NCBI GenBank assembly: GCA_023382455.1
Contig: JAHDVX010000026.1
Span: 1 to 47,587, forward strand
Direction of reading: 5' to 3'
DNA: 47,587 nt
Source: Flavobacteriales bacterium
GTDB taxonomy: Bacteria; Bacteroidota; Bacteroidia; Flavobacteriales_F; PHOS-HE28
This document shows, one piece after another, positions 1 through 47,587 of the stretch (the stretch's first letter is position 1; each line of letters opens with the position of its first letter). The notes under the pieces are model-generated. The model was not told the origin of the DNA and did not search any database. It saw nothing but the letters and a program-made list of their open reading frames with translations. Position numbers and translations under genes: made by a program.

Positions 1-340
<340 letters not shown>

Positions 341-358
341 GACCTGAACAGGTCTTTT
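341..358 (+). other. Inverted repeat plus T4 in the 23S-5S spacer
   Basis: GACCTG (341-346) is followed after two bases by its reverse complement CAGGTC (349-354) and four T. It lies directly behind the 23S 3' end. The position suggests an RNA-processing or folding element. It looks terminator-like but is short, and it lies inside the rRNA operon, so termination here is doubtful. Confidence 0.4.
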
Positions 359-425
359 CGGTGGATCGTCGATCGTCTGTTTTGGTCCAGTCTAACAGTA
401 TTTCACTAATCGTACCCACGATTTC

Positions 426-536
<111 letters not shown>

Positions 537-539
537 CTG

Positions 540-574
540 AACCCCGCCCCTCAAAAGGCGGGGTTCTTTTTTTT
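540..574 (+). terminator. Rho-independent terminator of the rRNA operon
   Basis: AACCCCGCC (540-548) pairs perfectly with GGCGGGGTT (557-565) around an 8-base loop. After one C comes a run of eight T (567-574). It is placed right behind 5S. Confidence 0.93.
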
Positions 575-636
575 CCGCCATCGCCAGACCGGCCGCCGTT
601 GCCGGGCCACCTGGATGTGCGTTCCTTTGTGCATCC

Positions 637-1980
637 ATGAACCGGTTCCCGGTAGTTGCCTGCATCGTGGTTGCCTCCCTTGGGGCCAAGGGGATCGAGG
701 CTCAGACCCTGAGCGGCCGCTTCGGTGATCCTTCCTCACAGGGGCAGATCCTCCAACTTGCCCAGGCCAGGGGCACCGAGATGTTCCCGGTTGATTCAAT
801 CACCGTGGCGCCCGACGGCAGTTTCCGGTTCCCCCGCACCTTCAACGCCACCGGGTTCTACCAGTTGGCCTTGAACGATTCAGACCAGGTCAAGCTCATT
901 TTGGACAGGCGCGAGCCCGCGGTGGAGCTCCGTTTTGACAGCCTGCCCATGAGGCGGCATGTGCGCGTGGAAGCCTCCAATGAGAACAGGCTTTTGCAGG
1001 ATTTCGACCATGTGGCCACGGAAACGGCCGCGGTACTGGCCGCCGTGAGCATGCAGCGGTCCGCCTTGTCCTACACGGACACTTTCCAGTTGGAGCGCCT
1101 GAAGGAGGTGGAGGAGCGCGCCCTCAAAACCCAGGTGGATTTTCTGGAGCAGGTGCAGGAACGGGAGCCGGACAGCTATTTCGCCAAGGTGCTGCGGGCG
1201 GACAAGGCCGTGCGCAATGCAGAGCGGAAGTCTCCCATGGACGTGGCGACCGCGTTTGACTTCAGCGATCCCGACCTGATGCGATCGGCCGTATATGACC
1301 GGGCGGTGATGGCCTTTTTGCAGAACCTGCGCGCAGTGCATGAGAGCCAGTTCGTCAACGCGGCCGATACACTGATGCTACTGGCCGGAAGGGATCCCTT
1401 GTGCAAGGCTTTCATGCTGGAGCACCTGGTGGATCTTTTCTCCACCTATGGACCTGAGGTCGCCCTGCAGCATGTGATTGATCGGTACGTCGCTGCTGGG
1501 GATGGTGCCGTGGCCCTTTCCCCCACGCTCAAGGAGAAGGTCGCACACCTGTTGCGGATCTCCCTCGGGCGCACGGCCCCTGATGTTGTCTTGAATGACC
1601 ACGGTAGATCGCTCCTCCTGTCGGAGCTGGTCCAGGCAGATCGCTATACCGTGCTCTTCTTCTACTCGAGCACCTGCGAGCATTGCCACGCCCAGATGCC
1701 CCAGCTCAAGGAGGATCGGATGCGCTATGTGGACCGCGGCTTGGACGTGATCGGTATCGCATTGGACACGGACAGTGCCGATTTCCAGCGCAGTATCCGG
1801 GAGAATGCCATTCCTTGGAGGTGCTTCAGTGAGTTCAATGGGTGGGGTTCCACCGTGGCCAAGGCGTTCCTGGTCAAGGCCACGCCCTCGTTTTTCCTGC
1901 TGGACCGGCAAATGAAGATCGTGGCCAAACCCGTGGATGCGGTGGACCTCGCCAACATCCTGGGCCGCCTGTACCAGTGA
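637..1980 (+). CDS. TlpA-like thioredoxin-fold protein (secreted)
   Basis: 447 residues. Residues 1-22 form a signal peptide ending near GIEAQ, so the protein acts outside the cytoplasm. The N-terminal part (about 24-120) resembles the beta-rich DUF4369-type region that often precedes thioredoxin domains in Bacteroidota. The middle is helical. The C-terminal domain from about residue 310 is TlpA/AhpC-type, with an active-site CxxC (C347-E-H-C350) and the cis-proline segment KATPSFF. Likely role: thiol-disulfide exchange in the periplasm; the partner is unknown. It stands alone between the rRNA terminator and convergent dnaK. The ATG at 637 is the only one that gives the signal peptide. Confidence 0.85.
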   Translation: MNRFPVVACIVVASLGAKGIEAQTLSGRFGDPSSQGQILQLAQARGTEMFPVDSITVAPDGSFRFPRTFNATGFYQLALNDSDQVKLILDRREPAVELRFDSLPMRRHVRVEASNENRLLQDFDHVATETAAVLAAVSMQRSALSYTDTFQLERLKEVEERALKTQVDFLEQVQEREPDSYFAKVLRADKAVRNAERKSPMDVATAFDFSDPDLMRSAVYDRAVMAFLQNLRAVHESQFVNAADTLMLLAGRDPLCKAFMLEHLVDLFSTYGPEVALQHVIDRYVAAGDGAVALSPTLKEKVAHLLRISLGRTAPDVVLNDHGRSLLLSELVQADRYTVLFFYSSTCEHCHAQMPQLKEDRMRYVDRGLDVIGIALDTDSADFQRSIRENAIPWRCFSEFNGWGSTVAKAFLVKATPSFFLLDRQMKIVAKPVDAVDLANILGRLYQ

Positions 1981-1998
1981 TTCCTCCAAGAAGGGGGA

Positions 1999-2043
1999 AA
2001 CATCGAGCGCCGCCACCGGGTTCCCGGGGCGGCGCTCGATGTT
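1999..2043. terminator. Hairpin between convergent tlpA-like gene and dnaK
   Basis: A perfect 16-base stem (1999-2014 with 2028-2043). Its loop can pair further as CCGGG-TT-CCCGG. It lies between the stop codons of two convergent genes, so it may end transcription from both sides. There is only a short T run on the dnaK side and none on the other. Confidence 0.65.
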
Positions 2044-2058
2044 GGTGGGGTGATGCAC

Positions 2059-3972
2059 TTACTTCTTCTCGTCCTTCACCTCCTCGAAGTCCACATCCGT
2101 CACTTCCTGGTCGGGGGCATTGCCACCGGTGGATTGGCCGCTGTCGGATGAGCCGTTGGCCTGGGCCTGTTGAGCGGCCTTGTACATATCCTCGCTCGCG
2201 CTGGCGAAGATGCTGTTGAGCTCGCTCATGGCCGTATCGATGGCGGCGATGTCCTGGGCCTCGTGCGCCTTCTTCAGCTTGGCGACAGCCTCCTCGATCG
2301 GGGCTTTCTTGTCAGCCGGCAACTTGTCGCCGAATTCGGCCAGCTGCTTTTCGGTCTGGAAGATCAGGCTGTCCGCCTGGTTGAGCTTGTCGGCCTTTTC
2401 GCGTGCCGCCTTGTCCGCGCTGGCATTGGCCTCGGCCTCCTTCTTCATCTTCTCGATCTCCTCCTTGCTCAGGCCGCTGCTGGCCTCGATGCGGATGCTC
2501 TGCTCCTTGCCGGTGGCCTTGTCCTTGGCGCCCACGTGCAGGATGCCGTTGGCATCGATGTCGAAGGTGACCTCGATCTGCGGGGTGCCCCGGCGCGCCG
2601 GCGGGATACCGTCCAGGTGGAAGCGGCCGATGGTGCGGTTACCGCTGGCCATGGGGCGTTCGCCTTGCAGCACATGGATCTCCACGCTGGGCTGGTTGTC
2701 GCTGGCGGTGCTGAAGGTTTCGCTCTTCTTGGTGGGAATGGTGGTGTTGGCCTCGATCAGCTTGGTCATCACACCGCCCATGGTCTCGATGCCGAGGCTC
2801 AGCGGCGTTACGTCCAGCAGCAGTACGTCCTTCACCTCACCGGTGAGCACCCCGCCTTGGATGGCGGCACCGATGGCCACCACTTCGTCCGGGTTCACGC
2901 CCTTGCTCGGCTCCTTGCCGAAGAACTTCTTTACGGCCTCCTGGATGGCGGGGATGCGGGTGCTGCCACCCACCAGGATCACCTCGTCGATGTCGCTGGC
3001 CTTGTAGCCGGCGTTCTTCAGGGCGCTTTCGCACGGGGCGATGGTGCGCTTCACCAGGTGGTCCACCAGTTGCTCGAACTTGGCGCGGCTGAGGGTGCGC
3101 ACCAGGTGCTTGGGGATGCCGTCCACCGGCATGATGTACGGCAGGTTGATCTCCGTGCTGGTGGTGCTGCTCAGCTCGATCTTGGCCTTCTCGGCCGCGT
3201 CCTTCAGGCGTTGCAGCGCCATGGGGTCCTTGCGCAGGTCGATGTTCTCGTCCTTCTTGAACTCCTCGGCCAGCCAATCGATCAGTACTTGGTCGAAATC
3301 GTCGCCGCCCAAGTGGGTGTCGCCGTCGGTGCTTTTCACCTCGAACACGCCGTCGCCCAGCTCGAGCACGCTCACGTCATGGGTGCCGCCACCGCAGTCG
3401 AACACGACGACCTTCTGGTCCTTGTGCTTTTTGTCGAGGCCGTAGGCCAAGGCCGCGGCGGTGGGTTCGTTGATGATGCGGCGCACCTTCAGGCCGGCGA
3501 TCTCACCGGCTTCCTTGGTGGCCTGGCGTTGCGCGTCGTTGAAGTAGGCGGGCACCGTGATAACGGCCTCGCTCACCGTGGTACCGAGGTAATCCTCGGC
3601 GGTCTTCTTCATCTTCTGCAGGATCATGGCGCTGATCTCCTGCGGCGTGTATTGCCGATCGCCGACCTTCACCCGGGGCATACCGCCGTCGCCACGCACC
3701 ACCTCGAATGGCACGCGGGCGATCTCCTTCGCATCTTCTTCATAGGTGTTGCCCATGAAGCGCTTGATGGAGTAAATGGTGTTGCGTGGATTGGTGATGG
3801 ACTGGCGCTTGGCCGGGTCGCCCACCTTGCGCTCCCCATTTTCCACGAAGGCCACCACGCTGGGGGTGGTGCGCTTCCCCTCGCTGTTCGTGATCACCAC
3901 CGGCTCGCTGCCTTCCATAACGGCGACGCAGCTGTTGGTGGTGCCCAGGTCAATCCCGATGATCTTGCTCAT
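2059..3972 (-). CDS. dnaK: Chaperone DnaK (Hsp70)
   Basis: 637 residues, the normal length. The ATP-driven cytosolic chaperone works with DnaJ and GrpE; neither is in the window. The ATPase domain opens with [15 protein letters not shown] (phosphate-1 motif). The adenosine motif is [11 protein letters not shown], the interdomain linker [13 protein letters not shown] is present, and the tail is acidic (EEVKDEKK). The phosphate-2 loop reads CGGGTHD rather than the commoner LGGGTFD; I believe H at this place is common in Bacteroidota, but the C is less usual. I chose the ATG at 3972 because the Hsp70 fold starts there; an in-frame ATG at 4107 would only add unrelated sequence. No CIRCE-type operator is visible upstream. 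Confidence 0.98.
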
Positions 3973-4128
3973 TGTTCGTTCGTTGGTTGGCCGCTGATGA
4001 GGCGTGCCCATGAATTTCGATATGCACGCGCCCTGTCCAACCACTATGCCATAGCCATCCCCACTACCCGGTTTGGCAGCGTCCGGCGCATTTGTGGCGC
4101 GAACCACTCTGACAAAAGGACAGGCGGT

Positions 4129-5142
4129 CTAGTTGCAGTCGAAGTCGCTGCCGGGAATGCAGAAGTTCAGTGAGGCCGTGTATTGGCCTTGCACCAGCTC
4201 CGGGATGGTGTAGAGGTCCAGCGTGGGCTTTACCACCACCATGAACCTTCGGGAACTGAGAAGCCCCAAGCCATTGGTGATGTTGGTATATGTAGGGCGC
4301 TCTTCCACCAATCCGGAGATCGGGCTTGACAACCGGAGGTAGTTGTACAGGTCTTGCCCGGCCACCGCCCAGAGGATGTCCACCCCGCGGAAGATGCGCC
4401 GGGTGGCGTTGGGGTTATCGCCCGCCCGCAAGCCAACGGTCTGGAAGAAGGCTTCTCCCTCCATGGTGACGTTCATCGATTCACCCCCCCCGGTCCCGGT
4501 TGACAGCACGGTGCCAATGAACTGAGTAAAACTGCGCGGGATGGTGTCACCGCCCACGACGTCGTCCCAGCGGAACCGGTACGAAATGTCATAGCGCTTA
4601 CCGTTCACGGCGCTTTGCCAGCGGATCACCTTGGCCGTGTAATCCCCGATGGATTGGGTCAGGCGCAAAGGCGGGTTCAGGATGGTGGGGTGCGCGGCGA
4701 TCCAGCCCACGGGGGAGGCCACGGCGCTCACCGCATTGCCCTTGGCGGTGGCCACCAGGCGGTAGGTCGCACTGGAATCGAGGGTCGCGTTGAAGTAGTA
4801 AAGCTTGTGCAGCGGGCCGGCGAAGATGCCCGGGTCATGTGGCAGCAGCGTATCCTGCAACGTGTAGGTGTTCATCACCACACCGTTCTTCACCTCCTGC
4901 ACCTCGGCTTGCAACTGCCCTTCCTGGTATTCGCTCGAATCCGGTACCTGGGCGTAGACCAAGGCATTGTCCGGCCCCAGGAATGCCTTGTTGATCCGCA
5001 GGTATTGCGTGGTGCTATCCTTGTCCAACAGCCCGTAAACGATGGTGTTTTCCTGGTAGGGCGCGGTCACATCCAGGTCTGTGTTGCAGGCGGGAAGAAG
5101 CGCGGCGGCCAGGCCGGCCAGAAGAAACTTGCGTGCGGACAT
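4129..5142 (-). CDS. Lipoprotein of unknown function
   Basis: 337 residues from the chosen start. The N-terminus is a lipoprotein signal (MSARKFLLAGLAAALLPAC, lipobox LPAC, Cys19), so the protein is likely anchored in a membrane. The rest is rich in beta strands and Ser/Thr, with a repeated hydrophobic-polar pattern. It reminds me of Bacteroidota DUF4249-type lipoproteins, but I cannot confirm that family. Start choice: a -7-type octamer at 5166-5173 would put the transcription start near 5160. The ATG at 5157 would then be almost leaderless, while the ATG at 5142 has a short leader. It lies upstream of dnaK on the same strand with 156 bases between, so co-transcription is possible but unproven. 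Confidence 0.7.
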   Translation of the reverse strand: MSARKFLLAGLAAALLPACNTDLDVTAPYQENTIVYGLLDKDSTTQYLRINKAFLGPDNALVYAQVPDSSEYQEGQLQAEVQEVKNGVVMNTYTLQDTLLPHDPGIFAGPLHKLYYFNATLDSSATYRLVATAKGNAVSAVASPVGWIAAHPTILNPPLRLTQSIGDYTAKVIRWQSAVNGKRYDISYRFRWDDVVGGDTIPRSFTQFIGTVLSTGTGGGESMNVTMEGEAFFQTVGLRAGDNPNATRRIFRGVDILWAVAGQDLYNYLRLSSPISGLVEERPTYTNITNGLGLLSSRRFMVVVKPTLDLYTIPELVQGQYTASLNFCIPGSDFDCN

Positions 5143-5165
5143 CGAACGGGTAGGCATAAGGAGGG

Positions 5166-5173
5166 CGAAGATA
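5166..5173 (-). promoter_or_regulatory. Bacteroidota -7-type promoter element (TATCTTCG)
   Basis: Read on the minus strand it is TATCTTCG, one base from TAnnTTTG, 24 bases before the ATG at 5142. It helps decide the start of the lipoprotein gene. No clear -33 TTTG is visible. Confidence 0.5.
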
Positions 5174-5369
5174 GCGACCGGGGGGCTGGGCATGCCACGT
5201 CCGTTTCCGGCAACGTGCGGACCGGCACGGGGAAAGGTGCAACGGGGACAAGCTGCGTGCCTTGGCCGGATCGTTCACCAGTGCCTTGGGTCGGCCAGGT
5301 AGGGGGTGGACGGTGGTGGATCCATCTTGCACCGGGCAAGAATCCGGCTCGCCAAGGCCTTGGTGCGCA

Positions 5370-5377
5370 TAGCTTTG
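5370..5377 (+). promoter_or_regulatory. Bacteroidota -7-type promoter element (TAGCTTTG)
   Basis: TAGCTTTG matches TAnnTTTG exactly and lies 19 bases before the panB ATG. A -33 TTTG at the usual spacing is not seen. Confidence 0.55.
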
Positions 5378-5396
5378 CCTTTCCAACCCCACGCAG

Positions 5397-6215
5397 ATGA
5401 GCAGCGCGATAAAGGACATCAAGCGGGTGACCACGCACACCCTGCAGGAGATGAAGCAGAAAGGCGTGCCCATCGCCATGATCACGGCGTATGATTACTC
5501 CATGGCCCGCCTCCTGGACGGCGCCGGGGTGGACGTGATCCTGGTGGGCGATAGCGCGAGCAACGTGATGGCCGGCCATGAAACCACCCTGCCGATCACC
5601 CTGGACCAGATGATCTACCATGCGGGCAGCGTGGTGCGTGGCTGTAGCCGGGCCTTGGTGGTGGTGGACATGCCCTTCGGTACCTACCAGGGCAATTCCA
5701 AGGGCGCGCTCAACTCGGCCATTCGCATCATGAAGGAGAGCGGTGGCCACGCGGTGAAGCTCGAGGGGGGCTCCGAAGTGCTGGACAGCGTGGGGCGCAT
5801 CCTCACCGCTGGCATCCCCGTGATGGGACACTTGGGCCTGACGCCTCAGAGCATATACAAGTTCGGCACCTATGTGGTGCGGGCCAAGGAGGAGGCCGAG
5901 GCCGAACGGCTGCGGCGCGATGCCAAACTGCTGGAGGAGGCCGGCTGCTTCGCCCTGGTGCTGGAGAAGATCCCTGCCAAGCTGGCCGAGGAGGTGGCCA
6001 AGAGCGTCTCCATCCCGGTGATCGGTATCGGTGCCGGCGGCGGCGTGGACGGCCAAGTGCTGGTGATGCATGACATGCTGGGGATCAACAAGGAGTTCAA
6101 TCCCCGCTTCCTGCGCCGCTATGCCGACCTCTACACAGTGATCACCGGGGCCGTTGAGCAATACGTAAAGGACGTGCGCTCCTCGGATTTCCCCAACAAG
6201 GATGAGCAGTATTGA
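5397..6215 (+). CDS. panB: 3-methyl-2-oxobutanoate hydroxymethyltransferase PanB
   Basis: 272 residues, full length. It transfers a hydroxymethyl group from 5,10-methylene-THF to alpha-ketoisovalerate to give ketopantoate, the first committed step of pantothenate/CoA synthesis in the cytoplasm. Family signatures are plain: [36 protein letters not shown] (metal- and substrate-binding Asp), the VKLEGG loop carrying a metal-ligand Glu, GHLGLTPQS, and [18 protein letters not shown] near the C-terminus. The start is set by alignment and by the promoter octamer. Its last 14 bases overlap the start of the pseudouridine synthase gene, so the two are probably co-transcribed and translationally coupled. 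The other pan genes are not here. Confidence 0.97.
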
Positions 6216-6876
6216 GCACGGGTTGCCGCCTGTGATCTTCCGGGACGCCCACCTCCTCGCCCTGGACAAGCCCCCGGGGATGCCGGTGCAGCCGGACCGG
6301 ACGGGCGACCGGAGCTTGTTGGAACTGGTGCACGCCGCATTCCCGGCCGTGGAGGTCGGCTCGCCGCACCGGCTGGACCGACCGGTGAGCGGGGTCACGC
6401 TATTCACCCTGGATGCCGGCACCTTGCGGCACATGGATGCCTGCTTCCGGGAGCGCACCGTGGTCAAGAACTATCTGGCGATCGTGGAAGGCCGCACCTC
6501 CGGTGAAGGAGAGCTGCGCCACGCCTTGGGCCATGCCGGTGGTACACGGAAGGCGCGGGTGGGCGAGGGCACGCCCAATGCGGCGCTGAGCTATCGCACC
6601 ATGGCCGCTGGGGACCGCTATTCGCTCCTGGAGGTGACCCCGCAGGGAGGTGCATTCCACCAGATCCGGGCGCAACTGGCGGCCTGGGGGCATGCCATCA
6701 AGGGCGATGTGAAGTACGGTGCACGGCGCAAGGAGCCGGACCGGAGCATCGCCCTGCATGCGTGGCGGATGCGCTTTCCCCATCCGGCCACGGGGGCCGT
6801 GCTGGAGATCGAGGCCAAGGTGCCTGAGCGCTCCATTTGGCCGGTGCTGTGGGCCATGCGGTCAGTTACAGGGTGA
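6202..6876 (+). CDS. RluA-family pseudouridine synthase
   Basis: 224 residues, at the short end for the family, with no N-terminal S4 domain. The catalytic block HRLDRPVSG carries the nucleophile Asp59; most RluA members read HRLDxxTSG. The downstream blocks [10 protein letters not shown], the NAALSYR region and [20 protein letters not shown] are the RluA-type RNA-binding and active-site motifs. It isomerises a uridine in rRNA or tRNA; the target site cannot be told from sequence. It begins inside the end of panB (14-base overlap). The next 250 bases hold no gene. Confidence 0.92.
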
Positions 6877-7126
6877 TTCGAGGAACCTCGAACGGATGGC
6901 GGGGGCCGCTTTCATTCGTCCGGACGAGGCGATCCGAAGAGGGGATACTGGAACGAAGAACCCTACCGGGGAGCAACGATGCCTGGGCGAATGAGAGCAA
7001 GCGACGGCCGCTTTGCGCTTTTGCCAAGAACACCGCGTGCCGTCGCTGACTTCGCCTTTGCGTAGCCGCTTCGGCGGAGCAAGGAGCTATGGCGCAAGAG
7101 ACCGGAGTGAGGTTCTTCGAGGCGCC
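6877..7126. other. Intergenic region, possible decayed repeat
   Basis: 250 bases between convergent rluA-like and priA. No credible coding sequence. The stretch 7050-7110 contains small inverted pairs (for example CCGCTTCGGCGG) and looks like dispersed non-coding repeat DNA, but I see no second copy in the window. No T-rich terminator is evident. Confidence 0.4.
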
Positions 7127-9580
7127 CTACATGGGGTCCACATCCACCTGCACCTGCACGGCGCGGTGCTCGTCCTGCACGAAAATGCGGTCGATGGCCT
7201 GCTGCAGGAAGTCTTTTTCAGCGTGGTACTGGCCGCGGCGAAGCTTCAACAACAACGTTCGCAAGTGCTTGTCGCGCACTCGGGCCACCGGCGGTGGCTC
7301 CGGGCCCAGCACGCGTTCGCCGAGGCGATCGCGCATCAGTGCGGCCAATGCCTGGCCGGCCGCCTCCACGCGGGCTTCGTCCCGGTGCTTCAGCAACAGG
7401 CGCACCATCCGGCTGAAGGGTGGATAGCCGTGGGCCTGCCGCAGGGGCAGCTCCCGGGCATACATGCCTTCCACGTCGTGTGCGGCCACCAGGTCGATCA
7501 CCGGGTGGTGTATCTCCTTGGCCTGGATGTAGACCGTGCCCGGGTCGCGCTTGCGGCCACTGCGCCCCGCCACTTGCGCCATGAGCTGGAAGGCGCGCTC
7601 ATGGGAGCGGAAGTCGGGGAAGCGCAGCAAGTTGTCCGCATTGAGGATGCCCACCACGGTGACCTGCTGGAAGTCGAGGCCCTTGGTGACCATCTGGGTG
7701 CCCACCAAGATGTCGATGCTGCCTTCGCCGAAGCGCTCCAGCAGGCGCTCCAGGCCATGCTTGCCCCGGGTGGTGTCCTGGTCCATGCGGGCCACGCGCG
7801 CTTCCGGCAGCAGCAGGGCCAATTCCTCCTCCACCTTCTCGGTGCCCAGCCCTACCATGCGCAGCCGGTTGCTGCCGCAGGAGGCACAGCTTACGGGCGG
7901 TGGGTAGCTGCGGCCGCAGTAATGGCAGCGCAGCGTGTGGTCGCGCTTGTGGTAGGTGAGGCTTACATCACAATGCTCACACTCGGGCACCCAACCGCAG
8001 GTATCGCACTGCCAGGCGGGCACGTAGCCACGCCGGTTCTGGAAAATGATGACCTGCTCCTTGCGGGCCAGCGCGCCGGTGATGGCCTGGATCAGGGGCT
8101 CGGAGAAATGGCCGCGCATGAGCTTGCGCCGTTGCATGTCCCGCAAGTCCACTTTCGCTATGGCGGGCAGGGCCGCTTCGCCGTACCGGACGTTCAAGGC
8201 CACGAAACCGTACTTGCCTTGCCGGGCGTTGTACAGACTCTCCATGCTGGGCGTGGCGGAGCCCAGGAGCACCTTGGCCCCATGGAGGCCGCCCAGCACC
8301 AAGGCCATGTCCCGGGCGTGGTAGCGCGGGGCCGGGTCGTGCTGCTTGTAGCTCGGGTCGTGTTCCTCGTCCACGATCACCAGGCCCAAGCGGCGGAAGG
8401 GGAGGAAGAGCGCCGAGCGGGCACCCACCACCACCGGGCATGCATCGGGATCCTGGAGCATGCGCATCCACAGGTCGGTGCGCTCGCGCTGGGACAAGCG
8501 GGAGTGGAACACGCCCACCCGGTCGCCGAACCGGGCACGAAGCCGGGCGATGATCTGCGTGGTGAGCGCGATCTCCGGAAGCAGGTAGAGCACATGTTCC
8601 CCCTTTGAGAGCCGCTCGGCGATCAGCTCCATGTAGAGCTCGGTCTTGCCCGAGGCTGTTACCCCGTGCAGCAGTACCGTCTGTCTCTCCCTGAAGGTCG
8701 ACCGTACCTCAGCGAGGGCCTTGGCCTGGGCTTCGGACAGGGCCGGGGCCGCCTTGTTCACCGCCTCGGTGGACGGGACTCCGGCCGGGCGCTCCACCAC
8801 CTCGAACAGGCCCTTTGCGCACAGCCGGTTCAAGGTGGCCGCATCGCTGCCGCTGCGTTGCAGCAGCTCCTGCCGGCGCACCTCGCGCGGGGCATCGCCA
8901 AAGCAACGGCTGAGGTCGACATAGCGCATCAGCAGATGCAATTGCTTGGGTGCCTTTTCCAGTTCATCGAACCAGCGGTGAAGCGCCTCCTCGCCCGTGG
9001 CGGCCTGGCCCAGGTGCACAAATTGCTCCATGCGCGGCTTCCAGGTGTCCTTCATCTCCTCAGCCAGCCGCAATGCGCCGCTGTTCAACAGGCGCTTGAC
9101 CGCGGGCATCGGGTCCTTCACACCCAGGAGCTTGCCGGCCTCCTCCAGGCTCATCTCGTGGCGCTCCTCCAAGGCGGACAGCAGGAGGTCCGCCCGGGCG
9201 TTGCCGGTCCAGTTTTCGGGGGTGGCTGCCGCCACCAAGCGGGTGGTGCTGCTGAGCACAAGGGCACCGGGCAGGGCGGCCACCATCACTTCCCCCGGTG
9301 TGCACATGTAGTGCCCGCTGATGGCCTGCCAAAGCGCGAGTTGTTCGGGCAGCGCCACGGGAGAATCGTCCAGCACGGCACTGATGGCCCTCACGGCATG
9401 GCCTTCCGGCGCCTGCCCGTGCGTGCGCACCACCATGCCACTGTACGATTTGCGGCCCTTGCCGAAGGCGGCCACCACGCGGATGCCCGGGGCTACCTTC
9501 CCTTGAAGGTCTTCGGGCACCTCGTAGGTGTAAATGCCGGGGACGGCCAGGGGCAGGAGGATATCGGCGAAGAACGGCAC
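7127..9580 (-). CDS. priA: Primosomal replication restart helicase PriA
   Basis: 817 residues from a GTG at 9580. PriA reloads the replisome at stalled forks. Order: N-terminal 3'-DNA-end binding domain starting VPFFADILLPLAVPG, winged helix, helicase core with Walker A GVTASGKTELY (about residue 308) and DEEH Walker B (about 405), then a zinc-binding block of eight cysteines (CDTCGWVPECEHC, then CHYC and CASC, about 525-572) inside the second helicase lobe, and a C-terminal domain. The reading frame is open for another 975 bases upstream, but family alignment puts the start at residue VPFFAD. A TAAACTTG octamer 18 bases upstream supports the GTG start. Confidence 0.95.
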   Translation of the reverse strand: MPFFADILLPLAVPGIYTYEVPEDLQGKVAPGIRVVAAFGKGRKSYSGMVVRTHGQAPEGHAVRAISAVLDDSPVALPEQLALWQAISGHYMCTPGEVMVAALPGALVLSSTTRLVAAATPENWTGNARADLLLSALEERHEMSLEEAGKLLGVKDPMPAVKRLLNSGALRLAEEMKDTWKPRMEQFVHLGQAATGEEALHRWFDELEKAPKQLHLLMRYVDLSRCFGDAPREVRRQELLQRSGSDAATLNRLCAKGLFEVVERPAGVPSTEAVNKAAPALSEAQAKALAEVRSTFRERQTVLLHGVTASGKTELYMELIAERLSKGEHVLYLLPEIALTTQIIARLRARFGDRVGVFHSRLSQRERTDLWMRMLQDPDACPVVVGARSALFLPFRRLGLVIVDEEHDPSYKQHDPAPRYHARDMALVLGGLHGAKVLLGSATPSMESLYNARQGKYGFVALNVRYGEAALPAIAKVDLRDMQRRKLMRGHFSEPLIQAITGALARKEQVIIFQNRRGYVPAWQCDTCGWVPECEHCDVSLTYHKRDHTLRCHYCGRSYPPPVSCASCGSNRLRMVGLGTEKVEEELALLLPEARVARMDQDTTRGKHGLERLLERFGEGSIDILVGTQMVTKGLDFQQVTVVGILNADNLLRFPDFRSHERAFQLMAQVAGRSGRKRDPGTVYIQAKEIHHPVIDLVAAHDVEGMYARELPLRQAHGYPPFSRMVRLLLKHRDEARVEAAGQALAALMRDRLGERVLGPEPPPVARVRDKHLRTLLLKLRRGQYHAEKDFLQQAIDRIFVQDEHRAVQVQVDVDPM

Positions 9581-9598
9581 CAGCGGGGAATGGAACCG

Positions 9599-9606
9599 CA
9601 AGTTTA
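9599..9606 (-). promoter_or_regulatory. -7-type promoter element for priA (TAAACTTG)
   Basis: TAAACTTG on the minus strand is one mismatch from TAnnTTTG and 18 bases before the GTG of priA. The same octamer precedes yajQ at nearly the same distance. Confidence 0.45.
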
Positions 9607-9691
9607 CCCCACCGGACCGGGGATCGCCGTTAGGCTGCTGCGGCTGTTGAAAACTGTAGGCCCCTTGAAAACGTAGGCATGCCCGGCGGGC

Positions 9692-9699
9692 TAATTTCG
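9692..9699 (+). promoter_or_regulatory. -7-type promoter element (TAATTTCG)
   Basis: TAATTTCG, one mismatch from TAnnTTTG, 37 bases before the lipoprotein ATG. A TTG at 9665-9667 is 24 bases upstream, slightly longer than the usual -33/-7 spacing. Confidence 0.45.
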
Positions 9700-9736
9700 T
9701 CCCCCGTGAACTTTTCCACGAACTGAGTTCTCCACG

Positions 9737-10624
9737 ATGATGTTGTGCAACAGATACAATTGGGCGGCCGCCGCCTTGATACTCCTGGCCATGACCGGAT
9801 GCGGTGGGCCTGGGACGGACCAGGCGACCACCACCGCCGATACCCTGACGGTGACCCAGGATGCCGACGCATTGGTGAAGGTGGGCAACAAGCTCTTCAG
9901 CATTCCCTCGCCCGTACAGTCCGTCCTGTTGATCCGGGACCTCAAGGCTCCCTACACGCCGGAACTCGCCTTGCCCACGGACAGCATGGCACGTTTCACC
10001 ACCAAGGAGAAACAGGCCATGGCCTTGGGCATCTACGGGGCCGACCTGGCCTATGCGGCCGTGCACAAGGATGCCCAGCGGGCATTGAAGACCATGAAGG
10101 CCGTGGAGCAACTGAGCGGGCAGCTCAATCTGGCCAACGCCTTGAGCAAGGGCCTGCTGGAGGGCTTCAAGAAGAACATCAACAACGAGGACAGCCTCCT
10201 GCGGATGACCGGTACTGCTTTCCGCAACCTGGACATGTACCTGAAGGAGGACGAGCGCAACGACGTTTCCGTGGCCGTGCTCACCGGCGGTTGGGTGGAA
10301 GGCCTTTATCTGGCCCTGGGTGCCACGGGCAACACGCTGGATGACCGGCTGGCCAAGCGGATCGCCGAGCAGCAGCACACCCTGAACAACCTGATCGAGC
10401 TGCAGCAGCAGAATGGTGGATCCCCTGAGGTCATCGCCCTTTTCCAGGACCTCGCCTCTTCCTACAAGGACATATCCCTGGAGTACACCTTCGTGCAGCC
10501 CACGCTGGATGCCGAGCACAAGATCACCTATATCAACAGTGAGACCAAGGCCCAAGTATCGCCGCAGGCCCTGGAAGGCATCGTCCGCAAGATCCGCTCC
10601 ATCCGCTCCGCCATTATCGCATGA
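9737..10624 (+). CDS. Conserved-looking lipoprotein of unknown function
   Basis: 295 residues. The signal ends in LLAMTGC, a lipobox, followed by a Thr/Asp-rich linker and a mostly helical domain with many Leu/Ala/Lys heptad-like stretches (about 60-295). No catalytic motif is recognised. A second ATG at 9740 would remove one residue. The stop codon overlaps the ATG of the next gene (ATGA), so the pair is one transcription unit and probably translationally coupled. The family resembles uncharacterised Bacteroidota helical lipoproteins. I cannot assign a function. Confidence 0.8.
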   Translation: MMLCNRYNWAAAALILLAMTGCGGPGTDQATTTADTLTVTQDADALVKVGNKLFSIPSPVQSVLLIRDLKAPYTPELALPTDSMARFTTKEKQAMALGIYGADLAYAAVHKDAQRALKTMKAVEQLSGQLNLANALSKGLLEGFKKNINNEDSLLRMTGTAFRNLDMYLKEDERNDVSVAVLTGGWVEGLYLALGATGNTLDDRLAKRIAEQQHTLNNLIELQQQNGGSPEVIALFQDLASSYKDISLEYTFVQPTLDAEHKITYINSETKAQVSPQALEGIVRKIRSIRSAIIA

Positions 10625-11046
10625 CCATGAGAAGCATCCTCCTTTCCATCGCCATTGGAACCGGCCTGCTCCTGGCCGGGGATATGAAGGCCCAATGCGA
10701 TACCATCGCCTCGATCTGCGAGAAGAACATCACGGCCGAGTATATCCCGGACGGCCAGTTCTACCGGGCACTCCTGCGTGAGGACGAGGTGGCGGAGTTC
10801 AACCTCACCCTGTTCGGCGGGGCCACCTACCGCGTGGCTGCATGCAGCGGCACCACGGATGGCAACCTCATCTTCAGCGTGTACGACAAGGAGCGCAACC
10901 TGCTCTTCTCGAACAAGGAGTTCAACAACGACCCGTACTGGGACCTGGTGGTGGCCAACACGCTGGACGTGGTGATCAACGCGGAGCTGGACCCCACCAA
11001 GGCCAACAGCGGCTGTGCGGTGCTGCTGATCGGCTTCAAGAAGTAG
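10621..11046 (+). CDS. Secreted protein of unknown function
   Basis: 141 residues. A signal peptide (about 1-25, ending MKAQ) precedes a small domain with three cysteines close to the start (QCDTIASIC) and one near the C-terminus (SGCAVLLIG). The composition suggests an all-beta domain (alternating strands such as EFNLTLFGGATYRVAAC). The segment SGTTDGNLIFSVYD resembles beta-sandwich domains seen in extracellular proteins. The ATGA overlap with the preceding lipoprotein gene suggests that the two products work together at the cell envelope. A hairpin 35 bases downstream ends the unit. Confidence 0.8.
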   Translation: MTMRSILLSIAIGTGLLLAGDMKAQCDTIASICEKNITAEYIPDGQFYRALLREDEVAEFNLTLFGGATYRVAACSGTTDGNLIFSVYDKERNLLFSNKEFNNDPYWDLVVANTLDVVINAELDPTKANSGCAVLLIGFKK

Positions 11047-11080
11047 GCGCAAGCACTTTCCCGCCACCGGAACATTGGAC

Positions 11081-11107
11081 CGGCCCTCCCGTAGAAGAGG
11101 GCCGTTT
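11081..11107 (+). terminator. Hairpin terminator after the lipoprotein pair
   Basis: CGGCCCTC (11081-11088) pairs with GAGGGCCG (11097-11104), followed by only TTT. It is a weak intrinsic terminator, well placed between the secreted-protein gene and the ABC transporter gene. Confidence 0.6.
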
Positions 11108-11142
11108 CCATTTCCGGCCGCCCCGTGCGCCGGGGGCAGGTG

Positions 11143-14100
11143 ATGACCGAGAACATCCTCAAGGCCTTGTTGCAGCTCTTCGCGATCATCGCGAAGACCG
11201 AGCGCGATGGGGAAACCCCGTCCGGCCTTGAGGTGGTGCGGCGCTTCCTGGCCAGGCAATTCACCGGCCCGGTGGTGGAGGAGCATTTCCGCCTGTTCGA
11301 GGCCTACGTGGCCGCCTTCCACAGCAGCGGGGGGCAGAGCGAGCGCAGCCGCAAGCGTACGAGCGTCAATTCCGTGAAGGTGCTGAAGATCTGCACCGAG
11401 GTGAACGAGGAGCTGAACAAGCGGCAGAAGTTCGTGGTCCTCGTGCACCTGCTGGAACTGGTGCACAGCCGGGGAAGCCTCCTGGAGCAGGAGCGGGACT
11501 TCGTGCAGACCGTGGCGGATACCTTCCACATTGAACAGGCCTTGTTCGAGCGGTGCAGCGCCTTCGTGAGCGCCGATGCCGGGACGCGCGAGGATGCCCA
11601 GGACCTCCTCTACATCAACAAGGCGACCGAGGCCGGCACCCGCCACGCCAAACACCTGCATTCGCACGGGCTGGACGGCGAGGTGCGCGTGTTGCACCTG
11701 CCGGGCGTGTCCCTGTACCTGATGCGCTATCTCGGCAACGCGGACCTGCGGCTGAACGGCAGGCAGGTGGGCGCGGGCCAGGTCCAGGTGCTGGACAACG
11801 GCATGTCCCTGCGCACCACGCACGGCCAACCGATCTACTACAGCGAGATCCTTTCCCGTTTCTTCCGGGACAGCGACGCGGAGCGGATCGTCTTCCGGGC
11901 GGAGGCCATCGAGTACCACTTCCCCAACGGACGGCCGGGCCTGCATGAGCTCAGCCTGGCCGAGACCGGGGGCAAGTTGATCGGCATCATGGGCGGCAGC
12001 GGCAGCGGCAAGAGCACCCTGCTGAACGTGCTGAACGGCAACCTCAGGCCGGACAAGGGCAAGGTCACCATCAACGGGGTGGACGTGCACACCGGTGCCG
12101 ACCATATCCGCGGGGTGATCGGATACATCAGCCAGGACGACCTGCTGCTTGAGGAGCTTACCGTATACCAGAACCTGTACTACAACGCCAAGCTCTGCTT
12201 CGGCACCTTGTCCGAGGCGGAGATCGGTAAGCGGGTGCTGCGCATGCTCCAGACCTTGGGGCTTTACGAGATCAGGGACCTCAAGGTGGGCAGTGCCCTG
12301 GACAAGACCATCAGCGGGGGGCAACGCAAGCGACTGAACATCGCCCTGGAGCTGATCCGCGAACCCAGCGTGCTCTTCGTGGACGAGCCCACAAGCGGCC
12401 TCAGCTCGCGCGATTCGGAGAACATCATGGACCTGTTGAAGGAGCTCGCCCTCAAAGGGCGCATCATCTTCACGGTGATCCACCAGCCCTCATCGGACAT
12501 CTTCAAGCTGTTCGACCGGCTGCTGCTGATGGACCAGGAGGGCAACCCGGTGTATTACGGGGATCCCGTGGATGCCGTGGTCTACTTCAAGAAGGTTTCC
12601 GGGCATGCCGACAGCGACCTGGGCCAGTGTGCCGCCTGCGGGAACGTGAACCCCGAGCAGATCTTCAACATCCTGGAGGCCAAGATCGTGGACGAGTATG
12701 GGCGCGAGACCGACCAGCGCCGCATCGGGCCCGAGGCTTGGAACGAGGTGTTCCGGGCGCAGATGGAGGTGCGGGTGGCCCGGGTGCCCGATGAGACCCG
12801 CATCCCCATGAGCACCTTCCGGGCACCCCGAAAGCTGGCGCAAATGGCCATCTACTTCGCCCGGGATGTCCGCTCCAAGCTGGCCAACCGCCAATATGTG
12901 CTGATTAACCTCCTGGAGGCGCCCGTGCTGGCCTTCATCATGGCGTTCTTCCTGCGGCACAGCGCCAATGCGGACGATCCCCTGGCGCACTACGTGTACC
13001 GTACCAACATCAATATCCCGCAGTACCTCTTCATCGCGGTGATCGTGTCGCTGTTCCTGGGGCTGTCCGTGGCCGCCGAGGAGATCCTGCGCGACCGGAA
13101 GATGCTCCAGCGCGAGAAGTTCCTCTCCCTGAGCAGGGCCAGCTACCTGTTGAGCAAGATCGGGCTCATGTTCGTGATCTCCGCCATCCAGACCCTGTTC
13201 CTGGTGCTGGTGGGCGATGCGGTGCTGGGCATGGGCGCCATGGGCCTGCAGCACTATCTGGTGCTCTTCTCCACGGCATGCTTCGCCAACGTGCTCGGCC
13301 TGAACGTCAGCGCCAGCTTCAACAGCGCCAAGGTGATCTACATGATGATCCCGCTGCTGATCATCCCGCAGCTGATGTTCAGCGGCGTGATCGTGCGTTT
13401 CGACAAGCTGCACCGCTGGTTCGCCTCGGAGAAAAGCGTGCCCTGGATCGGCAACGTGATGGCCAGCCGGTGGGCCTATGAGGCGCTGGCCGTTTCCCAG
13501 TACATGGACAACGCGTACGAGCGGGGATTCTACGGGATGAAGCGCCGGATGCGGACAGCCAACTGGAAGAAGGACCTCTGGGTGCGTGAGCTCTCCGAGC
13601 GGAGCAACGCCATGCGGCGCGCCTTGGAAAACGGGCAAACGGACACTCCGGAGTTCATTGCGGACAGGCAACTAGTGCACCGGGAGATGGCCAAGGAAGC
13701 CCGAAGCCTGAAGGGCCTGCACATGGGCCGGATGGAACAGCTCGCCACCGGCCAGGTGGACCATGCCGTGCTCGATGAACTGGACAGCGTATTGAACGTA
13801 CTGACCATCCACTACCGGCAGGTATACCGCGATGCGGAGCAGGAGAAGGAGGCCCGTGTGGCGGCCATGACCGCCACGCCGGAGCTGAAGCAGGCCTACT
13901 TCGAGCTGATGGACGCCAACCGCAACGAGAGCCTGGCGGACGAGGTGACCAACCGGCGCGAGGTGACCCTGATCACGGAATACCAGGGAGAACTGGTGCA
14001 AAAGAGCGATCCCATCTTTCTCAGGCCCAGCGAGGGCGGCTTCTTCGATGCGCAGTTCTACGCGCCGGTGAAGCTCATCTTCGGCCGCCAAGTGCCCACC

Positions 14101-14217
14101 CTGTGGGCCAACGTGTTTCTGCTTTGGGGCATGACCTTGGTGTTCATGGCCGCCCTGAAGGTCAACTTCTTCCCGTGGCTGATCGCCCTCCTGGACCGGC
14201 GGGTACGCGCCGCCTGA
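11143..14217 (+). CDS. ABCG-like transporter with TerB-like N-terminal domain
   Basis: 1024 residues. The N-terminal region (about 1-140) is helical and starts like TerB-type domains (LLQLFAIIAKTERDGETP). A linker domain follows to about 270. The ATPase has Walker A GGSGSGKST (about residue 284), signature SGGQRKR (about 391) and Walker B VLFVDEPTSGL (about 412), with the ABCG/White-type HQPSSDIF switch. Membrane helices occupy about 583-755, then a soluble helical stretch rich in charged residues, and a last helix near 985-1010. ATPase and permease are on one chain, so a homodimer is expected; the substrate is unknown. ATG at 11143 was preferred to GTG at 11125. It ends 3 bases before the convergent siaC-like stop. 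Confidence 0.88.
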   Translation: MTENILKALLQLFAIIAKTERDGETPSGLEVVRRFLARQFTGPVVEEHFRLFEAYVAAFHSSGGQSERSRKRTSVNSVKVLKICTEVNEELNKRQKFVVLVHLLELVHSRGSLLEQERDFVQTVADTFHIEQALFERCSAFVSADAGTREDAQDLLYINKATEAGTRHAKHLHSHGLDGEVRVLHLPGVSLYLMRYLGNADLRLNGRQVGAGQVQVLDNGMSLRTTHGQPIYYSEILSRFFRDSDAERIVFRAEAIEYHFPNGRPGLHELSLAETGGKLIGIMGGSGSGKSTLLNVLNGNLRPDKGKVTINGVDVHTGADHIRGVIGYISQDDLLLEELTVYQNLYYNAKLCFGTLSEAEIGKRVLRMLQTLGLYEIRDLKVGSALDKTISGGQRKRLNIALELIREPSVLFVDEPTSGLSSRDSENIMDLLKELALKGRIIFTVIHQPSSDIFKLFDRLLLMDQEGNPVYYGDPVDAVVYFKKVSGHADSDLGQCAACGNVNPEQIFNILEAKIVDEYGRETDQRRIGPEAWNEVFRAQMEVRVARVPDETRIPMSTFRAPRKLAQMAIYFARDVRSKLANRQYVLINLLEAPVLAFIMAFFLRHSANADDPLAHYVYRTNINIPQYLFIAVIVSLFLGLSVAAEEILRDRKMLQREKFLSLSRASYLLSKIGLMFVISAIQTLFLVLVGDAVLGMGAMGLQHYLVLFSTACFANVLGLNVSASFNSAKVIYMMIPLLIIPQLMFSGVIVRFDKLHRWFASEKSVPWIGNVMASRWAYEALAVSQYMDNAYERGFYGMKRRMRTANWKKDLWVRELSERSNAMRRALENGQTDTPEFIADRQLVHREMAKEARSLKGLHMGRMEQLATGQVDHAVLDELDSVLNVLTIHYRQVYRDAEQEKEARVAAMTATPELKQAYFELMDANRNESLADEVTNRREVTLITEYQGELVQKSDPIFLRPSEGGFFDAQFYAPVKLIFGRQVPTLWANVFLLWGMTLVFMAALKVNFFPWLIALLDRRVRAA

Positions 14218-14220
14218 CCC

Positions 14221-14613
14221 TTACTTGTCGTCCACTTCTTCCACCTGCACCATCTTGAAGGGCAGGTTGATGATGGCCTGGTAGTCCTCGCCGGCCTCCA
14301 GCATGTCCTCGTCGTCGGGTTCGTAGTGCCACAACACCAGCACCTCATTCCCGGCATTGCGCACCGCCTCCAGCTTCTTGAACAGGTCCAGGATGCACTT
14401 GCTGGAACTGGTGTTGAAGTATTCCAATTGAACACGCAGCCGCGTGGAGGGCTTGGGGTTGCGGCCGTACTGGTCCACCCAGTCGATCAGCGGCTTGTAG
14501 AACTCGATGGAGTTTTCGGGAATGGAACGCCCCCGCAGGTCCAGCAGCCCGGTGCTGGCGTCGAAATTGACCGTGGGCGTCTTCGCGGTCCCATCCAGGA
14601 CGATGTTGGTCAT
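14221..14613 (-). CDS. SiaC-family regulatory phosphoprotein (DUF1987)
   Basis: 130 residues from the ATG at 14613; a TTG 15 bases upstream overlaps the previous gene but is less likely. The family is the substrate of SiaB kinases. In Pseudomonas aeruginosa SiaC is phosphorylated on Thr68 and, when unphosphorylated, activates a diguanylate cyclase. Here the core FYKPLIDWVDQY and the segment LEYFNTSSSK are present, and with this start the Thr of YFNTSSS is residue 68, the same number as the known site. The gene follows the SiaB-like kinase with an 11-base gap and runs against the ABC transporter gene. No cyclase target is in the window. Confidence 0.9.
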   Translation of the reverse strand: MTNIVLDGTAKTPTVNFDASTGLLDLRGRSIPENSIEFYKPLIDWVDQYGRNPKPSTRLRVQLEYFNTSSSKCILDLFKKLEAVRNAGNEVLVLWHYEPDDEDMLEAGEDYQAIINLPFKMVQVEEVDDK

Positions 14614-14624
14614 GGTCGTGCAGA

Positions 14625-15182
14625 TCAAGTGGTCACGTTCACGTTAAGGCTGAAAAAGGCATTGTTGTTGTCCAAGGGGACGAAGCCGTACTCCAACTTC
14701 TGGCCGCTCCGGCGGGCGATGTCGATCAAGCCCAAGCCGCCCCCGCCGGTACGGGTGAACTTGCCGTCCGACAGGCGGCTCTGGTACAGCTCGCGCAACT
14801 GTTCGGGCTTGCAACCGTTCACTTGGTCCAGGCGGGCCTTCAGTTCCTCCACTTCGCTTTGGGCCATGAAATTACCGGTGAGCACCGAATACCCCGAAAC
14901 ATCATGGGCGATCATCACCACGCCTTGGCGCTCATCGGGTGGAAGCGGTGCACCGTTGGGGTCCGAAATCCGGTTGTTGTGGTGATAGAGATTCTGCAGG
15001 CATTCCATCACCACGTTGAAGACACGCTTGCGCACCCGGTGGTCCGGCTCGGAGGCGTTCATCCGGTGCTCCACCAGGTTAAGGATGGCCCCGATCAGTT
15101 CCGGTGACAGCACTCCCTTGAACGACAGCATGATCCGATGCTTCTCCAAGTCGTCGTACAGGTCGTAGATGCGGTTCACCAT
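14625..15182 (-). CDS. SiaB-family protein kinase (GHKL-type)
   Basis: 185 residues from the ATG at 15182 (a TTG at 15212 is possible). It resembles the small anti-sigma-type/SiaB Ser/Thr kinases. The N-box is in NVVMECLQNLYHHNN (about residues 80-95) and the G-box is GGGGLGLIDIARRSG (about 155-170). It is expected to phosphorylate the SiaC-like protein encoded next to it. The partner phosphatase (SiaA, PP2C type) and cyclase (SiaD) of the Pseudomonas system are absent here. It diverges from the methyltransferase gene with about 160 bases between. Confidence 0.88.
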   Translation of the reverse strand: MVNRIYDLYDDLEKHRIMLSFKGVLSPELIGAILNLVEHRMNASEPDHRVRKRVFNVVMECLQNLYHHNNRISDPNGAPLPPDERQGVVMIAHDVSGYSVLTGNFMAQSEVEELKARLDQVNGCKPEQLRELYQSRLSDGKFTRTGGGGLGLIDIARRSGQKLEYGFVPLDNNNAFFSLNVNVTT

Positions 15183-15320
15183 GATCGGAATTGGGCCAAG
15201 GAGCAGGCTCAATGCAAAGAAACCGGGGCCTGTTGATGGTTGTAGGTCGACCTGCGGGAGTTATCCACCAAATTGTGAACCTGTGCGACGGCCTGCCCCC
15301 GAAGAGCCGCGCCTGGAAGC

Positions 15321-15328
15321 TACTTTCG
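15321..15328 (+). promoter_or_regulatory. -7-type promoter element (TACTTTCG)
   Basis: TACTTTCG, one base from TAnnTTTG, 18 bases before the ATG at 15347. It argues against the in-frame start 156 bases further upstream. Confidence 0.5.
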
Positions 15329-15346
15329 CCCAGCCCTACAAGCATT

Positions 15347-16072
15347 ATGGGTTGGTTCTACAGGTGGTTCGGTTCCCCATGGTACGCCATGCTGTACAAG
15401 CATCGCGATGAGGAGGATGCGGCCGGACTGGTGGCGAGTGTGATTGCCAAGGGTGGTTTGCGCCCCGGGGATAAGCTCCTGGACCTGGCTTGCGGGCGGG
15501 GGCGGCATGCGGCCGTGTTCGCAAAGGCCGGCCTGGATGTCACCGGTGTGGATATCTCCGTGCAGAGCATCAAGGATGCCAAAGCCCAGGTGCCCGGCGT
15601 ACACTTTGAGGTACATGACATGCGTGAGCCCTTTGCCCGGGACCAGTTCGATGCCGTGGTCTGCCTGTTCACCAGCTTGGGCTACACCGGCGACCGGAAT
15701 GATGACCGGCGGGCCGTTTCCGCTGCGGCACAAGCCCTGAAGCCGGGTGGCCTTTTCGTGCTGGACCTCATGAACGGCGATGTGGTGACGCGGGACCTGG
15801 TGCCTGAGGAGGTAAGGCACATCGAGGGCATGCGCTTCGTGGTGAACCGTACGGTGGAGAACGGGGAAGTGGTGAAACGGATCCTGGTGGAGCACCCTGA
15901 AGGTGAGCACCGGTTCGAGGAGCGCGTGCATGCCTGGCGCCTGCCCGAGGTGGAAGCACTGATCGAAGGCGCCGGGCTCAGGTTGAAAGAGGTGACGGAC
16001 AGCACCTGCGCCAATACATTCCATCCCGAGCATTCGAACCGCATAGTGGCCTGGGCCAGAAAGCAAGCATGA
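15347..16072 (+). CDS. Class I SAM-dependent methyltransferase
   Basis: 241 residues from the ATG at 15347. Motif I is LLDLACGRGRHAAVFAKAG (from residue 44), with the acidic residue that binds SAM ribose in VTGVDIS. Later core motifs are DAVVCLFTSLGYT and ALKPGGLFVLDLMN. The fold is the Methyltransf_11/25 type, with a beta extension in the C-terminal half; the substrate is unknown. The stop overlaps the ATG of the ZIP transporter (ATGA), and the third gene follows after 3 bases, so 15347-17736 is one operon. The longer frame from 15191 lacks family similarity and is upstream of the promoter octamer. Confidence 0.93.
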   Translation: MGWFYRWFGSPWYAMLYKHRDEEDAAGLVASVIAKGGLRPGDKLLDLACGRGRHAAVFAKAGLDVTGVDISVQSIKDAKAQVPGVHFEVHDMREPFARDQFDAVVCLFTSLGYTGDRNDDRRAVSAAAQALKPGGLFVLDLMNGDVVTRDLVPEEVRHIEGMRFVVNRTVENGEVVKRILVEHPEGEHRFEERVHAWRLPEVEALIEGAGLRLKEVTDSTCANTFHPEHSNRIVAWARKQA

Positions 16073-16782
16073 GCCTTCCGTTGTTGATCATCCTCTTCCT
16101 GGCCTTGCCCTTGGCGGCTGGTGCCTGGGTGCGTTTCAGGACTGCCGATCCCGGGCATGTGAAGCTGCTGCTCGCCTTCAGTGGCGCCTTCCTGCTCAGC
16201 GTCACCGTGCTGCACATGCTGCCCGAACTGTTCTCCCGGGGAGGGCATGAGGTGGGGCTTTGGGTGCTCGCCGGCTTCATGCTTCAGGTGGCCTTGGAGT
16301 TTTTCAGCCATGGTATCGAGCATGGGCACGCCCATGTACATGCACACGCCTCGGGCAGCCGCACGTTGCCATTGATCACCTTGGTCAGCCTGTTCGTGCA
16401 TTCCTTCACTGAGGGCATGCCTTTCGCCGACCCGCGTGTGGGTGGCGACCTGCCGTTCGTGGTGGGCGTTCTGCTCCACAAACTACCCATGGCCATTGCC
16501 TTGGCCACTGTGCTTCAGCGATCGGCCGTGGGAGTGGGGCGTTCTTGGGCCACGTTGGCCATTTTCGCGGTGGCCGCACCGCTCGGCATCCTCTTCGGCC
16601 ATCTTTCGGGGGAACGGCTTGGCGAAGCCTTCCTGACGGCCGCCTTGGCCTTGGCCATCGGTATGCTGCTCCACATCAGTACCACCATCATCTTCGAGGC
16701 CACACCGGACCATCGGTTCAATGCCAAGCGCTTTGCCGCCGTCCTGTTCGGGGTGTTGCTGGCCGTGGCCACCAGCCACTGA
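16069..16782 (+). CDS. ZIP-family divalent metal transporter
   Basis: 237 residues with about eight membrane helices. A His-rich loop (residues 81-93, HGIEHGHAHVHAH) lies between helices 3 and 4, as is typical of ZIP proteins. The metal-site motifs are HSFTEG (111-116) in helix 4 and HKLPM (137-141) in helix 5; many ZIPs read HNFPEG and HEIPE. It likely brings zinc or another divalent metal into the cytoplasm. It overlaps the methyltransferase gene by 4 bases and precedes the EEP gene by 3. Confidence 0.93.
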   Translation: MSLPLLIILFLALPLAAGAWVRFRTADPGHVKLLLAFSGAFLLSVTVLHMLPELFSRGGHEVGLWVLAGFMLQVALEFFSHGIEHGHAHVHAHASGSRTLPLITLVSLFVHSFTEGMPFADPRVGGDLPFVVGVLLHKLPMAIALATVLQRSAVGVGRSWATLAIFAVAAPLGILFGHLSGERLGEAFLTAALALAIGMLLHISTTIIFEATPDHRFNAKRFAAVLFGVLLAVATSH

Positions 16783-16785
16783 ACC

Positions 16786-17736
16786 ATGGAGGAGCGCGGT
16801 GGAAAGGGCTTCCGGAGCGGAATGCCCCAAGCGTTGGCCTTGGTGATCCTTGGGGTACTGCTCGCCTTCGGGGGCGATCCGTTCCCGCTGCTCAACGCGC
16901 GCGCCTTCCTGCTGCCCATTACAGCGGTCCTGCTGCCCGTGACAGTTTGGTGGTGGTGGAAAGGAAGGAAAGCGCTCGCAGTCGGGGCATTCGTGGCAGC
17001 CCTGCTGACTGCGCTACCAACGGCCCGCTTCCTCGTCGATCGGCCGGGGAAGCCTTCCGGAACGGAGTTCTTGCGCGTGGCGCTATTGAATGTCCATGAG
17101 GATAACGATGCCTACGCCGAGGTGGTGGCCGTGGCCCGGAGTACCGGGGCTGATGTATTGGCCGTGCTCGAAACCGACGACAGGTGGTACCAAGACCTGG
17201 TGGCAGCGCTGGGTGACCAATACCCCTGGCATGTGCATGGAGGGGGCGAGCGCTTCTACGGCATCGCACTGTTCAGCAGGGTACCGGTCAGGAATGCCGA
17301 TGTGGTCTCATTGGACGGGTTACCGTCCATTCGCGCCGCGATAACCACCCCTTCCGGGCCGTTGATCCTGTTCGCCGTCCACCTGCGGGCGCCGGAATCC
17401 GCTGCAAAGACCGCGCAACGCAACCGGCAGTGGCGCATGCTGGAAACCTGGGTCAGCGAGGAAGCCGGGCCTGTTTGCGTGGTGGGTGACCTCAATACGG
17501 TGCCTTGGGACCGATCATTCAGGAATTTTATAGGAGCCACGGGAGTTGATGGCGGGCGTGACATCCTTCGGCCTACATGGCCCACATACGCCGGTGCCTG
17601 TCTTGTGCCATTGGACCACCTGCTTGCAGGGCATGGCGCGCAAGTGGGGGCAACACACCTGTTGGACATTCCCGGGTCGGACCACTTGGGCAAGACGGTT
17701 ACCCTACGTACGGCCGGACAACAGGCACCCGGATGA
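16786..17736 (+). CDS. Membrane-anchored EEP-family phosphatase/nuclease
   Basis: 316 residues. Two or three hydrophobic helices (about 14-80) are followed by an endonuclease/exonuclease/phosphatase domain. Catalytic elements can be followed in order: a metal-ligand Glu in VLAVLETDD, His in LFAVHLRAP, GDLNTVPWD, and SDHLG near the C-terminus. Members of this N-terminally anchored type are found in many Gram-negatives; substrates may be phospholipid-like or nucleic-acid-like, so only the fold is certain. It is the third gene of the methyltransferase-ZIP operon. Confidence 0.9.
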   Translation: MEERGGKGFRSGMPQALALVILGVLLAFGGDPFPLLNARAFLLPITAVLLPVTVWWWWKGRKALAVGAFVAALLTALPTARFLVDRPGKPSGTEFLRVALLNVHEDNDAYAEVVAVARSTGADVLAVLETDDRWYQDLVAALGDQYPWHVHGGGERFYGIALFSRVPVRNADVVSLDGLPSIRAAITTPSGPLILFAVHLRAPESAAKTAQRNRQWRMLETWVSEEAGPVCVVGDLNTVPWDRSFRNFIGATGVDGGRDILRPTWPTYAGACLVPLDHLLAGHGAQVGATHLLDIPGSDHLGKTVTLRTAGQQAPG

Positions 17737-18033
17737 AGAGGATAAGCCTGTTGAAAACACGCCATGCCGAGGGGTTTGGTTTCGAGGGTGGCCTTGTGCA
17801 AATTTGCGAGGCCATGAACGAAATCATCAGCTCCAACCCGCAGGATCGGGAATCCCGGCAACCCCGACCGCTAGCCTGCGTTTGAACCTCCATGGCGAGG
17901 TTCCTTCATCAAATCTCTCAAGCAGGTTCGTTCCGCTTTGGGCTGACCCTCCGGCCTGTCGATGCCCGGTACGACCATGCCCAACCCCACAGTTGAAGAG
18001 TTCCGTACCAATCACCCTAAAAACCGAGTAGTC
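17737..18033. other. Intergenic region with a small hairpin
   Basis: 297 bases. GAACCTC (17884-17890) and GAGGTTC (17897-17903) form a 7-bp hairpin followed by CTTC, possibly ending the upstream operon. Short open frames here have no family look or promoter. No further structure noticed. Confidence 0.4.
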
Positions 18034-18339
18034 ATGATCGCACAAACCCGCACTTTCATCCGATTGGGCCTGATCTCCATCGTCGGGCTCGCGTTCTACT
18101 ATGCCCACTTGTTCCTTGGAATGGTGGGGAATGCATGGATGTTCAAGGCATTGGCGGTTTGCTTCCTGGTGGCCACCGTGCCGCTCCCGATCATTGCCGT
18201 GGGCAACCGCAAGCTGTTCCCCGCCTTGGAGACACGCACGAAGCACCTCTTGGCCATGGGCGCCTTGTTACTGCTGGTGCACCACTTCCTGATGACCTTC
18301 ATCTTCGTGATGTTCCTGCCCGAGGGGCGAATCCTTTGA
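18034..18339 (+). CDS. Small membrane protein of unknown function
   Basis: 101 residues from the ATG at 18034. Three hydrophobic stretches (about 10-30, 37-57 and 71-92) suggest three membrane helices. The charged segment GNRKLFPALETRTKHLL lies between helices 2 and 3. An in-frame ATG at 17962 would add 24 polar residues that do not look like part of the protein. I do not recognise the family. It stands alone, with the terminator-like hairpin at 18516 about 175 bases downstream. Confidence 0.6.
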   Translation: MIAQTRTFIRLGLISIVGLAFYYAHLFLGMVGNAWMFKALAVCFLVATVPLPIIAVGNRKLFPALETRTKHLLAMGALLLLVHHFLMTFIFVMFLPEGRIL

Positions 18340-18515
18340 GGGAGAAGGGCATACGCCACGGAAAGTCGGGCGGGTCATTGGTAACCTATTCATTTGGGGT
18401 GCCGTTGCAATGGTCATGTCGGTCTTGCACGGACCGGAAAGTATGGGATTCCCTGGTCGCCGGAAGCGGGTACGCTTTCAACGCCGGAGCCTGTAAGCAA
18501 CGGGACCAGGACATT

Positions 18516-18550
18516 CGGAACGCGCCCTGTAAGGCGCGTTCCGTGTTTTC
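18516..18550 (+). terminator. Strong hairpin terminator
   Basis: CGGAACGCGCC (18516-18526) pairs with GGCGCGTTCCG (18533-18543) around a 6-base loop, followed by TGTTTT. It ends the small membrane gene and may also serve the convergent reductase gene whose stop is at 18553. Confidence 0.75.
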
Positions 18551-18552
18551 CC

Positions 18553-19236
18553 CTATTGATCGATCACGATCGACTCCGCGCTTGCCCCCAAGCTGGTGAG
18601 CAGGCCGCTGAGGTCCTGGACAAAACTCCGGGGGCCACAGATGTAGAAGTGCTGGTTGAAGTTCTGCACCAGGGTGATCAGGATGTTCCGGTCGATGCGC
18701 CGCTCGAGGAATCCGATCACGTGCTGCCTCGTGAAGATGTTGAGGAAGTTCTTGCCGAGCATCTTGCTGAGCTCCTCGTCCAGGATGATGTCGTCGGCGG
18801 TCTGGTTGGAACAGACCAAGGTGTTGCCCTCGATCTTCTTTTCCTTGTACAGGTCGCGCAGGATGGCGATGAACGGCGTCACACCGGTGCCCCCCGCAAA
18901 GAAGAAGCCCGGCCCCTTGTAGGTGATGGTGCCGAATGGGGCGCCGATCAACAGTCCGTCACCTCGCTGTGCCAAGCCCAGTTGCTGTGTAAGTCCCTTT
19001 CGCTCATCGTAGATCTTGATGATGAGTTCGAGGGTGCGGGAATTGTTCAGCGAGGTGAAGGTGAACTGGCCAGGCCGTTCATGCCAACCCGCGCGGTCCA
19101 ATGCCACCCAGGCCGCTTGGCCCGGTGTATAATGGTACCCCTTCGGCTTTTCCAAGGTGAAGCGCTTCACATTGTGGGTGATGAACGCCGAGTCCAGGAT
19201 CTTCACGGGAAACCGCGGGCGCAATGATTCTTCCAT
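18553..19236 (-). CDS. FNR-type flavin oxidoreductase
   Basis: 227 residues. N-terminal FAD-binding barrel with RPGQFTFTSLNN, the counterpart of the RxxS/T flavin motif, and a C-terminal NAD(P)-binding domain with FFFAGGTGVTPFIAILRDL. The end FYICGPRSFVQDLSGLL is typical of ferredoxin-NADP reductase-like folds. It lacks an iron-sulfur domain, so it probably passes electrons between a pyridine nucleotide and a separate carrier. It lies 51 bases downstream of yajQ on the same strand and may share its transcript. Confidence 0.9.
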   Translation of the reverse strand: MEESLRPRFPVKILDSAFITHNVKRFTLEKPKGYHYTPGQAAWVALDRAGWHERPGQFTFTSLNNSRTLELIIKIYDERKGLTQQLGLAQRGDGLLIGAPFGTITYKGPGFFFAGGTGVTPFIAILRDLYKEKKIEGNTLVCSNQTADDIILDEELSKMLGKNFLNIFTRQHVIGFLERRIDRNILITLVQNFNQHFYICGPRSFVQDLSGLLTSLGASAESIVIDQ

Positions 19237-19287
19237 GTATCGGCGTGAAATGGGCTGGAATGCGGTGATCTGGATGAATGGGGCCGC

Positions 19288-19779
19288 TCAACTCTTCATG
19301 TTGTCGAACTGCAGCGGCAATTCGAAATCCTCGCCCCTCACGCTGTTCATCACGGCTTGGAGGTCATCGATCTTCTTGCCGGTCACTCGCACGGTGTCGT
19401 CCATGATCTGGGCCTGCACCTTCAGGCCGGTGCCCTTGATGAACTTCACCACCTTCTTGGCTGTTTCCCGGTCGATCCCTTGTTTCACCTTCACGGTGCG
19501 GTAGAGCAGCTTGCCGCTGGGCACAGGTTCCTCGGACAGGTCAAAGCTCTTTACATCCACCTTCTGCTTGGTGCTGCGCTCCAGCAGGATGTTCAAGATG
19601 GCATCGAGCTTCAGGTGGTCTTCCGTGGAAAGCTTGATGGTGAGCGCCTTTCGGTCCAGTTCCACATTGCTGCTGGTTCCCCTCAGGTCGTACCGGTTCT
19701 CGATCTCCCGCTTGGCTGAATTCACGGCATTGTCCAGCAATTGCGGGTCCACTTTCGATAGGATGTCAAAACTTGCCAT
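19288..19779 (-). CDS. yajQ: YajQ-family nucleotide/cyclic-di-GMP-binding protein
   Basis: 163 residues, full length. It starts MASFDILSKVDPQLLDNAVN and ends ELPLQFDNMK, both hallmarks of the family. Two ferredoxin-like halves are present. Members bind RNA or nucleotides, and some bind cyclic-di-GMP and act as regulators; which applies here is unknown. A TAAACTTG octamer lies 19 bases upstream of the ATG. The reductase gene follows. Confidence 0.97.
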   Translation of the reverse strand: MASFDILSKVDPQLLDNAVNSAKREIENRYDLRGTSSNVELDRKALTIKLSTEDHLKLDAILNILLERSTKQKVDVKSFDLSEEPVPSGKLLYRTVKVKQGIDRETAKKVVKFIKGTGLKVQAQIMDDTVRVTGKKIDDLQAVMNSVRGEDFELPLQFDNMKS

Positions 19780-19798
19780 GGCGCGTCAGGTTCTTGGG

Positions 19799-19806
19799 CA
19801 AGTTTA
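19799..19806 (-). promoter_or_regulatory. -7-type promoter element for yajQ (TAAACTTG)
   Basis: TAAACTTG on the minus strand, 19 bases before the yajQ ATG, identical to the octamer before priA. Confidence 0.5.
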
Positions 19807-19877
19807 CCCATCAGCGGTTGAAAACGCCCCATGGGGCTTCTGGCCTTGATCCCAGGCCGGGAGCCGGCAGGTGCGCT

Positions 19878-20039
19878 TCAGCCGATCACTTCGGCCTGCG
19901 GATAGCGTGCTTTCCAGAACGCCAGTTTCTTCAGGTCGTTCAGCGTGATCACGGTGCGCTTGTCCAAACGGACCTTGATGGCGGTGATCCCTTGCTTCAC
20001 GGGCTGGCTCAGGATAATGGCCTTCTTCTTACGTGACAT
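19878..20039 (-). CDS. 53-residue basic protein of unknown function
   Basis: A short frame from the ATG at 20039 to a TGA at 19878-19880 encodes a lysine/arginine-rich protein that begins MSRKKKAIILSQPVKQG and ends RYPQAEVIG. The codon use is like its neighbours (G or C at third positions). The pattern is protein-like: a strand KVRLDKRTVITL followed by an amphipathic helix NDLKKLAFWKARYP. I do not recognise the family; the basic start suggests nucleic-acid binding, which is only a guess. It sits on the same strand as yajQ, about 100 bases upstream of it. Confidence 0.65.
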   Translation of the reverse strand: MSRKKKAIILSQPVKQGITAIKVRLDKRTVITLNDLKKLAFWKARYPQAEVIG

Positions 20040-20297
20040 GGCAATCGGTATTTTTCAACTACTCAGGCAAAAACGTGCCAAAACCGGCTCGCCCTGGGGG
20101 AACCTTGCCAATAACCAATAACGGCAGCCGCAAGTAAAAATCCGCGGTCGATCTGTCAGGTTTTTTTGGATTGAACAGGTCGGAGCATGTCGATAAAGCC
20201 TTGTTCTCGACTAAGTTCCGGTTGGCCTTAACCGGCCCAGCCGCTGTCGCATCGGTGTCGGGCCAATGAGGAAACCGCTTGTGGCAATGACCCAATG
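20040..20297. other. Intergenic region, AT-richer, no gene seen
   Basis: 258 bases with several A and T runs (for example a run of seven T near 20161). An open frame on the minus strand (78 codons) has no family look. Probably contains the promoter of the 53-residue gene, but I found no clear -7 octamer. Confidence 0.4.
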
Positions 20298-20333
20298 AAA
20301 AAGGTCCCGTAGCGGGCGCTACGGGACCTTTTT
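20298..20333. terminator. Bidirectional rho-independent terminator
   Basis: A perfect 16-bp stem (20298-20313 with 20318-20333) around a GGGC loop, with five A on the left and five T on the right included in the stem ends. It lies 22 bases past the stop of the T9SS cargo gene and can also act on the plus strand. Confidence 0.92.
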
Positions 20334-20354
20334 ACAAGGCTTGTTGGTCCTTCC

Positions 20355-22049
20355 TTACTTGGCCAGAGAAACCCGGAAGCTGGAGCGGGCCCCGCTTTCG
20401 AAGGTCACATGGAAGGTGTAAAGGCCGGACTTGAGGTTGCCGAGGTCCATGGAGAGGATGTTGTTGCCACCCACGCTCACTTGACGGTCCAGCACCTTGG
20501 CGCCCTTGGTATCCATCACCTGCACGGTGGCCTTGCCGGTCTGGCCAGCCATCGGGATGCTGATCATGGAATTGGTGGGGTTGGGGTACGGGGTGAGTTC
20601 AACCACATTGTTCTCGTTGATGCCCACGCTGGCACTGCTCATCTTCACGCCCAAGGCAGGCACTTCGCCGGTGTTCCAGCCGGAGCTCCACGTGTCATCC
20701 AAGTGGAGGAAGGTGGATACCTGGTCGGTTTGGATGCCGGTTTCATCGTAGTTGAGCGAGTTGGTGTGGCCCAGGTACACGGTGGCGTCCGAAGAAGCCA
20801 CGCAGAACAGGTAGTTCTTGTTGTCCTCCAGCACGGTCTCTTCAAAGAAGGGGATGTAGACCACCTCGCCGGCCTGCAGGGAGTCCGTGTAGGCGAATTC
20901 GCCGGTCATGATCTCGGAAGCCGCAGTGATGTCGATGCCGCTTTGGGTGAAGGTGCCTTCAGCCTCGAAGATGCCTGCGTTGAGCACTTGGCCTGCGATG
21001 TTCGCCGAAGAACCCCGGAGGGCCGCGGCGTAAATACCGTCGGCACGAAGGCGGCTGGCATGCGGGGAGGAGAAATAGGCGCAGATGCCGTAGGACTGGA
21101 AGGGGTCCGACGGACGGAAGAATGCGATCTGCTCCGGCAGGCCCGTACCATCCAAGGGGGAGTAGGACAGCAGGGAGTCAAAGGATGCGGAGGTGGTGTA
21201 AGTGTTGTCATCGGGGAACTGGTCAGCAGCACCGAGGTCGGCGGTGTAGGCCAGCTCATAGCGACCCGAGTAGCCGCTGGATTGGTTGAAGTCCGGCAGG
21301 GCGATGAAAACACTGTCCCCGGGGTTGATGGTGTTCGGGCTGGAGGTCTCGTTATACACCGGATTGCCGCCCGAGGTGATCGTGGCGTTGAGGGTGACGT
21401 TGCTCTGGGCGGCGCTGCCGAAGTTGTACACCCAAGCGCCGAGTTGCACCATATAGTTGTCGTCCGCCGTGGAAACCAAGGCCGGGCGTGCCGCCATGGT
21501 GGGCACCAAGGTGCGGGCATTCTTCATCGACAGGTTGTCCGGGAACATGTCCTGCACCGAGCCGATCAGCATTTCCACGTTGCCGGCCACCACTTCGTCA
21601 TGGATCAAGGCGCCACCGGCTTGGGAGATCATCACCACGGGAACCGAAACGTTGGGGCCGTCGTCCCCCGCAGCCATCCCAACCGGGGCACCCGGCGCAT
21701 TGTTCACGATCACCACGCCCACGGCACCGGCTTGTTGAGCATTGTACGCCTTGGTTCCGAACTGGCAAGATCCGCGGTACACGATGGCGATCTTGCCAGC
21801 GACATCAACACCGTTCACCAACGGGTTGCAGCCAAGCGTATCAGCGGCTGTTCCGTCATCTACGATGACCGCCATCGCTTGTACCCGGTTGGCGGGGATG
21901 CTCATGTCCGGGAGCATCCCCCAGTCGTCGGCCATATTGAATTCCAAGGGGCCGGCTACGCTGGCCGGTTGAAGCACGTAAGTGGCAATCTGGCCATAGG
22001 AGGCCATGCCGACCAGCGCGATTGCACAGGTGAGTAGGGTTTTCTTCAT
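20355..22049 (-). CDS. T9SS-exported protein with PA domain
   Basis: 564 residues. Signal peptide 1-20 (MKKTLLTCAIALVGMASYGQ). Residues about 60-165 form a protease-associated (PA) domain: NPLVNGVDVAGKIAIVYRGS, then AGAVGVVIVNN. A long beta-rich part follows, probably receptor/adhesin-like. The last 80 residues are a type A T9SS sorting domain (LTPYPNPTNSMISIPM, then LKSGLYTFHV), which directs export and cell-surface attachment. No protease catalytic domain is seen, so the PA domain may serve binding. It has the best-formed promoter of the window and a strong terminator, so it is probably transcribed alone. Confidence 0.93.
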   Translation of the reverse strand: MKKTLLTCAIALVGMASYGQIATYVLQPASVAGPLEFNMADDWGMLPDMSIPANRVQAMAVIVDDGTAADTLGCNPLVNGVDVAGKIAIVYRGSCQFGTKAYNAQQAGAVGVVIVNNAPGAPVGMAAGDDGPNVSVPVVMISQAGGALIHDEVVAGNVEMLIGSVQDMFPDNLSMKNARTLVPTMAARPALVSTADDNYMVQLGAWVYNFGSAAQSNVTLNATITSGGNPVYNETSSPNTINPGDSVFIALPDFNQSSGYSGRYELAYTADLGAADQFPDDNTYTTSASFDSLLSYSPLDGTGLPEQIAFFRPSDPFQSYGICAYFSSPHASRLRADGIYAAALRGSSANIAGQVLNAGIFEAEGTFTQSGIDITAASEIMTGEFAYTDSLQAGEVVYIPFFEETVLEDNKNYLFCVASSDATVYLGHTNSLNYDETGIQTDQVSTFLHLDDTWSSGWNTGEVPALGVKMSSASVGINENNVVELTPYPNPTNSMISIPMAGQTGKATVQVMDTKGAKVLDRQVSVGGNNILSMDLGNLKSGLYTFHVTFESGARSSFRVSLAK

Positions 22050-22105
22050 GGTGTTTGGGGTTTTGATTTAATGGTCGGACCCCCAAGGGCGGGGTCGGCT
22101 TGTGC

Positions 22106-22137
22106 CAAAATTAGCCACAATCCTTCAGGCTTCCAAA
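22106..22137 (-). promoter_or_regulatory. Bacteroidota promoter: -33 TTTG, 20-base gap, -7 TAATTTTG
   Basis: On the minus strand, TTTG (22134-22137) is followed after 20 bases by TAATTTTG (22106-22113), a match to the TTTG/TAnnTTTG promoter of Bacteroidota with correct spacing. The ATG of the cargo gene lies 57 bases beyond. It is the only site in the window with both boxes at the expected distance. Confidence 0.8.
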
Positions 22138-22156
22138 CCGGCAAGCAAGCACCGGC

Positions 22157-22903
22157 CTATAGCCACCCGTTCAGGCGGTAATAGGCCAATGCCGTGTACT
22201 CACGCAGGCAGGTGATCTCCAGGATGAGCCGGTTCCAGAGATCATAGCGCAGTGCGGTACTTGCGGAGATGTCCGGAACGTAGGGCCGCCCACCAAGCCG
22301 TTCATGGTCGTAGCGGAGGTCGTCAAACAGGGCATGGTCGAAGGCGGGTGCCCCGGCAATGTGGGTGAAGCCCACCTTGCGGAACGTGAGCAGTGCCCTG
22401 TAGGTGTGTTCCGGCGAGGTGACCAGCGCGATGGAGCGGTCCAGGCTCTCCGCCAGTGCTTGTGCCGCATCCAAGGCCTGTTCCCGCGTGTTGCGCCCGT
22501 GCATCAGCAAGGTGATCCGTGCCGATGCCACGCCCTTCGTGGCCAGTTCAGCCACCATGGCATCGGCCAAACCGGTGTCGGCAGGCAGCAGGAGCACCAC
22601 CTCCGCGGCGGGTGACCGGGCCGCCCAGCGGGCGGCCACATCGCAGCGCATCAGCTCCGGACCGGAGGGCATCCCGCTGCCGGAAAGGACCAGGATCAGC
22701 TCAGGTGTTCCTTCGGCCAGGCCGCCCGCCGTGCCCAGCCATCGGTGGGCGTGGAAGGGCACGCTGGTGAAGGCCAGCATGATCATCACCAGGGCGATGG
22801 TGCCGGTGGCCAGAAGGAAGCGGCGGAACCAGCGCAAGGAACCCTTGCGTGCGGCATGGAAGTCCATTCGTGTGCACGTTACCTGCTGCCATAAGCCGTT
22901 CAT
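22157..22903 (-). CDS. YdcF/SanA-type DUF218 membrane protein
   Basis: 248 residues. One membrane helix (about 27-48) precedes a DUF218 domain. Family marks are LILVLSGSGMPSGPELMRCDVAARW, where the start of the domain normally reads xVLGGG/xGxxSxER, then GRNTREQALDAA and IALVTSPEHTYRALLTFRKVG. Members (ElyC, SanA, YdcF) act at the envelope, some in peptidoglycan or barrier functions. The ATG at 22903 is used; one at 22867 is an alternative that would shorten only the cytosolic lead. It lies 60 bases downstream of the twin-motif lipoprotein gene on the same strand. Confidence 0.88.
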   Translation of the reverse strand: MNGLWQQVTCTRMDFHAARKGSLRWFRRFLLATGTIALVMIMLAFTSVPFHAHRWLGTAGGLAEGTPELILVLSGSGMPSGPELMRCDVAARWAARSPAAEVVLLLPADTGLADAMVAELATKGVASARITLLMHGRNTREQALDAAQALAESLDRSIALVTSPEHTYRALLTFRKVGFTHIAGAPAFDHALFDDLRYDHERLGGRPYVPDISASTALRYDLWNRLILEITCLREYTALAYYRLNGWL

Positions 22904-22963
22904 CGGTGTTGGCCGACGCCGTTGCGTGGAGTCGGCGACCAGGCGGATATAGAGGAGTGTTGC

Positions 22964-23395
22964 TCAAGGCAAGGGGCTGCCCACGGGAACCGCGCAATCA
23001 TGTCCCGGTTCGCCGTGCGGCGGGTTGATCTTGCCGCTGTTGCCGCTCTTCGGATTGGCCGGTGGAATAGTGGGCCCGGCCGCAGGTGCATCCAGCGTGA
23101 TCGGTGTGGTGGCCGATGCAGCCGGTGCACTGCCGTCCAAGGGAGCTCCAACCGGAATGTCACAGCGGTGACCGGGCTCGCCATGCGGTGGATTGAGCTG
23201 CGCCACGGCATTGGCCGGAGCCGTGGGGGCGGAAGGTGCTTGGGACGAGGTCGACGGGGCCGTGGATTCCGCATCGACCACCGATGGTGCCGTCCCTGTC
23301 GGCACGGGCGGGGCTGCTGGGCCTTCAGAGGAGGTGCAGGCTACGAACAGTAGCGCCATGGCCAAAGTCGAAAAGTGCAAGGGGTGAATTTTCAT
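22964..23395 (-). CDS. Pro/Ala-rich lipoprotein with two His/Cys motifs
   Basis: 143 residues. Lipoprotein signal with lipobox FVAC (Cys20). The rest is a low-complexity Pro/Ala/Ser/Thr chain that carries the same motif twice: NPPHGEPGHRCDIPVGAPL (about residues 68-86) and NPPHGEPGHDCAVPVGSPL (near the C-terminus). Each motif has two His and one Cys in fixed spacing, suggesting metal or cofactor binding. I recall similar motifs in uncharacterised Bacteroidota lipoproteins, but no function. A TAAGTTTG octamer lies 34 bases upstream. Confidence 0.85.
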   Translation of the reverse strand: MKIHPLHFSTLAMALLFVACTSSEGPAAPPVPTGTAPSVVDAESTAPSTSSQAPSAPTAPANAVAQLNPPHGEPGHRCDIPVGAPLDGSAPAASATTPITLDAPAAGPTIPPANPKSGNSGKINPPHGEPGHDCAVPVGSPLP

Positions 23396-23429
23396 GAGGA
23401 GCCGACGTTCATCGTGGTATTGGGTTGGG

Positions 23430-23437
23430 CAAACTTA
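23430..23437 (-). promoter_or_regulatory. -7-type promoter element (TAAGTTTG)
   Basis: TAAGTTTG on the minus strand matches TAnnTTTG exactly and is 34 bases before the ATG of the twin-motif lipoprotein. Confidence 0.6.
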
Positions 23438-23479
23438 TCCCTCAAATGCTCCCCGGGGCAGGAAACGGTTTTCCATGGC

Positions 23480-23734
23480 TCAGTGGCGGAACCGTACGAA
23501 TAGGCGCCCATGGTTGTCACGGTCCTTGTCGATGCGGTGGTAGGTGCGTTTCACCTCAGGCTGTTGCAGAAAGCGGAGCACCTTCTTCTTCAGCTGCCCG
23601 CTGCCCTTGCCGGGGATGATCTCCAGCAGGTCGATGCGGCGTTCGGTGCAGAAATCCATGGCTTCCCGCAGCGCATGGTCGATCTCCTCACCGCGGTTGA
23701 AGATGTCGTGCAGGTCCAGCTTGTGCTTGCTCAT
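23480..23734 (-). CDS. Small Smr-domain protein
   Basis: 84 residues from the ATG at 23734. A stand-alone Smr domain, the type found at the C-terminus of MutS2. It starts MSKHKLDLHD (the LDLHG motif) and has IIPGKGSGQLKKKV (the GKG motif). Smr domains bind or nick branched DNA or cleave RNA; stand-alone ones are poorly defined. The start overlaps the stop of the DUF523 gene by 4 bases (ATGA), so the genes are coupled. Confidence 0.9.
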   Translation of the reverse strand: MSKHKLDLHDIFNRGEEIDHALREAMDFCTERRIDLLEIIPGKGSGQLKKKVLRFLQQPEVKRTYHRIDKDRDNHGRLFVRFRH

Positions 23735-24372
23735 GGCCGGGCGAAATACTCCTGATACCACTCCTTTTCCCAGTGATCGCGCTCTTCCTCGAGCAGTTGT
23801 GTGCCGTCGATCAAGTCCCGTAGCATCCGCAAGGAGCGGTCGTCGCGTTGGGAGATCACCGGGATGCCCGCACGGATCAACGCGGCCGCCGCCACACCCG
23901 GTCCCTGCTGGTACACCTTGTCCGCCGCGAAGCGCGAGCCGAGGTAGGTGACCGTGCTGCCGCAGGCGCCGCTGATGTCCATGAGGATCGCGAGGTCCAC
24001 TTTCTCACGCAGTGCACGGTCGCGCATCTCGTACGCGGCCTTCACCATGCCGGCGGTCCAATCGGTGCCGTCTTCGGCCAAGGAGCGCGCCTTGCCGTCC
24101 AGCACGTCGAAGCCGTTGCCGCCGTGGTTGTCCGGCGTCAGGCGCGGGGTGCCGAAGGAGAAGTGCTCCGGACAGAATTTGACGATCCGCACCTCGGGCC
24201 GAACAAGCCATGATCGCAGACCGGTGTGGTCGCCGTTGGTGCTGCCATCCACACCGCATCCCACGCCGCCCAGGCAGGCGCTCATCATCACCACCAACGG
24301 CTGCTCGGCCGTGGGGCGCGGGCGTTGGAAGAAGGCAGCACTGGGCAGGTGGGCGGGGCGAGCCGTGGTCAT
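23731..24372 (-). CDS. DUF523-family (TudS-like) protein
   Basis: 213 residues. The core begins MMSACLGGVGCGVDGSTNG and has a later Cys in ILMDISGACGSTVTYLGSR. DUF523 includes the thiouracil desulfurase TudS, where three cysteines hold a [4Fe-4S] cluster; three cysteines at matching places are present here. Activity here is unproven. An N-terminal extension of about 28 residues precedes the core; a start at the MM would give the usual length. It overlaps the Smr gene by 4 bases and begins 16 bases after the serine hydrolase stop. Confidence 0.85.
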   Translation of the reverse strand: MTTARPAHLPSAAFFQRPRPTAEQPLVVMMSACLGGVGCGVDGSTNGDHTGLRSWLVRPEVRIVKFCPEHFSFGTPRLTPDNHGGNGFDVLDGKARSLAEDGTDWTAGMVKAAYEMRDRALREKVDLAILMDISGACGSTVTYLGSRFAADKVYQQGPGVAAAALIRAGIPVISQRDDRSLRMLRDLIDGTQLLEEERDHWEKEWYQEYFARP

Positions 24373-24388
24373 GCCCTGTAAAGTTCGT

Positions 24389-26050
24389 TCACTTCACCCG
24401 CTTGCCCTCCATTTCCTTGCCTTGCCGGAAGGTCAACCGGTCAACGACGCCTTGTGCGTCGGGGTGGAAGGTGATGGTGGCATCCACCACGGTGAGGAAG
24501 AACTCGTTCGGCGCGGAACCGAACACCTCAAGCTCCTGCTGGCCGGTGGGGCGCAGGAAGAAGCGATCACCCTCAGCGCGGAAAGTGAGGGTGAATCCGG
24601 GGGCCAGCTCGTATTCGCCCACGTAGGGCAACAGGTCGGCGTTGTGCAGGGCAATGGCCGTGCGCGTCGGGAGCGGTTCATCGGTCAGGGTCATGGGGTC
24701 ATCGCCCTGGCGGGTCTGCAACCGGGCGCCAGTCACTTTGCCATCGCTACGCTGAAAGGTGATGTTGATCACATCGCCGACATAGCGGAACCGATCGTTG
24801 CCCAGGTATTGCAAGCGGAAACGTTTGCCACCCTCGCGCTGCGCGTGCAGGCCGTCGCCATCGCTGGTGATGTAGCGCGTCACGCCCTGTTCGCTCCGGT
24901 ACACACCGGCATAGGCCCGTGCTTGTTCCGCCGTGAGCGGCACCTCCTGCCCACCGTACGGCTTGCCCAAGGCGATCGCCGCCAACTCGGGCGCCAAGCT
25001 GTGGGCATCGGCCGATTCACGGTTCACCAGCACCACCACGAGAATATCCTCCTTGGGCAGGTAGATCATATTGCTGGTAGCCCCGTTGATGCCACCGCTG
25101 TGCTCCCGCGTGGGGCTGCCCTGCACGTTCTGGAACATCCAGCCGTAGCCATAGCCGCAGGCCGTGTCATTGGCCAGGACGAACGACGTGAAGGCCTGAT
25201 CACGGAATTGTGCCGGTAACAGGTCGCCTTTTTGCACGGCCGTGTTCCATTTCCACAGGTCCTCCACGGTGCTGCGGATCGACCCCGCGCCGCGCGGCCA
25301 GGTGAGGCTCACCGGCAATGCCGGCACCCAGCTTTCACCTTCGGGTTGGTAGCCCAGGCCGGGTTCATGGGCCAGGAAGTTGTCATCCAGTGCCGCACTG
25401 GAGGAGGCCATGCCCGCCGGCCGCAGCAAATGCTCCGCCACGTGGTCCGACCAGGATCGGCCCGAGACTTTCTCCATGATCGCCGTGAGCAGGATGTAGC
25501 CGCTGTTGCTGTAGTTCCACTTCGTGCCGGGCTTGAACTCCAGCGGCAGGTCCCTGAACATCTTGATCTCGGCCTCCAGGCTCACCGGTTCCGCAAAAGC
25601 CTCGGGGCTGTACGTGGGCAGGTCCGTGAAATTGGGGATGCCGGAGGTGTGGGTGAGCAGGTGCTCGATCGTGATGGGATGGTCCTTCCGGGGGAAGTCC
25701 ACGTAGCGCTGGATCTCGTCGGTGAGCTTCAGCTTCCCTTGGTCGGCCAGTTGCAGGATGGCCACCGCGGTGAACTGTTTCGTGATGCTGCCGATGCGGA
25801 ATTGGCTGGCGGTGGTCAACGGCTTGTTCGCCGCCACATCGGCCATGCCCAGCGCGCGTTCGTACAGGATGCGGTCGCCTTGTGCCACCAGCACCACGCC
25901 ACCGGGCGCATCGGCGGTGAAGTGTTCGGCCAGCACCGCATCCATGCGGGCGGTGAGCGCGGTGTCGGCTTGCGCGGTTGCTGCAGGGGTCCATGAAAGG
26001 GCCAGGAACAGGGCTGCTCCCGTGCCAAAGCGGGTGAGATCGATCTGCAT
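24389..26050 (-). CDS. Serine hydrolase, beta-lactamase/PBP family
   Basis: 553 residues. Signal peptide 1-27, so periplasmic or exported. The catalytic domain has the SxxK box SITK, the YxN box YSN in WNYSNSGYILL, and an HxG-type box in EHSGG. The C-terminal part (about 390-553) is a beta-rich lipocalin-like domain seen in class C-like hydrolases (for example VYRSEQGVTRYI). Likely a D-Ala peptidase or esterase-type enzyme; the substrate cannot be told. The start at 26050 is chosen for the signal peptide; the frame stays open upstream into unrelated sequence. Confidence 0.92.
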   Translation of the reverse strand: MQIDLTRFGTGAALFLALSWTPAATAQADTALTARMDAVLAEHFTADAPGGVVLVAQGDRILYERALGMADVAANKPLTTASQFRIGSITKQFTAVAILQLADQGKLKLTDEIQRYVDFPRKDHPITIEHLLTHTSGIPNFTDLPTYSPEAFAEPVSLEAEIKMFRDLPLEFKPGTKWNYSNSGYILLTAIMEKVSGRSWSDHVAEHLLRPAGMASSSAALDDNFLAHEPGLGYQPEGESWVPALPVSLTWPRGAGSIRSTVEDLWKWNTAVQKGDLLPAQFRDQAFTSFVLANDTACGYGYGWMFQNVQGSPTREHSGGINGATSNMIYLPKEDILVVVLVNRESADAHSLAPELAAIALGKPYGGQEVPLTAEQARAYAGVYRSEQGVTRYITSDGDGLHAQREGGKRFRLQYLGNDRFRYVGDVINITFQRSDGKVTGARLQTRQGDDPMTLTDEPLPTRTAIALHNADLLPYVGEYELAPGFTLTFRAEGDRFFLRPTGQQELEVFGSAPNEFFLTVVDATITFHPDAQGVVDRLTFRQGKEMEGKRVK

Positions 26051-26169
26051 GCACCTATGACGCCTTTTGCGGATGCACCGGTTACAACAGCGCTTGGGAT
26101 AGGCCGGTTGCGGGGTCGTACGGTCGGGCCGATCGCCGTGCCATGCGCGCCTGTGGGCCGCACCCGGGT

Positions 26170-27501
26170 TCAGAACCTCGTCAAGTGCAGCTTCCCGATC
26201 GCCTCCACCTGCCTTGCGGGCACTTCGGCCTGCTTCGCAAAGTTCTTCCACTTCTTCAAGCCGGCCACCACCTCGTCCACGATCGCGGCGGCCTTCTTGA
26301 TGTTCATCGCCTTGGCCACGGCCAGCAGGTCGTCGCGGGTGATGCCGCTGCGCTTGCCGTTCACGCTCATCTGGTGCTGTTTCACCCTGAGGCTGTCGGG
26401 GTTGTAGGCGAAGGACATGTCGTAGGCCGGTGCCAGGTGCCATTCGCCCTGCGGGTCCATCAGGAAGCTGATGTTCTTCGTGTGGTCGTCGCAGTTCACG
26501 GCCACCACGTTGAAGCACATGCGGCGGAAGAGCTCCACGGCGGCGGGGTAGGGCAGGCCCAGCACGCGCATCACCTGGAAGGCCTGCTCATAGCTGTGCA
26601 CCAGCGGCTGGTTGTAGTCCATGTGCGCGATGCCGCAGAGCGTGGCCATGTGCAGCTTGTGCACCGTGCCTTCCGCATCGCGCACGCGGTCGAAGCGCTG
26701 GGTCAGGAAGTGCGCGCGGCCGTGCTCCTCCAGTAGCCGACAGGGCATCATTGCCACGCCGCAGGCCCGTGCCATCAGGTGGTAGGCGTACTCGATACGC
26801 CCGTAGCCACGTGATGTCGCCGTCACCCCGGCCTTTGAGTCGGGGTCGTTGGTCACCCCATCGAACTTGATCAGGCAGTAGGTGAAGCCTGGCAGCCCGT
26901 CGACTTGGCCGCTGCGCACTTCGCCGGTATCGGCGTTGAAGGCCACGATCGCCTTGGCGCGCGCGCCGCCGGCCGAGGTGCCCACCTGCAGGATGTCCAT
27001 CAAGGCTTCCTCGCGACCCTTGTTCTTGTGGTTCGTTCGGAATGCCGCGCGCTCGTACAGCACGCTGTTCGCCACGCGCACCAGGTCCTCCACCTGCAGG
27101 GCCTCGCTGCTGGCCTCCCAGTCGTTGTGGCTCGGCTCGAACTCCAGCGCGCCCATGCCGCGGCGGCCGGTGTAGCACAGGCGCTCCACGGGGTTGGCGC
27201 TGCCGGGCGTGCGTTGCTGGGTGGCCAGCCACGCGTTCAGGATCTGCTCCCCGAAACGGTCGGGCAGACTGTCGGCCAGCAGGCCCGGCAGTCCGCGGAA
27301 GGTCTCGTCGCGTACATCACCGAAGCTGAAGACCTCGTCACCGCCCCGCGCCTTCGCCAACGGCATCATGATCGGCGCCACGTCAAGCCCGCTGCGTGTA
27401 AAGGCACGGTCGTACTGGAAGGTGGCCCGTTGCTGTTGATCGTCCCACACCACCAGGCCCACCACCTGGCCCCAGAGGAGAACCCGTGCGTGGGTTACCA
27501 T
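26170..27501 (-). CDS. hipA: HipA-type kinase toxin
   Basis: 443 residues, the usual length. Protein kinase of the HipA family, the toxin half of a HipBA pair; the E. coli relative phosphorylates glutamyl-tRNA synthetase. Seen here: the loop VGTSAGGARAKA, the catalytic NCDDHTKNISF loop (an Asn-x-Asp-Asp-His-x-Lys-Asn type), and LAPAYDMSF carrying the metal-binding Asp. The ATG at 27501 overlaps the end of hipB by 7 bases. It is full length with all kinase motifs, so probably active. Confidence 0.93.
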   Translation of the reverse strand: MVTHARVLLWGQVVGLVVWDDQQQRATFQYDRAFTRSGLDVAPIMMPLAKARGGDEVFSFGDVRDETFRGLPGLLADSLPDRFGEQILNAWLATQQRTPGSANPVERLCYTGRRGMGALEFEPSHNDWEASSEALQVEDLVRVANSVLYERAAFRTNHKNKGREEALMDILQVGTSAGGARAKAIVAFNADTGEVRSGQVDGLPGFTYCLIKFDGVTNDPDSKAGVTATSRGYGRIEYAYHLMARACGVAMMPCRLLEEHGRAHFLTQRFDRVRDAEGTVHKLHMATLCGIAHMDYNQPLVHSYEQAFQVMRVLGLPYPAAVELFRRMCFNVVAVNCDDHTKNISFLMDPQGEWHLAPAYDMSFAYNPDSLRVKQHQMSVNGKRSGITRDDLLAVAKAMNIKKAAAIVDEVVAGLKKWKNFAKQAEVPARQVEAIGKLHLTRF

Positions 27502-27860
27502 GTGCTCTTCGGTTTGGGCGGCCCCACCTCGGGCTTCTTGCGGCTGGCGCGTTTGCGCTGCTTTTTCAGGTACTTCTCCTGGGCCTCCACCAGCATGTAG
27601 GGCGTGGGCTGCGGCTCCTGGTGGAAGGCATCGAGCAGCTCCAGCCGCCCGATGGCGCGCAGCACCTGCACCACGGTGAGCAGCGTGGCGACCCTGCCGG
27701 CCTCCAACTTCACCACGGTGGTGCGGTCCAGACCGGCGCGCGTGGCCACCTCGGCCTGGCTCAGGTTGCGCTCCAGCCGCATGCGCCGCAGCTCCGCGCC
27801 CAGCCGTTCCACCACCTGGGTGTCGCTCAGAGCCTGCCAGTTGATGTTGCTCGTAGCCAT
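27495..27860 (-). CDS. hipB: HipB-like XRE-family antitoxin/repressor
   Basis: 121 residues. A helix-turn-helix of the XRE type spans about 17-75 (LGAELRRMRLERNLSQAEVA, then TTVVKLEAG). It is expected to bind its own promoter and to hold HipA in check. The C-terminal tail is basic (KKQRKRASRKK), longer than in many HipB proteins. It overlaps hipA by 7 bases, the usual antitoxin-first order. A TATACTTG octamer is 41 bases upstream. No clean operator palindrome could be defined by eye. Confidence 0.92.
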   Translation of the reverse strand: MATSNINWQALSDTQVVERLGAELRRMRLERNLSQAEVATRAGLDRTTVVKLEAGRVATLLTVVQVLRAIGRLELLDAFHQEPQPTPYMLVEAQEKYLKKQRKRASRKKPEVGPPKPKSTW

Positions 27861-27901
27861 CGTAAAAGTGGGTTGAGTTCACTAACGCTGCTTACCCGCC
27901 A

Positions 27902-27909
27902 CAAGTATA
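27902..27909 (-). promoter_or_regulatory. -7-type promoter element of hipBA (TATACTTG)
   Basis: TATACTTG on the minus strand, one mismatch from TAnnTTTG, 41 bases before hipB. A CAAA at 27936-27939 (TTTG on minus) is 26 bases away, longer than usual. Confidence 0.4.
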
Positions 27910-28013
27910 CGCATTCCCTTCGGCACTGTTGCTTCCAAAAGATGCCCGGGAGCATCATATAGGCAAGAATATGCTAACAGTGATGCCTTAAAGCAACACA
28001 TTGGATCAGATGA

Positions 28014-28092
28014 TTGGGCTATCAGAAGATCAGAAGATGGAATACCGGAGCGGGGGTATTGTCTGACCATCTGATCCGCTCATTGTCTGATC
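28014..28092. repeat. Nested inverted repeats with GATCAG units
   Basis: GATCAG/CTGATC words recur. A nested hairpin forms: GATCAG-aag-ATGG (28028-28040) with CCATCTGATC (28067-28076), and AATACC (28041-28046) with GGTATT (28055-28060). This is typical of dispersed palindromic intergenic elements. No coding sequence. Confidence 0.6.
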
Positions 28093-28100
28093 GGTACGCG

Positions 28101-28289
28101 TCACCCTGAGCCTGTCGAAGGGTGGGCGTTCCGGCTCGTCCCTTCGCTTCGCAGAGCCTTCGCTCGGGATGTCACCGTCGGGCCATTCGCTGCAAGTCCT
28201 CGCTCGTTCCTCGCTGTGGGCTTTCCGCTGCTGTCCCTAACGCGAAATGCAAGAGCTTGCTCGACGGTGAGCTTGGCCATGGACGAAAC
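28101..28289. repeat. Dispersed-type intergenic repeat, no gene
   Basis: CACCCT (28102-28107) and AGGGTG (28119-28124) flank an 11-base loop in a sequence I know as a widely scattered intergenic element in bacterial genomes. The following 28125-28260 is pyrimidine-rich with repeated CCTCGCT/CCTTCGC words, again repeat-like. The whole 27861-28289 stretch has no credible gene. Copies elsewhere in the genome cannot be tested here. Confidence 0.5.
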
Positions 28290-28919
28290 TCACTTGGGAA
28301 GATTGGAAGCTTTGGCTGGAAGAATGTAGATGCCCATAAGCAAGTGTTCAACTACATCGAAAGCAGTTGAAAGATCATCGTTTGAATGGGCCTTCACTTC
28401 ATGCGCCGCATCGTTACCCATTGTTCGGATGCTGTGCAAGATCGTTGCGCCGGCCGCATTGAGGTCTCCCTTTTCAACTAGACCATCGATGCGCTGTTGT
28501 AAATCCTTTCCCGGAGCGTTTCTCTCTTTACAAACAACCTCCACAAGTGCGCGTATGCCAATTCCAGAAAGAACATTCATGTCATTGCAAAGGGCATTGC
28601 GGGTTTCGAAGTAGATTCTCTGGACCTGTGGGGGTAGGAGATTGCTGTGCTGTATCGGTTGCCTTCCAACGATACGCCTTGGATATTGAATGAAATCGGT
28701 CGTTTCTGTGGTCTCCCAACCATCTTCCGAGACGAGGTATGAATGCTTATGGAGAAAGCTGTATGACTTACAGCCTTCGCATTGGAGAACGCAGTATCCG
28801 TTCTCTGGATCGATATAGACTTCGCCATCATCGGATGGTCCACCATCATCTACTTCAAATAGTACAAGATGGCTTGTCTTCTGACTGCATGAATCGCATC
28901 CTACCCAAATGGTTTGCAT
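28290..28919 (-). CDS. DUF4145 protein with zinc-ribbon-like N-terminus
   Basis: 209 residues from the ATG at 28919. The N-terminus has paired cysteines CDSC (8, 11) and CEGC that suggest a zinc ribbon. The C-terminal half fits DUF4145: NVLSGIGIRALVEVVCKERN, then GNDAAHEVKAHSNDDL. DUF4145 proteins often travel with restriction or other defence genes; their function is unknown. Base use differs from the neighbours: 28681-28800 is 47% G+C by my count, against 68% in 30421-30480 of the next metabolic gene. This points to transfer. No partner gene is present beside it. Confidence 0.85.
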   Translation of the reverse strand: MQTIWVGCDSCSQKTSHLVLFEVDDGGPSDDGEVYIDPENGYCVLQCEGCKSYSFLHKHSYLVSEDGWETTETTDFIQYPRRIVGRQPIQHSNLLPPQVQRIYFETRNALCNDMNVLSGIGIRALVEVVCKERNAPGKDLQQRIDGLVEKGDLNAAGATILHSIRTMGNDAAHEVKAHSNDDLSTAFDVVEHLLMGIYILPAKASNLPK

Positions 28920-28965
28920 TGCAGTAGTGTAGTTGCTAACGCCAGTTCGCCGGGTTCTCCGCAAT

Positions 28966-29481
28966 TTATTGCGCAATGCGCCCGTATTCACCACCATGGC
29001 GCCGGATCACCCGTTCGTAGTAGCCGCGTTGCCAAATGGTGCCGCCCGATCGGCCCAATGCGGTGTTGATCCGTTTGGTCGCCACCGATTTGAATGCGCC
29101 GATGATGGCGCCCAATGATCCGCGTTGGGGGCCATTCGGCCTGGCACGGGAGGCATCCGGGGCACCTGTAGGGTCGACCCATTGGGTCGACGGTACAGGT
29201 GCAGATTGTGCATGCGGTGCCAGAATGATGATCGCATGCAAATGATCGGGCATGATCTGCGTTTGATCCAGCCGCGCATGCGCGAAATGGTCCGGGATCG
29301 CACGCCAGCATTTATCTACAATGCAGCCTGCGTCGTTCAGATCCATCCGAGCATCCGTTCCAGTTCCTACAATACGCCCGAACGATTCCTGCCGCTGCAC
29401 GGTACACAACGTCACGAAAAACGCACCCTGGGTGTAGTCACGGCCCGCCAGGCGAATGTGTTTGTGGAAATGTGGGGGCAT
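28966..29481 (-). CDS. REP-associated tyrosine transposase (RAYT, Y1 family)
   Basis: 171 residues. IS200-like HUH fold with HUH motif HLH (His80-Leu-His82 in MPDHLHAIIIL) and the catalytic Tyr in WQRGYYERVIR (154/155). The helix block GSLGAIIGAFKSVATKRIN is typical of RAYT proteins, which are usually single-copy and linked to short palindromes (REPs) rather than forming a full insertion sequence. A 41-base palindrome is embedded in frame between the two blocks and supplies residues 94-107, and a near-identical copy sits 15 bases upstream of the ATG. The catalytic residues are present, so the enzyme could be active. Confidence 0.92.
   Translation of the reverse strand: MPPHFHKHIRLAGRDYTQGAFFVTLCTVQRQESFGRIVGTGTDARMDLNDAGCIVDKCWRAIPDHFAHARLDQTQIMPDHLHAIIILAPHAQSAPVPSTQWVDPTGAPDASRARPNGPQRGSLGAIIGAFKSVATKRINTALGRSGGTIWQRGYYERVIRRHGGEYGRIAQ
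29162..29202. repeat. REP-type palindrome inside the RAYT coding sequence
   Basis: Core GTCGACCCA (29173-29181), one central T, then TGGGTCGAC (29183-29191), a perfect 9-bp inverted repeat. After a 2-base mismatch on each side the arms continue with GCACCTGTA (29162-29170) and TACAGGTGC (29194-29202), again perfectly complementary. The whole 41 bases is read through in frame as a Pro/Thr/Gly-rich loop. Confidence 0.9.
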
Positions 29482-29495
29482 TGGGAATCATGAGT

Positions 29496-29549
29496 GTCGA
29501 CCCAATGGGTCGACGGTACAGGTCGCCGGACAGGTGTCCAGGTACTGTA
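29496..29549. repeat. REP-type palindrome upstream of the RAYT gene
   Basis: 29496-29523 repeats 29173-29200 in the same orientation with one change (central A instead of T). Its left outer arm is missing. Downstream come a second small palindrome GGACA-gg-TGTCC (29528-29539) and TACAG (29517-29521) pairing with CTGTA (29545-29549). It lies between the RAYT gene and the mutase stop codon. Confidence 0.88.
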
Positions 29550-29572
29550 ATCAAGCGTCCGTGATATGCCGA

Positions 29573-32833
<3,261 letters not shown>

Positions 32834-32911
32834 GTCGGCAAAGGTCGGCGGAATCGGCCTTTCCCGCTGGGTGCTGCCTACTGGACGATCGTGGCCCGCC
32901 CGAATTGAAGA

Positions 32912-32946
32912 TAAATTTGTCCGAAATACGATTGCTGCTACATTTG
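32912..32946 (+). promoter_or_regulatory. Two -7-type promoter elements before the Rrf2 gene
   Basis: TAAATTTG (32912-32919) and TACATTTG (32939-32946) both match TAnnTTTG exactly. The first leaves a leader of about 30 bases before the GTG at 32954; the second would give an almost leaderless mRNA. Two promoters, or one promoter and an operator half, are possible. Confidence 0.6.
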
Positions 32947-32953
32947 GCCCATC

Positions 32954-33388
32954 GTGTTCTCCAAGACCTGTGAATATGCGTTCCGGGCCGTGGCGGCAGT
33001 TGCCCAAGCCTCGGCCAACGGTGTGCGCCTTACGCTACCGGTGATCGCGGAGATGACAGGCACCCCGCAGGCCTTCATGGGCAAGATCATGCAGGACCTG
33101 GTGAAGGCCCGCATCATACGCTCCTACCGTGGGCCGAGCGGCGGGTTCGACCTGCCTATGGCCAACGCGGCCAAAGTGAATCTGCGCATGGTGATGGATG
33201 CGTTGGGCGGCGGCATGGACAACACGTTGTGCGTGATGGGCATCGGTGAATGCAACAGCGGGAAGCCCTGCCCGATGCACAACGATTTCGTGGAGGTCAG
33301 GAAGGATATTTCCCGGATCCTGGCCAACACGTATGTGGACCGTTTGGCCAAGGAACTGAATACGGGAGCAACGGACTTGAAGAAATGA
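32954..33388 (+). CDS. Rrf2-family regulator with three-cysteine cluster motif
   Basis: 144 residues from a GTG start. Winged-helix DNA-binding domain ([20 protein letters not shown], then [13 protein letters not shown], the Rrf2 wing). Cysteines 93, 100 and 106 (C-x6-C-x5-C) lie where IscR and NsrR hold an Fe-S cluster, so it may sense oxygen, nitric oxide or Fe-S status. It overlaps the start of the cbb3 oxidase gene by 4 bases (ATGA) and is the first gene of that operon, so it likely regulates respiration and itself. The exact signal is inference. Confidence 0.92.
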
Positions 33389-35175
33389 GCATGATGTGTA
33401 CCCCAAGGATGACCGGGACGATGGCCGGTGCGGCCAAGGCCGTGTTGGTGGCATTTGCAACAGTCACGGCCCACGGGGCCATGGCGCAAGGCACCGCCCC
33501 ACCAGGGTGGTGGAGCAGCCCGGGCATCATCGGTACCATGGTGCTGCTGGGTATCGTGCTGTTCGTGGCGGCCCTGATCATCACGGCGCGGGTGAGCTCC
33601 ATGATCAAATCGATGAATGGCCTGAACAGTGCCCAGCCGGAAGCCGGGCCGGATCCGGACGGCGGACACCAGCCCGAGTACCGGCTCAAGGGTGACGAAC
33701 TCGGCGGATCAGCACCGGCGCAGGATGCCAAGCAGCTGGTGATGAGGGCCACCAGCGAGCCCGGCAATCCGCTGGTGGACGAGAAGATCTATTCGCGCAC
33801 CCGGCTGGACGTGCCCCAGGATCTGCGGAAACTGGTGATCTGGTTCCTCGGTGCCTCGGCGTTCTGGCTGGTGTTCGGCACCCTCGTGGGTGAATACCTG
33901 GGGCTGAAGTTCGTGTGGCCGGACATGGACCATGTGAGCTGGCTCTCTTTCGGCCGCTTGCGGCCGGTGCACACCAACACCGTTTTCTGGGGCTGGTCAT
34001 CCATGGCGATGATCGGCCTGGGCTACTTCGTGGTGGCGCGCACGTCCGCCACACGGATCTACAGTTACCGGTGGGCCTGGTGGAGCTTCTGGCTGATCAA
34101 TGCGGCGATCACCCTCGGCAATATCTGCCTGATGGCCGGGATCAATAACGGAGGCGGCGAATACCGTGAGTACATCTGGCCGGTGATGCTGCTCTTCGCC
34201 TTGGGCCTGATCCTCACCTTCCGGAATTTCTACGCCACCGTGAAGCGGCGCAAGATCGCGGAGATCTACGTGAGCAACTGGTATCTCTTGGCATCCCTGC
34301 TCTGGACCCTGGTGGTGGCCACCATCGGCTATCTGCCGTGGTACCAGGAAGGATTGGGTGAAACGGTGATCCAAGGCTACTATATGCACATGGGTGTGGG
34401 CATCTGGTTCATGACCTTCACCCTGGGCCTGATCTACTACTACCTGCCCTCCGCGCTCAACAAGCCCATCTATTCCTACTCCCTGGGCGTGCTCGCCTTC
34501 TGGACCCAGGTGCTCTTCTACACCCTGATCGGCACCCACCACTTCATCTTCGCACCGCTGCCGTGGTGGCTGCAGACCGTGGCCATCGTATTCAGCGTGG
34601 GCATGTTCATCCCGGTCTTCGCCGGTACCGCCAACTTCCTGATGACCATGCGCGGCAGCTGGAGCGCCATCGGCAAAAGCTATGTCCTGCCGTTCTTCCT
34701 GGTGGGGGTGGTGTACTACTGCGTGGGCAGCTCGCAAGGCAGTTTCCAGGCCATGCGCTTCACCAACCATATCTGGCATTTCACCGATTTCAACGTGGCC
34801 CACTCGCACATGACGATGTACGGCATCGTGGCCTTCATCCTCTGGGCCTGCATCTATGCGATCGTGCCCAAGATCACCGGCCGGGAACCCGCCCAGCTGC
34901 TCGTGGGTGCCCATTTCTGGCTTGCGTTCATCGGGGTGTTCGCCTACACCGTGTCCCTTATGGCGGGCGGCACGGTGAAAGGGTGGGCCTGGATCCAGGG
35001 CGTACCCTTCATCGAGACCGTGATCGAGACGCGCGGCTACTGGACCTGGAGGGCCATCGGCGGCTCGCTGATGTTCATCTCGCACCTGATCTTCGTCTGG
35101 AATTTCGCCACCATGGTGCGAAGCCCGCGTGCCGCCGCCCGGGAAGTGTTGGCCGTTGAACCCGTAGCTGCTTGA
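33385..35175 (+). CDS. ccoN: cbb3-type cytochrome c oxidase subunit I, N-terminally extended
   Basis: 596 residues from the ATG that overlaps the rrf2 stop. Heme-copper oxidase with low-spin heme His196 (RPVHTNTVFWGW), CuB ligands His335 (YMHMGVG) and His385-His386, the C-family active-site Tyr379 (FYTLIGTHH), and heme ligands His473/His475 (NVAHSHMTMYG). Tyr379 argues for an oxidase rather than a NorB-type reductase. Residues 1-130 are an extension: signal-like segment, one membrane helix (about 48-68) and a Pro/Gly/Asp-rich linker, not found in standard CcoN. It reduces oxygen at high affinity and pumps protons. Confidence 0.92.
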   Translation: MSMMCTPRMTGTMAGAAKAVLVAFATVTAHGAMAQGTAPPGWWSSPGIIGTMVLLGIVLFVAALIITARVSSMIKSMNGLNSAQPEAGPDPDGGHQPEYRLKGDELGGSAPAQDAKQLVMRATSEPGNPLVDEKIYSRTRLDVPQDLRKLVIWFLGASAFWLVFGTLVGEYLGLKFVWPDMDHVSWLSFGRLRPVHTNTVFWGWSSMAMIGLGYFVVARTSATRIYSYRWAWWSFWLINAAITLGNICLMAGINNGGGEYREYIWPVMLLFALGLILTFRNFYATVKRRKIAEIYVSNWYLLASLLWTLVVATIGYLPWYQEGLGETVIQGYYMHMGVGIWFMTFTLGLIYYYLPSALNKPIYSYSLGVLAFWTQVLFYTLIGTHHFIFAPLPWWLQTVAIVFSVGMFIPVFAGTANFLMTMRGSWSAIGKSYVLPFFLVGVVYYCVGSSQGSFQAMRFTNHIWHFTDFNVAHSHMTMYGIVAFILWACIYAIVPKITGREPAQLLVGAHFWLAFIGVFAYTVSLMAGGTVKGWAWIQGVPFIETVIETRGYWTWRAIGGSLMFISHLIFVWNFATMVRSPRAAAREVLAVEPVAA

Positions 35176-35178
35176 GCG

Positions 35179-36207
35179 ATGATCAATTTCCACAAAGACC
35201 ACGCGAACCTGGTGAATGTCGCATTCGTGGTGTTCGCCCTGCTGAGCACCGGCATCGCCGTGGCGCCGGCCCTTACCTTGACCGAGACCAACGCACCCTT
35301 GCCGGATATGCCGGTGATGACCGCCCAGGAGCGTAGGGGGCTCGAGGTGTACGTGAACGAGGGATGCATGGGCTGCCATACCCAGCAGGTGCGCAACATC
35401 GAGATGGACAAGACCTGGGGCTCCAGGCCTTCCATCCCGGCGGACTACTACTACAGCAAGCAACGCCTGAATGTCTGGCAACAATCCCCGTCGGTGCTCG
35501 GCAGCGAGCGCACCGGACCGGACCTGACCAACGTGGGGGTGCGGCAGGCCAGTTCACAGTGGCAATACCTGCACCTGTACAATCCGCGCCTGGTGGTCAA
35601 GGGCTCCATCATGCCCCGCTACGGCTGGTTGTTCCATGAGGTGGATTCAGCGGACGTGAAACCCGGCGACGTGGTGTTGCCCATCCCGGCGGACAAGCTG
35701 CCGGATCCCGGCCGCAAAGTGGTGGCCTCCGCCAAGGCCCAGGACCTGGTGGCCTACCTGCTCTCCTTGAAGCAGGCGCCGCTGCCGTCCGGTGTACAGG
35801 CGGATGCATTCCTGCGTACGCCGGGTGCGGGCGGGGAGAAAGTTGCCGCGGCCGCAGGCGAGGCCCCTGCCGTGGACGGCGCCGCCGTGTTCTCGCAGGT
35901 CTGTGCGGCTTGCCACCAGCAGGATGCGAAAGGCCTGCCCGGGGCTTTCCCGGCGTTGGCCGGCAGTTCCGTGGTGAACCAGGAGGATCCCACCCAGATG
36001 ATCGATATCGTGCTCGGCGGGTACAACGCCCGGGCCAGCGAGGGCTATGGCCCCATGCCGCCACAGGCCGAGGTGCTTACCGATGAACAGATCGTGGCGG
36101 TGGTGAACCATGTGCGCTCCAACTTCGGAAACAACGCACCGCCCGCCAAGATTGAGACCGTGAAGGCTGAACGCGCGGAGATCGCGCCACAAACCATGCT
36201 GCCCTGA
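35179..36207 (+). CDS. ccoO: CcoO-type cytochrome c subunit fused to a second cytochrome c domain
   Basis: 342 residues. One N-terminal membrane helix (about 10-33), then a CcoO-like monoheme domain with CxxCH at C63-C66-H67 (EGCMGCHTQQVR) and ERTGPDLTNVG, then a Pro/Ala linker and a second class I domain with C242-x2-C245-H246 (CAACHQQDAKGLPG). Normal cbb3 has separate CcoO and diheme CcoP; here the second domain could replace part of CcoP. It donates electrons to CcoN. It follows ccoN by 3 bases and its TGA overlaps the next ATG. Confidence 0.93.
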   Translation: MINFHKDHANLVNVAFVVFALLSTGIAVAPALTLTETNAPLPDMPVMTAQERRGLEVYVNEGCMGCHTQQVRNIEMDKTWGSRPSIPADYYYSKQRLNVWQQSPSVLGSERTGPDLTNVGVRQASSQWQYLHLYNPRLVVKGSIMPRYGWLFHEVDSADVKPGDVVLPIPADKLPDPGRKVVASAKAQDLVAYLLSLKQAPLPSGVQADAFLRTPGAGGEKVAAAAGEAPAVDGAAVFSQVCAACHQQDAKGLPGAFPALAGSSVVNQEDPTQMIDIVLGGYNARASEGYGPMPPQAEVLTDEQIVAVVNHVRSNFGNNAPPAKIETVKAERAEIAPQTMLP

Positions 36208-36470
36208 TGAGAAAGCTACTTTTCCTGCTCCTGGTCTTGGTGGCCGTGCTCCCGGCTTGGGCATGCCCGGCCTGCCAGAAACAGCAGCCCGCCATCCTGA
36301 AGGGGATCACCCACGGTACAGGCCCCCAAAGTGCCTGGGATATGCCGATCATCATCGCCTCGGCGCTGATCGTGCTGGTGACACTGGTCTACGCGGTCAA
36401 GTTCCTGTTCTGGCCCAAGGAGGCCGGCGAGCAGCATATCAAACGGTCCATCCTGGACAATACATTCTGA
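36207..36470 (+). CDS. Small two-helix membrane protein of the oxidase operon
   Basis: 87 residues. The first helix is signal-like (1-19), followed by CPACQKQQP (Cys20, Cys23) facing the periplasm if the topology is as expected, and a second helix (about 46-69). The CxxC could be a thiol or metal site, for example in copper or heme delivery to the oxidase, or the protein may be a small subunit in the place of CcoQ. That is inference from position. Its ATG shares one base with the TGA of the fused cytochrome gene. Confidence 0.75.
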   Translation: MRKLLFLLLVLVAVLPAWACPACQKQQPAILKGITHGTGPQSAWDMPIIIASALIVLVTLVYAVKFLFWPKEAGEQHIKRSILDNTF

Positions 36471-36474
36471 GGTC

Positions 36475-36885
36475 ATGGCCACCGAACGCTCAGTAAAGCT
36501 TTTCCTTGACGATGAGGAGGTGCCGTTCGCGGAATACGCGCCGCCGGTGAAGTTCCTCTTTGACACCACCAAGCTGCCCGACGGACCGCATACCCTGAGG
36601 ATCGTGGCGCGGAGCACCAGCGGCGTGGAAGGCGTGCGCACCATCCCGTTCGAGGTGCGCAACGGCCCCGCCATCACCGTGCTGGGCCTGAAGCCCAACG
36701 AAGTGCTGCAGGACCATGTGCCCATCACGGTGAATGCATACGGCAGCGAGCGCAGCGACCGGTTCATGATCACCGGCTCGGAAACACCCAAGGCCATCCC
36801 CGCCTGGGTTTGGGCCCTACTGATCGCCTTCGTGGGGTTTGCCGCGTTCTACTTCACGCTGTATTGGGAGCCCGTTCAACTCTGA
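36475..36885 (+). CDS. Tail-anchored protein with Ig-like domain, oxidase operon
   Basis: 136 residues. A beta-sandwich-like domain (1-85; LPDGPHTLRIVARSTSGVEG, then RTIPFEVRNGP) is followed by a linker and one C-terminal membrane helix (about 110-130). It has no signal peptide, so the soluble part may be cytosolic, or it may be translocated by the oxidase assembly. The gene is 4 bases after the small two-helix gene and ends the operon. I do not recognise the family; a role in oxidase assembly or stability is inferred only from context. Confidence 0.7.
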   Translation: MATERSVKLFLDDEEVPFAEYAPPVKFLFDTTKLPDGPHTLRIVARSTSGVEGVRTIPFEVRNGPAITVLGLKPNEVLQDHVPITVNAYGSERSDRFMITGSETPKAIPAWVWALLIAFVGFAAFYFTLYWEPVQL

Positions 36886-36921
36886 CCTGGAAAGCGGACG
36901 GGCCGCACCCTTCTCCGGGCG

Positions 36922-36929
36922 TAGCTTTG
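36922..36929 (+). promoter_or_regulatory. -7-type promoter element (TAGCTTTG)
   Basis: TAGCTTTG matches TAnnTTTG and is 31 bases before the slyD ATG; it is the same octamer as before panB. Confidence 0.55.
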
Positions 36930-36960
36930 CGCACACCCCGACGGGGCAAATACCAAACCC

Positions 36961-37431
36961 ATGAACATCGCACGCAACTCCGTGGTCTCCTTCCACTACA
37001 CGCTCACCAACGACGAGGGTGAGGTGCTCGACAGCTCCAAGGGCCACGAGGCCTTCACCTACCTGCAAGGCAGCCAGATGATCGTGCCGGGGCTGGAGGC
37101 GCAGATGGAAGGCAAGGCCAAGGGCGACAAGTTCAAGGCCATGGTGGCCCCGGGCGATGCCTACGGCGAGTTCAACAAGGAGCTGCTGCAACGCGTGCCG
37201 CTGGACCGCTTCGGCGGCCAACAGGTGGAAGTGGGCATGCAGTTCCAGGCCGGGGAGCACAGCGTGGTGACCGTGGAGGAAGTGACGGACAAGGACGTGC
37301 TGGTGAACGGCAATCATCCCTTGGCGGGCGTGCGGCTCACCTTCGATGTGGAGGTGACCGATGTGCGCCCGGCCACGGCCGATGAGGTGGCCCATGGCCA
37401 CGTGCACGGCCCGGGCGGGCATCACCACTGA
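36961..37431 (+). CDS. slyD: FKBP-type peptidyl-prolyl isomerase SlyD
   Basis: 156 residues. FKBP domain with inserted-in-flap (IF) chaperone domain: VVSFHYTLTNDEGEVLDSS, then GLEAQMEGKAKGDKF, and the IF region about 70-125. The C-terminal tail ends HGHVHGPGGHHH, His-rich and metal-binding, as in SlyD proteins involved in nickel handling. The cytosolic protein folds and isomerises prolyl bonds. It ends 21 bases before the stop of the convergent multicopper oxidase gene. Confidence 0.95.
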   Translation: MNIARNSVVSFHYTLTNDEGEVLDSSKGHEAFTYLQGSQMIVPGLEAQMEGKAKGDKFKAMVAPGDAYGEFNKELLQRVPLDRFGGQQVEVGMQFQAGEHSVVTVEEVTDKDVLVNGNHPLAGVRLTFDVEVTDVRPATADEVAHGHVHGPGGHHH

Positions 37432-37452
37432 GCAGTCCGCCCGGCGGTGGTG

Positions 37453-39117
37453 CTACTCGCGGATCACCGTGGTCCGTGCGGTATGCCCGTTGCCGGAAAC
37501 ACGCAGCAGGTAAGCCCCGGCGGGCAGGTCGCTGAGGTCCATGGCGGCTTCCTTGGACGCGACACCTTCCCAATTCCTCACGCGGCAGCCTTGCAAGGTG
37601 AAGAGTTCAGCTTGGCGGAACGGCTGTTCGGCACGGATGGAAATGAGCGACACGGCCGGGGAGGGAAACACTCGGAGCGGTTGGTCCGCCTGCATGCCGG
37701 GTGCCGAGGTGGTGACGTCGGTCACGATGTACTGGAGCATCATCATGTTGTCCTCGTGCATCAGGTTGTGGCAGTGGTACATGAAGGGCCAGCCGTTGGT
37801 GGGTTCATCGAAGCGCATGATCACGCGCGCGCTGGAGCCGGCATCCAGCAGCACCACGTCCTTGGCGCCGCGCTCCCAGGCGGGGGGTGATTGTCCGTCG
37901 CGGTCCAGGATGAAGAACGATCCGCCGTGGATGTGCATCGGGTGCGCCATGTTGGAGAAGTTCTGGATGTTCCAGATCTCGGTGCTGCCCAGGAGTACCG
38001 TGTCGTTCACCACGTCCATGTCGAACTGCACGCCGTTGATGAAGAACATGCCCATGCTGCCCACCATGCCTGTGCCGGTGAGCAGCTTGGTGCGCGTGCG
38101 CACGGCGCTGCCTTCGTCATAGGGGATCACCGGGACCAGCGCGTTGGGGATGGCGGTCACCGGATCGGCCGTGGGGGCGCCCACACGGATGCGCAGCACC
38201 GGGAAGTCGACACCGTTCAGGATGCTGGACTCCATCATCATGTTGTTCGATCCGGGCACGGTAACCGGCAGTTCGCTGCCGTAGCTCATCAGCAGCAGGC
38301 TGTCGCCCTCCATGCCGGTGAGGTCCAGCAGCACCTCGGCGCGCTCGCCGTTTCCCAGCCAGAGCCGTTGCATGGCCACGGGCGCGGAAAGCAGGCCGCC
38401 ATCCCCGGCGATCATCCGGAATTGGCGGCCGTCCTCGAAGCCCAAGGCGTAGATGCGCGAGTTGGAGCCGTTGAGCAGCCGCAGCCGCACCACCTGCGCG
38501 GGGCATTCCAGGAAGGGCCTCGGTGTACCGTTCACCAGCACGGAATCCCCGTAGGGCCCCAGGAAGAAATTGCCGCCGGGCAGGAACCTGCGGTCCTGCA
38601 CCACCACCGGGAAATCATCGATGCCGTAAGTGCGCGGCAGGTCGATGGCCGCCTCGGCGGCATCCTTCACCAGCAGCATGCCTGCCACTCCCTGGGTGGC
38701 CTGGAACGCGGTGAGCATGTGCGGGTGCGGGTGGTACCAGTAGGTGCCCGCCGGGTTCTTCACCTTGTACTTCACCTCCCAGGTTTCGCCCGGCTCCACC
38801 TCGCGCGGCGGGCCGCCGTCCATTTCGCCGGGCACGGCCAGGCCGTGCCAGTGCATGCTGGTCACCTGGGCCAGTTCGTTGTGGATGCGGAAGTGTGCAG
38901 TGTCCCCTTGGTGCAGGATGAGCGTGGGCCCCAGGTATGGGCCGTTCACCCCGTACGTGTTGGTGTTGATGCCGGGGTAGAACTGGTGGACATGCTCATC
39001 CACCGTCAGGTCGAAGGTGTCCAGGTCCAGCGCCGGGGGGATGGCCATGGGGTTCAGGGCCTGGGCCGCGGCAAAGGACGGTGCCACGATCAGGGCGATG
39101 ACAAGGAAGCGGTGCAT
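37453..39117 (-). CDS. Multicopper oxidase with T9SS sorting domain
   Basis: 554 residues. Signal peptide 1-19. Three cupredoxin domains with the copper motifs HWHG (89-92), HPHPH (129-133), HPMHIHG, and HCHNLMHEDNMM (about 440-452), so the T1 and trinuclear sites look complete. The Met-rich stretches (SNNMMMESS, NMMMLQ) and the spore-coat/CueO-like layout suggest a bilirubin-oxidase- or CueO-like enzyme. The last 80 residues (VFPSPAVSLISIRAEQ, then LPAGAYLLRV) are a T9SS sorting domain, so it should end up at the cell surface or outside. Confidence 0.93.
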   Translation of the reverse strand: MHRFLVIALIVAPSFAAAQALNPMAIPPALDLDTFDLTVDEHVHQFYPGINTNTYGVNGPYLGPTLILHQGDTAHFRIHNELAQVTSMHWHGLAVPGEMDGGPPREVEPGETWEVKYKVKNPAGTYWYHPHPHMLTAFQATQGVAGMLLVKDAAEAAIDLPRTYGIDDFPVVVQDRRFLPGGNFFLGPYGDSVLVNGTPRPFLECPAQVVRLRLLNGSNSRIYALGFEDGRQFRMIAGDGGLLSAPVAMQRLWLGNGERAEVLLDLTGMEGDSLLLMSYGSELPVTVPGSNNMMMESSILNGVDFPVLRIRVGAPTADPVTAIPNALVPVIPYDEGSAVRTRTKLLTGTGMVGSMGMFFINGVQFDMDVVNDTVLLGSTEIWNIQNFSNMAHPMHIHGGSFFILDRDGQSPPAWERGAKDVVLLDAGSSARVIMRFDEPTNGWPFMYHCHNLMHEDNMMMLQYIVTDVTTSAPGMQADQPLRVFPSPAVSLISIRAEQPFRQAELFTLQGCRVRNWEGVASKEAAMDLSDLPAGAYLLRVSGNGHTARTTVIRE

Positions 39118-39235
39118 GGGGCTCAGGGATGCGGTGAATGTGGATGGCGAAGCAAGGAAGGATGCTCGGGAGCGGCAATGACGATGCTCACCGGCGCCGG
39201 TCGGGCAGGTCGTGCGGCAATGGGGAGGCCCGGGT

Positions 39236-39538
39236 TCACGGTGCGGGGACGATCACGAAGATGTCCTCGTTGTCCCGCTTCATCAGGTATTTCTCCCGGG
39301 CGAACTTCTCCAGGCGGTCCTGGTCGCTGTTCAGTTCCTGAAGGCGCTGCCGGGTGATGGCCACCTGTTCCTCGTAGCGGTCGCGCTGCTGCCGCATCTG
39401 CCCCAGCTGGTGGCGCAGCTTCACCATGGTGTACAGGTCGTAGTCAGCGAAGAGCCCGATCCACAGCAGCATGGCCAGCAGGCCCGCACCATAGCGGTTG
39501 CGCAGCCGTGCGGGCACGAATCGCAGCACCTTGTTCAT
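39236..39538 (-). CDS. DivIC/FtsB-like septum formation initiator
   Basis: 100 residues from the ATG at 39538. Short basic cytosolic lead, one membrane helix (about 21-36), a periplasmic coiled coil (LRHQLGQMRQQRDRYEEQV), and a C-terminal REKYLMKRDNEDIFVIV end typical of the DivIC/FtsB family. It works in the divisome with FtsL/FtsQ-like partners. It lies between the multicopper oxidase and pruA, all on the minus strand, with no obvious shared function. Confidence 0.92.
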   Translation of the reverse strand: MNKVLRFVPARLRNRYGAGLLAMLLWIGLFADYDLYTMVKLRHQLGQMRQQRDRYEEQVAITRQRLQELNSDQDRLEKFAREKYLMKRDNEDIFVIVPAP

Positions 39539-39621
39539 CACGCCACGAAGTTCAGTCCGGTTGCAACGTGCCGCTCCGGCCGATCCTTGCATCCGGTCCA
39601 CGATCCGATGTGGAAAGCGGC

Positions 39622-41250
39622 TCAGCCCAGGAAGGGATACCGGTGGTCCGTGGGCGGGACGAAGGTCTCCTTGATGGTGCGCGGGCTGGTCCAGCGCAGC
39701 AGGTTGAGGTGGCTGCCGGCCTTGTCGTTGGTGCCGCTGCCGCGCGCGCCGCCGAAGGGTTGCTGGCCTACCACGGCCCCGGTGGGCTTGTCGTTGATGT
39801 AGAAGTTGCCGGCGCTGTGGCGCAGCGCGTCGGTGGCCTGCACGATCACCTCGCGTTCACGGGCGAAGATGGAGCCCGTCAAGGCGTACTCACCGGTGGA
39901 GTCCACCAGTTTCAGGGTGTCGTTCCACTTGGCATCGGGGTATACGTACACGGTGAGCACCGGCCCGAAGATCTCCTCGCACATGGTGGTGCTGCGCGGG
40001 TCCGTGGTGACGGCCACCGTGGGGGCGATGAACCAGCCCTTGCTCTTGTCGTAGGTGCCGCCCGCGATGATCTTCACGTTCTTCTTGTCCTTCTTCAGCC
40101 CGTCGATGTAGCCGGCGATCTTGTCGAAGCTCTTTTCGTCGATCACGGCCCCGATGAAGTTGCGGAAGTCCCCCGGCTCGCCCATGCGCATGTCCGCCAG
40201 GTCGGCCAGCAATTCCTTCTTCACGGCGGGCCAGAGGCTTTCGGGGATGTATGCCCGGCTGGCCGCGCTGCACTTCTGCCCTTGGAACTCGAAGGCGCCG
40301 CGGCTCAATGCCGTGGCCACCTCTACGGGGTTCGCGCTGGGGTGGGCCAGAACGAAGTCCTTGCCGCCCGTTTCGCCCACGATGCGCGGGTAGCTGCGGT
40401 ACAGGGACAGGTTCTCGCCGATGGTGCGCCAGATGGTGCGGAACACGGCCGTGCTGCCGGTGAAGTGGATGCCGGCGAAATCACGGTGCTTGAAGATCAC
40501 ATCCCCGGCCACCGGTCCGCTGACGTGCATGAGGTTGATCACCCCGTCCGGCAGGCCCGCCAGGCGGAACACTTCCATGATCACCTGGGCCGAATAGATC
40601 TGGCTGTCGGCGCATTTCCACACCACGGTGTTGCCCATCAGGGCCGCGCTGCTGGGCAGGTTGCCCGCGATGGCCGTGAAGTTGAACGGGGTGAGGGCGT
40701 AGACGAAGCCTTCAAGCGCCCGGTATTCCAGGCGGTTCCATACGCCCGGCGAGCTCGCGGGCTGGTTGCTCAGGATCTGCTGGGCATAGTGCACGTTGAA
40801 CCGCAGGAAGTCGATCAGCTCGCAGGCCGAGTCGATCTCCGCCTGGAAGCAGTTCTTGCCTTGGGCCAGCATGGTGGCCGCATTGATGGAGGCCCGGTAG
40901 GGACCGGCCAGCAGGTCGGCCGCCTTGAGGAAGATGGCGGCGCGGTCCTCGAACGCCATGGTCTCCCAGGCCTTCTTCGCCTTCAACGCCGCATCGATCG
41001 CGGCCTTCACGTGCTTGGCATCGCCGTGGTGGCTCATGCCCAGCACGTGCCGGTGCCGGTGGGGCGGGCTCATCTTGCGCCGGTCCTTGGTCTCCACGGG
41101 CTTCCCGCCGATCCACATCGGGGCGTCGATGGCGGTCTTCATCCGCCGCTCGTACTCCGCTTGCAATGCCTTGCGCTCAGGGCTGCCGGGGGCGTAGTTC
41201 AACACGGGTTCGTTGCGGGGTGCAGGTGGCGTGAATACGGCGTTGCCCAT
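39622..41250 (-). CDS. pruA: L-glutamate gamma-semialdehyde dehydrogenase
   Basis: 542 residues from the ATG at 41250. NAD-dependent aldehyde dehydrogenase of the proline-degradation (P5C dehydrogenase) type, which gives glutamate. Family marks: VGETGGKDFVLAHPSANP carrying the general-base Glu, and FEFQGQKCSAASRAYIP with the catalytic Cys. C-terminal WTSPRTIKETFVPP is usual for PruA. It has no fused proline dehydrogenase, as is normal in Bacteroidota. A TATCTTTG octamer 28 bases upstream supports the start; a longer frame exists but lacks family similarity. Confidence 0.96.
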   Translation of the reverse strand: MGNAVFTPPAPRNEPVLNYAPGSPERKALQAEYERRMKTAIDAPMWIGGKPVETKDRRKMSPPHRHRHVLGMSHHGDAKHVKAAIDAALKAKKAWETMAFEDRAAIFLKAADLLAGPYRASINAATMLAQGKNCFQAEIDSACELIDFLRFNVHYAQQILSNQPASSPGVWNRLEYRALEGFVYALTPFNFTAIAGNLPSSAALMGNTVVWKCADSQIYSAQVIMEVFRLAGLPDGVINLMHVSGPVAGDVIFKHRDFAGIHFTGSTAVFRTIWRTIGENLSLYRSYPRIVGETGGKDFVLAHPSANPVEVATALSRGAFEFQGQKCSAASRAYIPESLWPAVKKELLADLADMRMGEPGDFRNFIGAVIDEKSFDKIAGYIDGLKKDKKNVKIIAGGTYDKSKGWFIAPTVAVTTDPRSTTMCEEIFGPVLTVYVYPDAKWNDTLKLVDSTGEYALTGSIFAREREVIVQATDALRHSAGNFYINDKPTGAVVGQQPFGGARGSGTNDKAGSHLNLLRWTSPRTIKETFVPPTDHRYPFLG

Positions 41251-41278
41251 GGCGGTTCGGCTTGGTTGGATTTGCGCC

Positions 41279-41286
41279 CAAAGATA
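41279..41286 (-). promoter_or_regulatory. -7-type promoter element for pruA (TATCTTTG)
   Basis: TATCTTTG on the minus strand, an exact TAnnTTTG match, 28 bases before the pruA ATG. Confidence 0.6.
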
Positions 41287-41329
41287 CCGCCCCCCGGAAA
41301 GGCGGGAACTGACCGGCGACAGGCGCAAA

Positions 41330-41375
41330 GACCAGGGCCGTCCGCGGTATCGCACCGCGGACGGCATTGCTGGTC
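41330..41375 (-). terminator. Strong hairpin after carbonic anhydrase gene
   Basis: GCCGTCCGCGGT (41337-41348) pairs with ACCGCGGACGGC (41354-41365), and GACCAG (41330-41335) with CTGGTC (41370-41375). It lies 20 bases past the stop at 41395. The following T run is short, so it may be a terminator or a 3' mRNA stabiliser. Confidence 0.65.
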
Positions 41376-41394
41376 CAGCAACGGTGGGCCGGGA

Positions 41395-42069
41395 TCAACG
41401 AGTGATCAACACGCCCACGGCTTCCGCGTAACGGGTGCGCGTCACCTCCAGGTCCGTGATCAGGCCGTTGGTGAGGCTGTACACCCAGCCATGGATGTGC
41501 ACCGGCCGCCCGGCTTCCCACGCATCGCGGATGATGGAGGTGCGGCTGAGGTCATAGACTTGTTCCGCCACATTGATCTCCACCAGGCGGTCAAACCGTG
41601 CCTGCTCATCCGGCAAGGCCTGCAGTTCCCTGTGGTGCCAACGTGCCACATCGCGGATGCGGCGCACCCAATCGGCAGCCGGGCCGTCGAACTCAGGGCC
41701 CATGGCGGCCTTCACGCCACCGCAGTTGTAGTGCCCGCACACGATCACATGGTCGATGCCCAGCACGTTCACACCATAGTCCAGCACGCTCATGAGGTTC
41801 TGGTCCGTGTGCACCACCAGGTTGGCGATGTTGCGGTGGATGAACATGTCGCCCGGCATGGTGCCGGTGATCTGGTTGGGCGGCACGCGGCTGTCGCTGC
41901 ATCCGATCCACAGGAAGAACGGATGCTGGTGCTTGGCCAGTTCGGTGAAGAGGCCCGGGTTCTCCTTCTTCATGCGCCGGCTCCACTCCCGGTTGCGGTG
42001 CAGCAGTTGGTGGTGCAGGTCGGGTTGGCCACGCAGTGTCCCGCCCTTTGGTTCCGATCGGTTGTTCAT
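41395..42069 (-). CDS. Beta-class carbonic anhydrase
   Basis: 224 residues. Zinc ligands Cys57, His113 and Cys116 and the Asp59-Arg61 dyad in CSDSR and CGHYNCGG are all present at the standard spacing. It interconverts CO2 and bicarbonate in the cytoplasm. The gene lies 12 bases after the SulP transporter gene, so the pair probably supplies and converts inorganic carbon; a strong hairpin follows. Confidence 0.97.
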   Translation of the reverse strand: MNNRSEPKGGTLRGQPDLHHQLLHRNREWSRRMKKENPGLFTELAKHQHPFFLWIGCSDSRVPPNQITGTMPGDMFIHRNIANLVVHTDQNLMSVLDYGVNVLGIDHVIVCGHYNCGGVKAAMGPEFDGPAADWVRRIRDVARWHHRELQALPDEQARFDRLVEINVAEQVYDLSRTSIIRDAWEAGRPVHIHGWVYSLTNGLITDLEVTRTRYAEAVGVLITR

Positions 42070-42081
42070 GTTCCCTGGGCT

Positions 42082-43647
42082 TTAGTGGGTGGCGGGTGAA
42101 ATGGAACGGGCGGCCGTGAGGATCACTTGGCGGAACAGGATGCGGGTGTGCTGCGGGCGGGGTGCCACCGTGCCGCTCCATTCCACCTCTATGCCGCGCT
42201 TGGGCGCTTCCCGGCGGAATTCGGCGATGATCTCCTCCACGTCCGGGTCCAACGCCACGGTGCGGCTGGTGTCGAACACCACGCGGGCACCGTCGGGCAG
42301 TTTCGTCAAGGTGCGCTTGATGCTGGCCTTGTTCAGGAAGGTCACGTCCTCGCTGAGCACGATACGGATGGGTTCGCCGGTGCGGTGGCTGGCCCGGTCG
42401 AAGTGGAAGGGCACCTGGTAGTTTTTCCAAAGGATGTGCACCACGGCCACGGCCATGCCCAGGCCCACGCCGGTGAGCAGGTCCATGAAGGCCACGCCGA
42501 CCACGGTGATGGCGAAGGGGGCGAAGCGCATGGCCCCCTGCTTCCAGAGCGCCACGAACTGTGCGGGCTTGATCAGTTTCCAGCCCACCATGAAAAGGAT
42601 GGCGGCCAAGCTGGCCAAGGGCACCATGCGCAACAGGTCGGCGAAGGCCAGTACGGCCGCAAGGATGAATGCCCCGTGCAACATGGTGGAGAGCTTGCTT
42701 TGCCCGCCGGATTGGATGTTGGCCGAGCTGCGCACGATCACCTGGGTCACCGGCAGGCCGCCGAGGAATCCGCTCACCATGTTCCCGATGCCTTGGGCAT
42801 GCAGCTCCCGGTTGGCCGGGGTGAGCCGCCGTTGCGGGTCCAGTTTGTCGGTGGCCTCCACGCAAAGCAGGGTTTCCAGGCTGGCCACGATGGCGATCAC
42901 CAACGCCGTGCGCCACACGATGGGGTTCCACACTCCCTCCAAGGCCGGGCGGGGAAGGGCACCCAAGCTGCCCAGGTCAGGCAGTTCCACGAAGAGCGAG
43001 GGATGGATGGCCAGGGCGGGGATCCGGTTGAACAGCGCCGCCAGGCCGATGCCCATCACCACGGCAAGCATGGAGCCCGGGATGGCGCCCAACCATTTGT
43101 GCTGCTTGATGAACGGCCTTTCCCAAAGCACGAGCATTGCCAGGGAGAGCAACGTGATCAACACGGCCCCCGGCGTCATCAGGCCGGGCAGGGCGGTTGC
43201 GGTGACCGGGCCGTCGATGGCGGCCCGCAACCCGAGTGCATGGGGCAGTTGGGTGAGGATGATGAGCACCCCGATCCCGGCCAACATCCCGTGGATCACC
43301 GTGTTGGGGAAGTAGTAGGCGATCACCCCGGCCCTCAGGAAGCCCAGGAGCACCTGGATGGCCCCGGCGAGGATCACGGCCGTGAGCAGCAGGTTGAAGC
43401 CGCCCAGCTCCTGGGTGGCTACCAGGATGATGGCGGTGAGGCCGGCCGCCGGGCCGCTGACGCCCAGGGGTGAGCCGCTGAGCAGGCCGACCACGAGGCC
43501 GCCCACCACGCCGGCGATGATGCCGGAGATCAGCGGGGCGCCGGAGGCCAAGGCGATGCCCAGGCAGAGGGGCATGGCCACAAGGAAGACGACGATCGAA
43601 GCTGGCAGGTCTTGCCGCCAGTTGGCGAAGAACGTTGATGGTTTCAT
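42082..43647 (-). CDS. SulP-family anion transporter with STAS domain
   Basis: 521 residues from the ATG at 43647. About 10-12 membrane helices (PASIVVFLVAMPLCLGIALASG at the start, the usual SulP signature region), with ISGIIAGVVGGLVVG and SGPAAGLTAIIL, and a C-terminal STAS domain (about 430-521; IVLSEDVTFLNKASIKRTL, DTSRTVALDPDVEEII). Next to a carbonic anhydrase gene (12 bases) it is probably a bicarbonate transporter of the BicA-like kind; sulfate is the alternative. Confidence 0.94.
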   Translation of the reverse strand: MKPSTFFANWRQDLPASIVVFLVAMPLCLGIALASGAPLISGIIAGVVGGLVVGLLSGSPLGVSGPAAGLTAIILVATQELGGFNLLLTAVILAGAIQVLLGFLRAGVIAYYFPNTVIHGMLAGIGVLIILTQLPHALGLRAAIDGPVTATALPGLMTPGAVLITLLSLAMLVLWERPFIKQHKWLGAIPGSMLAVVMGIGLAALFNRIPALAIHPSLFVELPDLGSLGALPRPALEGVWNPIVWRTALVIAIVASLETLLCVEATDKLDPQRRLTPANRELHAQGIGNMVSGFLGGLPVTQVIVRSSANIQSGGQSKLSTMLHGAFILAAVLAFADLLRMVPLASLAAILFMVGWKLIKPAQFVALWKQGAMRFAPFAITVVGVAFMDLLTGVGLGMAVAVVHILWKNYQVPFHFDRASHRTGEPIRIVLSEDVTFLNKASIKRTLTKLPDGARVVFDTSRTVALDPDVEEIIAEFRREAPKRGIEVEWSGTVAPRPQHTRILFRQVILTAARSISPATH

Positions 43648-43762
43648 GAAAGGTTCCTGATGAATGATGGGACGGATGCGCAGCAAGGCGCAGGGCGGGC
43701 GCACGGGGCGCCCGGCGCATACCCGCCACGGGCATGCACGGACCCATGGGTCCGGTGGCCGA

Positions 43763-44086
43763 TCAGGAACGGGGCGGCTGGTGCGGCACCTCGCGCAGCG
43801 GGTGGTCCAGCATCATCTCCTCATACTGGTGGAACTGGGCCACCAGGTCGCGGTCCGGGGCAGCGGAGTACACCTGGTCCCGGAAGCTGACCGCATGTTT
43901 CAAGACCTCTTCCTCCGAAAGCGGGGGAGGCTGTGCCCCGCGCTCCTCCACCACCGTGATCGCCATTTGGGTATTGATCAACTGCGGAAGCAGGAACATC
44001 TGGAAGGCCATCACCAAGCTCACCAAGCGCATCACCAAGGACCAGCGCGGAGTGGTGGTCCTGGAAGGAGTGCTGGTGCGGCCCAT
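43763..44086 (-). CDS. Small membrane protein upstream of the SulP gene
   Basis: 107 residues from the ATG at 44086. A polar, basic N-terminus, one membrane helix (about 19-40) and an acidic soluble tail ending DHPLREVPHQPPRS. I do not recognise the family. A TATTTTTG octamer ends 8 bases before this ATG; a start at 44032 (MRLVSLVM) would give a normal leader and an 89-residue protein. It lies 115 bases upstream of the SulP gene on the same strand and may be an accessory part of the carbon-uptake unit. Confidence 0.6.
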   Translation of the reverse strand: MGRTSTPSRTTTPRWSLVMRLVSLVMAFQMFLLPQLINTQMAITVVEERGAQPPPLSEEEVLKHAVSFRDQVYSAAPDRDLVAQFHQYEEMMLDHPLREVPHQPPRS

Positions 44087-44093
44087 CGTGAGG

Positions 44094-44101
44094 CAAAAAT
44101 A
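44094..44101 (-). promoter_or_regulatory. -7-type promoter element (TATTTTTG)
   Basis: TATTTTTG on the minus strand matches TAnnTTTG. It could drive the small membrane gene, SulP gene and carbonic anhydrase gene together. Confidence 0.5.
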
Positions 44102-44167
44102 GGCGGAACCCTTCCGAACCGTAAGCGGGGATTGCAAGTCTTAACGACTTGTTCACATGCCCCGGGG

Positions 44168-44554
44168 TCAATTGGCGGCGAAAGGCAGCTGCAGTTCAAA
44201 CGCCGGGATGGTCACCTCGAACGCACTTCCGTCGTCGGTGTGCTGCATGGTGTAATGGCCGTGCATGCGGCCCAGCCCGCTGCGGAGCACGCAGTGGCTC
44301 GTGTAGGTGAATTGCTCGCCCGGTTCAAGCACCGGCACCGCACCCACCACCCCCGGCCCCTCCACCTCCGAAGGTGGCGCCAAACTGTCCGCTATGTACC
44401 AGTGCCTGCGCAGCAGCTGCACCGTGCGGCGGCTGCGGTTGGCAATGGTGATGTGGTAGCTGAACAGGTAATGGCCTTCGGACGGCTTGCTGGACTCCGC
44501 CTCGTAGCGCGCCTGTACACTCACGCGGATGCCGTGTGAAACTGCCGTTGCCAT
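44168..44554 (-). CDS. apaG: ApaG-family protein
   Basis: 128 residues, full length, an immunoglobulin-like single-domain protein. The family marks are HYLFSYHITIANRSRRTVQLLRR-like N-terminal strands, WYIADS, and FTYTSHCVLRSGLGRMHGHY (the conserved YTSG/GxMxGxY region). ApaG is linked to cobalt/magnesium efflux in enterobacteria, but its exact role is not settled. A TAGACTTG octamer lies 16 bases upstream of the ATG. Confidence 0.95.
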   Translation of the reverse strand: MATAVSHGIRVSVQARYEAESSKPSEGHYLFSYHITIANRSRRTVQLLRRHWYIADSLAPPSEVEGPGVVGAVPVLEPGEQFTYTSHCVLRSGLGRMHGHYTMQHTDDGSAFEVTIPAFELQLPFAAN

Positions 44555-44570
44555 CGTTCCCGGATGTCCG

Positions 44571-44578
44571 CAAGTCTA
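44571..44578 (-). promoter_or_regulatory. -7-type promoter element for apaG (TAGACTTG)
   Basis: TAGACTTG on the minus strand, one mismatch from TAnnTTTG, 16 bases before the apaG ATG. Confidence 0.45.
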
Positions 44579-44636
44579 ATGCCTTTTATCCCGGTTTGAT
44601 CCAGCCGCGATGAATGCACGGGCTGCCCGGCACCGA

Positions 44637-45959
44637 TCAGCTGCCACGGCTGTTCAGGAAGCGAAGCCCCAGCAGGCGGTCGCAGCGCAACTGGTAATCG
44701 CGGACATAGACCAGCACCAGGTAGTCGTTCTCCGTCTGGAAGTGCGATCCCTCCAGCAGGGTGAGGTCCGGCACGGAGGAGCCGTCCGGCAGGAAGGCGT
44801 ACACGTAGTCGAAGTAGCCTTGCTTGAGCAGGATGCGGGCCGTGTAGGCCTTCCGGGTTCCGTCCCAGGTGCAGCGGAATGGCTTCTCGCAGCGGAGACC
44901 GCTGATGGCGCCGTAGATGTACACCGCACCGTTCATCTCCTCGTGGCTGCGCGGCAGGCTGAAGTCCACGTACACGTAGTCTGCGCTCAGCGGGTCGTCG
45001 GGCACCTGGTCGTTCTTCACCAGGTACTTGCCGTTGATGTCGGGCTGGTCCAGGTACACGCGGAATTCGCGCTTGTCATCGGGCAGGAGCACGGCCTCCT
45101 CCAGGCCCTCGGGCGAGTTGGCGTAGTGCGACACGCGCAAGGTGGCGTAGCGCTGGTTCTTCAGGTCCGCGCCGCGCCATTCGTTGCCCCCGGTGAAGAG
45201 CCCTTCCTTCGGCTGGTCGTACACCAGTTCCGATCCTCGGATGAACTTTGGGCGGAACCCGGTGCGCGCATCATCCCAGCGGTTGTTCTGCAGCACCACC
45301 ACGTGCAGGTCGTTGAACGGGTCGGGCACGTCGATGCCGGGGTGGCGCAAGGTGAGGTCCAGCTGCTGGTCGGCATCTCGGCGTTCCACATTGCGCGTGG
45401 GCACGATGCGTGCATCCACCTGCACACGGTCCTCGAAGACCAGCAGGCGGCGCGTGAGCACCAGGTCTTCCTGGTCGGTGCCGCGGAACACCTTCAGCAG
45501 GTAGTTGCCCGCCACCAGCGGGCGCATCATGGTGCTCGGGAATTCCACTTCGTATTCCAGGAAGGGCTGCAGGGTGTTGAAGCTCTGCCGGGGCGTGGGC
45601 ACCAGGTCCGTGGGCAGGCCTTCGATATACTGGTTCGGGGAGAGGTCGCTGGGGCTCCAGTCCGCATTGCAGTGAACCACCGTGTAGCCCAGGTCCTCCG
45701 CTTCCGGAGCGAGGTCGTCGAAGCGCAGCACCAGCACGTCCGGCCCGCCCAGTTGCAGAATGGGCGGGGACAGCTCGAAGCCTTTTTTGAAGAGCTGGAC
45801 CGTGCGGACCGTAGGGCTGTATATGTGGTCCTCGTACCGGAGCGTCTGTGCCGTGTAGTATTCCTCGCCACCGCCCGCAGCGGGTTGGGTGGCGCTGCAG
45901 GAAACCAGTGCCAGGATCAAGGGCAGCAAGGTTCCGGACGGGCGCATGGATCGGATCAT
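44637..45959 (-). CDS. T9SS plug-family lipoprotein (DUF5103)
   Basis: 440 residues from the ATG at 45959 (45947 is possible). Lipobox LVSC. The rest is the DUF5103 domain: YYTAQTLRYEDHIYSPTVRT, LGYTVVHCNADWSPSDLSPN, PQNRW-like VLQNNRWDDA, and a C-terminal DYLVLVYVRDYQLRCDRLLG. In Flavobacterium johnsoniae a DUF5103 protein plugs the periplasmic side of the SprA translocon of the type IX system. This fits the several T9SS cargo genes in the window. The other T9SS genes are not here. Confidence 0.92.
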   Translation of the reverse strand: MIRSMRPSGTLLPLILALVSCSATQPAAGGGEEYYTAQTLRYEDHIYSPTVRTVQLFKKGFELSPPILQLGGPDVLVLRFDDLAPEAEDLGYTVVHCNADWSPSDLSPNQYIEGLPTDLVPTPRQSFNTLQPFLEYEVEFPSTMMRPLVAGNYLLKVFRGTDQEDLVLTRRLLVFEDRVQVDARIVPTRNVERRDADQQLDLTLRHPGIDVPDPFNDLHVVVLQNNRWDDARTGFRPKFIRGSELVYDQPKEGLFTGGNEWRGADLKNQRYATLRVSHYANSPEGLEEAVLLPDDKREFRVYLDQPDINGKYLVKNDQVPDDPLSADYVYVDFSLPRSHEEMNGAVYIYGAISGLRCEKPFRCTWDGTRKAYTARILLKQGYFDYVYAFLPDGSSVPDLTLLEGSHFQTENDYLVLVYVRDYQLRCDRLLGLRFLNSRGS

Positions 45960-46428
45960 GGTCTTGCAAAGGAAAGGGGAGAAGCGGCGATGCATTGACC
46001 TGTCGCTGGATGTTGCACAGGGACATGTCATGCCCGTGGTTCGCGGTGATGGGAAGACCTGCTGTCAGGAGCGTTCCATCAGATAGGGATGAACATCCGA
46101 GGGCGCTCCCATCCCCCTGCCCGATGCCGTGGCAAAGAGTCCGTCTCTTGGGATAGTAGGGGGGAGGAAGTCCGGAAAACTTGTCTTATAGCGCGCGCTA
46201 ACGGTAAGGTGGGTTATGGGTTGCCTGTTGTTTGAAAAAATTTTTCCCTTGCTTTTGTTTTTTGGATCTTTTTGATTAGCGGCGCTCTTGGGGATCGACC
46301 CACTCCCCAAAATAAACGCTCCAACCCTCCCTCGCTCCTTTTCAGTCTCCTCTTTCCCTGCTTCTGGAACCCCCGCCCGTGTGCCGGCCGAAACCCGGCA
46401 CAGCAGCGCCCAGCATAACAGCCCACCC
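45960..46428. other. Intergenic region, AT-rich patch, no gene seen
   Basis: About 470 bases between two divergent genes. 46200-46280 is strongly AT-rich for this genome (runs of A and T such as GAAAAAATTTTTCCC and a TTTTGTTTTTTGG stretch), which is a likely promoter region for the exported protein to the right. Overlapping frames on the minus strand have no family look. GCGCGCGC at about 46191-46198 is a short simple stretch. Confidence 0.5.
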
Positions 46429-46461
46429 ATGAACCGATCCCGAACCCAAACACCCCCACCG

Positions 46462-47587
46462 ATGATCCCATCCCCCTCCCCACAGTATGGTACCTCATTA
46501 CGAACGTGGTGGCAACGCTCATTGTTGCTCCTGGTGCTGGCCGTGTTCGGGCTGGCACCGGCCGTAAAGGCGCAAACCATTACGGTTGGTTCCGGATCAA
46601 CAACTGTATCCACAACACCAATCTACGGTTTATACGGATACTCATACAGCCAGAATCTGTACCTGGGTTCCGAGCTGACCACGGCGGGTTGGGGAGGAGG
46701 TGCTGGGCTTATCAGCAAGATCCGCTTCAACCTGAGTTCGGTTCCAAGCTCACCTGCCAGTAGCAATAGTTGGACGATCTATCTGGGCAACACCTCGGCT
46801 ACCACGCTTACTGCCGGGGCGGCGAACTACACGCCGACGAGTGCCATGACCATGGTGTTTTCCGGAACAGTGGACCTGACCACAACGGGATGGAAGGAGA
46901 TCACATTCTCCACGCCGTTCAACTACGACGGCACAAACCTGATCGTGGCGGTTGATGAGAATGCTTCCGGCTGGTCCGGTTGTTCATGGTATGGTACTAC
47001 GGCCACCGGCAAGGTCCGCTACCTGTACAGCGATACCTACAACCCCGACCCCAATGCATTGCCGGGCAGTTATTCGGGGACTTCGAGCTCAAGCACTACA
47101 CGGCCCAATGTTCAATTTGAAATGCTCCCGCCCTGCACCGGCACGCCGGTTGCCGGTACGCTTCCGGCCACGGTACCGGCTTGTGTGGGTTCAACGGCAA
47201 CCTTGAATGCAACGGGTGGCTCGGTGGCAGCCGGTTTGGCCTACCAATGGGAGGAGTCCGCTGACGGCTCCACGGGTTGGGTGAATGCCGCAGGGATATC
47301 CACCAATGCCAGCTATATCACGCAGCCGTTCGCCTCGGCCATGTACTACCGCTTGGTCGTGACCTGCACGCCTTCGTCGCAATCCGATACAAGCAACGTG
47401 GCAGCGGTGGTGGATGGCTCCACCCCGCCCTATCTCGTCTTCGACGGGTTGTCCCATGTGCAAAGCTTTGAAAGCTGGGTGAACGGCTGCGCCACGGCCG
47501 ATAAACCCACCTGGAACTGGAAAAACACCCCCAGCACCGGCTCCAACAGCTGGCGTCGCAACGATCAGGGCAGCACCGCAAGCTGGC
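46462..47587 (+). CDS. Large exported surface protein, 3' end missing
   Basis: An open frame from the ATG at 46462 runs without a stop through the window end: at least 375 residues. A signal peptide ends near APAVKAQ (an ATG at 46429 would lengthen the lead). Residues about 38-215 form a beta-sandwich domain with Gly/Ser/Thr-rich sequence (YSYSQNLYLGSELTTAG). An Ig-like domain follows (PCTGTPVAGTLPATVP, then AYQWEESADGSTGW, about 217-310). The last part (SFESWVNGCATADKPTWNW) resembles the start of a MAM-type jelly roll. Such layouts are common in Bacteroidota T9SS adhesins, but the C-terminus is outside. Confidence 0.88.
   Translation, partial: MIPSPSPQYGTSLRTWWQRSLLLLVLAVFGLAPAVKAQTITVGSGSTTVSTTPIYGLYGYSYSQNLYLGSELTTAGWGGGAGLISKIRFNLSSVPSSPASSNSWTIYLGNTSATTLTAGAANYTPTSAMTMVFSGTVDLTTTGWKEITFSTPFNYDGTNLIVAVDENASGWSGCSWYGTTATGKVRYLYSDTYNPDPNALPGSYSGTSSSSTTRPNVQFEMLPPCTGTPVAGTLPATVPACVGSTATLNATGGSVAAGLAYQWEESADGSTGWVNAAGISTNASYITQPFASAMYYRLVVTCTPSSQSDTSNVAAVVDGSTPPYLVFDGLSHVQSFESWVNGCATADKPTWNWKNTPSTGSNSWRRNDQGSTASW

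Follow-up and report, generated by a model that had tools for sequence, protein, structure and literature searches.

The closest described counterpart of the operon analysed here is the cbb3 oxidase encoded by ccoNO(Q)P genes, which has the same subunit I fold, the same heme/CuB histidines and cross-link tyrosine, a FixO subunit and an E-x5-P anchor in subunit III. The accessible part of PMC5492636 makes a Glu in the active centre mandatory for authentic cbb3 oxidases; we take this residue to be Glu323, and the family described here lacks it. The same source also names, with reference to Muntyan et al. 2015, an 'unknown group', and we treat a link of that group with our family as a lead only. 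For the cbb3 oxidase of P. stutzeri, the accessible part of PMC8780969 gives reduction of NO to N2O, and it considers NO reduction by bacterial heme-copper oxidoreductases likely minor unless NO reductases (NORs) are absent. Three further systems are related. The bifunctional cbb3 subunit II/cytochrome c proteins of PRK14486/NF011054 share the CcoO-cytochrome c fusion, but the protein of our operon scores far under their cut-off. The group of Azoarcus sp. KH32C AZKH_RS24725-24715 (L072) is a sister clade with the same Gln323 and a CcoP-like cytochrome c with E-x5-P anchor; it differs in its mono-heme subunit II, its separate cytochrome c and the absence of NO-related neighbours from all 8 loci. 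The cNOR and qNOR enzymes belong to the same superfamily, and some neighbours of our family recur at a Thermus NOR, whereas the family has no FeB glutamate (HMGVG- or HQGVG-type, not HLWVE), keeps the helix VII tyrosine and is separated from the NORs by a very long branch. In a search of the open-access literature we recognised no paper describing the family, which is not a claim that it is absent from print.

The window, meaning the whole analysed stretch of 47,587 nucleotides (GCA_023382455.1, contig JAHDVX010000026.1, positions 1-47,587, forward strand), comes from a Flavobacteriales bacterium of PHOS-HE28. Its operon consists of five co-directional genes, encoding an Rrf2-family regulator, two oxidoreductase subunits and two small proteins of 87 and 136 residues (Table 1). 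Pfam matches bear out the gene calls of a first-pass annotation for the regulator, the COX1 subunit and the fused FixO and Cytochrom_C domains, and neither small protein, both of which it had left unrecognised, has a family above its cut-off. The annotation had also described an overlap of the regulator and oxidase genes, which exists, but with a start at 33385 amounts to merely four bases (ATGA, 33385-33388), i.e. ordinary translational coupling; the longer overlap given by the longest subunit I reading frame, which starts at 33250, is mechanical only.

Table 1. Features of the operon and its flanks, in window positions.
Feature	Position	Strand	Basis
Imperfect inverted repeat and -7-like element (regulatory stretch)	32907..32946	+	
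Rrf2-family regulator, 144 aa	32954..33388	+	PF02082 E 2.7e-20
Subunit I, C-family heme-copper oxidoreductase, 596 aa	33385..35175	+	PF00115 E 5e-79
Subunit II, FixO/CcoO with C-terminal cytochrome c domain, 342 aa	35179..36207	+	PF02433 E 1.1e-28, PF00034 E 4e-16
87-aa protein, in the place of CcoQ	36207..36470	+	alignment, conserved position
136-aa protein, putative Ig-like domain and C-terminal helix	36475..36885	+	alignments, hhalign, model
Methylmalonyl-CoA mutase, divergent, upstream of operon	29573-32917	-	
FKBP-type isomerase, downstream of operon	36961-37431		
Multicopper oxidase, downstream of operon	37453-39117	-	

In a tree of subunit I, which used 25 of 50 family rows and in which long branches were flagged, the family forms one clade (100/100) that is sister to a Gln-type group including Azoarcus (99/99), while authentic Glu-type cbb3 oxidases form a separate clade (100/100) and a branch of length 4.15 sets off the NORs; one cNOR row (L076) is present twice, once mislabelled in group Q. 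The operon is not a rearranged ccoNOQP, since its subunit I lies in a clade of its own outside authentic cbb3. The first-pass annotation had set the layout apart from the standard operon: it does differ and is conserved, but it characterizes a separate clade and not a variant of ccoNOQP. Consistent with this placement, subunit I of the window reaches 247 bits and a short-form relative (L037) 243.5 bits with the ccoN model (TIGR00780), below the cut-off of 583.15, which the CcoNO protein of the same genome exceeds (648.6).

The active site was compared over 49 family rows in the numbering of P. stutzeri cbb3, excluding a partial (L029), a frame-broken (L040) and a duplicate (L003) row; two contigs are each counted twice (L033/L049 and L041/L050). 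All 49 rows carry the heme/CuB histidines H60, H207, H257, H258, H345 and H347 together with Y251, so that subunit I has the histidines and the helix VII tyrosine of the broad C family of heme-copper oxidoreductases. Equally invariant are Y317, S236, N289 and the acidic pair E122/E125, and Y237 and T293 are each present in 48 of 49 rows. The family departs from the canonical group in Gln for E323 and Gly for S240 (49/49 each; Glu323 stands in 11/11 canonical rows), and its W203-W204 is replaced by Gly-Tyr or Gly-Phe. The E323 change is common to three other Gln-type groups and is therefore not specific to an NO context. Outside the COX1 domain (PF00115, residues 149-561), the N-terminal extension with an additional membrane helix that had been noticed at first pass is evident: with the ATG at 33385 as the start, the FGRLRP motif has 187 residues ahead of it, compared with about 60-71 in short-form relatives, and these residues include a signal-like stretch and one strong hydrophobic stretch, the predicted extra helix.

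Subunit II carries two CxxCH motifs in all 48 loci where it was found, which rules out a fusion created by sequencing error. With the ccoO model it scores 80.1 bits against a cut-off of 200.65, outside the range of mono-heme CcoO, and its top NCBIfam match is PRK14486/NF011054 (E 1.1e-32, 113.7 bits against a cut-off of 447). The additional cytochrome c domain was thus correctly seen at first pass, but the accompanying idea that it stands in place of CcoP was not upheld, as relatives have this domain plus a CcoP-like heme protein, and in the window itself the CcoP anchor appears to survive as the 136-aa protein.

Several features of the 136-aa protein point in this direction. Its model combines beta strands with one C-terminal helix (pLDDT 72, pTM 0.41), in agreement with the Ig-like domain proposed earlier. 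Just before the helix, all 31 aligned members have a Glu (residue 103 of the window's protein), and all but one of them a Pro six residues later; CcoP-type proteins of canonical and Gln-type operons have a Glu and a Pro of the same spacing as invariant anchor residues (10/10). Profile comparison by hhalign matched the family to CcoP with 99.3% probability (E 9e-21) when heme-bearing members were included, and hemeless members to CcoP anchors alone with 30% (E 5.5e-4), a modest match in the same register. In the short-form lineage, the homologue continues into a cytochrome c domain, in the domain order of CcoP. Of the two parts of a CcoP, a heme domain and a Glu-bearing anchor, the window's protein matches the anchor, including its Glu, and is without the heme domain; one heme is found in 13 of 15 short-form loci. 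The 136-aa protein therefore looks like the surviving membrane anchor of CcoP, and, given the anchor match and the cytochrome c domain kept in the second lineage, CcoP appears to have been reduced, not simply replaced. In C-family oxidases, the corresponding Glu of subunit III is reportedly the entrance of the proton channel, as described for the V. cholerae cbb3. Judging by the charges near the helix, the Ig-like part appears to face the cytoplasm. A periplasmic, FixH-like nature of the protein was rejected, since its Ig-like part comes before the helix and we saw no signal stretch in it.

The 87-aa protein would be CcoQ-like by position and topology only. It has a signal-like stretch, directly behind which lies the CxxC (CPAC) recognized at first pass, one helix and a conserved tail, PxExxxxHIK.

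The arrangement of these genes is widely conserved. We compiled 51 loci: 38 from a contig search with subunit I, 12 from a sample of 395 genomes of the phylum, and the window. A comparison of gene order, which the first-pass annotation had recommended, recovered the succession subunit I - subunit II - 87 aa - 136 aa in 47 of the 51, more than chance; two contigs are counted twice, which leaves 45 of 49 distinct loci. The exceptions are two loci that end within the contig at subunit I (L004, L028), one with no recognised subunit II downstream (L011) and one with no recognised 136-aa protein (L130). The 38 loci belong mainly to Bacteroidota, but also to metagenome-assembled genomes labelled Ignavibacteriota, Nitrospirota and Deinococcota, labels that may be wrong. 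In the phylum sample, the family is present in 13 of 395 genomes (at least 52% identity, followed by a gap down to 37%), and in the window's genus in 15 of 45.

Two forms can be distinguished. The long form, with the extra N-terminal helix on subunit I, comprises 33 loci; in all 30 of these that reach the downstream genes, the 87-aa protein has a CxxC and the 136-aa protein lacks a heme motif. The 15 short-form loci have no extension and, without exception, no CxxC; their longer 136-aa homologue (264-291 residues where aligned) holds its single heme motif except in L036 and the frame-broken L040. Two loci are unreadable at the N-terminus (L012, L029), and one has the CxxC without the extension (L130). 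This co-distribution shows that three features changed together: the extension helix was gained, the CxxC was gained, and the heme domain of the third subunit was lost.

The Rrf2 protein shares with NsrR and IscR the trait of three conserved cysteines, and the pattern C-x6-C-x5-C occurs in 25 of 26 Rrf2 hits, the 26th being a fragment of 35 residues. The regulator thus likely binds an Fe-S cluster; because it scores below the equivalog cut-offs of both IscR and NsrR, we do not assign it to a named regulator. Upstream of its gene lies an inverted repeat (32907-32925) with three mismatches to TCGGAYAAATTTGTCCGAA, followed by TACATTTG (32939-32946), which is similar to the -7 element of Bacteroidota. 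Several relatives have near-perfect copies of the repeat ahead of their Rrf2 gene. At up to three mismatches, the operon's own site was the only one in its genome, and in nine other genomes all placeable sites were at family loci; in several of these nine, repeat counts were close to those of a reversed-pattern control. The search of these ten genomes thus pointed to no regulon beyond the operon.

The gene neighbourhood connects the family with NO. Neighbour profiles were built from the 38 loci of the contig search (set A), so that only the loci of the phylum sample (set B), reduced from 12 to 10 by removal of L125 and L126, which repeat L033 and L041, form an independent test; flanks are shorter where contigs end. 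Within about 8 kb, genes for RIC/ScdA (ScdA_N plus Hemerythrin domains) were found at 12/38 and 7/12 loci, truncated globins at 14/38 and 6/12 (the globin model match lying slightly under its Pfam cut-off, 20.9 of 21 bits), hemerythrins at 10/38 and 2/12, and Rrf2 regulators at 17/38 and 5/12. At 20 canonical CcoNO loci the corresponding counts are 0, 0, 0 and 1, and at 8 sister-group loci 0 throughout. RIC/ScdA, truncated globin or hemerythrin genes accompany 20 of the 38 set A loci, and at least one of the three is present at 9 of 10 independent set B loci versus 0 of 20 canonical ones (Fisher p 7e-7, which ignores kinship), with one of the nine (L122) resting on a weak hit. Crp/Fnr genes are not enriched near family loci, and the window's own 20-kb surroundings hold no NO genes except an Rrf2.

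On balance, these data lead us to favour, with little more than even confidence, a C-family terminal reductase that is used under NO-producing, low-oxygen conditions and mainly reduces O2. The enzyme would be tied to NO metabolism, being probably O2-reducing and possibly NO-reducing: O2 reduction is suggested by the retained His-Tyr pair and most of the proton-channel residues, the NO link by the neighbouring genes. Subunit II would take up electrons through its two c hemes and hand them on to the heme/CuB site of subunit I. As a CcoP remnant, the 136-aa protein would contribute a membrane helix and the conserved Glu; an Ig-like domain would now lie ahead of this helix, and the heme domain would be missing in the Bacteroidia-type lineage. 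The 87-aa protein would occupy the place of CcoQ. Deployed together with NO-handling genes, in bacteria that often reduce N2O, the enzyme may mainly reduce O2 at low oxygen amid NO; it would tolerate NO and probably also reduce it in a secondary reaction. NosZ occurs in 11 of 13 family genomes of the phylum sample versus 118 of 382 others (p 1.3e-4, ignoring kinship). In the first locus set, 22 of 34 genomes have it, 20 of them over the cut-off, and two of these genomes are also among the 13. Within the genus of the window, NosZ is present in 43 of 45 genomes whether or not they carry the family, so that the link is invisible there. Neither NirK (4/13) nor NOR (3/13) is significantly linked to the family.

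The chief rival, which we regard as unlikely, is a genuine respiratory NO reductase, i.e. a C-family enzyme with its CuB/tyrosine site kept that carries out the step between NirK and NosZ where the genome has no cNOR or qNOR. The window's genome encodes NirK (C2:159790-160761) and NosZ (C2:155249-157063) 2.7 kb apart and yielded no cNOR/qNOR match, which makes it a case where PMC8780969, in its accessible part, would let NO reduction by a heme-copper oxidoreductase matter. Of the 13 family genomes in the phylum sample, 8 have NosZ without cNOR/qNOR. In two loci (L010, L030) the operon directly follows a nosD-nosZ cluster, and the Thermus NOR is likewise flanked by Rrf2, ScdA_N and cupin genes. 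Against NO reduction as the main role stands the active site, with Tyr251 in all rows and no FeB glutamate, unlike the cNOR rows. Mutual exclusivity of family and cNOR/qNOR is not significant in the phylum (3/13 versus 47/382, p 0.22) or the genus (1/15 versus 5/30, p 0.65). The combination of NirK and NosZ without NOR was discarded as evidence in itself, since 20 of the 28 NirK- and NosZ-bearing genomes of the sample are without cNOR/qNOR, and the family occurs in just 3 of the 20.

Between NosZ and NirK, the same genome encodes a 425-aa protein without a family match, the model of which has a heme-copper oxidase fold (pLDDT 91; VIA-align Z 33 to cbb3 and cNOR chains). As a further candidate for NO chemistry, this protein makes the missing-NOR argument weaker where the operon of the window is concerned.

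An elaborated version of the NO reductase proposal, less likely again, would assign respiratory NO reduction in those denitrifying Bacteroidota and relatives in which NirK and NosZ are present but no known NOR to this CuB-type, tyrosine-bearing C-family enzyme. Protons would be taken up via the free-standing CcoP anchor, and the Bacteroidia-type lineage would have lost the third c heme and gained both a periplasmic CxxC...His site in the 87-aa protein and the extra subunit I helix, perhaps as a substitute for a site where electrons or copper enter.

Improbable, in our view, is a second low-oxygen cytochrome oxidase isoform, the NO-related neighbours of which would merely reflect shared microaerobic regulation. 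The conserved O2-type active site and the scarcity of NO genes around the window's operon would fit such an isoform, as would the presence of other oxidases: PF00115 matches three proteins only in this genome, among them CcoNO and another on C6. The first-pass annotation had named a separate, complete ccoP/ccoQ set as a finding that would speak against its reading. A complete-looking operon with fused CcoNO, CcoP (114.8 bits against a cut-off of 179.95) and CcoG does exist on contig C22, but CcoQ was not identified there and the set belongs by position to another oxidase. The isoform explanation is weakened by the NO-related neighbours, which are confined to the family in the comparison of its test loci with canonical low-oxygen CcoNO loci. 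Least probable of all is that the two small proteins serve in assembly or metal delivery instead of being subunits, and that the CcoP match reflects convergence of a short helix: the modest anchor-only match, a fold search of the PDB with the 136-aa model in which nothing reached E 0.001, and the conservation of the CxxC and one His in the long-form 87-aa protein, which recalls metal-binding or thiol proteins, would agree with this, but the CcoP domain order of the short-form homologue argues against it.

If the favoured reading of a mainly O2-reducing enzyme tied to NO handling is right, genomes that are scored as having a 'second cbb3' would in fact hold a distinct oxidase family, and sequence-based predictions of low-oxygen respiration and N2O production would change accordingly. 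The split CcoP may furthermore provide a natural test of the purpose of this subunit, as its anchor Glu is retained in every aligned member and its heme domain appears dispensable in one lineage. The question of the missing NOR in NirK- and NosZ-bearing Bacteroidota would also become testable by a single gene deletion.

Immediately downstream of the operon, the genes for an isomerase and a multicopper oxidase follow each other (see table), and the position of the isomerase gene after the operon is retained in three further family loci (L005, L006 and L013). At its tail, the multicopper oxidase matches a type IX secretion sorting domain weakly. Elsewhere in the window, the sequence at 28966-29481 on the minus strand resembles that of a REP-associated (Y1) transposase. 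Two family loci, L016 and L010, include another Rrf2 gene of the same type, and the second Rrf2 gene of L016 has its own perfect CGGACAAATTTGTCCG repeat.

Several further groups of cbb3-like oxidases are also of the Gln-type, which lacks Glu323 (loci L055-L071, L072 of Azoarcus sp. KH32C, and L073), and part of these groups was found in denitrifier-like genomes. One subunit I of this kind is present, without annotation, on the pSymA record of Sinorhizobium meliloti Rm41. In the plasmid records L088 and L089, NorB-type genes with an HLWVE motif adjoin nitrite reductase genes and are annotated as 'cbb3-type cytochrome c oxidase subunit I'; this label alone thus cannot tell oxidases from NORs.

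The 425-aa membrane protein encoded between NosZ and NirK in the same genome matched no family in Pfam or NCBIfam and was not among the matches of a PF00115 search of this genome. Its structural model (pLDDT 91) points to a predicted heme-copper oxidase subunit I fold, with Z scores of 33.2 against cbb3 (8smr_E) and 33.0 against cNOR (4xyd_A) in structure comparisons. The histidines H55-x-H57, H186 and H322 are kept, but the HH pair of CuB is absent. Proteins of this type are present in 22 of the 73 genomes examined, in several of which the gene lies, by its coordinates, near NOR or NosZ.

Locations of the 425-aa protein, its homologues and the genes following the operon
Feature	Location	Strand	Remark
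425-aa membrane protein	G000:C2:157820-159094 (= L098:11821-13095)	+	outside window
Homologues of the 425-aa protein	L139-L160; L010:4707-5939; L030:5819-7027		
FKBP/SlyD-like isomerase, His-rich tail	window 36961-37431	+	next after operon
CueO-like multicopper oxidase	window 37453-39117	-	immediately past FKBP gene
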